NCBI GenBank assembly: GCA_902567495.1
Contig: CACFMO010000006.1
Location: 1-64,000, forward strand
DNA length: 64,000 bases
Direction of reading: 5' to 3'
DNA from: an uncultured Pelagibacteraceae bacterium
GTDB lineage: Bacteria; Pseudomonadota; Alphaproteobacteria; Pelagibacterales; Pelagibacteraceae
Part shown: positions 1 through 64,000 of the stretch, piece after piece
How positions within the stretch are numbered: position 1 is the first letter of the stretch
How the letters are laid out: the number at the start of each line of letters is the position of its first letter
Translations under genes and position numbers: made by a program
The notes under the pieces: model-generated
Told to the model about the DNA's origin: nothing
Database searches by the model: none
What the model saw: only the letters and a program-made list of their open reading frames with translations

Positions 1-2
1 AA

Positions 3-227
3 ATATTTAACGTGCCTACAATTCTGACAAGAAGAATTTATGGGATTTTACCAATAAAAATGAGTTCAACTCTAAAAAAAGATTTTTGCTACGAAAATGT
101 AGAAATAGAAAAAAAATTAAAAAAAATATTAAAAAGTAGAGAAATAAAAAAAATCTTCAAAACAAAATTAGCTAATAAATATTTTGCGAAATATAATTTA
201 AGAGAAACGTTAAATCTAATTAATTAA
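3..227 (+). CDS. C-terminal end of an unidentified protein (partial, runs off left edge)
   Basis: The reading frame is open from the first complete codon of the window to a TAA at 227, so this is probably the 3' end of a longer gene; a GTG at 12 could also start a 71-residue protein. The visible part is very basic and lysine-rich (runs of KK, a C-terminal KYNLRETLNLIN) with no motif I recognise. Its place directly upstream of a glycan cluster makes a glycosyltransferase or sugar-modifying enzyme likely, but that rests only on position. About 60 nt separate it from the next gene. Confidence 0.45.
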   Translation: MFNVPTILTRRIYGILPIKMSSTLKKDFCYENVEIEKKLKKILKSREIKKIFKTKLANKYFAKYNLRETLNLIN

Positions 228-287
228 CAAATACTTTTCTAATTAAAAAACTGGACAAGCAAACATTATGGTTATAAAGTTTTAACA

Positions 288-854
288 ATGTCGGATATAA
301 AATTCTTAAACAACTATTTTAATAATCTTAAAAATCTTTTAAGTAATGATAAATATCTTGAAGATCTTGTCCGTGTAAAAGAGATTTTAAAAAAAACACA
401 CTCTGAAGGAAAAAAAACTATGATTTTTGGAAATGGAGGAAGTGCAGCAATTGCAAGCCATTTTAGTGTAGATCTTACTAAAAATGCAAGGGTGCGGTGT
501 ACAAATTATAATGAGTCTGATCTTTTAACCTGCTTCTCAAATGATTATGGCTATGAGAGATGGGTAGAAAAGGCAATTGAGTTTTATGGTGACAAAGGAG
601 ACACACTTATTTTAATCTCAGCTGGGGGAAATTCTCCGAACATGACAAACGGTGCTAAGCAAGGCAAAAAAATGGGATTTGGTAAAATTATTACTTTTAC
701 AGGAAATGATAAAAATAATAATTTACAAAAATTAGGTGATATAAATTTTTGGGTTAACAGCAAAGCATATAATCACATTGAAAATATTCACCAAATTCTT
801 CTACTTTCATTAGTAGATTTAATTATTGGGAAAACAGAATATCCTCCCAATTAG
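288..854 (+). CDS. SIS-domain phosphosugar isomerase, GmhA-like
   Basis: 188 residues, the usual size for sedoheptulose-7-phosphate isomerase (GmhA), which makes D-glycero-D-manno-heptose 7-phosphate in the cytoplasm. The SIS fold is shown by a phosphate-binding GNGGSA at about residues 48-53, a second SAGGNS loop at about 111-116, and an NDYGYE segment matching the GmhA NDYGYD. The C-terminal H-x-x-x-H-Q region resembles the GmhA metal site, while the glutamate that usually follows the SHF segment appears as aspartate. It may supply a heptose for the glycan built by this cluster, but other SIS isomerases are possible and no HldE or GmhB lies alongside. Confidence 0.7.
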   Translation: MSDIKFLNNYFNNLKNLLSNDKYLEDLVRVKEILKKTHSEGKKTMIFGNGGSAAIASHFSVDLTKNARVRCTNYNESDLLTCFSNDYGYERWVEKAIEFYGDKGDTLILISAGGNSPNMTNGAKQGKKMGFGKIITFTGNDKNNNLQKLGDINFWVNSKAYNHIENIHQILLLSLVDLIIGKTEYPPN

Positions 855-863
855 GATATTAAA

Positions 864-1940
864 TTGAAAAAAAATAATTCTTACTTAAAAAAATACAGAA
901 ATTTAAAAGTTCTGGTTACTGGGTCTACAGGCTTTAAAGGTGCTTGGCTTTCTTTTTGGCTTCATTCACTTGGATCAAAAGTTATTGGTATAGGTCTTAG
1001 ACCAGAGAAAGGCTCTATTTTATTTAAAGAATTAAATCTTAATAAAAAAATAAAACAATATTATATAAATATTCAAAATTTTAATAAAACTAACCTGATT
1101 ATAAAAAAAGAAAAACCTGATATAATTTTTCACCTCGCTGCACAATCAATTGTTTCCACTAGTTATAAAAAACCTCTTGAAACATTTGGAACTAACGTCA
1201 TTGGTAGCACAAACATACTCGAATCTGTTAGAGTCAATGGAATTCCTAACTTGGTTTTTATAACCTCTGACAAATGTTATCTTAACCTAGGCAAAAAAAA
1301 AAGTTTTAAAGAAAATGATACTTTAGGAGGCTTAGATAATTATTCTTCTTCAAAAGCTAGTGCAGAACTAGTATTTGCATCTTACTTTCAAAGTTATTTT
1401 AAAAATAGAAAAAAGTTAGTCATTGCAAGTACTAGAGCTGGAAATGTTATAGGTGGGGGTGATTTCAAACAAAATAGAATTATTCCTGATGTAATTAAAT
1501 CTTTAAATAGTAAAAAGAAAATCGTTTTGAGAAATCCAAATGCTACTCGACCATGGCAACATGTTCTTGAACCCTTGTCAGGATATTTATCTCTAGGGCA
1601 AAAACTTATGGACCAAAAATTAAATTCACATATCCAACCTAATTGGAATTTTGGGCCTTATGAAAAAAATTGTAAGAAAGTCATTTACATGACAAAGTTA
1701 TTTATGAACGAGTGGAACGATAAAGGAAGCAAAATAGTTATAAAGAAAAGTAATAATTTTCATGAATCTAAATTACTGAGTTTAAACATAAATAAGGCAA
1801 GAAAAGAGCTTGATTGGAAACCAAAACTAAACTTAGAGGAAACAGTACACTTTACGATTAGTTGGTACAAAAATTATTTTTTAGGGAATGAGGCTGAAGA
1901 AATAACAAACTCTCAAATAGAATATTTTGTAAGTAAATAA
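864..1940 (+). CDS. rfbG: CDP-glucose 4,6-dehydratase
   Basis: Cytoplasmic NAD-dependent short-chain dehydratase converting CDP-D-glucose to CDP-4-dehydro-6-deoxy-D-glucose. 358 residues, the family length. It begins at a TTG; no ATG precedes the Rossmann motif GSTGFKG (about 20-26), where TGFKG is typical of RfbG rather than RmlB. The catalytic T-S-D-K segment and Y-S-S-S-K lie near residues 135-165, and RPWQHVLEP near 230 is an RfbG signature. Its substrate would be made by the cytidylyltransferase at 3157-3855 and its product used by the methyltransferase that starts one base after its stop. No RfbH (E1) homologue is seen, so a 3,6-dideoxyhexose is not the obvious end product. Confidence 0.88.
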   Translation: MKKNNSYLKKYRNLKVLVTGSTGFKGAWLSFWLHSLGSKVIGIGLRPEKGSILFKELNLNKKIKQYYINIQNFNKTNLIIKKEKPDIIFHLAAQSIVSTSYKKPLETFGTNVIGSTNILESVRVNGIPNLVFITSDKCYLNLGKKKSFKENDTLGGLDNYSSSKASAELVFASYFQSYFKNRKKLVIASTRAGNVIGGGDFKQNRIIPDVIKSLNSKKKIVLRNPNATRPWQHVLEPLSGYLSLGQKLMDQKLNSHIQPNWNFGPYEKNCKKVIYMTKLFMNEWNDKGSKIVIKKSNNFHESKLLSLNINKARKELDWKPKLNLEETVHFTISWYKNYFLGNEAEEITNSQIEYFVSK

Positions 1941-3155
1941 ATGATCAATTGCAGAATTTGTAATCGAAAAATTAAACAAATAGTAAACTTAGGTAAAATT
2001 TCACTTGTTGGGAACTTTCAAAAAAAAAGATTAAAACAGAAAAAATACAAAATTAGTTTAAATTATTGTATTTTTTGTAAACATGTTCAGATTTCAGAAA
2101 GACTTAATCCTGATCTTTTGTTCAAAAATTACTTATGGGAAACAGGTGTATCCAGTAGTAATATTAAAATTTTAAAAAATTTATTATTAAAACTTAAAAA
2201 ACTTGGTATAAATAAAAAATCCAAAATAATCGAAATTGCTAGTAATGACGGTTCGTTTATAAAAATTTTAAAAAATAAGTTTTCATCAAAAGTTGTAGGC
2301 ATAGACCCAGCTCGAAATTTAGCTAAAAAAGCTAATCAACAAAAAATATTTACTATTAATAATTATTTTAATTTTAATTTTTCTAAAAAAATAAAATATA
2401 AATTTAGTAAATTTAATTTTATATTCGCTAGAAACGTAGTTGCTCATGTAAAAAACCCTAATGAGATTTTTAAGGGTGCAGAAAATATACTCGATGATAA
2501 TGGCATATTTATTGTAGAAGTACCCCATTTACTAAGTATTTTAAATCAAAATCAGTATGACAATATTTTTCATGAACATAACGGATTTCATAGTCTCAAA
2601 TCTATAAGCGATTTATGCAAACTCAATAAAATGAAAATTTTTGATGTAGATATAATTAACTCTCAAGGGGGTTCTATAAGATGTTATATTAGTAAAATTA
2701 AATCAAAAAAAATAATTTCAATTAAAGTTAAAAAAATATTAAACTTAGAAAAAAAATCAAAAATATTTTCTAATAACAAATTAAAGAATTTTAAATATAA
2801 AATAATTTCTCACTCGAAAAATTTATATAATTTATTGAGTAAATTAAAGAAAAGAGGTAAAAAAATATCAATATATGGCGCATCTGGAAAGGGCCAGGCT
2901 CTAATGCAATTTTCAAAAATTGACAAAAACTTAATTGATTATGTTTTTGATAAGAGCAAACTTAAACAAGGTTTTTTTACTCCTGGAACTAATATAAAAG
3001 TAAGGGATCCGAAAAATATTTCAAGAAATGATATAGATTATTTATTAATATTATCGTGGAATATAAAAAAAGAAATAATTCAACAGGAAAAAAAATTTTC
3101 TAGTATGGGAGGTAAATTTATTGTTCCTTTTCCTGAACCAAAAATTATAAATTAA
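1941..3155 (+). CDS. Sugar C-methyltransferase, three-domain SAM-dependent type
   Basis: 404 residues with the architecture of nucleotide-sugar C-methyltransferases (TylC3/NovU type). An N-terminal zinc-binding domain has CxxC pairs at C4/C7 and C43/C46; a class I SAM-binding domain has EIASNDGS near 98-105; a C-terminal domain has YGASGKGQ near 313-320, matching the family YGA-x-x-K-G motif. These enzymes add a methyl group to a carbon of a 4-keto-6-deoxy sugar on a nucleotide. Sitting between RfbG and RfbF, it most likely acts on a CDP-4-keto-6-deoxyhexose to give a branched sugar; the exact carbon cannot be told. The gene is strikingly AT-rich, with long lysine and isoleucine runs. Confidence 0.8.
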   Translation: MINCRICNRKIKQIVNLGKISLVGNFQKKRLKQKKYKISLNYCIFCKHVQISERLNPDLLFKNYLWETGVSSSNIKILKNLLLKLKKLGINKKSKIIEIASNDGSFIKILKNKFSSKVVGIDPARNLAKKANQQKIFTINNYFNFNFSKKIKYKFSKFNFIFARNVVAHVKNPNEIFKGAENILDDNGIFIVEVPHLLSILNQNQYDNIFHEHNGFHSLKSISDLCKLNKMKIFDVDIINSQGGSIRCYISKIKSKKIISIKVKKILNLEKKSKIFSNNKLKNFKYKIISHSKNLYNLLSKLKKRGKKISIYGASGKGQALMQFSKIDKNLIDYVFDKSKLKQGFFTPGTNIKVRDPKNISRNDIDYLLILSWNIKKEIIQQEKKFSSMGGKFIVPFPEPKIIN

Positions 3156-3156
3156 T

Positions 3157-3855
3157 ATGAAAGTAGTCATCTTAGCAGGAGGTTTTGGTACTCGTTTGTC
3201 TGAGTACACCGACACAATACCAAAACCAATGGTACCTATAGGTAATAAACCTATGATTGAGCATATTATGGAAATTTATTCAGGATATGGACATAAAGAT
3301 TTTTATATAGCGCTTGGATATAAAGGTGAGATTATTGAGAAGTACTTCAAAAATTTTAAAGGTGACTGGAATATCAATTTAATTGATACCGGATCAGATA
3401 CACTAACAGGTGGTCGTTTGAAAAGATTAGAGCAATATCTTAATAAGGAAGATTTTTTATTAACTTATGGGGATGGTTTAGCTGATATCAATATAAATAA
3501 TCTTATAAAATTTCATGAAGAACACGGTAAGCTTGTTACTATTTCAGCAGTAAGACCTCCGACAAGATTTGGATCACTAAGTCTAAAAGGTTCTGAAGTT
3601 ATAAAATTTAAAGAGAAAACTCAACTAGGGGAAAGTTGGATTAATGGTGGTTTTTTTGTTGTTAAACCAAAATTTTTGAATTTCTTAGAAAACGATCAAA
3701 CAATTTTAGAATCTGGACCTCTAGAGAAAGTAACTCATTTGAAAGAAATCAAAGCATTTAAACATGAGGGTTTCTGGCAATGCATGGACCACAAATTAGA
3801 CAAAGATCTACTTGATAAAATGATAAAGGAGAAGAGAGCTCCCTGGGTAAAATGA
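3157..3855 (+). CDS. rfbF: Glucose-1-phosphate cytidylyltransferase
   Basis: Nucleotidyltransferase making CDP-glucose from CTP and glucose 1-phosphate, the entry step of CDP-linked deoxysugar synthesis. The start shows the signature LAGGFGTRLSE (about 6-16) followed by KPMVPIGNKPM, and YGDGLADIN near residue 105 holds the metal-binding aspartates. At 232 residues it is about 20 shorter than typical RfbF proteins, mostly at the C terminus. The order rfbG-methyltransferase-rfbF with one-base gaps indicates one operon. Its stop codon overlaps the next start (ATGA at 3852-3855). Confidence 0.88.
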   Translation: MKVVILAGGFGTRLSEYTDTIPKPMVPIGNKPMIEHIMEIYSGYGHKDFYIALGYKGEIIEKYFKNFKGDWNINLIDTGSDTLTGGRLKRLEQYLNKEDFLLTYGDGLADININNLIKFHEEHGKLVTISAVRPPTRFGSLSLKGSEVIKFKEKTQLGESWINGGFFVVKPKFLNFLENDQTILESGPLEKVTHLKEIKAFKHEGFWQCMDHKLDKDLLDKMIKEKRAPWVK

Positions 3856-4754
3856 CAAAAATTTTAGTTGTTGGAGGCACTGGTTTTCTAGGCTTTCATA
3901 TAATAAAAAAGGCAAAAAAGAAAAATTGGAAAATAACAAGTATTTCTTTGAAAAAACCTACGAAAAAAAGATTTCATAAAAACGTAAAATATATATTTGC
4001 TAATGTAGAAAATTTTAAACATTTAAAAAAAAAACTTGTTGGAAATTATGACTTTGTCGTAAATGCAGGTGGCTATGGTCAACATCCTGATTTTGGAAAA
4101 ATGGGTGATAAATTATTTAAATCGCATTTTATAGGCCTTGTTAATTTAATTAAAATTTTATCAAAAAAAAAGATTAAAAGATTTGTTCATATTGGAAGTT
4201 CTGCTGAATATGGATCTGCAAAATCTCCTCAATTAGAAAATACAATTTGTAATCCTAAAACACCATATGGAATTACCAAATTTTTTTGTACGAATTTTTT
4301 GTTAAAATTAAATCAAATTAGTGAATTTCCGATTGTAATTTTAAGACTTTTTTTAGTTTACGGGCCCAATCAGGCAACAAATCGTATTTTACCCCAAATA
4401 ATTACAAATTCCCTAAATAATAAAAAATTTCCAACAACTTTAGGTAATCAATACTGTGACTTTTGTTTCGTTGATGATGTGGTAAATGCAATCTTTAAAG
4501 CACTCAATACAAGAAGAGCTGTTGGAAAAATTTTTAACATTGGAACTGGAAAACCTATACAAATTAAAAAAGTAATTAAAAAAACTGTAAATTTAATAGG
4601 GGGTGGCAAACCATTGTTTGGAAAAATAAAATATAAAAAAAATACAAATATGAAATTATATCCAGATATTTCCAAGGCAAAAAAAGTTTTAAAATGGTCA
4701 TCTAAATTGAATTTTTTAGAAGGATTAAACCTTACAATCAACTCGTATAGATGA
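3852..4754 (+). CDS. NAD-dependent epimerase/dehydratase (extended SDR), copy 1
   Basis: 300-residue extended short-chain dehydrogenase with GGTGFLG at about 8-14, a catalytic serine in GSSAEYG (about 116-122) and Y-x-x-x-K in PYGITK. It probably reduces or epimerises a nucleotide-linked 4-keto sugar, most simply the product of the RfbG and methyltransferase steps. It is clearly a paralogue of the protein at 5693-6607: both share VVGGTGF, GSSAEYG, LVYGP/QVYGP, FVDD/YIDD and C-terminal DI-x-KAKK-x-L-x-W motifs. Start and stop codons overlap both neighbours by 4 nt, implying translational coupling. Confidence 0.78.
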   Translation: MTKILVVGGTGFLGFHIIKKAKKKNWKITSISLKKPTKKRFHKNVKYIFANVENFKHLKKKLVGNYDFVVNAGGYGQHPDFGKMGDKLFKSHFIGLVNLIKILSKKKIKRFVHIGSSAEYGSAKSPQLENTICNPKTPYGITKFFCTNFLLKLNQISEFPIVILRLFLVYGPNQATNRILPQIITNSLNNKKFPTTLGNQYCDFCFVDDVVNAIFKALNTRRAVGKIFNIGTGKPIQIKKVIKKTVNLIGGGKPLFGKIKYKKNTNMKLYPDISKAKKVLKWSSKLNFLEGLNLTINSYR

Positions 4755-5656
4755 AAGAGCCCTTAGTAACTATAATAATGAACTGTTATAATGGTGAAAA
4801 ATATTTAAATGAAGCCCTTCAAAGTATTGTAAATCAATCGTATAAAAATTGGGAATTAATTTTTTGGGATAATTTATCTTCTGATAACAGTAAAAAAATA
4901 TTCGATAGTTACAATGATAAAAGATTTAAATACCATTTGACTGACAAACATACTGTTTTGTATGAGGCAAGAAATTTGGCAATTCAAAAAGCAAAAGGTG
5001 AGTTTATAGCTTTTCTTGATACAGATGATATTTGGTCAAAAGAAAAATTATCAAGTCAGATTAAGTTATTTGATAATGAAAAAGTTGGCTTAGTTTATGG
5101 AAATTATTGGCGTTATAATCCAATTAGTTTATTTCAAAAAAAAAAATTAGCAAAAAAAACAAAATTACCAAAAGGAAGGATAACTGAATATCTTCTACAG
5201 GAATATTTTATTGGAATGTTAACAGTCGTTATTAGAAAGAAATTTACAGAACAAAATAAAAATATCTTTGATATAAAATTTGATATGCTTTCAGATGTCG
5301 ATTTTATATTGAGATTTTCTAAAAAATATGATTTTGAATGTGTAAATAATCCAGTAGCAACTTACAGAATTCATAATGACCAGCTTCAAAACAAAAATTT
5401 TCAAGCACAAGCTGATCAATACTTTAAATGGTATGAAAAATTAAAATTTACAAAAGAGTTTGGGTCAGAAAACAAATTAAATATTATAAGAAATAAAGCA
5501 TTATTTTTTAAAACCCTAAGTTTGATTTATAAGAAAAAATATTTTGAAAGCTTTAAAAATATTATTTTTTATCCGAATAATTTTGACAAAATTAAACTTT
5601 TTATAATTTTAGTCATGCCAAGTTATTTTTCAAAAAGATTAATTAATTTAAGATAA
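4751..5656 (+). CDS. Family 2 glycosyltransferase
   Basis: 301 residues with a GT-A fold start: VTIIMNCYNGEKYL (about 6-19), SIVNQSYKNWELI, and the metal-binding DTDD near 92-95. Family 2 enzymes transfer a sugar from a nucleotide donor to a lipid-linked acceptor at the cytoplasmic face. It lies between two paralogous sugar epimerases, so donor synthesis and transfer are probably dedicated to the same residue. There is no membrane segment of the polyprenyl-transferase type. Donor and acceptor cannot be predicted. A gap of 36 nt, unusually large for this cluster, follows. Confidence 0.8.
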   Translation: MKEPLVTIIMNCYNGEKYLNEALQSIVNQSYKNWELIFWDNLSSDNSKKIFDSYNDKRFKYHLTDKHTVLYEARNLAIQKAKGEFIAFLDTDDIWSKEKLSSQIKLFDNEKVGLVYGNYWRYNPISLFQKKKLAKKTKLPKGRITEYLLQEYFIGMLTVVIRKKFTEQNKNIFDIKFDMLSDVDFILRFSKKYDFECVNNPVATYRIHNDQLQNKNFQAQADQYFKWYEKLKFTKEFGSENKLNIIRNKALFFKTLSLIYKKKYFESFKNIIFYPNNFDKIKLFIILVMPSYFSKRLINLR

Positions 5657-5692
5657 ATTTTCTAATTTATTTGGATGGAAACTTAAACACTA

Positions 5693-6607
5693 ATGAAAAA
5701 AATTCTAGTAGTTGGAGGGACTGGTTTTATCGGTTATCATCTTTCACAAAGAGCCTTAAATAAAGGTTGGGATGTTACAAGCCTTTCACTGGGGAGTCCA
5801 AAAATGAAAAGGCGTATTATCGGAGTTAAATATTTAAAGCTCGATATAACAAAAAAAAATCAAATCCAGAAAAAATTATTAGATAATTATACATATGTGG
5901 TCAATTTAGGAGGACATACGTCAAATATAAATAAAAAAAAGTATCAAAAAAAAATTTATGATAGCCATCTTAAAGGCTCCATTAATTTAATGAATTTCTT
6001 TTTAAAGAAAAATATCAAAAGCTTTGTTCAAATTGGAAGTTCGGCTGAATATGGACTTACACCTTCGCCTCAAAAGGAAGACGATAAATGTAAACCAGCT
6101 AATACATATGGAATAGCCAAACTTGAGGCAACAAAATATCTTTTAAAACTTGTAAAAAATAAAAACTTTCAAGGGAACGTCTTGAGATTTTTTCAGGTTT
6201 ACGGACCAAGACAAGGTAAAAATAGAGTAGTTTCACAAATACTTTACTCTTGTTATCAAAATAAAATGTTCCCCACCTCTGACGGAAAACAAATTAGAGA
6301 TTTTTGCTATATAGATGATGCAGTAAATTCTATTTTTAAAATTTTAAATCTAAAAAAAAATTATGGACAAATATATAATATTGGTTACGGAAAAGGAATT
6401 TCTATAAAATCATTAATAAAAGAAATTCAAAAAATTACAAATAATGGGTTTCCTGTTTATGGAAAGTTTAAAGAGAGAAATTATGAAAATCGAAGTTTAG
6501 TACCAGATATAAAAAAAGCAAAAAAATTTTTAAATTGGAAACCAAATGTTAATATAAGTACAGGATTGAAAAAAACATTAAACTATATAAAAAAAAATGA
6601 AGAATAA
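5693..6607 (+). CDS. NAD-dependent epimerase/dehydratase (extended SDR), copy 2
   Basis: 304-residue extended SDR with GGTGFIG (about 8-14), GSSAEYG and TYGIAK as the catalytic S and Y-x-x-x-K, then VYGP and RDFCYIDD. By eye it aligns end to end with the protein at 3852-4754 and is diverged but not degraded, so the pair reads as a tandem duplication with a glycosyltransferase between the copies. One may reduce the 4-keto group and the other epimerise a neighbouring carbon, or they may act on different sugars. It overlaps the next gene by 11 nt. Confidence 0.77.
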   Translation: MKKILVVGGTGFIGYHLSQRALNKGWDVTSLSLGSPKMKRRIIGVKYLKLDITKKNQIQKKLLDNYTYVVNLGGHTSNINKKKYQKKIYDSHLKGSINLMNFFLKKNIKSFVQIGSSAEYGLTPSPQKEDDKCKPANTYGIAKLEATKYLLKLVKNKNFQGNVLRFFQVYGPRQGKNRVVSQILYSCYQNKMFPTSDGKQIRDFCYIDDAVNSIFKILNLKKNYGQIYNIGYGKGISIKSLIKEIQKITNNGFPVYGKFKERNYENRSLVPDIKKAKKFLNWKPNVNISTGLKKTLNYIKKNEE

Positions 6608-7619
6608 AGTTCTGATAATAACTAACGAAAGTATTTTTAAAAATAATGAAAATCATTTTTGCGATAATTTAGATATTAAATCAATACCCGAGGAATTATC
6701 AAAAAATTTTGAAATAACTCTAATCGGTAGATCATCAAAGAAAGAAAGATATCATAAAATTCAAAATTCAAAAATTTATGCAGAATCAAATATATTTTCA
6801 TTTATTAAAAAAATTAATTTAATTCTAAAGCAAAATATTTGTAATAAATTTTTAATAATTTCAATTACTCCTTATACTTTTCTTGCTTGTGTATTATTTT
6901 TTTTTAATAAAAAAAAACCCTTTGTGTATCTTAGAAGTGATGGGTTTGAGGAATATAAATCTATTTTTGGTTTTTTGGGTCCTTTTATTTATAATTTTAT
7001 GTTTATAATTACTTCTAAAATTTCAAATTTTATTAGTTGTAGAGAACATATACTTAAAAAGAACAAGGGAAAAATAGTTTCTCCATCTCAACTTACAGAC
7101 AAATGGTTCAAGTACACAAAGCCTGTTTCAATTAATAAAGCAAATTTATTATATGTTGGAAGAATTAAAGTTGAAAAAGGTATTTTTTCACTATTAAAAA
7201 TTTTTAAAAATATAAATAGAAATGTTACATTAACAATTGTTTCATCAAAAAAGATGCATGATAAAATTAAACCTCTCAAAAACATCAAATTACTAGACAG
7301 CCAAAACGATGATGATTTAATTAATATCTATGATCAAAGTAATATTTTTATTTTACCATCATTTACCGAAGGCCATCCACAAGTGTTAGATGAGGCTTTA
7401 GCAAGATTGAGACCAGTGATAGTATTCAAAGAAATAGAGCATGTTAAACGAAGCCGCCCAGGCGTATTTGTTTGTGAAAGAAGTATATTTTCTTTAGAGA
7501 AACAAATAGATTTTATATTAAAAAACTTTAAAAATATACAGAACGAAATAGAAAAAAATACTGATAAATTACCCACAAGAAAATCATTCATAAAAGAATT
7601 AGAAAACTTATTAATTTAA
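6597..7619 (+). CDS. Glycosyltransferase, GT-B fold (family 4-like)
   Basis: 340 residues. The C-terminal half carries group 1 glycosyltransferase features: LLYVGRIKVEKGI (about 183-195), an ILPSFTEGHPQVLDEALA block near 250-268 (the E-x7-E region that binds the nucleotide sugar), then the family's C-terminal helix. The N-terminal half is divergent and extremely AT-rich, with a hydrophobic stretch near 90-105 that may dock the protein to the membrane. It is probably one of the cytoplasmic transferases assembling the surface glycan. The last base of its stop is the first base of the next start codon. Confidence 0.75.
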   Translation: MKNKVLIITNESIFKNNENHFCDNLDIKSIPEELSKNFEITLIGRSSKKERYHKIQNSKIYAESNIFSFIKKINLILKQNICNKFLIISITPYTFLACVLFFFNKKKPFVYLRSDGFEEYKSIFGFLGPFIYNFMFIITSKISNFISCREHILKKNKGKIVSPSQLTDKWFKYTKPVSINKANLLYVGRIKVEKGIFSLLKIFKNINRNVTLTIVSSKKMHDKIKPLKNIKLLDSQNDDDLINIYDQSNIFILPSFTEGHPQVLDEALARLRPVIVFKEIEHVKRSRPGVFVCERSIFSLEKQIDFILKNFKNIQNEIEKNTDKLPTRKSFIKELENLLI

Positions 7620-8386
7620 TGAAAATTCAAAATAACTTTGTAGATATAATTATGCCAAATTTTAATAAAGCAGACTATTTGGAAGAAGCATTAAATTCAG
7701 TGAAAAATCAAACATTTAAAGATTGGAAACTTTACATAATCGATGATTGTTCCAATGACAAATCAAATGAAATTTTAAAAAAATATGAAAAAGATGATAA
7801 AATTAAAATTATAAAATTAAAAAAAAATAAAGGACCTAGCTTCTGTAGAAACTTAGGTATACGACTTTCAAACCATAATTATATATCTTTTTTAGACTCG
7901 GATGATTATTGGGAAAAGAATAAGCTAATTGAACAAGTTAGTTTTATGGAAAAAAATAATATGTCATTTACTTACACAGATTATATTCCTTTTTTTCAAA
8001 AAGAAAAAAATATTAGATTTTTAAAGAGAACAAATTTAAAGGACTCTTTTAATTTAAGTCAGTTTACTACCAACTCCTCAATCAATACGACTACAATGAT
8101 TATATCAAGATCTATTGTAAAGAATCTTAAATTTAAAAAGGTAAAAAAATTGGAGGATTATCTTTTTAAATGTCAAATCTTAAGGAGAAATGTAGTAGCT
8201 TACAAATTTAATAAAGCATCAGCTTTTTATAGAATTTTAAAAGAATCCAGATCAAGCCAGCGTTTTCAAAATATTTTGTACCTATGGAAAATTAATCAAA
8301 AATATAATAAATTTAATCCATTAAGAAATCTTTTTTCTATATTTATGATTTCCGTTAATTCTTTAAGAAAATATGGCTTTAAATAA
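7619..8386 (+). CDS. Family 2 glycosyltransferase
   Basis: 255-residue GT-A enzyme: DIIMPNFNKADYLEEAL (about 9-25), SVKNQTFKDWKLYIIDD, then the DSDD metal-binding motif near 96-99. It resembles short GT2 proteins of lipopolysaccharide and capsule clusters, and its order of motifs matches the GT2 at 4751-5656, though the two are not close. It is the last gene of the glycan cluster; a tRNA gene begins 5 nt after its stop, so the island ends sharply at the tRNA-5S region. Substrate unknown. Confidence 0.79.
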   Translation: MKIQNNFVDIIMPNFNKADYLEEALNSVKNQTFKDWKLYIIDDCSNDKSNEILKKYEKDDKIKIIKLKKNKGPSFCRNLGIRLSNHNYISFLDSDDYWEKNKLIEQVSFMEKNNMSFTYTDYIPFFQKEKNIRFLKRTNLKDSFNLSQFTTNSSINTTTMIISRSIVKNLKFKKVKKLEDYLFKCQILRRNVVAYKFNKASAFYRILKESRSSQRFQNILYLWKINQKYNKFNPLRNLFSIFMISVNSLRKYGFK

Positions 8387-8391
8387 TTTCT

Positions 8392-8466
8392 GGGCGTGTA
8401 GTTCAGTGGTAGAACGCTTCGTTGACATCGAAGAGGCCATAAGTTCAATTCTTATCACGCCCACCA
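8392..8466 (+). tRNA. tRNA-Val (GAC anticodon)
   Basis: A full cloverleaf can be drawn by hand: acceptor GGGCGTG pairs with CACGCCC, D arm GTTC/GAAC, anticodon stem CTTCG/CGAAG around loop TTGACAT (anticodon GAC), T arm ATAAG/CTTAT around TTCAATT, discriminator A and an encoded CCA. It marks the border between the glycan island and the 5S rRNA. Confidence 0.96.
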
Positions 8467-8495
8467 AATACCCTCCTCTTAGCTAATTTCAGCTA

Positions 8496-8524
8496 TTTAC
8501 AACACTTAATAAAAATACTATAAA
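8496..8524 (+). promoter_or_regulatory. Candidate sigma-70 promoter for the detached 5S rRNA
   Basis: A TTTACA at 8496-8501 is followed after exactly 17 nt by TATAAA at 8519-8524, each one base from consensus. Transcription would begin near 8530-8532, practically at the 5' end of mature 5S (about 8528). AT-rich DNA yields such matches by chance, but spacing and placement are unusually good. Confidence 0.5.
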
Positions 8525-8527
8525 TTC

Positions 8528-8647
8528 TGGCCTGGTGATTATTGCGAAGGGGTCATACCCGATCCCATTCCGAACTCGGAAGTCAAGCCCTTCTGCGCCG
8601 ATGGTACTTTATCTTAAGATACGGGAGAGTAGGACGTTGCCAGGCTA
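8528..8647 (+). rRNA. rrf: 5S ribosomal RNA
   Basis: About 120 nt with 5S hallmarks: terminal helix GCCTGG (8530-8535) pairs with CCAGGC (8640-8645), extendable by a G-T and a T-A pair; the conserved GATCCCATTCCGAACTCGG segment lies at 8561-8579 and the GGGAGAGTAGG segment at 8623-8633. No 16S or 23S lies within the 8 kb upstream shown here; glycan genes occupy that space instead. The ends are set from the helix and may be off by one or two bases. Confidence 0.96.
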
Positions 8648-8652
8648 AAATT

Positions 8653-8778
8653 ATGAAAATTGCAAGTTCTTTAAAATCATTAAAAAAAAGAGACCTCGAC
8701 TCAAAATTAGTTCGAAGAAGAGGGAAGGTTTACGTTATTAATAAGAAGAAGCCAAAATTTAAAGCAAGACAAGGCTAA
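8653..8778 (+). CDS. rpmJ: 50S ribosomal protein L36
   Basis: 41-residue L36 of the alphaproteobacterial type: [14 protein letters not shown] at the start, VVRRRG-like [13 protein letters not shown] in the middle and FKARQG at the end. The family's usual start is the ATG at 8653; an in-frame extension back to 8542 would run through the 5S rRNA and is not real. Only about 5 nt lie between the 5S 3' end and this ATG, with no Shine-Dalgarno sequence except bases inside the 5S helix. The zinc ligands of the cysteine-containing L36 form are absent, as in other zinc-free L36 proteins. Confidence 0.93.
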
Positions 8779-8786
8779 TTTTTTCA

Positions 8787-9866
8787 ATGAACGTCGGATC
8801 AACAAAAGAACTAAGTCCAGAAAAAAGAATATCAATTACACCCGAAACATCCAAAAACTTTAAAAATTTGGGTTTAAAAGTCTTTTTAGAGAAAGGTTTT
8901 GGTGAAAGTTTAGGTTTTAGTGACAAGGATTACACTGATAATGGTGTAGAAATTTTAAGCAATGCTTCAGATGTTTTATCTAAATCAGATTTAATTTGTA
9001 AAGTAAATTTTCCAGAAGCTAAAGAGCTAGGGCAAATTAAAGAGAATTCTCATTTAATCGTATCAAATTATAATCCTGAAAAAGAAAAACAATTTCTAAA
9101 AAATAAATTAAAAATTTTTGCATTAAATTTACTTCCTAGAATAACAAGAGCTCAGTCAATGGATGTTCTCTCTTCTCAAGCTAATCTAGCTGGTTATAGA
9201 GCTGTTATAGAATCTATATATGAATACCAGAAGGCAGTTCCAATGATGATGACTGCAGCAGGCACAGTCCCCGCAGCCAAAGTTTTAGTGGTTGGTGCTG
9301 GAGTTGCTGGATTACAGGCAATTGCAACTGCAAAAAGATTAGGAGCAATAGTTTCTGCTACTGATGTACGACTAACCGCAAAGGAGCAAGTTGAGAGTTT
9401 AGGTGGAAAATTTTTAACAGTAGAAGGTTCTGAAAATTTAGAGACAAAAGGTGGTTACGCTAAAGAAGCAAGTGAGGATTTTAAAAAGAAACAAGCTGAA
9501 ATGTTAGAAAATGCAGCCTCAAAAAGTGATATTATTATTTGTACAGCTTTAATACCTGGAAGACCTGCACCAAGAATTATAACAGAAAAAATGATAGATA
9601 AGATGAAATCTGGATCTGTTATTTTCGACCTAGCAGTTACTCAAGGTGGTAACGCAGCTTATTCTGAAGTAGATAAAATTGTTAATAAAAATGGAAAAAA
9701 AATAATTGGAATATCAAATGTAATGAATAAATTACCTTTAACAGCGTCAAATTTATATGCAAAAAATTTATTTAGTTTTGTTAGAAATCTTTATAGTAAA
9801 GAAAAAAAACAATTTGTCGTTAATCTTGAAGATGAGATTATTAAAAACACTTTGTTAAAGGAGTAG
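8787..9866 (+). CDS. pntAA: NAD(P) transhydrogenase subunit alpha part 1
   Basis: 359 residues: the alanine dehydrogenase/transhydrogenase N-terminal domain (SPEKRISITPET near 10-21) and an NAD-binding Rossmann domain with VVGAGVAGLQA near 168-178. This soluble domain I binds NAD(H) in the proton-translocating transhydrogenase, which uses the proton-motive force to make NADPH. As in many alphaproteobacteria, the alpha subunit is split into AA and AB. Genes pntAA-pntAB-pntB follow with gaps of 7 and -1 nt. It starts 8 nt after rpmJ. Confidence 0.95.
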   Translation: MNVGSTKELSPEKRISITPETSKNFKNLGLKVFLEKGFGESLGFSDKDYTDNGVEILSNASDVLSKSDLICKVNFPEAKELGQIKENSHLIVSNYNPEKEKQFLKNKLKIFALNLLPRITRAQSMDVLSSQANLAGYRAVIESIYEYQKAVPMMMTAAGTVPAAKVLVVGAGVAGLQAIATAKRLGAIVSATDVRLTAKEQVESLGGKFLTVEGSENLETKGGYAKEASEDFKKKQAEMLENAASKSDIIICTALIPGRPAPRIITEKMIDKMKSGSVIFDLAVTQGGNAAYSEVDKIVNKNGKKIIGISNVMNKLPLTASNLYAKNLFSFVRNLYSKEKKQFVVNLEDEIIKNTLLKE

Positions 9867-9873
9867 AATTAAT

Positions 9874-10182
9874 ATGGAAATTGATCCGTTTATATTTAGG
9901 TTTAGTATTTTTATTTTAGCAATTTTTGTAGGTTACTACGTTGTTTGGAGTGTTACACCATCACTTCACACTCCACTAATGTCGGTAACTAATGCAATTT
10001 CTTCAGTAATTATTGTTGGTGCAATCATTGCTGCCTTAGCAGGCTCATCAGAAAATATTTTTGAAATATCAAGTATCTTTGGATTTTTAGCTATAGTTTT
10101 AGCAGCAGTAAATATTTTTGGCGGATTTTTAGTTACCCAACGAATGCTTCAAATGTACAAAAAAAAGAAGAAAAATAAATAA
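9874..10182 (+). CDS. pntAB: NAD(P) transhydrogenase subunit alpha part 2
   Basis: 102-residue membrane subunit with three or four hydrophobic segments (about 7-30, 38-60, 62-90), including the conserved SVTPSLHTPLMSVTNAISS region of proton-translocating transhydrogenase. It forms part of the transmembrane proton channel with PntB. An AAGGAG at 9858-9863, inside the end of pntAA, is a clear ribosome-binding site about 10 nt from the ATG. Its TAA shares its last base with the ATG of pntB. Confidence 0.95.
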   Translation: MEIDPFIFRFSIFILAIFVGYYVVWSVTPSLHTPLMSVTNAISSVIIVGAIIAALAGSSENIFEISSIFGFLAIVLAAVNIFGGFLVTQRMLQMYKKKKKNK

Positions 10183-11579
10183 TGATCTCAGCAAACTTAT
10201 CAGCAATATTTTATTTAGTTTCTGGAATACTTTTTATTCTTGCGCTTAGAGGTCTCTCTTCACCTGAAACGTCTAGACAAGGAAATCTTTTTGGAATCCT
10301 AGGAATGATAATCGCTATTACTGTTACTTTTCTAACAGTTGGTAACTTTTCTACTTCAACAATTTATGTGTTTATATTTCTACTTGTTGGTGGAGCTATT
10401 GGAGCATTCATTGCTTTCAAAATTCCAATGACTGCTATGCCAGAGCTAGTAGCTGGCTTTCATAGTCTTGTTGGTTTAGCTGCAGTATTTGTAGCAATAT
10501 CTGCATTTAAAAATCCAGAAGCTTTTAACCTCGGTTTTCCAGGCGATATTAAACTCGCTAGTTTGATAGAGATGTCAATTGGTGCAGCAGTAGGTGCAAT
10601 TACCTTTTCTGGTTCAATAATAGCTTTTTTAAAACTAAGAGGGATAATGTCAGGATCACCTATTACTTTTCCTGGCCAACACATTGTTAATTTATTAATT
10701 GGAATATCAATTTTTGTATTAATTTATTTTTTATGTAGCTCACAGTCAGAAAGCTTCTTTTGGAGCATGATCGCAATTTCTTTTTTAATTGGTGTTCTTT
10801 TAATTATTCCAATTGGAGGAGCAGATATGCCCGTAGTAATTTCAATGTTAAATTCTTACTCGGGCTGGGCGGCAGCTGGTATTGGTTTTACTTTAGAAAA
10901 TACAGCATTAATAATAACAGGAGCACTTGTAGGATCATCTGGTGCAATTCTTTCATATATAATGTGTAAAGGAATGAATAGATCGTTCTTTAGTGTGATA
11001 CTTGGTGGTTTTGGGGGAGACGCTAGTGTTAGCAAAGATAAGAAAAAAGATCAAAAGCCAGTTAAGAGCGGTAATGCAGAAGATGCAGCATTTCTTTTAA
11101 AAAATGCTTCTTCAGTAATTATCGTACCAGGATATGGTATGGCAGTTGCGCAAGCTCAACATGCATTAAGAGAGATGGTAGATACTTTAAAGAAAAACGA
11201 TATTAAAGTTTCTTATGCTGTTCACCCTGTAGCTGGAAGAATGCCTGGACATATGAATGTTTTATTAGCAGAAGCAAACGTGCCATATGATGAAGTATTT
11301 GAATTAGATGATATTAATAATGACTTTGCAAATACAGATGTTGCTTTTGTCATTGGTGCTAACGATGTTACTAACCCTGTTGCAAAAACAGATCCGCAGA
11401 GCCCAATTTTTGGAATGCCTGTATTGGATGTTGAAAAATGTAAGTCTGTTTTATTTGTTAAAAGAAGTTTATCCCCAGGGTACGCAGGTGTTGACAATGA
11501 ACTCTTCTACCGAGAAAATACTATGATGTTATTTGCTGACGCTAAAAAAATGACAGAGGACATAGTAAAAAATATTTAA
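10182..11579 (+). CDS. pntB: NAD(P) transhydrogenase subunit beta
   Basis: 465 residues: about nine hydrophobic helices in the first 270 residues, then the NADP(H)-binding domain III with VPGYGMAVAQAQHAL, HPVAGRMPGHMNVLLAEA and GANDVTNPVA, all standard for PntB. With PntAA and PntAB it completes a proton-driven hydride transfer from NADH to NADP+. Length and motifs are intact, and the gene overlaps pntAB by one base. Transaldolase, an enzyme of the sugar-phosphate pathway, follows after 2 nt and may share the transcript. Confidence 0.95.
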   Translation: MISANLSAIFYLVSGILFILALRGLSSPETSRQGNLFGILGMIIAITVTFLTVGNFSTSTIYVFIFLLVGGAIGAFIAFKIPMTAMPELVAGFHSLVGLAAVFVAISAFKNPEAFNLGFPGDIKLASLIEMSIGAAVGAITFSGSIIAFLKLRGIMSGSPITFPGQHIVNLLIGISIFVLIYFLCSSQSESFFWSMIAISFLIGVLLIIPIGGADMPVVISMLNSYSGWAAAGIGFTLENTALIITGALVGSSGAILSYIMCKGMNRSFFSVILGGFGGDASVSKDKKKDQKPVKSGNAEDAAFLLKNASSVIIVPGYGMAVAQAQHALREMVDTLKKNDIKVSYAVHPVAGRMPGHMNVLLAEANVPYDEVFELDDINNDFANTDVAFVIGANDVTNPVAKTDPQSPIFGMPVLDVEKCKSVLFVKRSLSPGYAGVDNELFYRENTMMLFADAKKMTEDIVKNI

Positions 11580-11581
11580 AA

Positions 11582-12283
11582 ATGCCAAAAACAAAAATCT
11601 TCTGTGATATTGCTGACAGTAAGGCAATAAATAAGTTTAATAAAAAATCAATTGTTAATGGTTTTACTACTAATCCAAGCTTAATGAGAAAAGCTGGCGC
11701 TAAAAGTTATGAAAAATATTCAAAAATTTTACTAAAAATTTGTAAAAAGAAACCAATTTCTTTAGAAGTTTTTGCAGATAATTTTAAGGATATGGAAAAA
11801 CAAGCTTTAAAAATTAACTCTTGGGGAAAAAATATTTATGTTAAAATCCCTGTAGTAAACAGTAAAGGAAAATTTACTGGTCAATTAATAAGAAAATTAA
11901 ACAAAAGAAGAATTAAACTTAACATAACTGCTGTTTATACAATCGCTCAGGTTAAGAAGATCAATAGATGTCTCGATAATAAAACCAATTCAATCATTTC
12001 AATTTTTTCTGGTCGTATGGCTGATGTTGGGAAAGATCCAGTACCTATTATTAAAAAAGCTGTACAAATGACTAATAAAAAAAATAAGGTTGAAATACTT
12101 TGGGCAAGCGTAAGAGAACCATATAACTATATTCAAGCCAAACAATTAGGTTGCCAAATCATCACAATGCCACCTAAAATAATTGAAAAAGTATCTAATT
12201 TTGGAAAGTCATTTGACCGACTAACCAAAGATACTGTGATAGCATTCTTAAAAGATAGTAGAAAATCACAGTTTAGAATTTAG
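11582..12283 (+). CDS. tal: Transaldolase, short type
   Basis: 233-residue class I aldolase of the small transaldolase/fructose-6-phosphate aldolase group. It shows GFTTNPSLM near 28-36 and the Schiff-base lysine in IYVKIPV (K88), followed by NITAVYTIAQ and IFSGRMAD. Transaldolase moves a dihydroxyacetone unit between sugar phosphates in the non-oxidative pentose phosphate pathway, which pairs with the transketolase at 34333-36303. Fructose-6-phosphate aldolase activity cannot be excluded from sequence. It sits 2 nt after pntB. Confidence 0.85.
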   Translation: MPKTKIFCDIADSKAINKFNKKSIVNGFTTNPSLMRKAGAKSYEKYSKILLKICKKKPISLEVFADNFKDMEKQALKINSWGKNIYVKIPVVNSKGKFTGQLIRKLNKRRIKLNITAVYTIAQVKKINRCLDNKTNSIISIFSGRMADVGKDPVPIIKKAVQMTNKKNKVEILWASVREPYNYIQAKQLGCQIITMPPKIIEKVSNFGKSFDRLTKDTVIAFLKDSRKSQFRI

Positions 12284-12309
12284 GTTTTCTCAAAAAAATA
12301 TAGTCAAAA

Positions 12310-12338
12310 TTGAAAAATATAGAATAATTTGGTTAAAT
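12310..12338 (+). promoter_or_regulatory. Candidate promoter upstream of the PanB-like gene
   Basis: TTGAAA at 12310-12315 and TTAAAT at 12333-12338 are separated by 17 nt. The predicted start of transcription falls on or next to the ATG at 12345, which would make the message leaderless. The DNA is AT-rich, so confidence is modest. Confidence 0.3.
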
Positions 12339-12344
12339 ATAAAA

Positions 12345-13157
12345 ATGAAAAATATTTATACTTGGGCGGCTAATCCTGCAAAAAGAACTGTCACTGTAGA
12401 TGATATTATAAAAGCTAAAGGAAAAAAAATTCTTACACAAGTAACTGCAAATAATTCATTAGAGGCAAAAGCAGCTGAAGAAGCTGGTTTTGACATGATA
12501 ATAGGAAGTGCTTCAAATGTTAAGAAGGTTCGGGGAGGATCTAAATCTCTTTTTTATACAGCAGCACTTGAACTACATAATTATCCTACAGCCGAAGATG
12601 TGTTACGTGGTGCCTTTAAAGCTTTAGAGAATGGTGCTGATGCGGTTATGACTGCTAGAAGTATGGATGTTGTTACTATGCTTGCAAAAGAAGATGTTCC
12701 AGTTATGGGTCATTTAGGTTTAGTTCCTAGAAAATCAACATGGATTGGTGGATTAAGAGCTGTAGGTAAAACTGCTGATGAAGCATACGAATTATATAAA
12801 AAATTTAAACGTTTAGAAGATGCTGGTGCCTTTTCAGCCGAATGTGAAGTTATTCCTGAAAATATTATGGGGGAAATATCAAAAAGGACAAGTATTGTTA
12901 CTGTATCTCTTGGATCTGGAAAAAAAGCCGATGTTATGTATCTCTTCATGAATGATATCTGTGGTGAGCAAGAAAAGTCCCCTAGACATGCAAAAGCTTA
13001 TACAAATTTAAAAAAGATGAAAGATGAAATTGAAATCGAAAGAGTTAAAGCCTTAAAAGCATTTATTAAAGATAGTTTAGAGGGGAAGTTTCCTGGGCCT
13101 GAAAATTCAGTAAATGTTAGTGAAGAAATTCTAGAAAATTTTAAAAAGAAACTTTAA
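12345..13157 (+). CDS. PanB-like (ketopantoate hydroxymethyltransferase superfamily) protein, probably not true PanB
   Basis: 270 residues of PEP mutase/PanB-type barrel. The strongest PanB mark is VPVMGHLGLVPR near 125-136, followed by GG-x-x-x-x-G; an E-C motif (AECEVIP) matches the active-site glutamate region. However, the metal-binding aspartate of PanB (VGDS) reads GSAS here, the second (ADLPF) reads ELHNYP, and the K-x-E pair reads MTA. So the fold is recognisable but the Mg-dependent aldol site is not. It is probably a related lyase or aldolase of unknown substrate. It converges on the transporter gene at 13154-14077, overlapping by 4 nt. Confidence 0.6.
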   Translation: MKNIYTWAANPAKRTVTVDDIIKAKGKKILTQVTANNSLEAKAAEEAGFDMIIGSASNVKKVRGGSKSLFYTAALELHNYPTAEDVLRGAFKALENGADAVMTARSMDVVTMLAKEDVPVMGHLGLVPRKSTWIGGLRAVGKTADEAYELYKKFKRLEDAGAFSAECEVIPENIMGEISKRTSIVTVSLGSGKKADVMYLFMNDICGEQEKSPRHAKAYTNLKKMKDEIEIERVKALKAFIKDSLEGKFPGPENSVNVSEEILENFKKKL

Positions 13158-14077
13158 TCTTTTTTAATAGGGATAGTCGGGTGTCTAGCTGTTGAAGTAA
13201 CAATATTTTTCTTAAGCTGCATTTCTCTAAACACAATATATAAACCTGCGCCTATTATTATTATATTCCCGATATAATTATTTAGTGTTGGAATTTCAGA
13301 GAAAACAAAATAACCCACTAAAACCCCACCAAATATTTGTACATAAAGAATTGAGCCAAAAATAGCTCCGGGTAAATGTCTTGCTGCATTTACCACAAAA
13401 ATTGTTGCAATTCCCCTCATTAAACCTGCAGCCCCATTTAACATTAAGTGGTCTAGAGAGACTGGCTTAAAAATAAATAAAGCAAAAACTCCTGTTAAAA
13501 CAAGCATTAATATTTTTCCATAAATCAAAAATGAGAATAAATTTTCTTTAAAACCGTACTTTCTAACTATTAAATAACTTGCTGAAGCAAATATTGGGCA
13601 GAAAAGCGCTAAAAAAATATAATTATCATACTCTGTACCAAAAGGATTAATGGAAATTATTGCTCCAATAAAACCAATTAATATTGCTGTAAACCTTTTC
13701 CATCTTACCACCTCACCTAAAAAGAAAACTGATCCAATTGTAATCATTAAAGGTATCAAGAATACAATGCTGTACATCGTAACCATTGGTAATCGGTAAA
13801 AACCGGTGTAACCGAAAAATAATGCTAAAGCCATTGTTAAAGCTCTAAAAAAGTGAACTGTAAAATTAGCTTTTTTTAATTTTCTCCAACCATTTAAAGT
13901 TTGCGTGTACAAAACTATTGGAATTAAAGCGAACCAAGAATTTACAAAAATAATTTGAACAATTGAATAATCTGAACCTAAGTATTTAACAATTGAATCA
14001 CTTCCTACAAATAGGCAATAAGCAAGGCATGCAAGAATAAAGTCTGTAAGGTAGACCCTTTCCGTAACTGATTTCAT
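13154..14077 (-). CDS. EamA/DMT-family membrane transporter
   Basis: 307 residues with about ten hydrophobic helices and the two EamA repeats; GEVVRWKRFTAILIGFIGAIIS near 120-140 ends the first repeat, and FSEIPTLNNYIGNIIIIGAGLYI ends the second. Members export or exchange small metabolites such as amino acids and nucleosides across the inner membrane. The start lies 3 nt after the PhyH-like gene, so both are probably made from the same leftward transcript, perhaps the livK-livM-livG one. Substrate unknown. Confidence 0.82.
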   Translation of the reverse strand: MKSVTERVYLTDFILACLAYCLFVGSDSIVKYLGSDYSIVQIIFVNSWFALIPIVLYTQTLNGWRKLKKANFTVHFFRALTMALALFFGYTGFYRLPMVTMYSIVFLIPLMITIGSVFFLGEVVRWKRFTAILIGFIGAIISINPFGTEYDNYIFLALFCPIFASASYLIVRKYGFKENLFSFLIYGKILMLVLTGVFALFIFKPVSLDHLMLNGAAGLMRGIATIFVVNAARHLPGAIFGSILYVQIFGGVLVGYFVFSEIPTLNNYIGNIIIIGAGLYIVFREMQLKKNIVTSTARHPTIPIKKD

Positions 14078-14080
14078 AAA

Positions 14081-15070
14081 TTAATTTAATTTCTTAGAAT
14101 AATCTTGCTTGGAATGTTTATAAACAGGTAAATAATATTTGAATGTATATCCCTTGTTTAATGATTTCATGTAAGCTTTGTTCCAAAGAGCGACCCATTG
14201 TTGGTAAGTTTTAACTTTGATATTTTCTTTTTTGGCACTTCTTACATAAAAACTTGGTAATGGCTCTCTCCCTGAACTTTGCCCAGCTTTATGAAATCTA
14301 ATGTCCATACTTATCCTAATATTTTTTGAAACATTTGGAAGAGAACAGTGAATTAATCTTTTGTCTAAAATAATTATATCGCCAACATCAGCTTCAAGTG
14401 GAACCATTTTGCTATACTTATGGATAAGTTCTGAATTTTTTATTTCCACCTGACCTTTTGATCCGTGGTGGTGATTTAACAAACCTAGTTTATTACTTTT
14501 AGGTACAGCCAACATACAGCCGTTCTTAGCATTAGTTTTTGTAAATGGTATCCAGACTGTCACCAAGTCAGTTTTGAATCTTGCTTTTTTATTTATAGTT
14601 CCTTCATCTTGGTGCCATGGTGTTCTACCAATTAAACCATCCATAAAATTTTTACCTGAATTTATATTTGGTTTTTTCACCCTAAAAGTTTGAACTGGAT
14701 TTGAAAAAATTTCTTTACCAATAATTTTCTCAACTACATTTAAAATTTTATCCGATTTAATTAAATTGAATATTGACTCAGGATTAAAATATTCAACATT
14801 TTCATGTTTTTTAAAGTTTTGTGGGGGTCTATTATTAAAAACTTTTTCAAAAGTTACCCCAGATTTTTTGGTTAATGCAAAATACTTATCCTGAAACTTT
14901 AATTTAAATAATCTCTTCGCTTCCTTCGTTGTAAAGTACTTTTCTATTAGTTTATTAGCTTTTGCTTCTAAATCATTAAGTACAGGCTTGATATCTTTTT
15001 GAAAATTAAGGACGTTTCTTATTCTTATGAAACCTTTGGCTTTTAGCTCTTTATTTATTTTGTTTTTCAC
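14081..15070 (-). CDS. Phytanoyl-CoA dioxygenase (PhyH) family oxygenase
   Basis: 329-residue Fe(II)/2-oxoglutarate-dependent oxygenase. The metal triad is visible: H-x-D in WHQDEG near 183-186 and the distal histidine in DKRLIHCSLPN near 242, followed by an arginine in NIRISMDIRF that should bind 2-oxoglutarate. It probably hydroxylates a small organic substrate. Adjacent to an ABC uptake system and a DMT transporter, it could begin breakdown of the imported compound. The N-terminal 80 residues are lysine-rich and less conserved. It starts 46 nt after livG. Confidence 0.78.
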   Translation of the reverse strand: MKNKINKELKAKGFIRIRNVLNFQKDIKPVLNDLEAKANKLIEKYFTTKEAKRLFKLKFQDKYFALTKKSGVTFEKVFNNRPPQNFKKHENVEYFNPESIFNLIKSDKILNVVEKIIGKEIFSNPVQTFRVKKPNINSGKNFMDGLIGRTPWHQDEGTINKKARFKTDLVTVWIPFTKTNAKNGCMLAVPKSNKLGLLNHHHGSKGQVEIKNSELIHKYSKMVPLEADVGDIIILDKRLIHCSLPNVSKNIRISMDIRFHKAGQSSGREPLPSFYVRSAKKENIKVKTYQQWVALWNKAYMKSLNKGYTFKYYLPVYKHSKQDYSKKLN

Positions 15071-15116
15071 AGTCTTAGAATCTTAATTTATTAATTAAAA
15101 TCATATATCGTCCGTA

Positions 15117-15914
15117 TTAAACTGCAAGTGCTTTTCTCATTTCTTCGTCATCCATTTTTTTACCTAAATAAGCCTCAATTACAGCGTTATCATCCTTGAT
15201 CTGGGTAGGGGTACCCTCTGCTATCTTTTCACCATGATCAAGAACTGTAACTTTACTACAGGTATCCATAACCACTTTTAATATGTGCTCAATTATAATT
15301 AGTGTTAAGCCATATTTTTCTTTTAATCGCATTAATATCTTCATCAAATTATCAACGTTCACTGGTGATAGACCTGCAGCAGGTTCGTCTAACATTAATA
15401 ATTTTGGTTTTCCTGCAATAGCTCTAGCTAAAACAAGAAGTCTTCTTTGACCTCCTGATAGTTCACTTGCATTTAACTCTGCGTAGTCAGCCAAACCAAC
15501 AAAAGAAAGAAGCTCCATCATTTCCTCTTTAATGGTTTTCTCTTGATCCCATATCTTTTTTCTACCAGTAACAGCATCAATAAAACTATATGGCACTAAA
15601 GTATGATAGCCTGACATTACGTTATTTATTACTGACATATCTTGATACAACCTCAGTAATTGAAATGTTCTAGCTAATCCAAGCTCTCCAACTTTGTGTG
15701 GAGGCTCATTAGTAATATCGTTACCATCAAACTCAATGTAGCTACCTGGATCTGGTTCATAAACACCAGATACTAAATTAAAAAAAGTACTTTTTCCTGA
15801 ACCATTTGGTCCGATAATTCCTCTAATTTCGTTTGCTGGCAATTCAAAATCAACTTTATTTATAGCTTTTAATCCACCAAATGCTTTCATTAACTTTTTT
15901 GTTTTTAATAACAT
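15117..15914 (-). CDS. livG: ABC transporter ATP-binding protein, LivG type
   Basis: 265 residues: Walker A GPNGSGKST (35-43), signature LSGGQRR, Walker B LLMLDEPAAGLS and the H-loop IIEHIL. The 30-residue insertion after the Q-loop and the C-terminal extension are typical of LivG rather than LivF. It energises uptake of branched-chain-amino-acid-type substrates with LivM, LivH and LivF. Its ATG overlaps the last base of livM, so the two are coupled. The partner ATPase LivF lies on the opposite transcript at 18274-18999. Confidence 0.88.
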   Translation of the reverse strand: MLLKTKKLMKAFGGLKAINKVDFELPANEIRGIIGPNGSGKSTFFNLVSGVYEPDPGSYIEFDGNDITNEPPHKVGELGLARTFQLLRLYQDMSVINNVMSGYHTLVPYSFIDAVTGRKKIWDQEKTIKEEMMELLSFVGLADYAELNASELSGGQRRLLVLARAIAGKPKLLMLDEPAAGLSPVNVDNLMKILMRLKEKYGLTLIIIEHILKVVMDTCSKVTVLDHGEKIAEGTPTQIKDDNAVIEAYLGKKMDDEEMRKALAV

Positions 15915-16903
15915 TATTTACTCGCTGCTCCTGTTTTGGTTTTAAATCTTCTATCAATAAAATATTTGTCAATAAATCCACCAATACCTTTGGGCATAAA
16001 TAGAATTGTTAATACAATTGTTAATCCAAAAATAAATAATTGATACTCATAAAGTGGCCTTGTTAAATCATAAACAATCGTAATAATAATCGCTCCAATT
16101 ATTCCTCCCCAAATATGACCCAGACCACCAAAAACAACCATGGCTAAGAAAGTTACCATTTCAATTACAGTATAATTGTTTGGATGAATATATCCTGGAG
16201 GTAAATGAGCGTATACTGCACCTGCACCTCCTGCAAACATTGCGCTTAAAACGAAAGCTAGCATTTTATGTTTTTTTACATTTATTCCTGATGCTGCTGC
16301 AGAAATCGGATCTTCTCTCACAGCCATAAAAGCTCTTCCAACTGACGATCTTAAAACACTAAATGAAAAATATATTGCCATCAGCATTATAGGCATTGCG
16401 ATGTAGTAATATTTATCAGGAGTATCAAAAGGTACTCCAAATATCTCTGGTTGTGGTATATTTGAAATTCCATAAGTTGACATAAAAAAATCTCCGTTTT
16501 CAATAAACAATCGTATTGCTTCTCCACCACCAAGGGTAGCTAAGGCTAAATATGGACCTTCTAATCTAAAAGATGGAATTGCAAAAGCCACACCAAATAA
16601 ACCAGCTATTAATATTGCTGCAGGCAAAGTTAACCACAAACCAGAACCTAAATATAAAAACATACATCCTGCGGTGTATGAACCGACTGCATATATCCCA
16701 ACATGTCCTACAGTAACCTGACCGCAAAACCCTTTAACAATATTTAGTCCTGCAGCAACAATGATGTTGATACAAATTAAACTTGCTAAATGTGATTGAT
16801 ATAAATCTGTAAAAAAAACAGATGGTACTAACATTAAAATTATAAAAGCAATAACAAAACCTAGGAAAGGATATTGTCTTATAATTTCTTTAAATTTATC
16901 CAT
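15914..16903 (-). CDS. livM: ABC transporter permease, LivM type
   Basis: 329 residues with eight to ten membrane segments. Family motifs are GFCGQVTVGHVGIYAVGSY-like near 58-76, SFRLEGPYLALATLGGGEA near 110-128, and the EAA-like coupling segment SVGRAFMAVREDPISAAASGINVKKHK near 187-213. It forms the inner-membrane pore with LivH, which is encoded on the opposite strand. The start lies 67 nt downstream of livK, across a strong hairpin that probably lowers its expression relative to the binding protein. Confidence 0.88.
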   Translation of the reverse strand: MDKFKEIIRQYPFLGFVIAFIILMLVPSVFFTDLYQSHLASLICINIIVAAGLNIVKGFCGQVTVGHVGIYAVGSYTAGCMFLYLGSGLWLTLPAAILIAGLFGVAFAIPSFRLEGPYLALATLGGGEAIRLFIENGDFFMSTYGISNIPQPEIFGVPFDTPDKYYYIAMPIMLMAIYFSFSVLRSSVGRAFMAVREDPISAAASGINVKKHKMLAFVLSAMFAGGAGAVYAHLPPGYIHPNNYTVIEMVTFLAMVVFGGLGHIWGGIIGAIIITIVYDLTRPLYEYQLFIFGLTIVLTILFMPKGIGGFIDKYFIDRRFKTKTGAASK

Positions 16904-16923
16904 TATTTTATTGCCTTAAGATT

Positions 16924-16957
16924 AAAAAATGAGCGGTAGTAATTAAACTACCGCTCA
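16924..16957 (-). terminator. Intrinsic terminator or attenuator between livK and livM
   Basis: An 11-bp perfect inverted repeat (16930-16940 with 16947-16957, arms TGAGCGGTAGT/ACTACCGCTCA, 6-nt loop) is followed on the minus strand by six T residues at 16929-16924. It lies just after the livK stop and before livM, so it should end most transcripts after the binding protein and let a fraction continue. Confidence 0.85.
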
Positions 16958-16970
16958 TAAATTTTAGTTA

Positions 16971-18167
16971 TTAAAGACCAGCACTAGCGTTAAACGTAAC
17001 TGTACCAGCTACTTTAGTCTTCCAGTTTTTACCACCTTTTGTGTACTCGATCATAACAGGTGTTCTGTTACCATCTCTACACTCAGGCGAACCAGCAGCA
17101 CAGAAGCTGATTGGTCCTGAAGCTAAACCAGTAAAGTTAGTTATACCAGCAATAGAGTCTCTTACAGCTTTTCTATCAGATGCAAGATCACCGCTAAACT
17201 GTTTTTCTGCTTTTTCTAAAGCAGGTTTTAACATAGTTAATAAGTCCTCCATTTGAGAAAAGTCATGGCCAGGTACTACGCCATATCTACTTTTAATATG
17301 TTTAACAAATTTTTTAGCGATTGGTCTTGTGTCAGAAGCAGCGAAAGCAGCAGCATAAGATACACCAACAGCTGCTTTACCAGCGTTAGTTGGTACTTCT
17401 ACTTTTGATGCTACAGAGTTTGCAACTCTAGCTACGCTCTTAGGTATTCCCACTTCGTAAGATTGAACTAAGCAACGAACTGTTTCATCTACTAAACCTG
17501 AACATACAAGTGCGTCTGGATTTGTTGCTTTAGCTTTTAATAAGTAAGATCTAAAGTCAGTTTCTTTTTCTCCAGCTTGCGCTTCATAAACAGGATCAAC
17601 ACCGTATTCATCTTTCACGTAAGCAATCATAGATTTAGAAAAGTCCATACTAGCTTGGTCAGGTACATAGATATGAGCTATCTTCGTACCAGCATTTTCT
17701 GCTGTGAACTTAGCTTGTACTATTTTGTAAAATCTAGATGAAACAGGAACTCTGAATATCCATTCACTTCCTGTTAATGTGATTTTTGAACTTGTTGAAT
17801 GCGGAATGATTTGTGGAACTTTAGCTTTAGTAATTACTGGTACCATTGGTAAAGTAACTGAACTACAGCTAGATCCGATTATAACGTGAACGTTATCTTG
17901 GTATGCAAGCTTCGTAGCATTTGCAACACCTTTCTCAGATTTACATTCATCATTGTAAAGTATCAAATCAACTTTTTTTCCGTTAATACCGCCAGAAGAA
18001 TTCCACTCCGCAACAGTATCTTGAATTAACTCACCATGTTTATAGCCAACGTCAGAAAGCATTCTAAATGAAACACCAATTTTGATGTCCTTAGCTTGTG
18101 CTACTGAAGTGACCAATAAACTAACAGCGAGTAATAAACTTGAAAAAATTATATTTATTTTTTTCAT
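16971..18167 (-). CDS. livK: Periplasmic substrate-binding protein of a branched-chain-amino-acid-type ABC transporter
   Basis: 398 residues with a signal peptide (basic MKKIN start, hydrophobic core, likely cleavage after SVAQA at residue 25), then a type I periplasmic-binding fold: KIGVSFRMLSD, a GSSCSS region near 96-101 and IPHSTSS. Branched-chain, amide and aromatic-acid binding proteins share this fold. The ligand is not leucine by default; the catabolic genes on the divergent transcript suggest an organic acid. Six or more cysteines, several in nearby pairs, are unusual for this family. Codon use is less AT-extreme than its neighbours, as expected of a highly expressed SAR11 binding protein. 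An AGGGGGA sits just before the ATG. Confidence 0.88.
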   Translation of the reverse strand: MKKINIIFSSLLLAVSLLVTSVAQAKDIKIGVSFRMLSDVGYKHGELIQDTVAEWNSSGGINGKKVDLILYNDECKSEKGVANATKLAYQDNVHVIIGSSCSSVTLPMVPVITKAKVPQIIPHSTSSKITLTGSEWIFRVPVSSRFYKIVQAKFTAENAGTKIAHIYVPDQASMDFSKSMIAYVKDEYGVDPVYEAQAGEKETDFRSYLLKAKATNPDALVCSGLVDETVRCLVQSYEVGIPKSVARVANSVASKVEVPTNAGKAAVGVSYAAAFAASDTRPIAKKFVKHIKSRYGVVPGHDFSQMEDLLTMLKPALEKAEKQFSGDLASDRKAVRDSIAGITNFTGLASGPISFCAAGSPECRDGNRTPVMIEYTKGGKNWKTKVAGTVTFNASAGL

Positions 18168-18193
18168 GTTTCCCCCTTTTTTAATTTATATAT

Positions 18194-18220
18194 CTTCGGC
18201 GTTTTTAATTGACGCCAAAG
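18194..18220 (-). promoter_or_regulatory. Inverted repeat in the livK leader, overlapping the livF -35 element
   Basis: Arms CTTTGGCGT and ACGCCGAAG (minus strand) pair over 9 bp with one T-G, around a 9-nt loop. On the minus strand it would be a hairpin in the livK leader; on the plus strand its right arm overlaps the TTGACG at 18209-18214. Either an RNA structure or an operator fits. Confidence 0.5.
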
Positions 18221-18237
18221 CATTAATTTAATTAAAT
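18209..18237 (+). promoter_or_regulatory. Candidate promoter for the livF-livH operon
   Basis: TTGACG at 18209-18214, a 17-nt spacer and TTAAAT at 18232-18237. Transcription would start near 18244, about 30 nt before the livF ATG. It shares DNA with the inverted repeat at 18194-18220 and lies next to the oppositely directed livK promoter. Confidence 0.4.
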
Positions 18238-18239
18238 GT

Positions 18240-18268
18240 ATTAGATTAAATAAACAATTTTAAGTCAA
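18240..18268 (-). promoter_or_regulatory. Candidate promoter for livK
   Basis: On the minus strand TTGACT (18268-18263), a 17-nt spacer and TCTAAT (18245-18240), each one base from the sigma-70 consensus. The transcript would start near 18233 and carry a leader of about 65 nt containing the 18194-18220 hairpin. Confidence 0.5.
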
Positions 18269-18273
18269 CAGCT

Positions 18274-18999
18274 ATGCTCAAAATAAACAATTTAGTTTCA
18301 GGTTACGGTTCAGTGCAAATACTTAATGGAGCTAACATGAAAGTAGATAATCAATCTATAGTTGCATTGCTTGGTGGAAATGGGACAGGTAAGTCCACGA
18401 TATTAAAAGCTTGCTCGGGAATAATTAGAACTTGGAAAGGAAGTATAAATTTTAATGGAGAAGACATTCAAAATTTACCGCCACACAACATTGTAGAAAA
18501 AGGCTTGGTTCAAGTCACTCAAGGAAAAGATGTTTTTCCTGCTATGACAGTTTTAGAAAATTTAAGATTAGGAGGTTTTACGCTTAAATCAAAGCAAACA
18601 TTAAATGATAATATTGAAAAAGTTTTTAATTATTTTCCAAGATTAAATGAAAGAAAAAGCCAGTTAGCTGCAACATTATCAGGTGGCGAATTACAAATGC
18701 TTTGTATTGGAAGGGGTTTAATGTCAAATCCTAAGATGATCATGCTAGATGAACCAAGTGCAGCGCTAGCACCGCAAATTGTTTTAGATATTTTTAAAAA
18801 TATTAATAAAATTAGAAAAGATGGCCTAACAGTTTTGGTAGTAGAACAAAATGTTAGAATGGCTCTTTTGCTTGCAGATTACGGTTATGTAATAAAGGAC
18901 GGAGTAATTAATGTTGAGGGAGAGTCTAAAAAATTGATGTACGACGAGTCTGTGAAAGATTCATATTTAGGTGGGGGAGGTACAACAGCAAATGTTTAA
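18274..18999 (+). CDS. livF: ABC transporter ATP-binding protein, LivF type
   Basis: 241 residues: Walker A GGNGTGKST (34-42), signature LSGGELQ, Walker B MIMLDEPSAALAP and H-loop-region VVEQNV, with the short compact form and C-terminal SYLGG typical of LivF. It is the second ATPase of the transporter whose LivG lies on the opposite strand at 15117-15914. It opens a rightward operon and overlaps livH by 8 nt if livH starts at its ATG. The start lies 106 nt from the livK start, in a shared divergent control region. Confidence 0.88.
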   Translation: MLKINNLVSGYGSVQILNGANMKVDNQSIVALLGGNGTGKSTILKACSGIIRTWKGSINFNGEDIQNLPPHNIVEKGLVQVTQGKDVFPAMTVLENLRLGGFTLKSKQTLNDNIEKVFNYFPRLNERKSQLAATLSGGELQMLCIGRGLMSNPKMIMLDEPSAALAPQIVLDIFKNINKIRKDGLTVLVVEQNVRMALLLADYGYVIKDGVINVEGESKKLMYDESVKDSYLGGGGTTANV

Positions 19000-20029
19000 A
19001 GGTTTTAAACTTACAAGAAAACTTGAAAATACTTTGATGTTAGTTTTTACATTAATTTTTTTAGGATACATCAGTATGAGCCCAGATATGAACCTAGAGT
19101 CTCTTAAAGGTGTATTAATTATTGGTATCACTGTAGGAATAATTTATGGACTAGTAGCTGTAGGAATTTCTCTAATTTATACAGGACTAGATGTAGTTAA
19201 TTTTTCACACGGAGAATTTTTCATGCTCGGAGCATTTACTGGTTTAACAGTTTATAATTTTCTAATCGATGGAGAATTAATTTACGCAATTTTTCCTGAT
19301 GCTTACGGATGGGTAGGTTATGTAATTGGATTATTTTTTGCATTTGTTATCATGGGTCTTTTTGGTGTTTTAATAGAAAGAGTTTTTTTAAGACCATTAA
19401 CAAAAAAAGGCGGTGGTTATACCGTTGCCGGAATGGGAATTATTATTTGTGGTTTTGGCTTATCAGTTGTCTTATTAAACTTAGCTTACATAATTTGGAA
19501 TCCAACAGCACATCCTTTTCATGCAGATTTAGGATTACCAATTAATATAGGTGGGGTGACGTTGCCAATGACATATTTATGGATGTTGGTTACAGGATTT
19601 ACTGTGGCAGGGGCTTTATATTTCTTTTTAAATAAAACTAAAATGGGCTTAGGTGTTCGAGCCGTAGCGCACTCAAAGGTAATCTCCAACTTAGTTGGAA
19701 TTAACGTTCCACTTTATATATCTATTATATTTGGAATAGCTTGTGCTCTTGCAGGATTAGCAGGAACTTTAGTTGGACCTACATATCAAGTAGTAGTTTA
19801 TATGGGTTATATAATTTTATTAAAGGCTTTTGCATCTGCAGTTGTTGGAGGGTTCGGAAGTTTGCCAGGCGCAATCGTTGGTGGTTTCACCGTAGGTCTT
19901 TTTGAAACATCATGTGCTTTTTTTATTTCTGGAAGTCATAAAGATGCTTACGCATTTTTATTGATGATAGTAGTCTTACTTATAAAACCAACCGGTTTCT
20001 TTGGTGTGCAAGTTAAAATGAAAGCATAA
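18992..20029 (+). CDS. livH: ABC transporter permease, LivH type
   Basis: About 345 residues and eight hydrophobic helices. LivH features include VGISLIYTGLDVVNFSHGEFFMLGAF near 58-83, the coupling segment KTKMGLGVRAVAHSKVISNLVGINV near 215-239, and AVVGGFGSLPGAIVGG near 288-303. I chose the ATG at 18992, overlapping livF by 8 nt; a GTG at 18971 would add seven residues (GEVQQQ) not typical of the family. The N terminus has an extra helix of about 25 residues before the usual LivH start. The next gene begins one base after its stop, tying transport to metabolism. Confidence 0.88.
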   Translation: MFKGFKLTRKLENTLMLVFTLIFLGYISMSPDMNLESLKGVLIIGITVGIIYGLVAVGISLIYTGLDVVNFSHGEFFMLGAFTGLTVYNFLIDGELIYAIFPDAYGWVGYVIGLFFAFVIMGLFGVLIERVFLRPLTKKGGGYTVAGMGIIICGFGLSVVLLNLAYIIWNPTAHPFHADLGLPINIGGVTLPMTYLWMLVTGFTVAGALYFFLNKTKMGLGVRAVAHSKVISNLVGINVPLYISIIFGIACALAGLAGTLVGPTYQVVVYMGYIILLKAFASAVVGGFGSLPGAIVGGFTVGLFETSCAFFISGSHKDAYAFLLMIVVLLIKPTGFFGVQVKMKA

Positions 20030-20974
20030 ATGGTTAATAAAAATCTCAAAGTCGCTGTACTAGGCGCAGGCGCTATGGGTTGTCTCTTCGGAGGTTTGCT
20101 TGCAGAAAAAGGATTAAGTGTAGTTTTAATTGATGTGTGGAAAGACCATGTTGATGAGATAAATAATAAAGGTCTCAAAATGATGGGTCATGGTGGCGAT
20201 AGAATTGTAAAAATCAAAGCAACAACAGATCCAAAAACTTTACAACCAGTTGATGCCATAATTATAATGTGTAAAGCAACCGCATTAGAGAAGGCACTTA
20301 CAAATTCAAAAAATATAATAGGCGATAAAACCATGCTCATGTCTTTTCAAAACGGAATAGGACATGAAGAAATAATGCAAAATATAGCTGGAAAAGATAA
20401 AGTTTTGGGAGGATCAACTACTCAAGCATCTAGTATTCAAGGCCCTGGCATTATTCAAAATCATGCAAGTTTACCATCTTGGATTGGAGAGTATGATGGT
20501 GGGCACAGCCAAAGGGTAAAAGATCTTGCAGAAACATTTACATCACACGGTTTAGAAACTATTGCAGAAGAAGATATCAAAAGAAGAAAATGGATGAAAT
20601 TATTTGCACTTACAGCGATAGGACCACTTTCTGCAATATTTGATCTTCATCACACAGACTTGTATATCGCAAATAAAAATCAGGACATGTCGAGGAACCT
20701 GGGCAAAGAAATTATTTTAGAAACTAGACAGGTTGCCAAGGCAGATGGGGTAGATGTCAGCGAAAAAGACTGTCTAGAAATGTTTAATAGAATAGTAGAC
20801 TCCAGACAAACCAACAAATCCTCAATGGCATTTGATGTATTGAAGAATAGAAAGACAGAAATAGATTTTATAAGTGGCGCTGTTTCAAAAATTGGAAAAA
20901 AACATGGGGTCAAAACTCCTCTAAACGATCTCATGTATAATATTATTAAAATCAAAGAGGGAATGTATATCTAG
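20030..20974 (+). CDS. Ketopantoate reductase (PanE/ApbA) family oxidoreductase
   Basis: 314-residue NADP-dependent 2-ketoacid reductase family protein. It has GAGAMGCLFGG (about 11-21), QNGIGHEE near 105-112, the catalytic lysine in KWMKLF near 189 and the glutamate of KTEIDFISGAV near 270. All residues of PanE catalysis appear present, but its place inside an ABC-transporter and CoA-ligase operon suggests reduction of another branched 2-keto acid rather than pantothenate synthesis. It begins immediately after livH and is followed after 4 nt by the acyl-CoA synthetase. Confidence 0.8.
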   Translation: MVNKNLKVAVLGAGAMGCLFGGLLAEKGLSVVLIDVWKDHVDEINNKGLKMMGHGGDRIVKIKATTDPKTLQPVDAIIIMCKATALEKALTNSKNIIGDKTMLMSFQNGIGHEEIMQNIAGKDKVLGGSTTQASSIQGPGIIQNHASLPSWIGEYDGGHSQRVKDLAETFTSHGLETIAEEDIKRRKWMKLFALTAIGPLSAIFDLHHTDLYIANKNQDMSRNLGKEIILETRQVAKADGVDVSEKDCLEMFNRIVDSRQTNKSSMAFDVLKNRKTEIDFISGAVSKIGKKHGVKTPLNDLMYNIIKIKEGMYI

Positions 20975-20978
20975 ATCC

Positions 20979-22898
20979 GTGTCCAAAGAAATAATCTGGA
21001 AACCATCAAAAGATCTAGTTGAAAATTCAAAACTGACTAAGTTTTTAAACTTTTCTAAAATTCAAGATTATAATGAGCTTGAGAAAAAAAGTTTGACAGA
21101 CCCTGGTTGGCTTTGGGATAGTGTTATCAAATTTTCTGATTTAAAGTTTTTTAAACCCTATTCAAAAATTATAGATGAAAGTAAAGGTATCCCTTGGACA
21201 AGATGGTGCGTAGATGGAAAGACCAATATAGTTCTTAATTGTATTGATCGTCATAAAGACAAAGATTTTTTTAAGGAGACTTTTATTTTTTCAGAACGGG
21301 AGGATGGAACAGAGACTTCAATTACCTATGAAGAATTTAATAAAAGAATTTCGAAAGTAGGAAACACGTTAAAAAATAATGGTTTTAAAAAAGGTGATGT
21401 AATAGCACTTTATATGCCTCAATTTATCGAAACCTATATTGCTTATTTTTCTATTTTAAAAATAGGCTGTATCGTTTTACCCCTTTTCTCTGGCTATGGT
21501 TCAAAAGCTGTAATTGAAAGATTAAAAATTGCTAAAGCTAAAGGTATTTTTACCGTAGAAAAAACTTTTAGAAAAGCTAAGGAAATCAGAATGTTTGATC
21601 AAATCAAAGGAGATCTTGATCAAGTAAAGTCATTAGAAAAAATATTTCTTCTAGGGAATGATAAAGGTAAAAAAATATTCAATTGGGAAAACTTTGACAA
21701 TGTATCAGACAAATTAAAAACTGAAGAGATGAACGCTGAGGATCCAGCTATTATTCATTTTACCTCAGGTACAACAGGAAAACCAAAAGGATGTGTTTAT
21801 ACCCACATAGGACTTGTAACTAAAATGGCATTTGATGAAGGAATATTGGCTGACTTCAAACAAACCGACGTTCATTTATGTATGGCAGACATGGGTTGGA
21901 TGGTTGGCTCAAAATCTGCAACAATTGCATCTTCTCATGGTGCAAAAATGATTATTGCAGAAGGTGTTCCAGATTTTCCAGACGAATTGAGATTTTGGAA
22001 ATTAATTGAAAAGTATAAAGTAACTTGGACTGAATTGTCCCCCGCACTAATAAGAAACCAAATGACAAAAGATAAAAAACTTTTTGAAAATTTAGATTTA
22101 AGTTCATTAAGAATTATTTGCACAGGTGGTGAACCATGGACAGAAAAGCCTTGGAAGTGGTTATTTGAATTTATTGGTAAATCAAAAGTTCCTATAATGA
22201 ATTCAGCTGGTGGAACTGAAGTATCTGGATCTATACTACACTGTTGTTTGCATAGACCTTTTAAGGTTGGTTCTTTTAATGCACCCATTCCTGGAATGAG
22301 TGCAGATATTGTAGATTCAAAAGGCCAAAAAGTATCTGCTGATCAAATGGGAGAATTGGTAATGAGAAAATCATCAATAGGATTGACTAAAAGTTTATGG
22401 AATGATGATGAAAGATACATACAGAATTATTGGAAGGTTATAAAAAACGATTTATGGGTTCATGGCGATTTAGCTAGTAAGGATAAAGACGGTCACTGGT
22501 ATCTTCACGGTAGGTCAGATGATACAATTAAAGTTTCGGGTAAAAGAATTGGTCCATCAGAGTTAGAAAGTGTAATTGTGAAAAGCGGAAAAGTTAAAGA
22601 GGTTGCGGCTGTTGGGATTCCAGATGAGGGAAAAGGATCAAAGATAATTTTATCTATAGTTCCTCTAGAAAGTGAAAAAAACCTTAAAGAAAACTTGTTT
22701 ATTGATTTAATTATAAAAGATTTAGGAAAATCATTTAAGCCTGATAAAGTAATATTTGTTAAGGATTTACCTAAAACAAGAAATATGAAAATAATGAGGA
22801 GAGTAATAAAATCGTGTTTAACAAATGAGGACCCTGGTGATATTTCAACTTTATTAAATCCAGAGTCAGTAGAGGAAATAAAACAACATGCAATTTAA
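20979..22898 (+). CDS. Acyl-CoA synthetase (AMP-forming), acetyl/acetoacetyl-CoA synthetase-like
   Basis: 639-residue ANL-superfamily ligase that activates a carboxylic acid to its CoA thioester through an acyl-adenylate. Motifs: HFTSGTTGKPKG near 261-272, GGTEVSGS near 414-421, a YWK-x(5)-WVHGDLA block, the hinge GRSDDTIKVSGKRI, and the C-terminal catalytic lysine in TRNMKIMRR. Length matches acetyl- and acetoacetyl-CoA synthetases rather than short fatty-acyl ligases, but the acyl pocket does not tell me the substrate. GTG start. The imported acid, or a product of it, is the natural candidate. It overlaps the next gene by 11 nt. Confidence 0.83.
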   Translation: MSKEIIWKPSKDLVENSKLTKFLNFSKIQDYNELEKKSLTDPGWLWDSVIKFSDLKFFKPYSKIIDESKGIPWTRWCVDGKTNIVLNCIDRHKDKDFFKETFIFSEREDGTETSITYEEFNKRISKVGNTLKNNGFKKGDVIALYMPQFIETYIAYFSILKIGCIVLPLFSGYGSKAVIERLKIAKAKGIFTVEKTFRKAKEIRMFDQIKGDLDQVKSLEKIFLLGNDKGKKIFNWENFDNVSDKLKTEEMNAEDPAIIHFTSGTTGKPKGCVYTHIGLVTKMAFDEGILADFKQTDVHLCMADMGWMVGSKSATIASSHGAKMIIAEGVPDFPDELRFWKLIEKYKVTWTELSPALIRNQMTKDKKLFENLDLSSLRIICTGGEPWTEKPWKWLFEFIGKSKVPIMNSAGGTEVSGSILHCCLHRPFKVGSFNAPIPGMSADIVDSKGQKVSADQMGELVMRKSSIGLTKSLWNDDERYIQNYWKVIKNDLWVHGDLASKDKDGHWYLHGRSDDTIKVSGKRIGPSELESVIVKSGKVKEVAAVGIPDEGKGSKIILSIVPLESEKNLKENLFIDLIIKDLGKSFKPDKVIFVKDLPKTRNMKIMRRVIKSCLTNEDPGDISTLLNPESVEEIKQHAI

Positions 22899-23658
22899 AG
22901 ATATAATATATGAAGTTAAAAGTGATTATGCTCATGTCACTATAAATAGACCAAAAGTATTAAACGCGTTCACACCTGTTACTCTTCAAGAATTGAAAAC
23001 TGCTTTAGATAGTGCTGAAAAAGATAAAAATGTTGGCGTGATTGTTTTATCTGGTGCTGGAGATAGAGCTTTTTGTGCAGGTGGTGATATGAACTGGGAA
23101 AGTTCAAAAGAATTTCAAGACCATGAATATGAATTCCATATCCACTTAACAAAATGTAGTAAACCAATTATTGCAAAAGTAGATGGATATGCAATCGGAG
23201 GAGGAAATCATATGGCTTACTTTTGTGATCTAACTATAGCAAGTGAAAATTCTATATTTGGACAGAACGGGCCAAGAGTTGGATCGCCAGCAGGAGGTGC
23301 TATCGTTGCTCACTCTGCGAATATTTTAGGTCATAAACGTGCAAGGGAAATGTGGATGACGTGCAAAAGGTATTCTGCAAAAGAGATGATGAATTGGGGA
23401 TTGGTCAACTCTGTTGTAAAAAGAGAAAAATTAGATGAGGAAGTTAAAAAATATGGTGATGAAATATTAAAAGCTGCCCCAACATGTTTAAAAATTTTAA
23501 AAGCTAGTTTTCGAAAACAATTTGATGAAATTTTAAAAATAACTCAAAAAAGTATGGTTAATGAAGTTGCTCCCGACTATTTTAAGACCGGAGAACAGTC
23601 TGAGGGTGCTAAGGCTTTTTTGGAAAAAAGAAAACCAAATTTTAAAAAATTTCGTTAA
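22888..23658 (+). CDS. Enoyl-CoA hydratase/isomerase family protein
   Basis: 256-residue crotonase-fold protein. The oxyanion-hole segments are GAGDRAFCAGGDMNW near 52-66 and KVDGYAIGGGNHMAYFCDLTIAS near 95-117. The GPRVGSPAGGAI segment resembles the GP-x-VGS stretch of MenB and of ring-opening hydrolases such as BadI more than that of a fatty-acid hydratase, which has a glutamate here. So hydrolysis or rearrangement of a cyclic or beta-keto acyl-CoA is a reasonable guess. It follows the CoA ligase with an 11-nt overlap, fitting sequential steps on one acyl-CoA. Confidence 0.8.
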   Translation: MQFKDIIYEVKSDYAHVTINRPKVLNAFTPVTLQELKTALDSAEKDKNVGVIVLSGAGDRAFCAGGDMNWESSKEFQDHEYEFHIHLTKCSKPIIAKVDGYAIGGGNHMAYFCDLTIASENSIFGQNGPRVGSPAGGAIVAHSANILGHKRAREMWMTCKRYSAKEMMNWGLVNSVVKREKLDEEVKKYGDEILKAAPTCLKILKASFRKQFDEILKITQKSMVNEVAPDYFKTGEQSEGAKAFLEKRKPNFKKFR

Positions 23659-24746
23659 TGAAAGTAAAATCAATCAAAGCAATCACTTTGAGCATGCCAT
23701 TTAGTCATGGTGGGAAAAAAGTAATTTTTCATGGAAAAGAATGGAAAAGTTTAGAATTTAACCTAGTAAAAATTGAAACAGATAAAGGTATCACTGGTTG
23801 GGGTGAAGCCTTTGGTTATACAAGTTGGAAAGCAGTAAAAATAGCAATTGAAGAAATGGTAGCTCCCTTGCTTATAGGAAAAGATATAAGCAATATTCCA
23901 GAGGTTCTTTTAACTCTTCAAAAGTCTTTACACTTATTTGGTAGATACGGAATAACAATGTTTGCAATATCTGGTGTTGAAATTGCATTATGGGATGCTT
24001 TAGGAAAAGAAAAAAATAAGCCAATCCATGAATTATTAGGAAAAAAAAATAAAGATTTATTTAAAGCCTACTCAAGTCTTTTTAGATATGGAGATCCAAA
24101 AATTGTAGAGCAAAAGTGTAAACAATCATTAGACGATGGCTATCAAGCAATTAAATTACATGAAATAGAAAATAATTGTATTGAAGCTGGAAGAAAAGTA
24201 ACAGGCAATCTTCCTTTAATGTTAGATACTAATTGTCCATGGACATATGAAGAAACTATGGCCAAAAAAGATTTTTTAAAAAATATGAAGCTTACTTGGT
24301 TAGAGGAACCTATATATCCACCAGAAGATTATGAAACTCTTGCTAAATTAAATAAAGAGCTTGGAACACCAATAGCATGTGGAGAGAATGCATGTACAGA
24401 ATTCGAGTTTAAGTCAATGATCAAGCAAAAAGCTGCAACATATATTCAGCCGTCTGTTATCAAAGTTGGTGGTATTTATGAGATGTTTAAAATTATAGAA
24501 CATGCAGAAAAAAATAATATTTCTGTAATGCCTCATACCGCTTACTTTGGACCAGGTTTTCTTGCCACTCTTCAACTAGCATCCTTGATGAAAAAAGAAA
24601 CATATATAGAGAGATTTTACCTTGATATTGATCAAGAATTTTACCCAAATTTTAAAAAAGCCATGAATGGAAAATATAAATTACCCTCAGGTCCTGGCTT
24701 AGGTATTGACTTAGACTATAAAAGGTTAAGTAAATATGAAATATAG
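23658..24746 (+). CDS. Mandelate racemase/muconate lactonizing enzyme family protein (enolase superfamily)
   Basis: 362 residues: N-terminal capping domain (ETDKGITGWGEAF near 36-48) and a TIM barrel. Metal ligands are seen in order: MLDTNCPW (D), WLEEPI (E) and CGENA (E). The second-strand base motif is K-x-H (AIKLHE), where mandelate racemase has K-x-K, and the C-terminal base is in MPHTAYFGPG. KVGGI before it is typical. Members dehydrate sugar acids, racemise 2-hydroxy acids or open lactones. The combination here suits a dehydratase or racemase of an organic acid but does not fix it. Its start shares a base with the preceding stop. Confidence 0.82.
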   Translation: MKVKSIKAITLSMPFSHGGKKVIFHGKEWKSLEFNLVKIETDKGITGWGEAFGYTSWKAVKIAIEEMVAPLLIGKDISNIPEVLLTLQKSLHLFGRYGITMFAISGVEIALWDALGKEKNKPIHELLGKKNKDLFKAYSSLFRYGDPKIVEQKCKQSLDDGYQAIKLHEIENNCIEAGRKVTGNLPLMLDTNCPWTYEETMAKKDFLKNMKLTWLEEPIYPPEDYETLAKLNKELGTPIACGENACTEFEFKSMIKQKAATYIQPSVIKVGGIYEMFKIIEHAEKNNISVMPHTAYFGPGFLATLQLASLMKKETYIERFYLDIDQEFYPNFKKAMNGKYKLPSGPGLGIDLDYKRLSKYEI

Positions 24747-25380
24747 ATCAGTTTTATTTGTTCCTGGTCATGAGGAAAAAAAAATAAAAAAAGCATATAC
24801 TTTAGACGCTGATCTAGTTGTAATTGATTTAGAATCTACAGTTCCTGATAATGAAAAAAAAAATGCCAGGAAAATTATCAAAAATTGTAATGTAGATAAA
24901 AAAAAAACTTATATCAGGATCAATAATAATGAAGATTTAGATTTTGTAGTCGAAGAAGAATTTATTGGTATTTTTCTCCCTTTTACCGAAAGTAGAGAAC
25001 AGCTTTTAAATATTGATAAAATTTTAAAATCAAATGAAAAGCTTAAAACAGATATAATTCCAATTATAGAAAGTGAAAAGGGAATTGAAAACCTTAAGGA
25101 AATTTGTGAGTTTAAAGAAAGGATAAAAGTTATCTCTTTTGGATCACATGATTTAGCTAAGTCTATTAATCTTAAAGTATCCGATGATGAAAATGAAATT
25201 CTCAATTATAGAAAACTTATAGTTTCACACTCAAAAGACCCTATTGATACTTCATATCTTAATTTTAAAGATTTAAAAGGATTTGAGAAGTCTTGTAATG
25301 TAGCTAAGAGAAACGGGTTTGCTGGAAAAGCTTGTATCCACCCAGGACAAGTTGATATATCAAATAAAATCTTTTCATGA
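24736..25380 (+). CDS. CitE-like HpcH/HpaI-family lyase, short form
   Basis: 214 residues of the citrate-lyase-beta/malyl-CoA lyase family, which cleaves or hydrolyses 3-hydroxyacyl-CoAs. It starts with RSVLFVPGHE, then DLVVIDLEST (metal-binding region), YIRINN, PIIESEKGIEN and SFGSHDLA, and ends with KACIHPGQVDISNKIFS. Usual CitE proteins continue 60-70 residues past the IHP-x-Q motif with a C-terminal lid; here the gene stops within ten residues of it, and the next gene begins in the same ATGA. The barrel and metal site look intact, so it may be functional without the lid or use a partner. Confidence 0.77.
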   Translation: MKYRSVLFVPGHEEKKIKKAYTLDADLVVIDLESTVPDNEKKNARKIIKNCNVDKKKTYIRINNNEDLDFVVEEEFIGIFLPFTESREQLLNIDKILKSNEKLKTDIIPIIESEKGIENLKEICEFKERIKVISFGSHDLAKSINLKVSDDENEILNYRKLIVSHSKDPIDTSYLNFKDLKGFEKSCNVAKRNGFAGKACIHPGQVDISNKIFS

Positions 25381-26417
25381 GGAAAAAAACTAAAATAGCA
25401 GTAGTTGGAATTGGGTTGATGGGTAGTCAACACTTAATAGCAATTAAAAATTCCAAGAAAGCTGATTTGCATTCAATTGTAGATATTAATCAAAGATCAA
25501 GAGCACACGCTAAAAAATTTAAAGTCCCATTTTATAAAAATTCGTCAGCATTAATTAAAAATAACAAACCTGATGCTGTCATTGTAGCAACACCAAATCA
25601 ATTTCATGAAAAGCATACTATCAGTTTTTTAAATGCTAAAATTCCTGTCCTATTAGAAAAACCCATCTCAAGTAATATTCAAAAGGCAAAAAAAATTATT
25701 TCATCCTCAAGAAAAAATAAAACACATTTGCTTATTGGTTATCATAGAAGACACAATTCGATTTCAACAAAAGTTAAGAATAAAATTACTAAAGGCAAGT
25801 TAGGAAAAATTGTATCAGTAAATGTGATGTGCTGGTTATATAAAAATAAAGAATGGTTTAAAGAGAAATGGAGAGTAAAAAAGGGTGGGGGACCCCTAGG
25901 TATAAATCTTGTTCATGATATTGATTTAATTTGTTATTTGTTAGGACCAGTTGATTACGTGCAAGCATCATCTTCAAATAAAATCAGAAAATATAATGTT
26001 GAAGATACAGCGGTAGTAAATTTTGTTTTTAAATCAGGAGCTCTAGGAACTTTAAGTGTTTCCGACACAATAGTATCACCTTGGAGTTATGAATTAACAG
26101 CAGGTGAAAACCCTGCCTATCCAATTACTAATCAATCTGCTTACTACATTGGCGGTACAAAAAGCTCGGTACAATTTCCAAACTATAAAGAGTGGTACAA
26201 TAAACAAGAGAGAAGTTGGTGGAAGCCAATATTACACAAAGATGAAAGTACTAGAGAAAGTAGGTATACACTTACAAACCAGATTAATCATTTATGTGAT
26301 GTTGTTAATAAAAAAGCAAAACCTAAAATTACTGGGGAAGATGGATTAGTATCACTTAAAATTTTTGCAGCAATTATTAAAAGTGCAAAAACAGGTAAAA
26401 AAGTTAAAATTAAATAA
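25377..26417 (+). CDS. Gfo/Idh/MocA-family NAD(P)-dependent oxidoreductase
   Basis: 346 residues with an N-terminal Rossmann fold (VVGIGLMGSQH near 9-19), the dinucleotide-binding EKP motif in LLEKPIS near 95, and the family's C-terminal beta-sheet domain with GGGPLGINLVHDIDL, where the histidine and aspartate are the usual catalytic region. These enzymes oxidise or reduce sugars, inositols and hydroxy acids. It is the last gene of the rightward livF operon and converges with the FAH-family gene on the other strand, overlapping by 8 nt. Substrate unknown. Confidence 0.82.
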   Translation: MRKKTKIAVVGIGLMGSQHLIAIKNSKKADLHSIVDINQRSRAHAKKFKVPFYKNSSALIKNNKPDAVIVATPNQFHEKHTISFLNAKIPVLLEKPISSNIQKAKKIISSSRKNKTHLLIGYHRRHNSISTKVKNKITKGKLGKIVSVNVMCWLYKNKEWFKEKWRVKKGGGPLGINLVHDIDLICYLLGPVDYVQASSSNKIRKYNVEDTAVVNFVFKSGALGTLSVSDTIVSPWSYELTAGENPAYPITNQSAYYIGGTKSSVQFPNYKEWYNKQERSWWKPILHKDESTRESRYTLTNQINHLCDVVNKKAKPKITGEDGLVSLKIFAAIIKSAKTGKKVKIK

Positions 26418-27180
26418 AATCTAAATTTATTTTTCCTAATGATCTAAAGTCGACTTTAAGTTTGTCGCCTTTATTGACTTTAAAGGGCTGTATAACCGAA
26501 CCAGTCATAAACCAATCACCTTTTTTAAAAGTTACAGGATCATCTTTAAACTCATCAATTATACATTTAATTGCTAGTTTTGGACCAGCACGCTTTTCTC
26601 CTTTAAAGAAAGGTTCTGTTACTTTTCCATTTAAATTGATTTCAACTTGAATAGAATCTAAGTCAATTTTATCTAGATTTTGTATTTTATCTCCAACAAC
26701 TATTGCTCCAGCTCCACCATTATCTGCAATATTTAAATTCATCATTCCAACTGGATTTAAACCTTTTTTAGAATCCGAATGAACTCTTGTAGATACAAGT
26801 TCTAAAGCTATATAAGCCTCGTAGTTTCCTGTTTTATTTTCAGCACCAGGTATCATTTTTGTATCCTCTAAAAATTTTAAACAAAATTCACATTCAAGAA
26901 TACAATCAGGTACTTTACTGTATTCAATTTTCGATGGGTTCATCAAAACTGTTTCATCTATAATTTTTCCAATCATAGGACCTTCGACTTTTGCACCGTC
27001 CTGTAAATTCTTAGATACTAATCCAATTTTCCAACCAACTGTTTTTTTCTTTAGGACAGCGTGGAATTGTTTTTGAATTGAGTGAGAATCTTCTCTATTT
27101 TTTGGAAGTTCGTCTGATTTAAGTTGAATTAAATCTCTTTTTATCCATGCATCTGCTAATTTTTCTGCTAATGTGCTCAT
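26410..27180 (-). CDS. 2-keto-4-pentenoate hydratase/fumarylacetoacetase-family protein
   Basis: 256 residues of the MhpD/FAH fold. Evidence includes the S-x-x-I-Q-x-x-F start helix (HSIQKQFHAV near 33-42), GWKIGLVS near 50, GPMIG, an E-C-E-F acidic metal-binding group (ILECEFCLKF near 93-102) and NIADNGGAGAIVVG. Members hydrate 2-hydroxypenta-2,4-dienoates or decarboxylate oxo acids in aromatic meta-cleavage and related pathways. Its presence beside a CoA ligase and lyases supports an aromatic or dicarboxylic-acid degradation theme. It is transcribed divergently from the DUF1907 gene, with only 17 nt between start codons. Confidence 0.78.
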   Translation of the reverse strand: MSTLAEKLADAWIKRDLIQLKSDELPKNREDSHSIQKQFHAVLKKKTVGWKIGLVSKNLQDGAKVEGPMIGKIIDETVLMNPSKIEYSKVPDCILECEFCLKFLEDTKMIPGAENKTGNYEAYIALELVSTRVHSDSKKGLNPVGMMNLNIADNGGAGAIVVGDKIQNLDKIDLDSIQVEINLNGKVTEPFFKGEKRAGPKLAIKCIIDEFKDDPVTFKKGDWFMTGSVIQPFKVNKGDKLKVDFRSLGKINLDFI

Positions 27181-27197
27181 ATCCTATAAGTAATCAC

Positions 27198-28166
27198 ATG
27201 AAGCTAAAATTTGAAAGTGGAAAATTTGCAACACCCTCTCTAGAGAAGGTAAAAAAAGCTTTATTAACTGGTCTGAAGGAGAATTACGAACAAGTAAATA
27301 TTGAAGTTATCGACTGTCCAAACCTAAAAGACTGGGGTTGTCCATCTGAGGGAATTTCTGGAAATGAAAAAATAATAGATGTTGGAGGGGAACCTTACAT
27401 GCATGACAAAAAATTTATCGGTACAGAATTTGATTATGAGGAAATTGCCAAGAACATAGGTTCAGAAAAATCATATGCTTTAGGTGCTGGCTCAGGAGCT
27501 ATGTCTTGTTTACAGGGACACTGTGGTGAGTTGGTTATTAATGAAAATTTTATTACCTCAGAGTCAAAATCTGTAATCGCGAGAGTTGGAAAGAATAAGG
27601 AATGTATAGTTAGCAAATACACCGAAAAGAAGCATGGAGGTTTATCAAATATTTACTACTCAGATGGAAAAAAAGGAAAGGTAATTCAAATAAAAATAAA
27701 AAAAAGAATTGGCAAACAAGGTTCTTTATCCCAAGCGATGAGAAATTCATTAAAAACACATCTTCCAGTAAAAGGAAATAGCCATGTAGCTCTAGCAGGT
27801 GTCATTAGAATCCTTAATGGCAAAATAAAATCACACGTTCAGCCAGATTATGATGATATTAAAATAGATTACTATGATCCAATTCAAATGAAATGTGTTA
27901 AAGATTTTTTACAATTCTATGAACCTGTAGGACCAGAGCTACAATGTTATTCAGTTCTTTGGACCGGAGATCCTACTGGTGGGAATTTAAATCTTAGAGA
28001 ATCGGGTGAACACACCCATTTTCATTCTTATAAACATTTAAAGGATGCTGGACATTATCACTTTGATGTTACCCCAGAAGAAATTAACTATATTGGATAT
28101 TTTAATATTCCAAAAGAAGTGCACAGGGTTAACAATATTTATAAGGAATTGTCTCAAAAAAAATAA
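27198..28166 (+). CDS. DUF1907 (C11orf54-like) metalloprotein
   Basis: 322 residues from the ATG at 27198, which I prefer to an in-frame upstream ATG at 27147 that would overlap the divergent gene and add 17 residues. The C-terminal GEHTHFHSYK...GHYHFD (H272, H274, H286, H288 in my count) matches the zinc-binding H-x-H...H of the DUF1907 family, whose human member C11orf54 is a zinc-containing esterase. GAGSGAMSCLQGHCGE near 98-113 is also conserved-looking. Function in bacteria is not established as far as I know; ester or lactone hydrolysis is plausible given its catabolic neighbours. Confidence 0.72.
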   Translation: MKLKFESGKFATPSLEKVKKALLTGLKENYEQVNIEVIDCPNLKDWGCPSEGISGNEKIIDVGGEPYMHDKKFIGTEFDYEEIAKNIGSEKSYALGAGSGAMSCLQGHCGELVINENFITSESKSVIARVGKNKECIVSKYTEKKHGGLSNIYYSDGKKGKVIQIKIKKRIGKQGSLSQAMRNSLKTHLPVKGNSHVALAGVIRILNGKIKSHVQPDYDDIKIDYYDPIQMKCVKDFLQFYEPVGPELQCYSVLWTGDPTGGNLNLRESGEHTHFHSYKHLKDAGHYHFDVTPEEINYIGYFNIPKEVHRVNNIYKELSQKK

Positions 28167-28202
28167 TCAAATAATTGATTTAGTATAAAAAAGTCTAATA
28201 AT

Positions 28203-28279
<77 letters not shown>

Positions 28280-28288
28280 ATAAGATTT

Positions 28289-28492
28289 TTACAAACGCTT
28301 AAGGTTAACAGCTTGTAATTTACCTTTTTCCTCTTTTATTTCAAACTCTATTTCTTGATTTTCTTTGAGAACTCTTAATTTTGATTTTTCTAATGATGTT
28401 ACATGTAAGAAAATATCTTTTTCACTATCATTGTCCTTAATAAATCCATAACCCTTTTTAGAGTCAAACCATTTAACTTTACCAGTGGCCAT
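28289..28492 (-). CDS. Cold-shock domain protein (CspA family)
   Basis: 67-residue single cold-shock domain that binds single-stranded nucleic acid. RNP1 is KKGYGFIKDN (about 13-22) and RNP2 is DIFLHVTSLE (about 26-35); the start MATGKVKWFDSKKG is canonical. It probably acts as an RNA chaperone during translation. It lies in a short leftward group rpsU-csp-tRNA-fMet with 22 nt and 9 nt gaps, all concerned with translation. Confidence 0.94.
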   Translation of the reverse strand: MATGKVKWFDSKKGYGFIKDNDSEKDIFLHVTSLEKSKLRVLKENQEIEFEIKEEKGKLQAVNLKRL

Positions 28493-28514
28493 AATCTTAG
28501 TTATCAGGTTACTT

Positions 28515-28709
28515 TTATAACCTATTTCTTAGACGCTGAAACTTTTTTGCTCTTTTGATGTTTTCAAGACGAATTCTCTTTTTTTTCTCCGAAGGTTTTT
28601 CATAAATACTCTTCATTTTTATAATTTTAAAGAAACCTTCTTTTTGCAATCTTCTTTTAAGAACTCTTATTGCTTGCTCTACATTATTATCTTTAACGTC
28701 TATTTTAAT
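28515..28709 (-). CDS. rpsU: 30S ribosomal protein S21, apparently started at ATT
   Basis: A 64-residue S21 is encoded on the minus strand: IKIDVKDNNVEQAIRVLKRR, then KEGFFKIIKMKSIYEKPSEK and a basic tail ending RLRNRL. It aligns with alphaproteobacterial S21, whose initiator methionine corresponds to the ATT codon at 28709-28707. No ATG, GTG or TTG exists in frame between the upstream in-frame stop and that codon; the first in-frame ATG lies halfway through the protein. A perfect GGAGG (28718-28714) stands 4 nt before the ATT. An out-of-frame ATG overlaps this GGAGG and opens a six-codon frame. S21 helps the 30S subunit select messages; an ATT start would allow initiation-factor-dependent control. 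Confidence 0.85.
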   Translation of the reverse strand: MKIDVKDNNVEQAIRVLKRRLQKEGFFKIIKMKSIYEKPSEKKKRIRLENIKRAKKFQRLRNRL

Positions 28710-28773
28710 AAATCCTCCATTAATAAATTAGGGCAGTAGTTAACATGTTGGAATGTCATTGTCTATATAGGAT

Positions 28774-29268
28774 TTAGTATGGTCTTTTTGGAATATTACT
28801 TTCAAATTCAGATCTATACTTTTTTAATTTTTGACTGATTTTGGGATATTTACGACTTAGAATAGCAATTGCAAATAGTGCTGAGTTTTTTGCTCCAGCT
28901 TTTCCAATAGCTAAGGTTGCAACAGGAACACCAGCAGGCATCTGCACAGTCGAGTAAAGACTGTCCACCCCATTTGTTACACTTGGCATTGGTACTCCTA
29001 GCACAGGTATGGTTGTTAAAGCTGCAGTAACTCCTGCTAAGTGTGCTGCTCCACCAGCCGCTGCAATAATTACTTCATAATCTTTTTTTTCAGCTTCAGA
29101 AATAAATCTTTCTAATCTTTTTGGAGTTCTGTGAGCAGAGATGACTCTAACGTCATGATTAATTCCAAATTCTTTGAAAATTTCACTACAGTGTTCCATA
29201 ACACCTTTCCAATCAGATTTACTACCCATAATAATCCCAACAGTAGGATTATTGCTAATTTTGCTCAT
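28774..29268 (-). CDS. purE: N5-carboxyaminoimidazole ribonucleotide mutase
   Basis: Class I PurE of about 164 residues, which moves the carboxyl group to give CAIR in purine synthesis. Motifs: IIMGSKSDW (about 12-20), ISAHRTP near 43-49 and AAAGGAAHLAG near 68-78, all around the active site. The ATG at 29268 gives the normal N terminus; another at 29283 would add five residues. It overlaps the DUF1013 gene by 14 nt. PurK, often next to purE, is not adjacent here. Confidence 0.93.
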   Translation of the reverse strand: MSKISNNPTVGIIMGSKSDWKGVMEHCSEIFKEFGINHDVRVISAHRTPKRLERFISEAEKKDYEVIIAAAGGAAHLAGVTAALTTIPVLGVPMPSVTNGVDSLYSTVQMPAGVPVATLAIGKAGAKNSALFAIAILSRKYPKISQKLKKYRSEFESNIPKRPY

Positions 29269-29881
29269 TTGTACTTTCCTCAACTTTTTTTTCTTCTAAT
29301 TTAGCTTTTTCTAAAGCTTTGGCCTCTTTTTCTTTTAGCTTTTTCTCTCTCGCAACTCTTCTATTAGCTTTATCAACAGCTTTTTCAAAAACTGTTTGAC
29401 TGCAAAGACCAAGTATCACTGGATCTTTAGGTGTTAGGCTAGATAAATTCCAATAAGTCCTTTTTCTTATTAATGAGACCGTTCCCTTTGTACTTCCAAC
29501 AATTTTTGCTATTTGACCATCTGTGAGCTGAGAAAAATTTTTGACTAACCAGAGTATAGAGTCAGGCCTATCTTTTCTTTTTGAAAGCGGTGTATATTTG
29601 ACTTTTTTTCTTTCTGTAGAAACTACAACTTCTTCATTCTTCTTATTAATTTTTAAATCTCTTTTATCGTCTTTTGAACAAACATCAATTTCATCTCGAG
29701 TTAGTTGGCCTGCTAAAATAGGGTTATAGGCTTTTATACCTTTTGCTACATCTCCGTCTGCTATTCCTTTCACTTCTAGTTCATGCAATCTGCAAAAGTT
29801 AGCAATTTGCTTAAAACTTAATGTTGTATTTTGTACAAGCCAAACAGCCGTAGCTTTTGGCATGAATGGACCATCTTGCAT
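29255..29881 (-). CDS. DUF1013 family regulator (TrcR-like)
   Basis: 208-residue protein of an alphaproteobacterial family (DUF1013, annotated in some genomes as cell-cycle regulator TrcR). The start MPKATAVWLVQNTTLSFKQIA and the middle DSILWLVKNFSQLTDGQIAKIVGSTKGTVSLIR (about 108-140) both look like helix-turn-helix units, suggesting DNA binding. The C-terminal 45 residues are a charged lysine/glutamate helix. The likely start is the ATG at 29881 or the internal ATG of MPKATA six codons on. Its neighbours purE and rpmE are housekeeping genes; its targets are unknown. Confidence 0.8.
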   Translation of the reverse strand: MQDGPFMPKATAVWLVQNTTLSFKQIANFCRLHELEVKGIADGDVAKGIKAYNPILAGQLTRDEIDVCSKDDKRDLKINKKNEEVVVSTERKKVKYTPLSKRKDRPDSILWLVKNFSQLTDGQIAKIVGSTKGTVSLIRKRTYWNLSSLTPKDPVILGLCSQTVFEKAVDKANRRVAREKKLKEKEAKALEKAKLEEKKVEESTNEQN

Positions 29882-29884
29882 AAT

Positions 29885-30112
29885 TTATTTTTTTTCTTTC
29901 CTTAAATTACTAAATTTTTTATTGTACTTACTTACTCTTCCCTTATCTAAAATTTTTTGGCTTCCACCAGTCCAAGCTGCATGTGATTTAGGATCAATAT
30001 CTAATTTTAAAGTATCACCCTCTTTACCCCAGGTAGACATCGTTTCAAATTTTGAACCATCAGTCATGACCACGCTTATTTTATGGTAGTTCGGGTGAAT
30101 TTTTTTTTTCAT
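29885..30112 (-). CDS. rpmE: 50S ribosomal protein L31
   Basis: 75 residues matching L31: [20 protein letters not shown] at the start, then [24 protein letters not shown] at the end, with the HP-x-x-WTG-x-x region typical of bacterial L31. The CxxC zinc pair of the zinc-binding form is missing, so this is the zinc-independent type. It sits 3 nt upstream of the DUF1013 gene and 43 nt downstream of suhB. Confidence 0.93.
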
Positions 30113-30155
30113 GCAAAAGTTTTTATAACAATATTCTTAATGGCTCAACAAATTT

Positions 30156-30935
30156 TTACAGTAAATTTCTCAATTCTTTATGGATTTTTGAATTAGTAGC
30201 AATAATATCAATTTTTTTTTCCAAAAACCCATTACTGTTTAAGCTCTCAACAAATCCTCCAGACTCTTTTACAAGAATTAATCCAGCGGCAATATCCCAG
30301 TAATTAATCTCTCTGTGCCAATATCCATCATATCTACCTGAAGCAACATAGGCAATATCTAGAGCAGCACTACCAGATTTTCTTACATGAGAATTTACCT
30401 CTACAGAAATTTTTTGATATTCTTCAAAAATGAATTCTCTTTTTTTACTATTCACCTTTGGACCGCCAGTTACTAAACAACTATTTTTAAAATCAGACTT
30501 ATTAGAAACTCTTATCCTTGAATTATTTAAATATGCTCCATTACCTTTTTCTGCAAAGAACATTTCATTTTTAATAGGATCAAAAATTATACCGGAAATA
30601 ATCTCTGATTTTTCCTCAAAGGCTATTGAAATGGCAAAATGTGGTAAACCGTTTAAAAAATTAAAAGTTCCATCGATAGGGTCAATTACCCATTTTTTAT
30701 CCTTAGTTTTTCCCTCAATTAATCCTGTCTCCTCACTTAAAATTGAATAGCCTGATTTCTCTAATTCATTAATAATTATTTTTTCGACACGTTTATCTGA
30801 TGCAGTAACGAAATCTCCTGGCCCTTTCTCTGAGACCTGTAATTTTTCTACTTCACCAAAGTCTCTTATCAATACTCTTGATGCTTTCATGCAAGCTTTT
30901 TGCATTAAATTAAATTGCGGAGAATTTATTTTCAT
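30156..30935 (-). CDS. suhB: Inositol monophosphatase family protein
   Basis: 259-residue Mg-dependent phosphatase. Metal-site motifs are SEETGLIEG (E, about 67), WVIDPIDGTFNFLNGLPHFAIS (D-x-D-G-T, about 82-100) and the C-terminal YWDIAAGLILVKESGG near 212-227. In bacteria SuhB also assists rRNA antitermination, while other members dephosphorylate inositol or sugar phosphates. The efp-suhB adjacency is common in alphaproteobacteria. Its ATG overlaps the last base of the efp stop. Confidence 0.88.
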   Translation of the reverse strand: MKINSPQFNLMQKACMKASRVLIRDFGEVEKLQVSEKGPGDFVTASDKRVEKIIINELEKSGYSILSEETGLIEGKTKDKKWVIDPIDGTFNFLNGLPHFAISIAFEEKSEIISGIIFDPIKNEMFFAEKGNGAYLNNSRIRVSNKSDFKNSCLVTGGPKVNSKKREFIFEEYQKISVEVNSHVRKSGSAALDIAYVASGRYDGYWHREINYWDIAAGLILVKESGGFVESLNSNGFLEKKIDIIATNSKIHKELRNLL

Positions 30936-31498
30936 TAATTTACTTTCTTTACATATTCTAAATTTCTTGTGTCTAGCATAATTTTATTTCCTTCTTCTAT
31001 AAAAGGTGGAACCATAATATTTAAACCATTTTTAAGTTTTGCTGGTTTATAGGATGAGGATGCAGTTTGACCTTTAACTACTCCATCTGTACTTTCAATT
31101 TCACATTCAATATTAGTAGGCAGGTCAATTGATAGAGGATTTTCCTCTAGGAAAGAAATTGTTACTTTTAAATTCTCGGTTAAAAGTTTTTGTTTTTCAC
31201 CTAATAAATCTTTTTTAATAGAAATCTGCTCAAAGTTATCTGGATCCATAAAAAAACTCCCGCTATCATCTGAATATAAAAAATTAAATTCTTTTTCTTC
31301 AAGTTGAGCACGTTCTACATTTTCACTTGATCTAAATCTTTGATTGAGCTTTGTTCCTTTAGTTAAACTTTTAAGCTCAACTTGATTGAATGCTCCACCT
31401 TTTCCAGGTTTAACATGTTGAGCTTTAAGTACGGTCCAATGATCATTATTGTGTTCAATAATCATTCCAGGTTTAATTTCGTTACCTTGTATTTTCAT
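30935..31498 (-). CDS. efp: Elongation factor P
   Basis: 187 residues, three-beta-domain tRNA mimic that rescues ribosomes stalled at polyproline. The modified-lysine loop reads HVKPGKGGAF, with the candidate lysine at position 33, so a lysine-type EF-P is implied; whether EpmA/EpmB exist cannot be seen here. The C-terminal GLNIMVPPFIEEGNKIMLDT block is typical. It lies one base from thiE and one base overlapping suhB in a tight leftward operon. Confidence 0.94.
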   Translation of the reverse strand: MKIQGNEIKPGMIIEHNNDHWTVLKAQHVKPGKGGAFNQVELKSLTKGTKLNQRFRSSENVERAQLEEKEFNFLYSDDSGSFFMDPDNFEQISIKKDLLGEKQKLLTENLKVTISFLEENPLSIDLPTNIECEIESTDGVVKGQTASSSYKPAKLKNGLNIMVPPFIEEGNKIMLDTRNLEYVKKVN

Positions 31499-31499
31499 T

Positions 31500-32105
31500 T
31501 TAGTTAAATAGTTTAATAACCTCTTTAGGTTTTAAGCGAGGGTTATTCCAAATAAAACTTGATATTGCAAGGTAATTAACTCCTAATTTTAATAAACTTT
31601 TAGAGTTTTTATTATTTATCCCACCAATGGCAACAATAGGTATACTAGTTCTTCTTTTGGTCCATCTTATTAATTTTTTTTGTGCCTTTTTTGCATTTGG
31701 TTTAAGTTTAGATTTAAAAAAAGATCCTAAAGCTAAATAGTTTGGTTTTTCTTTAATAGCATTTAAAATTAATTTTTTTGAACCATGACATGTAACCCCT
31801 ATAATTTTTCTCTTTTTTAAAATTATCTTTGCTTTTTTTATTGAGCCATCTGATTGCCCTAAATGACAACCATCAGAATTTAGCTTTTTAGCAACATGAA
31901 CAGAATCGTTTACTATTAATTTAACTTTATTTTTTTCCGTAATTTTTTTTATTTTTTTACCAATTATTAAAATACTTGAAAAAGAATAGTTTTTTAACCT
32001 TAATTGGAAATATTTGACTTTGTTCGTAGAAAGAACTTCTTCCAAATCTTTATAGAAATTTATTTTGATTTTATTTGGGGATATTAAATATAAAAATCTT
32101 TTCAA
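31500..32105 (-). CDS. thiE: Thiamine-phosphate synthase
   Basis: About 201 residues; ThiE joins the hydroxymethylpyrimidine and thiazole moieties to thiamine phosphate. Motifs: FQLRLKN near 34, LIVNDSVHVAKKLNSDGCHLGQSD near 70-95, GVTCHG, and VAIGGINNKN near 162. I prefer the TTG at 32105, 2 nt after the fba stop, because FLYLISP then sits at the family start; an in-frame ATG at 32144 would add 13 residues (MGRKERAK...) and overlap fba by 37 nt. The protein is lysine-rich and somewhat diverged but the phosphate-binding region is intact. Confidence 0.82.
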   Translation of the reverse strand: MKRFLYLISPNKIKINFYKDLEEVLSTNKVKYFQLRLKNYSFSSILIIGKKIKKITEKNKVKLIVNDSVHVAKKLNSDGCHLGQSDGSIKKAKIILKKRKIIGVTCHGSKKLILNAIKEKPNYLALGSFFKSKLKPNAKKAQKKLIRWTKRRTSIPIVAIGGINNKNSKSLLKLGVNYLAISSFIWNNPRLKPKEVIKLFN

Positions 32106-32107
32106 TT

Positions 32108-33124
32108 TTAAGCAGCAAAATTTTGCTCGTTCTTTTCTTCCCATTTCGCCTCAGTCGAGGCACCATTCATTTTAGCTCTATGATCGAAAACTTTTTGAAT
32201 ACTTTTAACGTCCTTCATTGATTTTGCCCATGTTTTAAGCGCAGATTGCTGTAAAGCTCTACCATAAGAAAAAGTAAAATTAAAATTTGTATCATTAATC
32301 TTATTTATTGCATTTAGATTTTTGGTTGCCTCAATTTCACTTTGTCCTCCAGATAGAAACGCAACACCTGGAACTTCTTTGGGCATAGTTTTTTTTAAAC
32401 AATCAAGTGTTTTGCTAGCAATTTCTTCTGTAGAAGCTTTTTGATTACAACTTGCACCAGGTAGTATCATGTTTGGTTTTAAAACTATTCCTTTTAGATT
32501 TACATTATTTAGTTTTAATTCATTGAAACATTCAATTAAAACCTTACTAGTAACTTCATAACATTTATCAATTGCATGATTTCCATCCATTAAAACTTCT
32601 GGCTCAACTATTGGTACCATTTTTGCATCTTGAACTATTGCAGAATATCTTGCTAATGCATGAGCATTCGCTTTAATACATTGCTCGCTTGGATGTTTAG
32701 ATGAAATCGAGTATACAGCTCTCCATTTTGCAAACCTTGCTCCCAAATTGTAATACTCTTCCATTCTTTCTCTTAAACCATCAAGTCCCTCGGTTATTTT
32801 TTCATCATCTGAACCAGCAAGAAGTTTTGCTCCCTTATCAACTTTTATGCCTGGTATAGATCCACTTTTTTTAATTAATTCGGGGATTAAAACTCCTTTA
32901 CTTGAAGTTTGTCTTATCGTTTCATCATATAAAATTACTCCACTTATGGATGTTTTCATAGAGTCTGATGTAAATAATGTTTCTCTAAAATGTAGTCTAT
33001 TTTTTTCATTCGATTCTATATTTACACTTTTTAATCTTTTACCCATTGTTCCTGTGCTTTCGTCGGCAGCAAGAATTCCTTTGCCTTTTGTTACCATTAA
33101 TTTTGCTATTTCTTCTATTGTCAT
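32108..33124 (-). CDS. fba: Fructose-bisphosphate aldolase, class I
   Basis: 338 residues of the class I (Schiff-base) aldolase family: GKGILAADESTGTMGKRL near 14-31, ILYDETIRQ, the catalytic lysine in IVLKPNMILPG near 214, and FLSGGQSE near 255. It splits fructose 1,6-bisphosphate or works in gluconeogenesis. Class I enzymes do not need metal. In the operon tkt-pgk-fba it is third; the usual gap gene is not among them. It starts 3 nt after pgk. Confidence 0.92.
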   Translation of the reverse strand: MTIEEIAKLMVTKGKGILAADESTGTMGKRLKSVNIESNEKNRLHFRETLFTSDSMKTSISGVILYDETIRQTSSKGVLIPELIKKSGSIPGIKVDKGAKLLAGSDDEKITEGLDGLRERMEEYYNLGARFAKWRAVYSISSKHPSEQCIKANAHALARYSAIVQDAKMVPIVEPEVLMDGNHAIDKCYEVTSKVLIECFNELKLNNVNLKGIVLKPNMILPGASCNQKASTEEIASKTLDCLKKTMPKEVPGVAFLSGGQSEIEATKNLNAINKINDTNFNFTFSYGRALQQSALKTWAKSMKDVKSIQKVFDHRAKMNGASTEAKWEEKNEQNFAA

Positions 33125-33127
33125 AAA

Positions 33128-34318
33128 TTAATTTGTTAATACTTTTACACCAGGGAGCTGCTTACCTTCAAGAGACTCCAAAAAGGCACCACCAGCTGTT
33201 GATAAATGGGTAAAAAGTTTTTGATAATCTGTATTTTTAATTGCAGCCAATGTATCTCCACCACCAACAATTGAAATTAGAGATTTTGATTGAGAGTTTT
33301 CGCCAATCTTTTTGGCAATCGCGACAGTTCCGCTAGAAAAATCTTTATTTTCAAAATATCCCGCTGGTCCATTCCAAAAAACAGTTTTCGAGTTTTCTAC
33401 AGTTTTATTTATTAAATCAACTGTTTTTTTTCCGATATCTAAAACCATATCTTCTGAAGTTATTTCGTTAATGGACTTTAGTTTTGGACTACCATTTAAA
33501 TTATTTGATACAATACAATCTAAAGGAATTATAATATTACAATTGTTTTTTCCTGCAGAAGTATAAATATCCTCAATTGTTTTTTCTGTGCCTTTTTCCA
33601 AAAGAGACAAACCTACATTAAAACCTTTAAATTTTAAAAAATTATTAGCCATTGCTCCAACAATTATTAGGTTATTTGTATTTTGAATTAAATTTAAAAG
33701 CACTTTGACTTTGGTAGAAACTTTTGAGCCGCCTATTATAGAAGTTACAGGTTCTTTTTTATTTTTTAAAATTAGATTAATTGATTGGATTTCTTTTTCT
33801 AATAGTGGACCACCATAACTATCAATATATTTAGTTATTTTATGTAAGGATGCTTGTTTTCTATGTGAACAAGAAAAAGCTTCATTTATATAAAAATCTC
33901 CTAACTTAGATAAATTTTTTGCAAAATTTTCATCATCATTTTCCTCTTCCTTAAAAAAACGAATATTTTCCATCAGCAAAACCTCTCCGGGCATTAAATT
34001 TTTAGAGGCGTTCACAGCATCATTATCTATTTCACCCTGGTAAAATGAGATTTTTCCTATAAGATTTTTTTGTAAATAATCAAATATTGGTTTTAATGAC
34101 ATTTCTTTCACTATTTTTCCTTTAGGTCTTCCAAGATGTGAAATAAGAATAATTTTCGCTTTTTTCTCTATTAATTTATTTATGAATGGTTCAATAATTT
34201 TTATTCTTGTATTATCCTCTATTTTAAAATTATTAATTGGGACATTGAGATCCAACCTAACAATAATACGCTTATTGCTTATATTCAATTTCTCTGAAAA
34301 AATTTTTAAATTAGACAT
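33128..34318 (-). CDS. pgk: Phosphoglycerate kinase
   Basis: 396 residues of normal PGK length. Signature RLDLNVPINNFKIEDNTRI near 21-39, LISHLGRPKG near 58-67, NEAFSCSHRKQASL near 143-156, and the C-terminal GGGDTLAAI and HLSTAGGAFLESLEG. It transfers phosphate between 1,3-bisphosphoglycerate and ADP. It lies 14 nt after tkt and 3 nt before fba. An unusual point is SCSHR where most PGKs have GTAHR in the substrate region; the essential H and R are kept. Confidence 0.93.
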   Translation of the reverse strand: MSNLKIFSEKLNISNKRIIVRLDLNVPINNFKIEDNTRIKIIEPFINKLIEKKAKIILISHLGRPKGKIVKEMSLKPIFDYLQKNLIGKISFYQGEIDNDAVNASKNLMPGEVLLMENIRFFKEEENDDENFAKNLSKLGDFYINEAFSCSHRKQASLHKITKYIDSYGGPLLEKEIQSINLILKNKKEPVTSIIGGSKVSTKVKVLLNLIQNTNNLIIVGAMANNFLKFKGFNVGLSLLEKGTEKTIEDIYTSAGKNNCNIIIPLDCIVSNNLNGSPKLKSINEITSEDMVLDIGKKTVDLINKTVENSKTVFWNGPAGYFENKDFSSGTVAIAKKIGENSQSKSLISIVGGGDTLAAIKNTDYQKLFTHLSTAGGAFLESLEGKQLPGVKVLTN

Positions 34319-34332
34319 TTGTCCAATTCTTT

Positions 34333-36303
34333 TTAAACATTTTTACTTACTATCTTTACAACTTCATCGCTAGTTAAATTAAATAGTTTGTAAACTTCTT
34401 TATAAGGACCACTTTTGCCAAAAGTTGTCATACCAATAGTTACACCATTTTTACCTACAATATTTTTCCAACCGGATTGGCTTGATGCCTCTATTGAAAC
34501 CTTAAAAGTATTTTCGCCTAAAATTTGTTTTTTATAGTCCTCATTTTGTTTTTCAAAAATATCAAAACAAGGCACAGATACTACTTTTGATATTATATTC
34601 ATTTTTTTGAGTTTCTCGTAAGCCTCCAACGCAATTTCAACTTCTGAGCCGGATGCTATTAAAGTCACCTTAGTATCATTCGTATCTTTTAAGACATAAG
34701 CACCCTTAGCACACATGTTTTCTCCAGATTTATGCTCACTTATGTAAGGTAGTTTTTGTCTTGATAAGGCAATTGCGCTAGGATTATTTTTACTTCTCAA
34801 TGCAATTTCCCAACACTCAATTGTTTCGTTTATATCTGCTGGTCTAAAAACATTTAGATTTGGAATAGATCGTAAACTTTCTAATTGTTCTATTGGTTGG
34901 TGAGTTGGTCCATCTTCACCTAAACCTATAGAGTCATGTGAAAAAATATAAATAACTCGCAAATTCATTATTGCAGATAACCTCAAAGAGGGTTTCAAGT
35001 AGTCAGAAAAAATTAAAAAGGTTCCTCCAAATGGTATTAACCCTCCGTAAAGGGCCAAACCATTCATAGCCGCACCCATCGCATGTTCTCTCACACCATA
35101 ATGGATGTAATTTCCTGCAAAACTTTTTGCATTTATTATTTTTGATTTTTCAGTTTTGGTATTGTTTGATCCACTAAGATCTGCAGAACCTCCAATTAAC
35201 TCTGGCAAAACGTTTGTGAGAGTCTCTATAACTGTTGATGAACATTGTCTTGTAGCCATTTTAGGCTTAGTTTGAAAAAACTTCAGTTTTTCGTCACCCA
35301 TTATTTTATCTAAATTTAAACTTAATTCACCTTTGATTATTCTATCTAAATCACTTTTTGTTTTGGGTTTTTTTTCCAAATTATTTTTCCATTTTTTTTC
35401 TAATTCTTCACCCTTATTTCCTATTTCTCTCCATGAATTAAGAATATTTTCAGGAATCTCAAACGGTTGGTATTTCCACCCAAGTTTTTTTCTAACTAAC
35501 TTTATTTCATCTTCTCCTAATGGAGCCCCATGCGAAGATGCCTTTCCAGACTTATTTGGAGATCCAAATCCAATAATTGTTTTACAAGATATAATTGTTG
35601 GTTTTTTTGAATTATTAGCTTTTTTTATAGCTTTATCTATTTGCTTGTAGTTATGACCATTAATTTCTTGAAAAGACCAGCCGTATCCTTCAAATCTTTT
35701 TTTGTAATTATCTGAAACACTTAGAGAGGTAGCTCCATCAATAGAAATTTTGTTATTGTCGAAGAATACAATTAAATTTTTTAAATTCAAATGTCCAGCT
35801 AAACTCATCGCTTCATGACTAATTCCTTCCATAAGATCTCCATCACTAGCAATTACATAAGTTTTATTGTTTATAATTTTTGAACCAAGTCTTTTTTGAA
35901 GGATTTCTTGAGCGATAGCCATTCCAACTGAGTTGCCTAAACCTTGACCTAATGGACCAGTTGTAGTTTCGATACCAGAGTCAAACTCATATTCAGGGTG
36001 ACCAGCGCATATTGAATTTATTTGTCTAAAATTTTTTATATCTTCTAGCTGAATCTTTTTATAACCAGTCAAGTATAGAAGGGAATACAAAAGCATTGAG
36101 CCATGACCTGCTGACAAAATAAATCTATCTCTGTTTATCCAGCTAGGATTTTTTGGGTTAAACCGCAGGTAGTATTTAAATAGAATTGTTGCAACGTCCG
36201 CCATGCCCATAGGCATTCCAGGGTGCCCAGAATTGGCTTTTTGAACAGCGTCAATTGACAAAAACCGTATAGCGTTTGATAATTCTTTTAATTTTGGATC
36301 CAC
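34333..36303 (-). CDS. tkt: Transketolase
   Basis: 656-residue thiamine-diphosphate enzyme. KANSGHPGMPMGMA near 20-33, GHPEYEFDSGIETTTGPLGQG near 100-120, the cofactor-binding GDLMEGISHEAMSLAGH near 154-170, the catalytic-glutamate region GVREHAMGAAMNG near 395 and DGPTHQP near 455 are all present. It moves two-carbon units among sugar phosphates and works with the transaldolase at 11582-12283. It leads the operon tkt-pgk-fba-thiE-efp-suhB and is transcribed divergently from the zapA group, with a 60-nt gap. Confidence 0.95.
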   Translation of the reverse strand: MDPKLKELSNAIRFLSIDAVQKANSGHPGMPMGMADVATILFKYYLRFNPKNPSWINRDRFILSAGHGSMLLYSLLYLTGYKKIQLEDIKNFRQINSICAGHPEYEFDSGIETTTGPLGQGLGNSVGMAIAQEILQKRLGSKIINNKTYVIASDGDLMEGISHEAMSLAGHLNLKNLIVFFDNNKISIDGATSLSVSDNYKKRFEGYGWSFQEINGHNYKQIDKAIKKANNSKKPTIISCKTIIGFGSPNKSGKASSHGAPLGEDEIKLVRKKLGWKYQPFEIPENILNSWREIGNKGEELEKKWKNNLEKKPKTKSDLDRIIKGELSLNLDKIMGDEKLKFFQTKPKMATRQCSSTVIETLTNVLPELIGGSADLSGSNNTKTEKSKIINAKSFAGNYIHYGVREHAMGAAMNGLALYGGLIPFGGTFLIFSDYLKPSLRLSAIMNLRVIYIFSHDSIGLGEDGPTHQPIEQLESLRSIPNLNVFRPADINETIECWEIALRSKNNPSAIALSRQKLPYISEHKSGENMCAKGAYVLKDTNDTKVTLIASGSEVEIALEAYEKLKKMNIISKVVSVPCFDIFEKQNEDYKKQILGENTFKVSIEASSQSGWKNIVGKNGVTIGMTTFGKSGPYKEVYKLFNLTSDEVVKIVSKNV

Positions 36304-36369
36304 TTATTGAATACGTATATAGACTCCAATTAATGATATCAATAATATGATATAAATAAAAATTATTTG

Positions 36370-36693
36370 ATGGAAAATTTGTATAGTAAAGAACAAAGAT
36401 TAGAAACCGCTTTAGAAAAATTAAAGAACTTGAGCACTTCTTTTTCTACTGGAGACAGTGACATAAATAGTCTCAGTGTGGAAAAGAATCAATTACAAAG
36501 CGAAAAAGATCAAATAGAGAGAAAATATAATCAACTTTTATCTGAGTATGATACCCTTAAAAAAAAATTAGAAGAAATGCAAAAAGAAAACAGTAAAAAT
36601 CAAAAAATTCAAGACCAATTTAACCAAGATATTGATGAGTTAGGTAGAGAGACAGAGTCTTTAGTAGAGGAAATTGATAAATGGCAAACGTAA
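36370..36693 (+). CDS. Small coiled-coil protein upstream of zapA, unknown function
   Basis: 107 residues, almost wholly predicted helix: residues 1-25 include an LETALEKLKNL amphipathic stretch, and about 35-107 are heptad-rich (EKNQLQSEKDQIERKYNQLL) with very high E, K and Q content. No enzyme motif or membrane segment. It overlaps zapA by 13 nt, and alphaproteobacterial zapA is often preceded by a small coiled-coil gene, so a role in the division ring or in partnering ZapA is inferred. The ATG at 36370 directly follows an in-frame TTG. Confidence 0.65.
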   Translation: MENLYSKEQRLETALEKLKNLSTSFSTGDSDINSLSVEKNQLQSEKDQIERKYNQLLSEYDTLKKKLEEMQKENSKNQKIQDQFNQDIDELGRETESLVEEIDKWQT

Positions 36694-37127
36694 ATATTAA
36701 ATTTAATGGTAAAGATTATTTATTATCATGTGACGATGGTCAAGAAGAGGACCTTAAAACTTTGACCAAATTTCTAGACAAGAAGTATTCAAGTTTAAAA
36801 GATAAACTGGGAAACATAGGTGAGAATAAATTGCTTTTAATTACATCTATTCAAGTTATAGATGAGTACTTTGATTTAAAACAAAGAGTTCAGTCACAAA
36901 AAGAAAATTTTGAAAACTTATCAAAAAAATTCAAAGAGATGAGATCTCTTGCGATAGATTATAAAGGTGGAAAAGACAAAGAAATATTAAATTTAAATTC
37001 TGAATTAGATAAATTTAAGAAAATGGTAGTAGAAAGTCAGGGGATTTATGAAAAAATGCTCGAAAAAACCACTCAATCTCTTGAGGAAATTATAAAAAAT
37101 TCCGAAAATAGTTCAAAAGTACAGTAA
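36681..37127 (+). CDS. zapA: Cell division protein ZapA
   Basis: 148 residues. The N-terminal half has the ZapA globular domain: VNIKFNGKDYLLSCDDGQEEDLKTLTKFLDKK-like start (in short, NGKDYLLSCDDGQE near 8-21) followed by LLLITSIQVIDEYFDLKQ. The second half is a long coiled coil that dimerises. ZapA cross-links FtsZ filaments at midcell. It is longer than E. coli ZapA (109 residues), as in several alphaproteobacteria. The next gene, fau, begins directly after its stop; the 6S RNA gene often found between them in other genomes is not there. Confidence 0.83.
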   Translation: MANVNIKFNGKDYLLSCDDGQEEDLKTLTKFLDKKYSSLKDKLGNIGENKLLLITSIQVIDEYFDLKQRVQSQKENFENLSKKFKEMRSLAIDYKGGKDKEILNLNSELDKFKKMVVESQGIYEKMLEKTTQSLEEIIKNSENSSKVQ

Positions 37128-37661
37128 ATGCTTTCTAAAGAAATACTTAGGAAGAAATTTTCTTTGATAAGGAAAAAGAAATATTTTGAAGTGAAAGAGA
37201 ATTTCTTTTCACCAATAATTAAGATGATAAGAACAAATAATCTAAGAAATATTGCTTGCTATTATCCATCTAATTATGAATTAAGTACTTTGAAACTATT
37301 TAAATTATTAAATAGTAATAAAAGAATTTCAATACTTCTGCCATGTATTTCAAATGGATCTATGAAATTTGTTAAATGGAATTTACAAGATCCTTTAAAG
37401 GTAAATAGTTTTGGTTTTTTAGAGCCTATTCAAATATCTAAAATCATAAAGCCCGATTTGATTATAGCACCATTACTTGCATTTGATAAATCGAAAAATA
37501 GACTGGGGTATGGCAAGGGTTATTACGATAAATTTTTAAAAAAAAATAAAAAAACTATTACTATTGGAATTGCTTTTTCTTTTCAAAAATATAATAAAAT
37601 TAAAACTTCAAATTATGATGTCAAACTTAATTATATTTTAACCGATGAGGGAATTTTTTAA
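37128..37661 (+). CDS. fau: 5-formyltetrahydrofolate cyclo-ligase
   Basis: 177 residues of the 5-FTHF cyclo-ligase family, which returns 5-formyl-THF to 5,10-methenyl-THF at ATP cost. Clear marks are the C-terminal LIIAPLLAFDKSKNRLGYGKGYYDKFL (key residues D, R-x-G-x-G-x-G-Y-Y-D near 117-140) and the start helix RKKFSLIRKKKYF. Glycine/serine one-carbon metabolism is important in SAR11, which gives this gene a natural role. It is immediately downstream of zapA. Confidence 0.87.
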   Translation: MLSKEILRKKFSLIRKKKYFEVKENFFSPIIKMIRTNNLRNIACYYPSNYELSTLKLFKLLNSNKRISILLPCISNGSMKFVKWNLQDPLKVNSFGFLEPIQISKIIKPDLIIAPLLAFDKSKNRLGYGKGYYDKFLKKNKKTITIGIAFSFQKYNKIKTSNYDVKLNYILTDEGIF

Positions 37662-37666
37662 TTTTC

Positions 37667-38476
37667 ATGAAAATACTTGTGCTAGGCGATATAATGGGTC
37701 CTTCCGGAATGAAAGCTATAAAAGAAAGATTACCCGAATTAATAAAAGATAAAGAGGTAGATTTTGTTATCGTAAATGGTGAGAATGCTGCTGATAATGG
37801 GGTGGGTATAACCAAAAAAAATTTAGATGATATTCTTGCCGCAGGAGCAGATGTTATTACATCTGGAAATCATATCTGGGATCAAAAAGAAACAACAGAA
37901 TTTATCAAAAGTGAAAAAAGATTACTTAGACCTGAAAATTCATTAAAGCCGGTTCCTGGAGATGGTTATGGTATTTTTAAATCCAGAAATAATAAAAAAG
38001 TTGCTGTTTTAAATTTAATGGCAAATGTTTTTATGAAAAAAAGTGAAGATGTTTTTGAGACTGCAAAACAGTTTATTAAAAAAATAAAACTTAAGGAGAA
38101 TACTGATTTTATAGTAATAGATGTCCATGGAGAAACTACTAGCGAAAAAATGGCTATGGCATACTTGTTTGATGGTAAAGCTACTGTTCTAATAGGAACG
38201 CATACTCATGTTCCAACTTCAGATCACAGAATTATGGAAAAAGGAACAGCATATCAAACTGATATAGGAATGTGTGGAGACTATAACTCTGTTATTGGAA
38301 TGAATAGAGACAACTCATTAAATAAATTTTTAAAAGAAAACTCAACAAAAAAACATTTTCCAGCTCTAGGGAAAGCAACTATTTCTGGAGTTCTTGTTAC
38401 AGCTGATGAAAAAACTGGTTTGGCTCTAAAAATTCAACAAATTATTATAGGTGGGGCCTTACAAGAAAGATTTTAA
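37667..38476 (+). CDS. YmdB-type metallophosphoesterase (TIGR00282 family)
   Basis: 269 residues with the dinuclear metal site typical of YmdB: LGDIMGPSG near 6-14, VNGENAADNGVG near 35-46, SGNHIWDQKE near 65-74, VDVHGETTSEK near 148 and GTHTHVPTSD near 177-186. Family members hydrolyse cyclic nucleotides in vitro, and B. subtilis YmdB affects RNA turnover and biofilm choice. The function here is unproven. It sits 5 nt after fau and just before yebC. Confidence 0.85.
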   Translation: MKILVLGDIMGPSGMKAIKERLPELIKDKEVDFVIVNGENAADNGVGITKKNLDDILAAGADVITSGNHIWDQKETTEFIKSEKRLLRPENSLKPVPGDGYGIFKSRNNKKVAVLNLMANVFMKKSEDVFETAKQFIKKIKLKENTDFIVIDVHGETTSEKMAMAYLFDGKATVLIGTHTHVPTSDHRIMEKGTAYQTDIGMCGDYNSVIGMNRDNSLNKFLKENSTKKHFPALGKATISGVLVTADEKTGLALKIQQIIIGGALQERF

Positions 38477-38480
38477 AAGT

Positions 38481-39200
38481 ATGGCAGGTCACTCACATTG
38501 GGCAGGGATAAAACATAAAAAAGGAAGACAAGATAAGCTAAGATCAAAGATATTTTCTAAAATTTCTAGAGAAATTACCGTTGCCGCTAAACTTGGTTCA
38601 AAAGATCCTCAATCAAATCCTAGATTAAGAACAGCCATTGAATTAGCAAAAGATGCCAACATGCCAAAGGATAATATTAATAGAGCAATAAATAAATCAG
38701 AAATTGATAAGGAAAAAAATTACGAAAGTTTAAGATACGAGGGATTTGGTCCAAAAAATATTGCTTTAATCATTGAAACTCTAACTGAAAATAAAAACAG
38801 AACTGCTGGTAGCATAAGAACAATTTTACAAAAACATGGTGGAAACCTTGGAAGTTCAGGATCGACTACACACTATTTTAATAATTGTGGCGTTATTCAA
38901 TTTGCAAAACAAAATATTTCAGATGAAGAAGCTCTAGAACTCGCTGTTAGTACTGGATCAAATGATTGTGTGACCTTTGAGAACTATCATGAGATAATTA
39001 CAAAAAAAGACAATTTCTATAAGGTAAAAAATACAATAATTAAATCTGTTAAAAATTTAATCTATTCTGGAATAGAGTGGAGACCAAACAACTTTATTGA
39101 TATATCTAAAGAAGAATCAACAGACTTTGATAATATGCTTGAACAATTACATGAGAACGACGATATTCAAAAAGTTTTTCATAATTGTAAACCTGCATAA
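38481..39200 (+). CDS. yebC: YebC/PmpR-family translation or transcription factor
   Basis: About 239 residues from the ATG at 38481 (MAGHSHWAGIKHKKGRQDKL), the universal YebC start; an in-frame upstream start would add ten residues inside the ymdB-type gene and is unlikely. NPRLRTAIELAKDANMPKDNI near 46-66 and YEGFGP-x(5)-IIETLTENKNRT are family blocks. YebC proteins have been described both as DNA-binding regulators and as factors easing translation of proline stretches. It precedes ruvC, as in many bacteria. Confidence 0.92.
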   Translation: MAGHSHWAGIKHKKGRQDKLRSKIFSKISREITVAAKLGSKDPQSNPRLRTAIELAKDANMPKDNINRAINKSEIDKEKNYESLRYEGFGPKNIALIIETLTENKNRTAGSIRTILQKHGGNLGSSGSTTHYFNNCGVIQFAKQNISDEEALELAVSTGSNDCVTFENYHEIITKKDNFYKVKNTIIKSVKNLIYSGIEWRPNNFIDISKEESTDFDNMLEQLHENDDIQKVFHNCKPA

Positions 39201-39212
39201 CTTGTATAAATA

Positions 39213-39704
39213 ATGAGAATTATTGGAATAGATCCTGGATTAAGTGGTGGAATTGCAATTTTAGATGACCTCAAAATTTATGATATTTTTGATATGCCAA
39301 TCATGTCAGAAGGTAAAAAAAATAAAAATCAATTAAATAGTGCTCAATTAGTAAACATTATAAACAAACACGTCTTAAGAAAAGAAAACACTTTTGTAAT
39401 AGTTGAACAAGTAAGTGCTATGCCAGGCCAAGGAGTCACCAGCATGTTTAATTTTGGTCAGACCTTTGGATCTATAAAAGGTATTTGTGCAGCTTTAGGG
39501 CTTCCAATTTTCTATGTTAGACCAGCGAAATGGAAAAAACATTTTGAACTAATTAACTCGTCAAAAGACGCAAGTAGGACAAAAGTTATTGAAATGTATC
39601 CGTCTATATCCTCAAGACTTACAAAGAAAAAAGATGTAAATAAAGCTGATGCAATTTTGATAGCTAGGTATTTTAGAGATTGCCACTCCCAATTTAATAA
39701 TTAA
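39213..39704 (+). CDS. ruvC: Holliday junction resolvase RuvC, phage-like subtype
   Basis: 163 residues with the RNase H-like resolvase fold: GIDPGLSGG (first catalytic D, near 5-13), VIVEQV (catalytic E, near 66) and the C-terminal NKADAILIARY (D, near 146). The MPGQGVTSMFNFGQTFG segment after the glutamate and the PAKWKKHF stretch are those of RuvC-like proteins from phages and some alphaproteobacteria rather than E. coli-type RuvC. It lies after yebC, the normal ruvC place, but ruvA and ruvB are not downstream; tolQ is. It resolves four-way DNA junctions by nicking. Confidence 0.8.
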   Translation: MRIIGIDPGLSGGIAILDDLKIYDIFDMPIMSEGKKNKNQLNSAQLVNIINKHVLRKENTFVIVEQVSAMPGQGVTSMFNFGQTFGSIKGICAALGLPIFYVRPAKWKKHFELINSSKDASRTKVIEMYPSISSRLTKKKDVNKADAILIARYFRDCHSQFNN

Positions 39705-39764
39705 TCAATGTTTTAATATCTTTTGTGCCAAATTGATGACACAATCTATACGTAATTAACTTCA

Positions 39765-40445
39765 ATGGAACAAGAAATTGCAACTCAAGCTGTTGGATTA
39801 GGCGGGGCGACAGATTTTTCTCTCTGGAAACTTTTTTTAAGAGCAGATTTTATTGTTAAGGCAGTAATATTAATTCTTATTGCAAGTTCAATTTTTTCAT
39901 GGGCATTAATTTTCGATAAGGTGAGGTTGTTTAGAAGAATTGATACCTCAACAAAATCTTTTGAGGATAAATTTTGGAAATCAAAATCTGCAGAAGCTTT
40001 TTATAAAAATTTACCGCAAAAATCTGATGATCCTCTCACAATAATTTTTAAATCTGCAATGAATGAAGTAATTAAAACAAGATCAAAATCAACTGCAGTT
40101 CAAAGCGCAAGAGTTGAAAGAGTAATAGAAGTATCTATCGATAATCAATTAAAAAGTATTGAGAAAAATTTTACCTATCTAGCCACTATAGGTTCAACTG
40201 CTCCTTTCATAGGACTGTTTGGAACAGTTTGGGGAATTATGAATTCATTTCAATCAATAGCGATTTCTAGAAATACCAGTTTAGCAATTGTAGCTCCTGG
40301 GATTGCAGAGGCTTTATTTGCAACTGCACTTGGTCTACTAGCAGCAATACCAGCAGTAATTGCATACAATAAATTTAACAGTGACTCTCAAAGATATTTT
40401 GCAAGAGTTGATAACTTTTCAAAAAGATTTTTATCTATAATTTAA
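39765..40445 (+). CDS. tolQ: Tol-Pal system protein TolQ
   Basis: 226 residues, MotA/TolQ/ExbB family inner-membrane proton channel. Three membrane helices are visible: about 28-46, 135-158 (STAPFIGLFGTVWGIMNSF block) and 165-195. With TolR it uses the proton-motive force to energise TolA and keep the outer membrane attached during division. It heads tolQ-tolR-tolA-tolB-pal; the ybgC thioesterase gene usual in front is absent, and a 60-nt gap follows ruvC. Confidence 0.93.
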   Translation: MEQEIATQAVGLGGATDFSLWKLFLRADFIVKAVILILIASSIFSWALIFDKVRLFRRIDTSTKSFEDKFWKSKSAEAFYKNLPQKSDDPLTIIFKSAMNEVIKTRSKSTAVQSARVERVIEVSIDNQLKSIEKNFTYLATIGSTAPFIGLFGTVWGIMNSFQSIAISRNTSLAIVAPGIAEALFATALGLLAAIPAVIAYNKFNSDSQRYFARVDNFSKRFLSII

Positions 40446-40450
40446 TTTTT

Positions 40451-40864
40451 ATGGCTTTTATAATGAACCGCTCAAAAAAAGAACCCATGAGCGAAATAAA
40501 CGTAACACCATTCGTAGATGTGATGCTTGTGCTGTTAATAATATTCATGGTAACAGCACCATTACTTACAGTTGGAGTTCAAGTTGATTTACCAGAGTCC
40601 GCAGCCGACTCTTTACCTGATGATCAGGAGCCACTGACTATCTCAATCAACTCAAAGGGCGAACTATTTATCCAAGAACATAAAGTTACTTTTGAGAAGG
40701 TTGTACCGAAATTATTAGCTATATCAAAAAATAGAACTGATACCAGAATTTACGTTAGAGGAGATAAAACAATAAACTACGGAAGAGTATTAGAAGTTAT
40801 GGGCAGATTATCTGGTGCAGGTTTTTCAAAAGTAGCTCTTATATCTGAGCCTTATAAGAATTAA
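40451..40864 (+). CDS. tolR: Tol-Pal system protein TolR
   Basis: 137-residue ExbD/TolR protein: a short cytoplasmic N terminus with MSEINVTPFVDVMLVLLIIF (about 13-32), where the aspartate in the membrane helix is the proton carrier, then a periplasmic domain of about 100 residues. It forms the TolQR motor. It starts 5 nt after tolQ and ends 6 nt before tolA. Confidence 0.93.
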   Translation: MAFIMNRSKKEPMSEINVTPFVDVMLVLLIIFMVTAPLLTVGVQVDLPESAADSLPDDQEPLTISINSKGELFIQEHKVTFEKVVPKLLAISKNRTDTRIYVRGDKTINYGRVLEVMGRLSGAGFSKVALISEPYKN

Positions 40865-40870
40865 AATTCT

Positions 40871-41677
40871 ATGACTAAAGGTTTATTATTTTCATTTTTG
40901 TTTCATTCATTAATTATTTTTTTAACAATGCTAACTTTGCCTTTTATGATGAGAGAACCAATTGATTTACCACCAATAGTTTCAGTAGAACTAATTGAAA
41001 TAAAGGATAAAACTTACATTCCATTTGCCCCTAAAGCTAGGAAGATCATAAAAGAAGTTAAAGAGGAAAAAAAACGTATTGTTTCAGAACAAGCGCCACC
41101 TGCAGCTAAAGCAAAAGAAAAACCCGATAGAATACCCATGCCGGACGATAAAAAAGAAACCAAAGAATTAGTTAAAAAAAAACAAAACCCTGAAGAAATA
41201 AAACCTCAAATTAGACAAGCATCTGAATTTGAAAAAGATGAGTTATTTGACACAAATGAGATAGCAGCTTTAATAGATAAAGCAAAAGAAGAACAGGCTG
41301 AAACACAGCGAAAGAAACAGGAGTTAACACAAAGCAGTGTAAAGAATGCATTTGCTCAAGGATTATCTTTGTCCGAAGAAGATGCTTTAAGAGCGCAGAT
41401 TTTTGGGTGCTGGAGTGTACCGTTGGGTTTACCTTATGATGAAAATTTATTAGTGAGAATAAAATTAAAATTAAAACCAGACGGAAGAATTCTAAAGTCA
41501 GAAATTTTAGATCACGCGAGAATGAATACTCCAGGACAAAGTTTTTATAAAATTTTAGCTGAAAGTGCTTTAAGAGCTGTCAGAATTTGCCAGCCTTTAA
41601 AAGTACCACCAACTGGTTATGAAAGGTGGAAAGAATTACAACTAAATTTTGACCCATCAGAAATGTTAAAAGGTTAA
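40871..41677 (+). CDS. tolA: TolA-like cell-envelope protein
   Basis: 268 residues: one N-terminal membrane helix (LLFSFLFHSLIIFLTMLTL, about 4-22), a K/E/P-rich periplasmic stalk from about 55 to 165, and a C-terminal TonB/TolA-like domain with an IFGCWSVPLGLPYDE segment, IKLKLKPDGRI and ALRAVRICQPL. It connects the TolQR motor to TolB-Pal at the outer membrane. The stalk is much shorter than in E. coli TolA (421 residues), as in other alphaproteobacteria. Called from position and layout as much as from sequence. Confidence 0.85.
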   Translation: MTKGLLFSFLFHSLIIFLTMLTLPFMMREPIDLPPIVSVELIEIKDKTYIPFAPKARKIIKEVKEEKKRIVSEQAPPAAKAKEKPDRIPMPDDKKETKELVKKKQNPEEIKPQIRQASEFEKDELFDTNEIAALIDKAKEEQAETQRKKQELTQSSVKNAFAQGLSLSEEDALRAQIFGCWSVPLGLPYDENLLVRIKLKLKPDGRILKSEILDHARMNTPGQSFYKILAESALRAVRICQPLKVPPTGYERWKELQLNFDPSEMLKG

Positions 41678-41680
41678 AAA

Positions 41681-43018
41681 ATGAAAAAAATTATTTTTAT
41701 TTTATTTTTATCTGTTTTAAGCTGGAATAGTTCTCAGGCCTTAATTACTGTAGATATTACAAGAGGAAATTTAGATCCGTTACCAATTGCTGTTTCACCA
41801 CTACACGTAGATACAGAATCTGAAAAAATTCCTTCATTTGAAACATCAACATTAGGGTCAGAAATTTCTAAAATCATAGAAAAAAACTTTAAATCAACAG
41901 GATTATTTAATCCACTAAAGAAAGATTCTTTTGTTCAAAAACCAGATATTGCACATTTAAAACCAAGGTTTGAGGACTGGCGTTTAATTAAGGCCCAGGC
42001 ACTTGTTACGGGTAAGTTATTAATAAAGAATAATAAATTAAAAGTGGAATTTAGACTTTGGGACCTAACTGCAGCAAAAGAAATGGTTGCTCTATCATTC
42101 ACAACCACACCAAATAACTGGAGAAGAGTTGCACATATAATTTCAGATAAAATATACGAGAGACTTACTGGAGAATCTGGTTATTTTGATACTAGAATTG
42201 CATATGTCTCAGAAACAGGGCCTAAGAACCAAAGAGTAAAAAAGCTTGCCCTAATGGATCAGGATGGTTTTAATACAAAATACTTAACTCTTGGTAATGA
42301 ATTAGTTTTAACACCGAGGTTTAATCCAACTAATCAGTTAGTTACGTACCTCTCCTATTTTAAAAATATGCCTAGAGTTTACCTGCTAGATATTGAAACT
42401 GGCATACAAGAAGTTGTTGGAAATTTTCCTGGAATGACATTTGCTCCTAGATTTTCTCCAGATGGTAAAAAAATTATTATGAGTTTTGCTAAAGATGGGA
42501 ATTCAGATATATATTCTATGGACTTAGAAACAAGAGTAGTTGAACAAATTACCAAACATCCTTCAATTGATACTTCACCATCTTATTCACCGGACGGCAA
42601 GTATATAACTTTTAATTCTGATAGGAGTGGACTTCAACAAATATATGTAATGAGGAGCGATGGTACTCAAGTAAAAAGAATTACACATGGATCAGGTCTC
42701 TACGGAACACCTGTTTGGTCTCCAAGAGGAGATTTAATAGCCTTTACAAAAGTTAGAAAAGGAAGATTTTATATTGGTGTAATGCGATCTGATGGTACTG
42801 GAGAAAGACTTTTAACTGAAAATTTTTATCAGGAAGCTCCTTCTTGGTCACCTAATGGAAGGGTTTTGATTTTTTACAGGGAGACTAAATCCGATAGTAA
42901 AGGAAAAGGTTTTTCCGCAAAATTGTGGTCTATAGACATTACCGGTTATAATGAGAGAAGGTTAAAAACTGAGACTGACGCTTCGGACCCATCTTGGTCC
43001 TCATTACTGTCAAAGTAG
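41681..43018 (+). CDS. tolB: Tol-Pal system beta-propeller protein TolB
   Basis: 445 residues: an N-terminal signal peptide (cut probably after SSQA near 20), a TolB N-terminal domain (residues 20-160), and a six-bladed propeller whose blades repeat [30 protein letters not shown] and [10 protein letters not shown]. It is periplasmic and links TolA to Pal. It follows tolA after 3 nt, and pal follows after 85 nt. Confidence 0.94.
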
Positions 43019-43103
43019 TGATTTTTCAAGTACAATTTACACTTGCAAGATTTCTAAAAATTTGAAATATTGCAGCTACCTTAAATATATTTAGGAGTTA
43101 ATA

Positions 43104-43583
43104 ATGAAATTTAATAAAGCCATAAAGAACCTTTTTATAGTTTTATTTAGTACGCTGTTAATATCAGCTTGTTCTACAGCTAAGAAAGCAAATGTAGATA
43201 CAGCTAATGATGTGTATACAGGAACAGATACGGTTGAGTTTTTAGCAAAAGGCGTTCCAGATAGAATATTTTTTGCGACTAACAAATCTAAACTGACTAC
43301 TGCTTCAAGAGATACATTAAGAAAACAGGCTACTTGGATGAGAAAAAATAAAGATGTAACTGTTACAGTTGAAGGTCATGCCGATGAGCGAGGTACAAGA
43401 GAGTACAACTTAGCCTTAGGCGAAAGAAGAGCCAATGCAGCAAAAGATTATTTGATGACATATGGCGTTTCTGGAAAAAGAATATCGGTAATCAGTTATG
43501 GTAAAGAAAGACCGGTTAACCCGGCTAGCTCACCATTGGCTTGGTCTCAAAATAGAAGATCAGTTACTGTAAAAGCAAATTAA
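43104..43583 (+). CDS. pal: Peptidoglycan-associated lipoprotein
   Basis: 159 residues: a lipoprotein signal with lipobox LLISAC (cysteine 23), then an OmpA-like peptidoglycan-binding domain with FFATNKSKLT, VEGHADERGTREYN and LGERRANAAKDYL. Anchored in the outer membrane, it completes the Tol-Pal complex. An AGGAG at 43092-43096 is a strong ribosome-binding site, and the 85-nt upstream gap leaves room for its own promoter. A strong terminator follows. Confidence 0.95.
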   Translation: MKFNKAIKNLFIVLFSTLLISACSTAKKANVDTANDVYTGTDTVEFLAKGVPDRIFFATNKSKLTTASRDTLRKQATWMRKNKDVTVTVEGHADERGTREYNLALGERRANAAKDYLMTYGVSGKRISVISYGKERPVNPASSPLAWSQNRRSVTVKAN

Positions 43584-43604
43584 ACCTTATTAAGCTTATT
43601 ATGA

Positions 43605-43638
43605 AGACCCCTGTTGTAAAAACAGGGGTCTTTTTTTT
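43605..43638 (+). terminator. Rho-independent terminator after pal
   Basis: AGACCCCTGTT pairs perfectly with AACAGGGGTCT over 11 bp across a 5-nt loop, followed by eight T residues. It is the strongest plus-strand terminator seen in the window and closes the tolQRAB-pal unit, leaving cpoB with its own start only about 30 nt on. Confidence 0.93.
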
Positions 43639-43666
43639 GCCATCTTGTATATTTAAAAAATGAAAA

Positions 43667-44635
43667 ATGATTCTTAAAAAGCACAATTTCTTAGTTGTAA
43701 CTTTTTTTTTAGTTATATTTTTATTCATCTCAAACTTTATTAAGGCTGAGGAAGAAAACTCAAATAATATTTCAACAGAAATTCAACAATTAAAACAAGA
43801 TCTAAAAACACTTGAAAAAGCTGTTTATAAATCTTCGCAAGTTACAACTTCATCAAATTCTTCATCTAACAGTCTAAACGAAGATATTCTGACACGACAT
43901 CTTTTAAAACTTAACGAAATAGAAACACAATTTCAAAATTTAACAAATAAGTTTGAAGAAATTAATTTTAAAATGGATAAGTTATCTAAAAGAATAACAA
44001 AAATGCAAACTGATAACCAAATGAGGTTTAGTGATTTGGAAAATAATCCTGAAAACATAGCTGAAGATAAAAAAGTTTCAAAAAAGAAAAAATTACCTGG
44101 AACCGATCTCCCAGAGAATCTTGGTAGAATATCAGATGATGATCTTAAAAATACAAAGGAAGTTCAAAAAACACAATCGGTTGAATCTGCTGGACTAGTC
44201 GTAACAGAAAAAGCTTCTCCATCTAAATCTTTGTTACCAAACAAATCTCCCAGAGAGCAATATGACTTTGCAGTAAGCTTTATAAAAGTCGGTGATTATG
44301 AAACTGCTGAATTTGCTCTAAGAGAATTTATTGACAAAAACAAAAGTAATGACTTAGCAGGAAGTGCACAATATTGGTACGGAGAAACATTTAGGGTCAG
44401 ACAACTCTACCAAGACGCAGCTGCAGCATACTTAGATGGTTATCAAAATTATCCTAAAAGTAAAAAAGCTCCGATTAATTTACTGAAACTTGGTAGTACA
44501 CTAGTTCAACTTGGTGAAAAAGATCAAGGATGTTTGATGATACAGGGAGTAAAAAAACAATATCCAAAAGCAAGCAAGTCTGTGTTACAAAAAGCAGAAT
44601 ATGAGAATAAAAGATTCAAATGTAAAAAGACATAA
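43667..44635 (+). CDS. cpoB: Cell-division coordinator CpoB (YbgF)
   Basis: 322 residues: signal peptide (hydrophobic 8-24, cut near FIKAEE), a coiled-coil region of about 30-125 that trimerises, a linker, and TPR repeats from about 205 to 320 starting SPREQYDFAVSFIKVGDYETAE. Periplasmic partner of TolA and of penicillin-binding proteins. It lies downstream of pal as in most Gram-negatives, but beyond a terminator. It overlaps the annotated tilS start by 35 nt. Confidence 0.88.
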   Translation: MILKKHNFLVVTFFLVIFLFISNFIKAEEENSNNISTEIQQLKQDLKTLEKAVYKSSQVTTSSNSSSNSLNEDILTRHLLKLNEIETQFQNLTNKFEEINFKMDKLSKRITKMQTDNQMRFSDLENNPENIAEDKKVSKKKKLPGTDLPENLGRISDDDLKNTKEVQKTQSVESAGLVVTEKASPSKSLLPNKSPREQYDFAVSFIKVGDYETAEFALREFIDKNKSNDLAGSAQYWYGETFRVRQLYQDAAAAYLDGYQNYPKSKKAPINLLKLGSTLVQLGEKDQGCLMIQGVKKQYPKASKSVLQKAEYENKRFKCKKT

Positions 44636-45599
44636 CTATTCTGACATTTATAAAAAAGTAAATCTAATCTTAAAAAAATACAAAAAAAATAATTCTTTTG
44701 TTGTTGGCGTATCTGGTGGACCGGATAGCTTAGCATTAGTTTCAATAACAAAAAGTATTGCGGTAGAAAAAAAATATAAGTTTTTTTTTGCGCTAGTTGA
44801 TCACGGACTTAGAAAGAATTCTAATAAAGAAGCTTTAAGTATAAAAAAACTCCTTAAAAAACAAAATTTAACACTATCAATTTTAAAAAATAAGCAAAAA
44901 ATTACAAAGAATATTCAAAAAAAAGCAAGAGATATAAGATACGAATTACTTGGAAAATTTTGCGAAAAGAAAAATGCTAAATCCCTTTTAGTTGCACACC
45001 ACCAGGATGATCAGATTGAAACTTTTTTAATACGATTGTCAAGGGGGAGCGGTGTCGAGGGACTTTCATCCATGCAGGAAATGACAATACTTAAAAATGG
45101 AACAAGACTAATACGTCCATTTCTTGATTTTAAAAAAACTGATCTTATTAAAATAGCTAAAAATATTTTTGGTAAAACTCTTAAGGATCCAAGTAATAAA
45201 AATAAAAAATTTTTAAGAACTAATATTAGAGTATTAAAACAAAATTTAGAAAATAAAGGCATAAATATAGAAAAAATTTCTAGATCTATAAAAAATATTG
45301 CCTCAACTAGGGAAGCAATAGAATTTTACGTAGCAAAAAGTATAAAAAAATTTGTAGTTTTTGAGAATAAAAAAGCCATTCTTAATTTTGTAAAGTTTCA
45401 GAAGGAACCTTTAGAAATCAGATTTAGAATAATGAACAGCGTCATTAAAAATATCTCAAAATCTTATTATCCCCCGAGATCAATTAAAGTTTTAAATTTA
45501 ATTGAAGGATTTCAAAGAATCAGGGTCAAGAAGTGCACTTTAGGGGGGTGTATTTTTGAAAAGAAAAAAAATTTTTTGCATGTGACAAAAGAATATTAA
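44601..45599 (+). CDS. tilS: tRNA(Ile)-lysidine synthase
   Basis: 332 residues: the N-type ATP-pyrophosphatase P-loop SGGPDS near 39-44, ALVDHGLR near 66-73, VAHHQDDQIETFLIRL near 130-145 and RPFLDF. TilS makes lysidine at the wobble base of the AUA-reading tRNA-Ile, so it is essential in an AT-rich genome that uses ATA heavily. The C-terminal domain is shorter than in E. coli TilS. I keep the ATG at 44601, although it overlaps cpoB by 35 nt, because no later start lies before the P-loop. Confidence 0.88.
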   Translation: MRIKDSNVKRHNYSDIYKKVNLILKKYKKNNSFVVGVSGGPDSLALVSITKSIAVEKKYKFFFALVDHGLRKNSNKEALSIKKLLKKQNLTLSILKNKQKITKNIQKKARDIRYELLGKFCEKKNAKSLLVAHHQDDQIETFLIRLSRGSGVEGLSSMQEMTILKNGTRLIRPFLDFKKTDLIKIAKNIFGKTLKDPSNKNKKFLRTNIRVLKQNLENKGINIEKISRSIKNIASTREAIEFYVAKSIKKFVVFENKKAILNFVKFQKEPLEIRFRIMNSVIKNISKSYYPPRSIKVLNLIEGFQRIRVKKCTLGGCIFEKKKNFLHVTKEY

Positions 45600-45668
45600 A
45601 ATATCCAATAAAAAGGGTGAATTTTGTTACACATACTACAATTTGCCATATTTTAATATTAATCTAGT

Positions 45669-45696
45669 TTGACATACTTGTTAAATTAATAAAAAT
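45669..45696 (+). promoter_or_regulatory. Possible promoter for ftsH
   Basis: A perfect TTGACA at 45669-45674 is followed after 16 nt by AAAAAT, a poor -10. The 114-nt gap between tilS and ftsH is otherwise only AT-rich and shows no hairpin. Confidence 0.28.
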
Positions 45697-45713
45697 AACT
45701 ATTTATATATATA

Positions 45714-47612
45714 ATGAATTTTAGAAATGTACTAATGTGGGGTCTTATAATCTTACTCTCAGTAGGATTATTTAATCTTTTCCAAAACCCCGAAAGAGCA
45801 AACCAGAATAGTAATCAAATTGCCTTTTCAACATTCTTAGAAGAGGTTGATAACGGCAGAGTTGTTGAAGTTGAAATTCAAGGAAATAATATTAACGGTA
45901 CTTTATCAGACGGATCAAAGTTCAAAACTTATTCACCAAATTACCCAGATTTAGTAAACAAACTTTCTGATAAAAATGTCAGTATAAACGCTGCTCCCGT
46001 TGAGGATAAGATGCCTTCTTTATTAGGCGTTCTATTGTCTTGGTTCCCAATGTTACTCTTAATTGGTGTTTGGATATTTTTCATGCGTCAAATGCAAGGT
46101 GGTAGAGGTGGTGCAATGGGATTTGGAAAATCAAAAGCAAAGTTATTAAATGAGGCCCAGGGCAAAGTTACTTTTAACGATGTTGCAGGTATTGAAGAAG
46201 CAAAAGAAGAAGTAGAAGAGATAGTTGATTTTTTAAAAGATCCAAGAAAGTTTAGAAAACTTGGAGGAAAAATTCCTAAAGGAGCTTTATTAATAGGACC
46301 ACCAGGTACAGGTAAAACACTTTTAGCAAAAGCTATAGCAGGCGAGGCTAATGTACCTTTCTTTACAATTTCAGGTTCTGATTTTGTGGAAATGTTTGTT
46401 GGAGTTGGAGCTTCAAGAGTTAGAGATATGTTTGAGCAAGGAAAAAAACATGCTCCATGTATTATTTTCATTGATGAGATCGATGCGGTTGGAAGAAGCA
46501 GAGGAGCAGGTCTAGGTGGTGGTAACGATGAAAGAGAACAAACTTTAAACCAACTTTTAGTTGAGATGGATGGTTTTGACACCAATGAAGGAATTATTTT
46601 AATAGCAGCAACAAATAGACCTGATGTTTTAGATCCCGCTCTATTAAGACCAGGTAGATTTGATAGACAAGTTGTAGTGCCTAATCCTGATATTTTAGGA
46701 AGAGAAGCTATTTTAAAAGTTCATGTTAAAAAAATAAATACTGGTCCGGATGTAAAACTTAGAACCATAGCTAGAGGAACTCCTGGTTTTTCTGGAGCCG
46801 ATTTAGCAAATCTAATTAACGAGTCTGCTCTATTGGCTGCAAGAAAAAACAAAAGAGTAGTTACAATGATTGATATAGAGGAAGCTAAAGACAAGGTAAT
46901 GATGGGCGCCGAAAGAAGATCAATGGTAATGACAGAAGAGGAAAAGAAGTTAACCGCATATCATGAAGGAGGTCACGCTATTGTTGCTTTAAATGAAAAA
47001 GCATCCGACCCTATACACAAAGCAACCATTATACCTAGAGGAAGAGCTTTAGGAATGGTTATGAGATTGCCGGAGAGAGATCAACTTTCTGTTACAAGAG
47101 AAAAAATGTATTCAGATATAGCTGTGGCAATGGGGGGTAGGATTGCTGAAGAGATTATATTTGGTTATGAGAAAATAACATCTGGTGCTTCATCTGATAT
47201 TGATATGGCTACTAAAATGGCAAAAAATATGGTTACAAGATATGGCATGAGTAAAAGTTTAGGAACCATAGCTTACGGAGAAAATGAAGACGAGGTGTTT
47301 TTGGGAAGATCAATTACTAGACAGCAAAATATGTCTGAAGATACTGCAAAAAAAGTAGACTCTGAAGTTAAAAAAATTGTAGATACTGGATACGAGAGAG
47401 CCAGAACAGTTTTAACTGAAAAAATAGACGATCTTCACAAAATAGCCAAGGCTTTATTAATTTACGAAACTCTAACAGGCGATGAAATTAGAGATCTTAT
47501 ACTTAAAAATATTCAACCAACCAAACTTTCTAAAAAACAGGAAGAAGAAGCTGATGATAAAGCATCCTCAGCAATAGATTCTATTGGTCTAAAACCAAAA
47601 CCAGCACTATAA
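45714..47612 (+). CDS. ftsH: ATP-dependent zinc metalloprotease FtsH
   Basis: 632 residues: two membrane helices (about 6-24 and 103-124) flank a periplasmic loop, then an AAA domain with Walker A GPPGTGKT (195-202), Walker B IIFIDEID, second-region-of-homology [20 protein letters not shown] and the zinc motif HEGGH near 417. It degrades misassembled membrane proteins and regulators such as RpoH (52104-53003). Order tilS-ftsH-folP-glmM is the standard alphaproteobacterial one. Confidence 0.96.
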
Positions 47613-47621
47613 TAACTTATC

Positions 47622-48683
47622 ATGAGAAAATATTACACGAGGGCGTGTAATTTTTATCATGGAAGTGAAGCAACAAGATTAATCCAAAAAAAAAAAGCAC
47701 TTCCATTAAACGGTAAGAACAATATTGCCTTCGATAGTATCGAAATTTTTTCGAGAGAAAAAAGGGGAGTAAAAGTTAACTTAATAAATATTAATAAAGT
47801 TTCTAGATTAAATAAAAATATCAGAAAAATTGTTAATGAAGATCTAATTAAAATTGCATCAAAGAGAAAGGATTTTCTTAAACATATTAATTTTCAATCC
47901 CCATCAATTATGGGTATTCTTAATCTTACCCCTGATAGCTTTTCAGATGGAGGAAAATTTAATAACTTCAGTAAGGCATTTAAGCAAATTTCTAACATGA
48001 TAAAATCTGGAGCAGATATCATTGATGTTGGTGGAGAGTCTACTCGGCCAGGTTCAAAAACGATTGATCCGAAAATTGAGTGGGAGAGAATTAAGTATGT
48101 TTTATATAATTTTAAAAAAAAATATAAAAAAATTTGTTTATCAGTTGATACACGAAAATCCGATATAATGGTTAAAAGTATTACCTGCGGCGCAGATCTA
48201 ATAAATGATGTGTCAGGTTTTAATCACGATCCCTTTGCACTTATTAAATTAAGAGATTTTAATATTCCAAAAGTTTTGCATCATATGCAAGGAACCCCAA
48301 AAACAATGCAAAGGAATCCAAAATACAAAAATGTTTTACTAGATATTTATGACTTTTTTGAAAAAGAAATTTCAAATATTACAGATAATAAAAAAATTAT
48401 AATAGATCCAGGGATTGGTTTTGGTAAAACTCTGAAACATAATTTGACTTTAATTTCCAATATATCTTTGTTTCATAGCCTTGGCTTTCCTATTTTGGTT
48501 GGGACTTCAAGAAAAAGATTCATTAATCAAATATCTGGCGAGTACGATAGTAAAGATAGAACAGGAGGAACATTAGCATCAGTTCTTTACTTGTTATCCC
48601 AAGGTGTACAAATTTTCAGAGTGCACAATGTAAGGGAAGTTAAGCAAGGAATAATGGTGCACGAAAAAATTAATGAAAAATAA
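47622..48683 (+). CDS. folP: Dihydropteroate synthase
   Basis: 353 residues. The catalytic barrel starts near 98 with IMGILNLTPDSFSDGGKF, followed by GADIIDVGGESTRPGS near 133-148, INDVSGF near 198, DPGIGFGKT and GTSRKRFI; these are the pterin and pABA sites. The first 90 residues or so are an extra N-terminal region without recognisable motifs, seen in several alphaproteobacterial FolP proteins. It condenses pABA with dihydropterin pyrophosphate. It overlaps glmM by 11 nt. Confidence 0.9.
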   Translation: MRKYYTRACNFYHGSEATRLIQKKKALPLNGKNNIAFDSIEIFSREKRGVKVNLININKVSRLNKNIRKIVNEDLIKIASKRKDFLKHINFQSPSIMGILNLTPDSFSDGGKFNNFSKAFKQISNMIKSGADIIDVGGESTRPGSKTIDPKIEWERIKYVLYNFKKKYKKICLSVDTRKSDIMVKSITCGADLINDVSGFNHDPFALIKLRDFNIPKVLHHMQGTPKTMQRNPKYKNVLLDIYDFFEKEISNITDNKKIIIDPGIGFGKTLKHNLTLISNISLFHSLGFPILVGTSRKRFINQISGEYDSKDRTGGTLASVLYLLSQGVQIFRVHNVREVKQGIMVHEKINEK

Positions 48684-50004
48684 ATATTTTGGAACAGACG
48701 GTATTAGAGGGACAGTAAATCAAGGAAATATAACTGGAGAAAAATTTTTTAAATTTGGTCTTGCTTCGGGTAATTATTTTAAAAATCAAAAAAAATCAAA
48801 ACAAATAGCTATAATTGCAAAGGATACTAGATTATCAGGATATACTTTAGAACCAGCACTAGTTTCTGGTTTAGTATCTGGTGGAATGCATGTTTATACT
48901 TTAGGTCCTTTACCCACAAATGGTTTAGCTATGTTGACTAAATCTATGAAGGCTAATATGGGTATAATGATTACCGCATCACACAACCCTTACCATGATA
49001 ATGGACTGAAATTATTTGGTCCTGATGGGATGAAACTATCTGATAAAATTGAAAAAAAAATTGAAAAACTAATAGATGCAAAAAATACAAAACAGTTAAC
49101 AAACCCAAAATTATTGGGAAGAGTAAAGCGTCTCGAGGATGGAAATGATAAATATACAAAAATACTAAAAAATAACTTTCCAAACAATTTTCATCTAAAA
49201 GGTACTAAAATTGTTTTAGATTGTGCAAATGGAGCTTCTTATAAGGCCGCTCCTAAATTATTAAAAGCTCTTGGTGCACAAGTGATTTCTATAGGAGTGA
49301 AACCCAATGGATTAAATATTAATGAAAAATGTGGATCAACATATCCCTCAAAAATAAAGACTGCAGTTAAAAAACATAGAGCTAAAATTGGAATAGCATT
49401 TGATGGAGATGCTGACAGAGTAATTATGTGCGATGAAAAAGGAAAAATAATAGATGGCGATCAAATTATTGCAATGTTGGCTCGTAGATGGAAATCTAAA
49501 AAAATTTTAAAAGGTGGCGTAATTGGAACATTGATGTCCAATTATGGTTTAGAAAAATTTTTACATAATGAAAAAATAAGATTTTCAAGGTCTAAAGTTG
49601 GAGATAGATATGTTAAAGAAAAAATGAAAAAGCTTAATTATAATTTAGGTGGTGAACAGTCTGGGCACATTATTTTAGGAAAATTCGCAACAACTGGGGA
49701 TGGATTATTAGTAGCCTTAGAGGTTTTATTTTCTCTTAGAAAGGGCAAAAAAGCTAGCCAATTATTAAAAGTTTTTAAACCATTACCACAAACATTAGAA
49801 AACGTAGAAGTAAATGATAAAAATGTAATTAATAAATCAAAATGTAAAAATGCAATAAAGATAGCAAATAAGCTTATGGGTCAGAAGGGTAGAATTTTAG
49901 TTAGAAAATCTGGAACAGAACCAAAAATCAGGATAATGGCAGAGTCGTATGATAAAAGTTTAATTCTAAAATGTATAAAAATAATCAAAAGCTCGATAAA
50001 ATAA
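48673..50004 (+). CDS. glmM: Phosphoglucosamine mutase
   Basis: 443 residues: FGTDGIRG near 6-13, the phosphoserine loop TASHNPYHDNG (S103), the metal-binding FDGDADR near 244-250, the sugar-binding GGEQSGH near 330 and the phosphate-binding RKSGTEPKIRIM near 413. It converts glucosamine 6-phosphate to the 1-phosphate for UDP-GlcNAc and thus for peptidoglycan and LPS. Full family length. thiD starts at a TTG one base after its stop. Confidence 0.95.
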   Translation: MKNKYFGTDGIRGTVNQGNITGEKFFKFGLASGNYFKNQKKSKQIAIIAKDTRLSGYTLEPALVSGLVSGGMHVYTLGPLPTNGLAMLTKSMKANMGIMITASHNPYHDNGLKLFGPDGMKLSDKIEKKIEKLIDAKNTKQLTNPKLLGRVKRLEDGNDKYTKILKNNFPNNFHLKGTKIVLDCANGASYKAAPKLLKALGAQVISIGVKPNGLNINEKCGSTYPSKIKTAVKKHRAKIGIAFDGDADRVIMCDEKGKIIDGDQIIAMLARRWKSKKILKGGVIGTLMSNYGLEKFLHNEKIRFSRSKVGDRYVKEKMKKLNYNLGGEQSGHIILGKFATTGDGLLVALEVLFSLRKGKKASQLLKVFKPLPQTLENVEVNDKNVINKSKCKNAIKIANKLMGQKGRILVRKSGTEPKIRIMAESYDKSLILKCIKIIKSSIK

Positions 50005-50005
50005 T

Positions 50006-53003
<2,998 letters not shown>

Positions 53004-53033
53004 ATTGTATATATATTTATAAATTTTTATTGT

Positions 53034-54014
53034 TCAATTACCAAATTTGTCAAGAAAATCTAGTATTTTTTTAAAATCACCAGGTAATTTTGACTCAAAA
53101 TTAAGAAACTTTTTTTTTACTGGATGATAGAAGCCTAAACTTTTAGCATGTAATGCTTGCCGGTCAAAAGAAGAGAGTATTTTTTCAAATCTAAAATTAA
53201 TTTTTTTGAATTTTTGTTTCTTCTTGCCATACTTTTTGTCACCGATTAAGGGATGTCCTTTATATGCTAGATGTACTCTAATTTGATGAGTTCTACCTGT
53301 TTCTAAAATACATTCAATTAAACTCATTCTTGGTATTTCATTAGAACTGAATGTTTTTATAGTTTTATAGTTTGTTATGGCTTTCTTACCCAAACGATCA
53401 CTAACAGTCATTAGCTGCCTATTTTTTTTACTTCTAGAAATTAAAGTTGTTATCTTTCCATTCAAAGGTCTTATTACACCCCAAACTAGAGCCAAATATT
53501 TTCTTTTTATCGTATGATCACTGAATTGCTTAGAAAGACTATTGTGAGTTTTATTATTTTTGGCAATAACAATTAAACCACTTGTATCTTTATCAATTCT
53601 ATGAACTATGCCTGGTCTAAAATCCCCATTTATATTAGATAAATTATTTTTGTATAGGTAAATTAATCCATTTACCAAAGTCTCATTTTGATTTCCTGCC
53701 CCCGGATGTACAACCAGTCCACTTTTTTTGTTTATAATAATAAGGTCACTATCCTCGTGCACAATATCCAAATTTAATTTTTTGGGTTTCAAATCGTAAT
53801 TTGTTTTATCTGGAAAACTTACCTCAATTAAATCATCATTATTTACTTTTTCAGACGGAGAATTGATAAATTTTTTATTAATCTTAATATTCTTTGATAA
53901 GATTATTTTCTTTATTTGTGATCTGGTAAAATCATTTAGATTACTTGCCAAATACTTATCTAATCTGATCTTTTTTCCCAGATCCTTAGCTAAAAATGTT
54001 ATTGTTTTATTCAT
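53034..54014 (-). CDS. rluD: Ribosomal large subunit pseudouridine synthase, RluD family
   Basis: 326 residues: an S4-type RNA-binding domain (about 14-75, RLDKYLASNLNDFTRSQIKK) and a RluA-type catalytic domain with the aspartate motif HRIDKDTSGLIV near 137-148 and ETGRTHQIRVHL near 228. It makes pseudouridines in helix 69 of 23S rRNA if truly RluD. The rluD-rpoH neighbourhood is common in alphaproteobacteria. The first bases of its upstream region meet the oppositely oriented tRNA-Arg. Confidence 0.9.
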   Translation of the reverse strand: MNKTITFLAKDLGKKIRLDKYLASNLNDFTRSQIKKIILSKNIKINKKFINSPSEKVNNDDLIEVSFPDKTNYDLKPKKLNLDIVHEDSDLIIINKKSGLVVHPGAGNQNETLVNGLIYLYKNNLSNINGDFRPGIVHRIDKDTSGLIVIAKNNKTHNSLSKQFSDHTIKRKYLALVWGVIRPLNGKITTLISRSKKNRQLMTVSDRLGKKAITNYKTIKTFSSNEIPRMSLIECILETGRTHQIRVHLAYKGHPLIGDKKYGKKKQKFKKINFRFEKILSSFDRQALHAKSLGFYHPVKKKFLNFESKLPGDFKKILDFLDKFGN

Positions 54015-54043
54015 TTAATAATTTAAAAGTATTATATTCCTAG

Positions 54044-54121
54044 GGGCCGTTAGCTTCAACTGGATAGAGCGCACCGCTTCGGACGGTGAGGTTGAGGGTT
54101 CAAATCCTTCACGGCCCACCA
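54044..54121 (+). tRNA. tRNA-Arg (TCG anticodon)
   Basis: Acceptor GGGCCGT pairs with ACGGCCC, anticodon stem CACCG/CGGTG encloses CTTCGGA (anticodon TCG), T arm GAGGG/CCTTC, discriminator A and encoded CCA. It is transcribed rightward between two leftward genes and has no plus-strand gene behind it. Confidence 0.95.
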
Positions 54122-54140
54122 AAATAAAATAGTACAAGCT

Positions 54141-54956
54141 CTATAATATCCAGTTTTTATACTTAATCTTATTTTCTCTTAAAAATTTAGGGTAATTTTT
54201 GTCAATATTTATGATCTCAAATTTATAATCACGATCAAATAAATCTTGTCTATTTTTTAATCTATCGCTAATTTTTTCAACATCAACAAATTTATCTTTA
54301 TTAAATTCTTGGTGAGCATAACTCTGAATTTTATTCGATAGTTCTTTTGGTGTTTTTAAATCATTAAAATGCCAACCACCATCATTTAATATTTGTGGTT
54401 TTTGCGGTTTGTAAAATTTCCAAAAAGGTCTTTCTTTAACCTTGATATTTCTAAGCCATTGAGGTGATTTAAGATGTTTTTTTATACATATTTTTGTTCC
54501 AGGCCATTCCTTTATTGAAGTATTTAGTAAATTTAATTTTTGATGAAAATTTTTTTGTAGAAAACAAGCATACTTTTTTTCTTTATCAAATTCACTTATT
54601 TTATCTGGATTCGGAATTTCATCAAGATCTGAGATCATAACTAAATCATTTTCATCACAGCCCACCAAACCTCTACTTAAAGAATTTCGTTGATATTGAT
54701 CTCTCAGATGACTTTCCGACCAACCTTTTTTGTATTTACTTAAATTTTTAGGTAAATCATCGATTACTAAATAATTTATTTTATCTTTAAATTTTAAAAA
54801 ATTTTTTATATCAAAATTAAGCTTTTTATCTTTACCAGAATGAGTTTTTGTTGCTTCTGCTATTACAAATTTATCAACTGTTTCATTTAATATATTTAAC
54901 CTGATGTCGAGTAGCATATCTTCATCAAAATACATAAAACAGTCATATAGAGCCAT
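54141..54956 (-). CDS. Family 17 glycosyltransferase (beta-1,4-GlcNAc transferase-like)
   Basis: 271 residues resembling GT17 proteins, a family known from animal N-glycan-bisecting GlcNAc transferase and from scattered bacteria and large viruses. MALYDCFMYFDEDMLLDIRL at the start, FVIAEATKTHSGK near 31-43, the acidic MISDLDEIPNP near 107-117 that should bind metal, and GGWHFNDL near 194 are its marks. No signal or membrane segment. It lies between tRNA-Arg and an ABC-2 exporter, so it may modify the exported molecule. Donor and acceptor unknown. Confidence 0.8.
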   Translation of the reverse strand: MALYDCFMYFDEDMLLDIRLNILNETVDKFVIAEATKTHSGKDKKLNFDIKNFLKFKDKINYLVIDDLPKNLSKYKKGWSESHLRDQYQRNSLSRGLVGCDENDLVMISDLDEIPNPDKISEFDKEKKYACFLQKNFHQKLNLLNTSIKEWPGTKICIKKHLKSPQWLRNIKVKERPFWKFYKPQKPQILNDGGWHFNDLKTPKELSNKIQSYAHQEFNKDKFVDVEKISDRLKNRQDLFDRDYKFEIINIDKNYPKFLRENKIKYKNWIL

Positions 54957-54959
54957 TTA

Positions 54960-55757
54960 TTATTCCCCCATATTTATCAAGGTGCCTCTTACTCTAGCAC
55001 CAAAATATGCCATATAAAAAATTATTACACCAAAAACAAAATAGGCAATAGAAATTAAAATGGAAATGAATATTTCAAAATAATTAACTGTTCCATTTAA
55101 AAGTATATTTCTCATTTCTTCAAAAACATGAACAAGCGGAAGTCCTTTAGCTATTATTTGTAAAGACAAAGGCAGTATTTCTACCGGGTAATATATACAA
55201 CCCAAAGGAGCTAAAAAAAATAAGCTTGCCCAAGCAATATTTTCAAATGAAGGGCCAAATCGCAAAAGTCCTGCGGTGACCAAAAGTCCAAGCGTCACAC
55301 CAAAAATATACAAACTGAATAACAATGCTAACAGTGGTAAACCTATTTTAAAAACTGAGACGCCAAACAAAGGTATGGCCAATAATGCTGCTGGAATTAG
55401 TCCTATTAAAGATCTAAACACCGCAGTGATTGTAAGCGATGCTATCATTTCACTTAATTTTATCGGAGCTATAAATAAATTTGTAAAATTTCTACTCCAA
55501 ATTTCTTCAAGAAACATAATATTGTAACTAATACTTACCCTAAATAAAAAATCGTATAGAATCGCTGCTGTTAATATTATCCCTACTGTATTACTGTAAT
55601 ACTCAGAATTTAAAGTAAAAAATTTCGATATAAATCCCCATAAAAATATTTGGACTGTTGGCCAATATATTAAGTCTATAATTCTCGGTAAAGAATTACT
55701 TATCAAGTAAACATGTCTTAAACATAAAGCATAGATTTTATGCCACCTCATCTTCAC
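54960..55757 (-). CDS. ABC-2 type exporter permease
   Basis: 265 residues with six hydrophobic segments and the ABC-2 signature near the C terminus (FLAPLGCIYYPVEILPLSLQ near 182-201, then HVFEEMRNILLNG). It forms the membrane part of an exporter with the ATPase encoded just upstream, overlapping it by 20 nt. Related permeases export drugs, Nod factors or polysaccharides; the adjoining glycosyltransferase favours a glycan or glycolipid but does not prove it. It ends 3 nt before the GT17 gene. Confidence 0.8.
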   Translation of the reverse strand: MKMRWHKIYALCLRHVYLISNSLPRIIDLIYWPTVQIFLWGFISKFFTLNSEYYSNTVGIILTAAILYDFLFRVSISYNIMFLEEIWSRNFTNLFIAPIKLSEMIASLTITAVFRSLIGLIPAALLAIPLFGVSVFKIGLPLLALLFSLYIFGVTLGLLVTAGLLRFGPSFENIAWASLFFLAPLGCIYYPVEILPLSLQIIAKGLPLVHVFEEMRNILLNGTVNYFEIFISILISIAYFVFGVIIFYMAYFGARVRGTLINMGE

Positions 55758-56472
55758 TCCTTACTATTTTTAAAAACGTTTCTTCTAGATTTGCTCGACC
55801 ATGTCTATTTATTATCTCTTTACTGGTTCCTTGATCAATAATTTTCCCTTTTTTCATCATTATAACACTGTCACAAAGTCTCTCTACTTCAGCCATATTA
55901 TGAGAAGCTAAAAGTATAGTTACTTTATTTTTAGATTTGTATGTTTGAACATAAGATCTAACATAATCACCAATATCTGGATCAAGACTTGCGGTCGGCT
56001 CATCTAATAGAAGAATTTCAGGTTTGTTAATAAGTGACTTAGCAAGTGACACTCTATTTTTTTGTCCTGAGGATAACTCACCAGTTTTTTTATTTATAAA
56101 ATCTTTAAGATTTAAGTCTTCAGCCAATTCATCTATTCTAAGAGATAAGTCGTTTACCCCGTAAAGCCTACCATAGATTTGGAGATTTTGTTTTACACTA
56201 AGTTTCTTAGGTAGTTCTACGTAGGGCGATGCAAAATTCATAATGCTTAAAAGTTTATTTCTTTCAAATGTATTTATATTTTTATTTTGTATAATAATAT
56301 CGCCTGTCGTTGGCTTTATTAATCCAAGCATCATTCCTATTGATGTAGTTTTTCCACAACCATTAGGACCAAGTAATCCAATTGTTTTATTTACACCTAT
56401 GGTGAAATTTATATTTTTTACTGCATAAACTTCATTAAATTTTTTTGATAAATTTTTAATTTCTATGGACAT
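55738..56472 (-). CDS. ABC transporter ATP-binding protein (ABC-2 exporter)
   Basis: 244 residues: Walker A GPNGCGKTT near 35-43, signature LSSGQKNR, Walker B ILLLDEPTASLDPD and the switch histidine in LLASHNM. Pattern and C terminus are of the DrrA/CcmA-like exporter class. It pairs with the downstream permease (20-nt overlap). It begins directly after the tsaC stop, so a tsaC-ABC-GT17 transcript toward tRNA-Arg is likely. Confidence 0.86.
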   Translation of the reverse strand: MSIEIKNLSKKFNEVYAVKNINFTIGVNKTIGLLGPNGCGKTTSIGMMLGLIKPTTGDIIIQNKNINTFERNKLLSIMNFASPYVELPKKLSVKQNLQIYGRLYGVNDLSLRIDELAEDLNLKDFINKKTGELSSGQKNRVSLAKSLINKPEILLLDEPTASLDPDIGDYVRSYVQTYKSKNKVTILLASHNMAEVERLCDSVIMMKKGKIIDQGTSKEIINRHGRANLEETFLKIVRSEDEVA

Positions 56473-57414
56473 TTAATTTGATGCCTTCTTTAATCTATCA
56501 TTGATCGCAATTCCAATACTTTTATTTGGAATCTTAACCACATTAATTTTTTTATATTTCAATTTTTTTATCTTTCTTAAGACTTTATATAAATTTTTGG
56601 CTGCTTCTTTAAGATTACTTTTTTTACTCAAATTAAACATATTTTTTTTCATCTTATACTTTTTTCCAAAAACAATGAATGCGGCCTTATAATCAGGTTT
56701 AATTGAATTAAGCTTAATTGGTATTCCTGGCGAATAATGTTTTTTATGCATACCAGGTGAAATCACAAATTTAGATTTAGCTACATTTGCGACTTTTTTT
56801 CTTAATATCTTTTCAATTTGAATATAACTTATTGCTCCCGGTCTCAAAATTGTAGGTTTACCGCTCAAATTTATAACAGTCGACTCTAGTCCAATTGCTG
56901 ATTTTCCACCATTTAAAATAAATTTAATTTTATTTTTGAATTCGTCAACTACATCTGATGGTTCTGTTGGACTTACCCCAGTAGAAATATTTGCACTTGG
57001 TATTGCTAAAGGGAAAGTTAATTTTTTTAATAAAGACCTAATAATTTTATTTTTTGGAAATCTCACTGCAATAGTTTTTAATTTCGCATTAGCAAATTTT
57101 GAAACTTTTGATTTTTCTTTCTTTTTTAAAATGTATGTAAGAGGTCCAGGAGAAAATTTTTTATAAAGTTTTAAAAAATTTTTATCATATTCCGCATCTC
57201 TTTTAAGCAGGTCTAAATTATAATAATGAATAATAAGTGGATTTTTTTGAGGTCTCTTCTTTAAACTATATATTCTCTTAACTGATTTATGAGAATAAGC
57301 ATTTCCTGCCAACCCATATACGGTTTCTGTCGGTAATGCTAAAATTTGGTTTTTTTCTAAAATTCTTTTTGCCTTATTAAGGTTGTAAAAAGTATTTTTA
57401 TAGATATTTTTCAT
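56473..57414 (-). CDS. tsaC: Threonylcarbamoyl-AMP synthase, Sua5 type
   Basis: 313 residues. The YrdC domain (about 10-200) shows LALPTETVYGLAGNAYS, IYSLKKRPQKNPLIIHY and KLTFPLAIPSANISTGVSPT; the rest is the Sua5 C-terminal domain with the linker SPGMHKKHYSPGIPI. It makes threonylcarbamoyl-AMP for t6A in tRNAs reading ANN codons. The long Sua5 form is usual in alphaproteobacteria. Its start lies only 21 nt from the divergent xseB start, so both promoters must overlap neighbouring genes. Confidence 0.92.
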   Translation of the reverse strand: MKNIYKNTFYNLNKAKRILEKNQILALPTETVYGLAGNAYSHKSVKRIYSLKKRPQKNPLIIHYYNLDLLKRDAEYDKNFLKLYKKFSPGPLTYILKKKEKSKVSKFANAKLKTIAVRFPKNKIIRSLLKKLTFPLAIPSANISTGVSPTEPSDVVDEFKNKIKFILNGGKSAIGLESTVINLSGKPTILRPGAISYIQIEKILRKKVANVAKSKFVISPGMHKKHYSPGIPIKLNSIKPDYKAAFIVFGKKYKMKKNMFNLSKKSNLKEAAKNLYKVLRKIKKLKYKKINVVKIPNKSIGIAINDRLKKASN

Positions 57415-57435
57415 ATTAAGATTATTATAAGTTTA

Positions 57436-57651
57436 ATGAAAATCAAAAATATTCCACCTGACATTAAAAGTAAATCAATAAACGAAGCTAAAATTGAAAT
57501 ATTGGATATTTTAAAAAGATTAGAGGATAATGGAATAGATTTAGAGAATTCAAAGAAAGATTATGAAAGATTACTGTTATTGAATAATCATGTAGATAAC
57601 GTTTTTAAGGAAAAACTAAATAAAATACATGCGATGGGTAAAAAAAAATAA
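57436..57651 (+). CDS. xseB: Exodeoxyribonuclease VII small subunit
   Basis: 71 residues: an antiparallel helical hairpin with SINEAKIEILDILKRLEDNGIDLENS-like family features (key A-x-x-E-L-x-x-I-x-x-x-L-E spacing, then a DLE-SKKDYERLLLL helix). XseB assembles on XseA to form exonuclease VII. The order xseB-ispA-dxs is widespread. It ends 12 nt before the ATG at 57664 that should begin ispA. Confidence 0.85.
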   Translation: MKIKNIPPDIKSKSINEAKIEILDILKRLEDNGIDLENSKKDYERLLLLNNHVDNVFKEKLNKIHAMGKKK

Positions 57652-57663
57652 TTAATCGTTTTA

Positions 57664-57759
57664 ATGCTTAAAAATATCAAACAAAATGCAAAGATTGTAG
57701 ATATATTTATAAAAAATATTTCAATACACAAAAGTATTCAGAGCTCGTCCCTGTTATGA
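57664..57759 (+). other. 5' part of ispA in the wrong frame (31 codons before a TGA)
   Basis: The ATG at 57664 begins MLKNIKQNAKIVDIFIK, which matches the first helix of farnesyl diphosphate synthases, but the frame ends at the TGA at 57757-57759. Reading one base back at the A run 57711-57716 continues as KYFNTQKYSELVPV and runs straight into the [11 protein letters not shown] of the main reading frame. So the N terminus and the body of ispA are in different frames. Confidence 0.75.
57711..57738 (+). other. A-run and possible -1 slippery site in ispA
   Basis: In the frame of the 57664 ATG the codons ATA AAA AAT place the heptamer A-AAA-AAT at 57711-57717, the X-XXY-YYZ form used in -1 frameshifting. 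A weak 5-bp stem (AATAC 57723-57727 with GTATT 57734-57738) begins 5 nt later. A missing A in the run would produce the same picture. Confidence 0.4.
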
Positions 57760-58535
57760 AATATGGCACTTTATTTGGCGGAAAAAAAATTAGATCAACA
57801 ATCATTTTTAATACATCAAAAATTTTTAATATTAGATCTAATCAAATAATTAATTTATGTGCTGCTGTAGAGTGTATACATTCGTACTCCTTAATTCATG
57901 ACGACTTACCGTGCATGGATAACGACACATTAAGGCGAGGAAAACCATCAACACACATCAAATTTGGAGAGTCAACAGCGATACTTGCTGGTAACTCTTT
58001 GCTTACATTAGCTTTTGAAATAATAGCGGATAAAAAATTTAATGTAGATACAACTGTTAAATTAAATCTTATAAAAAAATTATCTGAATGTGCTGGTCAT
58101 GTTGGTATTGCAGGAGGTCAATTTTTAGATCTTAATTACGAAAAAAAGAAAATTAATTTTAAAAAAATCATCAATATGCAGAGAAAAAAAACAGGAAAAT
58201 TATTTGAATTTTGTTGTTTAGCACCGGCAATTATAGCCAAAAAAAGTATTAAGACACAAAAAGAAATGAGCATGGTTGGGGCGGAATTAGGATTATTGTT
58301 TCAAATTGCAGATGATCTTTTAGACATAAAAGGAAATAAAAAAAATACAGGCAAACCAGTTAAGAAAGACAAAAAAAAGGGGAAATCCACATTAATTAAA
58401 TTATTTGGTTATGAAAAAACTTTAGGGTTTGCTTTGGATAGAAAAAAGATGATAATAAATAAATTAAAAAAATATGGAAAAAAATCAAATAAGTTAATTG
58501 AGGTATCAGATTTTATATTAAATAGAAGTTTTTAA
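57756..58535 (+). CDS. ispA: Farnesyl/geranyl diphosphate synthase, main reading frame
   Basis: 259 residues from the ATG at 57756: GGKKIRS near 7-13 binds isopentenyl diphosphate, [11 protein letters not shown] near 47-57 is the first aspartate-rich motif and QIADDLLD near 186-193 the second. It chains C5 units to farnesyl diphosphate, feeding IspB (62194-63207). With the upstream 31 codons (frame-corrected) it would be about 290 residues, the normal IspA length; from 57756 alone it lacks the first helix. ATG overlaps the TGA of the upstream fragment (ATGA), so reinitiation is also possible. dxs starts in the last base of its stop. Confidence 0.88.
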
Positions 58536-60451
58536 TGAAAAATGAATTATTAGATAATATTAATTATCCCTCAGATTTAAGGAAACTTAGTAAAAATCAA
58601 TTAGATCAAGTTTCAAAAGAATTGAGATCTGAACTTATTAATGTTGTATCCGAAACCGGAGGTCATCTAGGAGCAGGTCTAGGCGTGGTAGAGCTTACTG
58701 TTGCTTTGCACTATGTTTTTAATACTCCAAAAGACAAATTAGTTTGGGATGTTGGCCATCAATGCTACCCACACAAATTAATTACAGGAAGACGAGACAG
58801 AATAAGAACATTAAGAAAAGGCGGTGGGCTTTCAGGATTTACTAAAAGATCGGAAAGTGAATATGATCCATTCGGAGCAGCACATAGTTCTACATCTATA
58901 TCATCAACTCTTGGTATGGCTACAGCTAAGAAGCTTTCTAATGATAAAAATAATGTTGTTGCTGTTATAGGTGATGGAGCAATGAGTGCAGGAATGGCCT
59001 ATGAGGCAATGAATAATGCCGGAGCGATGAAATCTAAATTGATAGTTGTTCTTAATGATAATGATATGTCTATTGCACCACCGGTTGGTGCGATGAGCAA
59101 ATATCTTGCAAGACTTTTGTCTGGAAAAATATATTTCAGTTTCCGTGAAACCATAAAATTAATACTTTCAGCATTTTCAAGAAGATTTTCAAAAAGCGCG
59201 GGGAAAGCGGAGGATTTACTTAGAAGTGCAGTGACAGGTGGAACATTATTCAGCCAACTTGGGTTTTATTATATAGGTCCCATTGATGGACATGATGTAA
59301 ACAACTTAGTTACAATTTTAGAGAACGCAAAAAATTCAAATCATCAAGGTCCAATATTAATACATGCAATTACCAAAAAGGGTAAAGGATACAAACCCGC
59401 TGAAGAGTCGGGAGATAAATATCATGGGGTATCAAAATTTGACGTTTTAACTGGTAAACAAGCAAAAGGTAAATCAGCAGGACCTTCTTATACAAAGGTT
59501 TTTGCAAATACCTTAATTAAACATGCTCAGAATGATACTAAAATTGTAGCAATTACCGGTGCAATGCCATCGGGAACTGGACTAGATCTTTTTCAAAAAA
59601 AGTTTCCTGACAGGATGTTTGATGTTGGCATAGCCGAACAACACGGAGTAACTTTCGCTGCTGGATTAGCTACCGAAGGATACAAACCCTATGCTGCTAT
59701 TTACTCAACTTTTTTACAAAGGGCTTATGATCAGGTTGTTCATGATGTTGCAATACAATCTTTACCAGTTAGATTTGCCATAGATAGAGCAGGCTTAGTC
59801 GGCTCAGACGGAGCAACTCATGCTGGATCATTTGATACTACATACCTTTCTACTCTACCAAATTTTGTTGTAATGGCAGCAAGCGACGAGGCTGAATTAG
59901 TAAGAATGATAAATACATCAGTAAACATAAATGATAGGCCATCAGCCTTCAGATATCCTAGGGGAAGTGGTTTTGGTGTAGTATTACCTGATATCAATGA
60001 AACTATCGAAATTGGTAAAGGTAGAATTATTTCGTCTGGAAAACATTTGGCAATTCTTAATTTTGGAGCAAGGATGAATGAATGCAAAAAAGCTGCCACA
60101 ACTTTAAATAAGAAAGGAATTTTTGTGACAATTTTTGACGCAAGATTTGCAAAACCTTTAGATGAAAAACAAATTCTGGAATTAGCTTCAAACCATGAAG
60201 CTGTTTTGACAATTGAAGAAGGTTCCATAGGTGGTTTTGGATCTCATGTTTCAAATCTTTTATCTGAAAGAGGATTTTTTGATAAAGGATTGAAATTTAG
60301 ATCTATGATTTTACCTGATAAATTTTTAGATCAAGATACACCTGATAACATGTACAAAACAGCAGGATTAGACAGTAACAGTATTGTTGAGAAAATCGAA
60401 AGTATTTTAAATTCTAACGTGGTTATTGCAAAAAATAAAAACTTATCTTAA
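58535..60451 (+). CDS. dxs: 1-deoxy-D-xylulose-5-phosphate synthase
   Basis: 638 residues, full length. [21 protein letters not shown] near 42-62, [17 protein letters not shown] near 75-91, the thiamine-diphosphate motif [18 protein letters not shown] near 148-165, the catalytic-glutamate region [16 protein letters not shown] near 366-381 and [15 protein letters not shown] near 415 are all there. First enzyme of the MEP isoprenoid pathway, next to ispA as in E. coli. It converges with aroC, overlapping by 4 nt. Confidence 0.95.
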
Positions 60452-61530
60452 CCACATTGAGCTCTATTCATTAAAAAGTGGTCTAGCAACACGCATGAAA
60501 GCATAGCTTCACCAATAGGAACAGCTCTTATACCAACACAAGGATCATGACGGCCTCTGACAGATATTTTTGTATTTTTACCTTTTTTATCAATTGTTTC
60601 TCTACTATTAATTATTGACGAAGTTGGTTTTACAGCAAATGAAGCAATTATTTCCTGCCCTGAGGAAATACCACCAAGTATTCCTCCAGCATTATTACTT
60701 TTAAATTTAGCCTTTCCAGATTTAGATCTCATTTCATCAGAATTTTCTTCCCCTGATAAATATGCAGCACCCATGCCTGCACCGATATTTACTCCTTTAA
60801 CGGCATTAATACTCATTAAAGCACCTGCTATGTCAGTATCAAGTTTAGAGTAAATCGGTGCACCAAGTCCTGCAGGTATACCATTTGCTCTTAGCTCAAT
60901 TATAGCACCACATGATGAACCAGATTTTCTTACTGCCATCAAATATTTTTCCCAAAGTTTTACTGATTTTTTATCAGGGCAAAAAAATGGGTTTTTTCTT
61001 ATTTCTTTATTATTCCAATTTTTTCTATCACAGCCCATTAATCCTAACTGTATAACAGCACCGTAAACACTAAACTTTTTTCCTAATAAATTTTTTAATA
61101 CTATTCTAGCTATAGCACCAGCAGCAACTCTTGAGGCTGTTTCTCTTGCAGACTGTCTGCCTCCTCCTCTAAAATCTCTTATTCCATATTTTTTAAAATA
61201 TGTGAAATCAGCATGGCCTGGTCTAAACTTATTTTTTATCGACTCATAATCTCTAGATCTTTTATCTTCGTTTCTTATTAATATTGAAATAGGAGTTCCC
61301 GTAGACTTTCCATCAAACACACCAGACAAAATTTCTATTTTATCCGACTCTTTCCTTTGAGATACAAACTTAGTGTTTCCAGGTCTTCTACGATCCATAT
61401 CTATCTGTATTTCCTTCTCAGAAATTGGGATATTTGGAGGACAACCGTCGATAATACAGCCTATAGCTGGACCATGTGACTCACCCCAAGTCGTAAATCT
61501 AAATATTTTTCCAAAAGTATTAAAAGACAT
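60448..61530 (-). CDS. aroC: Chorismate synthase
   Basis: 360 residues. Start [20 protein letters not shown] with the first signature [14 protein letters not shown], then [50 protein letters not shown] (the FMN and substrate basic region) and the C-terminal [18 protein letters not shown]. It makes chorismate from EPSP using reduced FMN. Length and motifs are normal. It is divergent from pdxH with a 34-nt gap. Confidence 0.95.
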
Positions 61531-61564
61531 CGATATTTAATGTATAAATTATTTTATATTAATT

Positions 61565-62197
61565 ATGAATCAAAAAAATGGCCAAAATTCGTTAGGACTG
61601 GATAATTGCTTTGGAGATGAGGCGAATCCTATTGTTTTGTTTAAAAATTGGTTCTCTGTCGCCGAAAAAAGTGAAATTAATGATCCAAACGCATTATCAC
61701 TTGCAACTTCAACACCTGATGGAATTCCAAGTGTGAGAATGGTTTTGTTAAAAGGTTATAGTGAGGATGGATTTATTTTCTATACTAATTTTAATAGTAA
61801 AAAAGGAATTGATCTTAAAAAAAATCCTAATGCCTCAATGTGTTTTCATTGGAAAAGTCTTAGAAGACAAATAAGAATTTCTGGTAAAGTAAATGTTGTT
61901 GATGATAAAGTTGCTGATAAATATTATAATTCAAGAGCTTATAGGAGTAGAATAGGTGCGTGGGCATCATCGCAGTCTAGTGTAATGAAAAAAAGAGAAG
62001 AGTTAATTCAAAGGTTTGAAGAATTTAAAAATAAATATCCAGACGAAAATAAAGTCCCTAGACCACCTCACTGGTCAGGTTGGAATCTAAAACCTGAACG
62101 AATTGAGTTTTGGTTGGAAATAAAAAACAGAATTCACGAAAGACTTAACTATAAAAAGGAAAATAACAATTGGGTAAAAGAAATACTTTATCCTTAG
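61565..62197 (+). CDS. pdxH: Pyridoxamine/pyridoxine 5'-phosphate oxidase
   Basis: 210 residues, FMN-dependent oxidase producing pyridoxal phosphate. SVRMVLLKGYSEDGFIFYTNFNSKKG near 60-85 binds FMN and phosphate, RRQIRISGKV near 108 follows, and the C terminus has PPHWSGWNLKPERIEFW and RIHERLNY, the usual PLP-site block. It lets the cell use vitamers from outside. It is a single gene between two leftward genes and overlaps ispB by 4 nt at the stops. Confidence 0.94.
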   Translation: MNQKNGQNSLGLDNCFGDEANPIVLFKNWFSVAEKSEINDPNALSLATSTPDGIPSVRMVLLKGYSEDGFIFYTNFNSKKGIDLKKNPNASMCFHWKSLRRQIRISGKVNVVDDKVADKYYNSRAYRSRIGAWASSQSSVMKKREELIQRFEEFKNKYPDENKVPRPPHWSGWNLKPERIEFWLEIKNRIHERLNYKKENNNWVKEILYP

Positions 62198-63207
62198 AAA
62201 GATCTATTAAGGCTAAAAGTGGTTAGGTTTTGTAAAATATTTTTTTCTTCTGAATTTTCGAAGATACCCAAAGCATCGTAAGAAACATTTACAAAGTATT
62301 CTGCTCTTTTAAAAGTTGCCTCTAATGCTTTATACTTTTTAATTAATCTTTGAGTCTCTTCAAAATCTTTTTTATTCCTAATGTCTTTTTTGAAAATATT
62401 AATTAAAAATGTTCTCTCCATAGAATTGGCTTTTTGATATACTATTATAACTGGTAGAGTAACTTTACCTTCAAAAAAATCTTTACCAATTTCTTTTCCA
62501 AATATTTTTTCTTTAGAAAAATAATCTAAAGCATCATCTGCAATTTGAAAAGCCAAACCTAAATTTTTACCATATGACCCTAAAGCATCTTTCTTCTTAA
62601 TATCCAAATTTGACAAACATGCCCCAACTCTTGTAGCAGCTGAAAACAGAGCTGCAGTTTTTAAATTTATAATTTTTAAATAATTTTCTTCTAAAAGGTC
62701 AGCTTCACCTTTGTGTTGAAGCTGCATAACTTCTCCTTGAGCAATTTTAGTTGACGTTGATGAAAGAAGTTTCAATATCTCTAAATTTCCATCTTCAACC
62801 ATCATTTCAAAACATCTACTTAGTAAATAGTCTCCTACCAATATAGAGGATTGATTTCCCCATATGTGATTTGGAGTTTTGTTACCTCTTCGCACTTTAC
62901 TTTGATCAATAACATCATCGTGAAGCAAGGTTGCGCTGTGAATTAGCTCAACACATGCCGCAAGATTTACATCTCTATCCCCCTCTAAATAACCACCTAA
63001 TTTTGAACAACCCATTGTTAGAAGTGCCCTAATTCTTTTGCCACCTGAATCAAGGTGATAATCACTCATTTTTTTTATCAATGTGACATCACTTTTGAGT
63101 TTATTTTTTATAAGTTTTTCAACAGAATCAAGCTTGTCATTTAAGTGGTTTCTTAGATCTAAATAAGCATTGTTTGCAGATTTTTTTAAAGGAATTACTG
63201 AACCCAT
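62194..63207 (-). CDS. ispB: Octaprenyl (polyprenyl) diphosphate synthase
   Basis: 337-residue long-chain trans-prenyltransferase. GGKRIRALL near 53-61, ELIHSATLLHDDVIDQSKVRRG near 88-109 with the first D-D-x-x-D, and GLAFQIADDALDY near 215-227 with the second. It makes the side chain of ubiquinone from farnesyl diphosphate. The residue pattern just before the first aspartate motif (small residues SAT) is that of long-chain enzymes. It is divergent from the partial sppA with a 147-nt gap that shows nothing beyond AT-rich sequence. Confidence 0.92.
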   Translation of the reverse strand: MGSVIPLKKSANNAYLDLRNHLNDKLDSVEKLIKNKLKSDVTLIKKMSDYHLDSGGKRIRALLTMGCSKLGGYLEGDRDVNLAACVELIHSATLLHDDVIDQSKVRRGNKTPNHIWGNQSSILVGDYLLSRCFEMMVEDGNLEILKLLSSTSTKIAQGEVMQLQHKGEADLLEENYLKIINLKTAALFSAATRVGACLSNLDIKKKDALGSYGKNLGLAFQIADDALDYFSKEKIFGKEIGKDFFEGKVTLPVIIVYQKANSMERTFLINIFKKDIRNKKDFEETQRLIKKYKALEATFKRAEYFVNVSYDALGIFENSEEKNILQNLTTFSLNRSF

Positions 63208-63354
63208 AAGTTGTTTATTATATACTTTTCAAAAATTAATTAATTATTATTTTAGACCTCTGTGACGCATGTCAATTTCAACCAAGAGTAGCGTAATTTA
63301 TATTTCAATTTAATTTATGTGCTGATATAAGAATTGTTATTAACCTTTAATCAT

Positions 63355-64000
63355 ATGTTTTCATTTTTTAAAAAAAAAATCATTGTTCCACATATCAGGC
63401 TAGCTGGAGTCATTGGATCAGCTGGACGATTTAGGCAAGGTATAGATTTTTCTGGCCAACAAGAGATTATTAAAAAAGCATTTTCATTTAAAAAAGCTAA
63501 AAGTATAGCAATATCAATAAACTCACCAGGAGGTTCACCAGTTCAATCGCATTTAATTCATGATTACATCAGACAACTTGCAAAAAAAAATAATAAAAAA
63601 GTAATTGTTTTTGCAGAAGATGTTGCAGCTTCAGGCGGTTATCTAATCGCTTGTGCAGGTGATGAAATCTATGCAAACTCTAGTTCAATAGTTGGATCAA
63701 TCGGTGTTATATCAGCATCTTTTGGCTTCCAGGATGCTATCAAAAGAATAGGAGTTCAAAGAAGAGTATATACTGCTGGAAAAAATAAAAGCACTTTGGA
63801 TCCCTTCAAAGAGGAGAAACCTGAAGATATTGAGAGAATTAAAAAATTACAGTTAGAACTACACTCAGACTTCATAAACTTAGTAAAAAAAAGTCGTGGA
63901 TCTAAACTTAAAGATCCAGATAAAAATAATACTTTTACAGGAGAATTTTGGTCAGGTTCAACTTCTTTAAAATTAGGACTTATAGATGGCATTGGAAATG
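63355..64000 (+). CDS. sppA: Signal peptide peptidase SppA/S49 family protease (partial, runs off right edge)
   Basis: The frame opens at the ATG at 63355 and stays open to the end, giving 215 residues. Serine protease S49 features: SINSPGGSP near 54-62, the nucleophile in VAASGGYLIAC (S93) and the general-base lysine in YTAGKNKS (K143), an arrangement of short, SohB-like SppA enzymes. GSIGVISASFGF between them is conserved. No clear signal or membrane helix precedes the domain: the N terminus starts MFSFFKKK and goes straight to the fold. It would cleave remnant signal peptides or small membrane proteins. Confidence 0.9.
   Translation, partial: MFSFFKKKIIVPHIRLAGVIGSAGRFRQGIDFSGQQEIIKKAFSFKKAKSIAISINSPGGSPVQSHLIHDYIRQLAKKNNKKVIVFAEDVAASGGYLIACAGDEIYANSSSIVGSIGVISASFGFQDAIKRIGVQRRVYTAGKNKSTLDPFKEEKPEDIERIKKLQLELHSDFINLVKKSRGSKLKDPDKNNTFTGEFWSGSTSLKLGLIDGIGN

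Follow-up and report, generated by a model that had tools for sequence, protein, structure and literature searches.

Where does rpsU, the gene for ribosomal protein bS21, begin in an uncultured Pelagibacteraceae bacterium whose S21 frame has no ATG, GTG or TTG at its start, and could this start be a point of control? The locus lies on contig CACFMO010000006.1 of assembly GCA_902567495.1, positions 1-64,000 of the forward strand; 'the window' denotes this whole stretch of 64,000 nucleotides.

The start of rpsU in the window

The S21 frame extends from stop to stop over positions 28727-28515 of the minus strand, and its product belongs to the bS21 family (Pfam Ribosomal_S21, PF01165; 51.8 bits, E 7e-14, curated cut-off 27). 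ORF calling restricted to ATG, GTG and TTG recovers just 44 aa of it, beginning with the TTG at 28649. The default start codons thus truncate the gene, as foreseen in the earlier note on this DNA, which had argued that automatic gene calls would miss a start at ATT preceded by GGAGG. We found the GGAGG at 28718-28714, 4 nt ahead of the ATT at 28709-28707, and this ATT occupies the initiator position of the family in the alignment. The 3' end of the genome's own 16S rRNA, GGATCACCTCCTTTCT, is intact, so that the rpsU Shine-Dalgarno (SD) sequence is able to pair. The features of the locus are as follows, with ATH standing for ATT, ATC or ATA.

28515..28709, minus strand: rpsU (bS21) coding sequence from ATT to stop, 64 aa; Pfam PF01165 match, initiator aligned in 80 of 80 relatives
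28707..28709, minus strand: ATT start codon; ATH in 318 and ATG in 7 of 397 Pelagibacteraceae genomes, SD gone in the ATG clade
28714..28718, minus strand: GGAGG SD, 4 nt ahead of ATT; GGAGG 4-6 nt 5' of the codon in 80 of 80 loci
28737..28765, minus strand: predicted rpsU promoter, TAGACA-17 bp-TAACTA, with TGT before TAACTA; pattern in 80 of 80 loci
28203..28279, minus strand: initiator tRNA-fMet gene, 3' of rpsU and csp; C1:A72 mismatch, same-strand tRNA-Met in 78 of 78 loci
28289..28492, minus strand: csp (cold-shock-type gene) with ATG start, between rpsU and the tRNA gene; ATG in 66 of 66 neighbours read
28700..28720, minus strand: six-codon out-of-frame ORF spanning the SD, not conserved; ATGGAGG in 8 of 80 loci

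We take the ORF at 28289-28492 to be csp from its GKVKWF motif. At codon 3 of rpsU (28701-28703, minus strand), 79 of 80 loci have ATA, although ATT and ATA are about equally frequent inside the gene.

Conservation of the start codon

We searched 397 Pelagibacteraceae genomes for start patterns. The ATH pattern was found in 318 of them and the ATG pattern in seven, both together in none; the other 72 match neither, owing to incompleteness, divergence or another codon. Among the matches listed, nearly all individual ATH rows are ATT and a few are ATC. Second matches to the start pattern occur in two genomes (G323:C12:4890 and 20395; G039:C1:547827) and might reflect duplication or chance. Within the genus, which comprises 31 genomes, all 24 genomes with an S21 match have ATT. 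The best 80 of 239 matches to our query were also read, with ATT at the start in 76, ATA in three and ATC in one; this set leans to Ile because the query itself begins with Ile. Less biased are the pattern counts in the 397 genomes and a set of 28 loci chosen solely by their Pfam match, which has 25 ATT and three ATG. In the 80 loci, GGAGG precedes the codon at a minimal spacing of 4 nt (23 loci), 5 nt (55) or 6 nt (two). ATT is enriched at the start (76 of 80) relative to the internal Ile codons of the same genes, which comprise 113 ATT, 108 ATA and 26 ATC (113 of 247 being ATT; Fisher p 6e-17, with loci that are not independent). A base or assembly error in the window, which nothing suggests beyond the rarity of the codon, is ruled out because 318 of 397 independent genomes share an ATH at this position; the probability of such an error is practically nil.

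Another reading is that translation starts upstream of the ATT, or reaches the gene by re-initiation or frameshifting from an out-of-frame ATG. The six-codon ATG frame across the GGAGG, which the earlier note had linked to translational control, does exist at 28720-28700, but its ATGGAGG is found in only 8 of 80 loci and in 9 of 24 within the genus. We therefore rejected a uORF or frameshift through it, and this small ORF is probably incidental. As for in-frame starts, no ATG, GTG or TTG separates the 5' stop from the ATH in 77 of the 80 loci, and the remaining three have a single canonical codon 11-12 codons upstream. In all five loci of the genera g2, g4 and g5, an in-frame stop (TAG or TAA) comes immediately after GGAGG, so that only one or two non-start codons (GTT, or GCA and AAT) remain ahead of the ATT. 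In favour of an upstream start, 11 of 25 ATT loci in the Pfam-picked set have an in-frame TTG four codons upstream, made by the SD itself (TTGGAGG), which might conceivably act as a start in those loci. No separate SD precedes this TTG, and it is not a general feature, being absent from that place in all 80 loci. One of the 11 loci (L163) has an additional GTG two codons upstream, and L171, of the same set, has an ATG 11 codons upstream.

A natural swap of codon and SD bears on both readings. Seven genomes of one genus have ATG at this codon, and GGAGG is absent in all seven; their SD pairing energies range from +2.0 to -1.1 kcal/mol, versus -9.3 to -11.8 kcal/mol for the 80 ATH loci. A tree built from the gene together with its flanking sequence groups the ATG sequences in a single clade with support 1.0, which arises from within ATT lineages; its ten ATG tips represent the seven genomes, three of which were entered twice. 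The ATG genomes thus record one ATT-to-ATG event with SD loss, not seven. According to the earlier note, relatives with ATG would point to a base error in the window; such relatives do exist, yet as a single derived, SD-less clade with no sign of base error. Since the ATG appears exactly at the ATT position and the SD is lost with it, this compensatory swap pins the ATT as the true start, and it argues against a base error as well as against an upstream start. Altogether, an upstream or re-initiated start is very improbable, and SAR11 rpsU almost certainly starts with ATT. The ATG clade is viable without this codon, which is therefore not indispensable.

Control genes were read in the same way. 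The start is ATG in all 28 uS15 loci of Alphaproteobacteria that were read (30 loci, two unread) and in 66 of 66 csp neighbours (14 of the 80 loci were not read by the script). For rpsU of other Pseudomonadota, outside Alphaproteobacteria, 20 loci were taken, of which one was misread; 17 of the 19 read start with ATG, one with TTG and one with GTG. All 28 infC loci read in the genus (out of 29, L312-L340) start with GTG, which either abuts an in-frame TAA or is separated from it by two codons.

Non-canonical starts are probably not confined to the family. In the sister family of the order, AAGGAGG is followed after 8 nt by ATA (41 loci) or ATC (one locus), with GGAGG in 41 of 42 loci; judging from the spacing, the start would be this ATA rather than the next codon (GTN). 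For the class outside the order, 130 of 135 listed match rows were fetched and 128 read. In most of them a canonical codon coincides with the aligned position or immediately precedes it (GTG 53, ATG 25, TTG 19), and 31 have none there. In 26 of these 31 the codon just ahead of the aligned position is ATC (12), ATA (seven), CTG (five) or ATT (two), in most cases at 7-8 nt from the SD; these 26 loci fall within L187-L303 and represent 26 different families of the sample. The other five have something else at the likely start. In eight of the 31 loci a canonical codon occurs 4-8 codons further upstream, usually within the SD. From the position of these codons we infer that non-canonical rpsU starts occur in many alphaproteobacterial families.

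Few viral relatives of S21 were found. The S21 genes of the Pelagibacter phages HTVC008M and Mosig are annotated with ATG and TTG starts, respectively (L341, L342), both of them ordinary codons, though two isolates are too few for a rule. No solved structure for the N-terminus of an alphaproteobacterial S21 was found at a strict cut-off with an alphaproteobacterial query; with the SAR11 S21 as query, the structure search matched bS21 and mitochondrial chains, organisms not given.

A predicted promoter and leader, and a linked initiator tRNA gene

A TGnTAAC[T/A]A element, with small variants, lies 31-40 nt before the start codon in all 80 loci, and 17 bp ahead of its TAAC is a TAGACA that is invariant save for the second base in one locus. 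These elements are predicted to form the rpsU promoter, with a leader of approximately 20 nt. A generic promoter scan missed it because its -10 element is far from consensus. The conserved NTG at TGnTAAC was considered as the start of a leader ORF and rejected, as frame and stop differ between loci and the site fits a TG-extended -10. Folding of the leader is no better than that of shuffled sequences (z -0.25), and no Rfam leader or known RNA element matches at this position. With its predicted length of ~20 nt, the leader would thus leave little room for a structured operator.

Downstream of rpsU, a tRNA-Met(CAU) gene is found on the same strand 421-442 nt past the ATH in all 78 loci with enough sequence, two of the 80 being cut short. 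In these 78 loci and in the seven ATG loci, the tRNA has C1:A72, the hallmark of initiator tRNA. Its anticodon stem has A29:U41 (78 of 78 and 7 of 7 ATG loci) in the place of the third G:C pair usual in initiator tRNAs. It is the only CAU tRNA among 26 tRNAs found in the source genome, which is incomplete. In the window and similar loci csp intervenes between rpsU and the tRNA gene (csp was read in 66 of 80 loci). The tRNA gene begins 4-7 nt after the rpsU stop in the g3 loci (7 of 7 with ATT and 7 of 7 with ATG), 18-19 nt after it in g2 and 33 nt after it in g5. The loci that show this linkage lie among L025-L104, L305-L311, L430-L436, L438, L439 and L442. No such tRNA gene was detected near rpsU in g4 (2 of 2 loci) or in 60 of 60 loci of the sister family and other Alphaproteobacteria. 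Thus, judging from gene order, rpsU apparently leads an operon with the initiator tRNA gene in most of Pelagibacteraceae. The linkage might have explained why the codon is weak, but we rejected this as a general explanation. Non-AUG starts occur where no tRNA follows, and the weak start codon is therefore independent of the linkage.

Initiation fidelity and a proposed control of bS21 synthesis

IF3-governed non-canonical starts are already known, as is bS21 autoregulation in another phylum, Bacteroidota. According to passages of PMC4611024, IF3 rejects starts other than AUG, GUG and UUG and acts against over-extended SDs, and in Escherichia coli bS21 would clash with the SD helix. Odd start codons paired with strong SDs are described in the available parts of papers on Streptomyces sigR (PMC5472188) and Staphylococcus aureus cvfC1 and ccpN (PMC13009471); the latter also reports that AUU or AUA starts with an extended SD lower translation in S. 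aureus. As far as these partial sources go, infC (AUU/AUC/AUA), pcnB, sigR, cvfC1 and ccpN resemble SAR11 rpsU in their IF3-discriminated codon, their strong or extended SD, their conservation within a clade and the fact that gene callers miss them. The rpsU locus has two sequence traits of this IF3-limited class: ATG, GTG and TTG are absent from the initiator position, and this absence is conserved in relatives, save for ATG in 7 of 397 genomes and the TTG in the SD of 11 of 25 loci. A strong SD compensates for the codon, present as GGAGG in 80 of 80 loci and lost in 7 of 7 ATG genomes.

The earlier note had likened the ATT to that of infC, where such starts allow feedback by IF3. The likeness stands for the kind of codon, but not for its use: with infC starting at GTG in 28 of 28 loci read, IF3 feedback through an ATT on infC is not used in this organism. 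infC lies elsewhere than rpsU, and autogenous control of the infC type, in which the product is IF3, was not found, the product here being bS21. Unlike in infC-type systems, SAR11 rpsU encodes a ribosomal protein that belongs to the initiation platform.

Flavobacterium offers the closest parallel for the gene itself. Passages of PMC9976891 report that ribosomes lacking bS21 translate rpsU better, which makes the gene autoregulated, and that with subunits devoid of the bS21 C-terminus complex formation on rpsU mRNA is IF3-independent. The gene is the same, its SD is strong, and the 30S anti-SD region is where its product acts (PMC9976891, in part). The devices differ: those passages describe an exceptionally strong SD and an anti-SD sequestered by bS21, bS18 and bS6 in Flavobacterium, as opposed to AUU and GGAGG in SAR11, and AUU does not occur in the main text of that paper. 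The SD strength is below -13 kcal/mol in Flavobacterium (PMC9976891, in part) as compared with -9.3 to -11.8 kcal/mol in SAR11, the SAR11 values having been computed by another program than that paper's, for a 12-nt tail. In the alphaproteobacterium Caulobacter, rare non-canonical starts, CTG and near-cognate codons, were also mapped by ribosome profiling, according to parts of PMC4117421; rpsU and S21 do not occur in the main text of that paper. The portions available of PMC5909447, PMC3353972, PMC10117765 and PMC10783764 contain nothing on the rpsU start codon. Full-text searches of an open-access library, which lacks most subscription journals, yielded no report of a conserved AUU or AUA start of rpsU or of an operon of rpsU with an initiator tRNA gene.

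Translational control of S21, as proposed in the earlier note, appears plausible. In the mechanism that we propose, SAR11 rpsU would be read in vivo from AUU, or from AUA or AUC in some species, with the strong GGAGG recruiting ribosomes on a very short leader. As AUU-class codons are disfavoured by IF3, the strong SD would bring the ribosome to a start throttled by initiation fidelity. The rate of bS21 synthesis would then depend on how the initiation machinery stands and would increase when IF3 discrimination is weak relative to the 30S subunits. Release might be greatest on bS21-free 30S subunits, which differ in the behaviour of their anti-SD and platform. Since the initiator tRNA is apparently part of the transcript in most Pelagibacteraceae, a single promoter would supply two components of initiation, and the weak codon would set the protein share of the common transcript.

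Alternatively, the AUU might merely lower rpsU translation from a strong promoter to a constant level, for instance because the transcript must make much initiator tRNA, with no feedback involved. The ATG clade is in line with this explanation, having exchanged AUU and SD for an SD-less AUG as though total strength had been maintained, and the conserved promoter and downstream initiator tRNA gene suggest high transcription. Nevertheless, a weak codon combined with a strengthened SD is a roundabout route to a constant, and non-AUG starts without a downstream tRNA gene also argue against it. The present data fit a fixed low setting as well as regulation, but we consider such fixed tuning possible though rather unlikely. 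Control of bS21 synthesis by initiation fidelity, possibly autoregulatory, is in our view reasonably probable on the comparative evidence, and feedback by bS21 itself is a tentative and rather less probable proposition. More speculatively, and with a low likelihood, the fidelity sensor may have moved from infC to rpsU, such that rpsU(AUU) and the initiator tRNA would form a homeostat reading the balance of IF3, initiator tRNA and bS21-free 30S subunits, which pelagiphage bS21 genes with ordinary starts would bypass.

If the start is as proposed, a ribosomal protein gene of a very abundant bacterial group uses, family-wide, a start codon that standard gene callers ignore, and the annotation of S21 in SAR11 and in many Alphaproteobacteria would need correcting. 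Whether initiation fidelity governs bS21 production also becomes a tractable question at this locus. The locus would link the rpsU autoregulation of Bacteroidota to a different device, tied in this family to an initiator tRNA gene.
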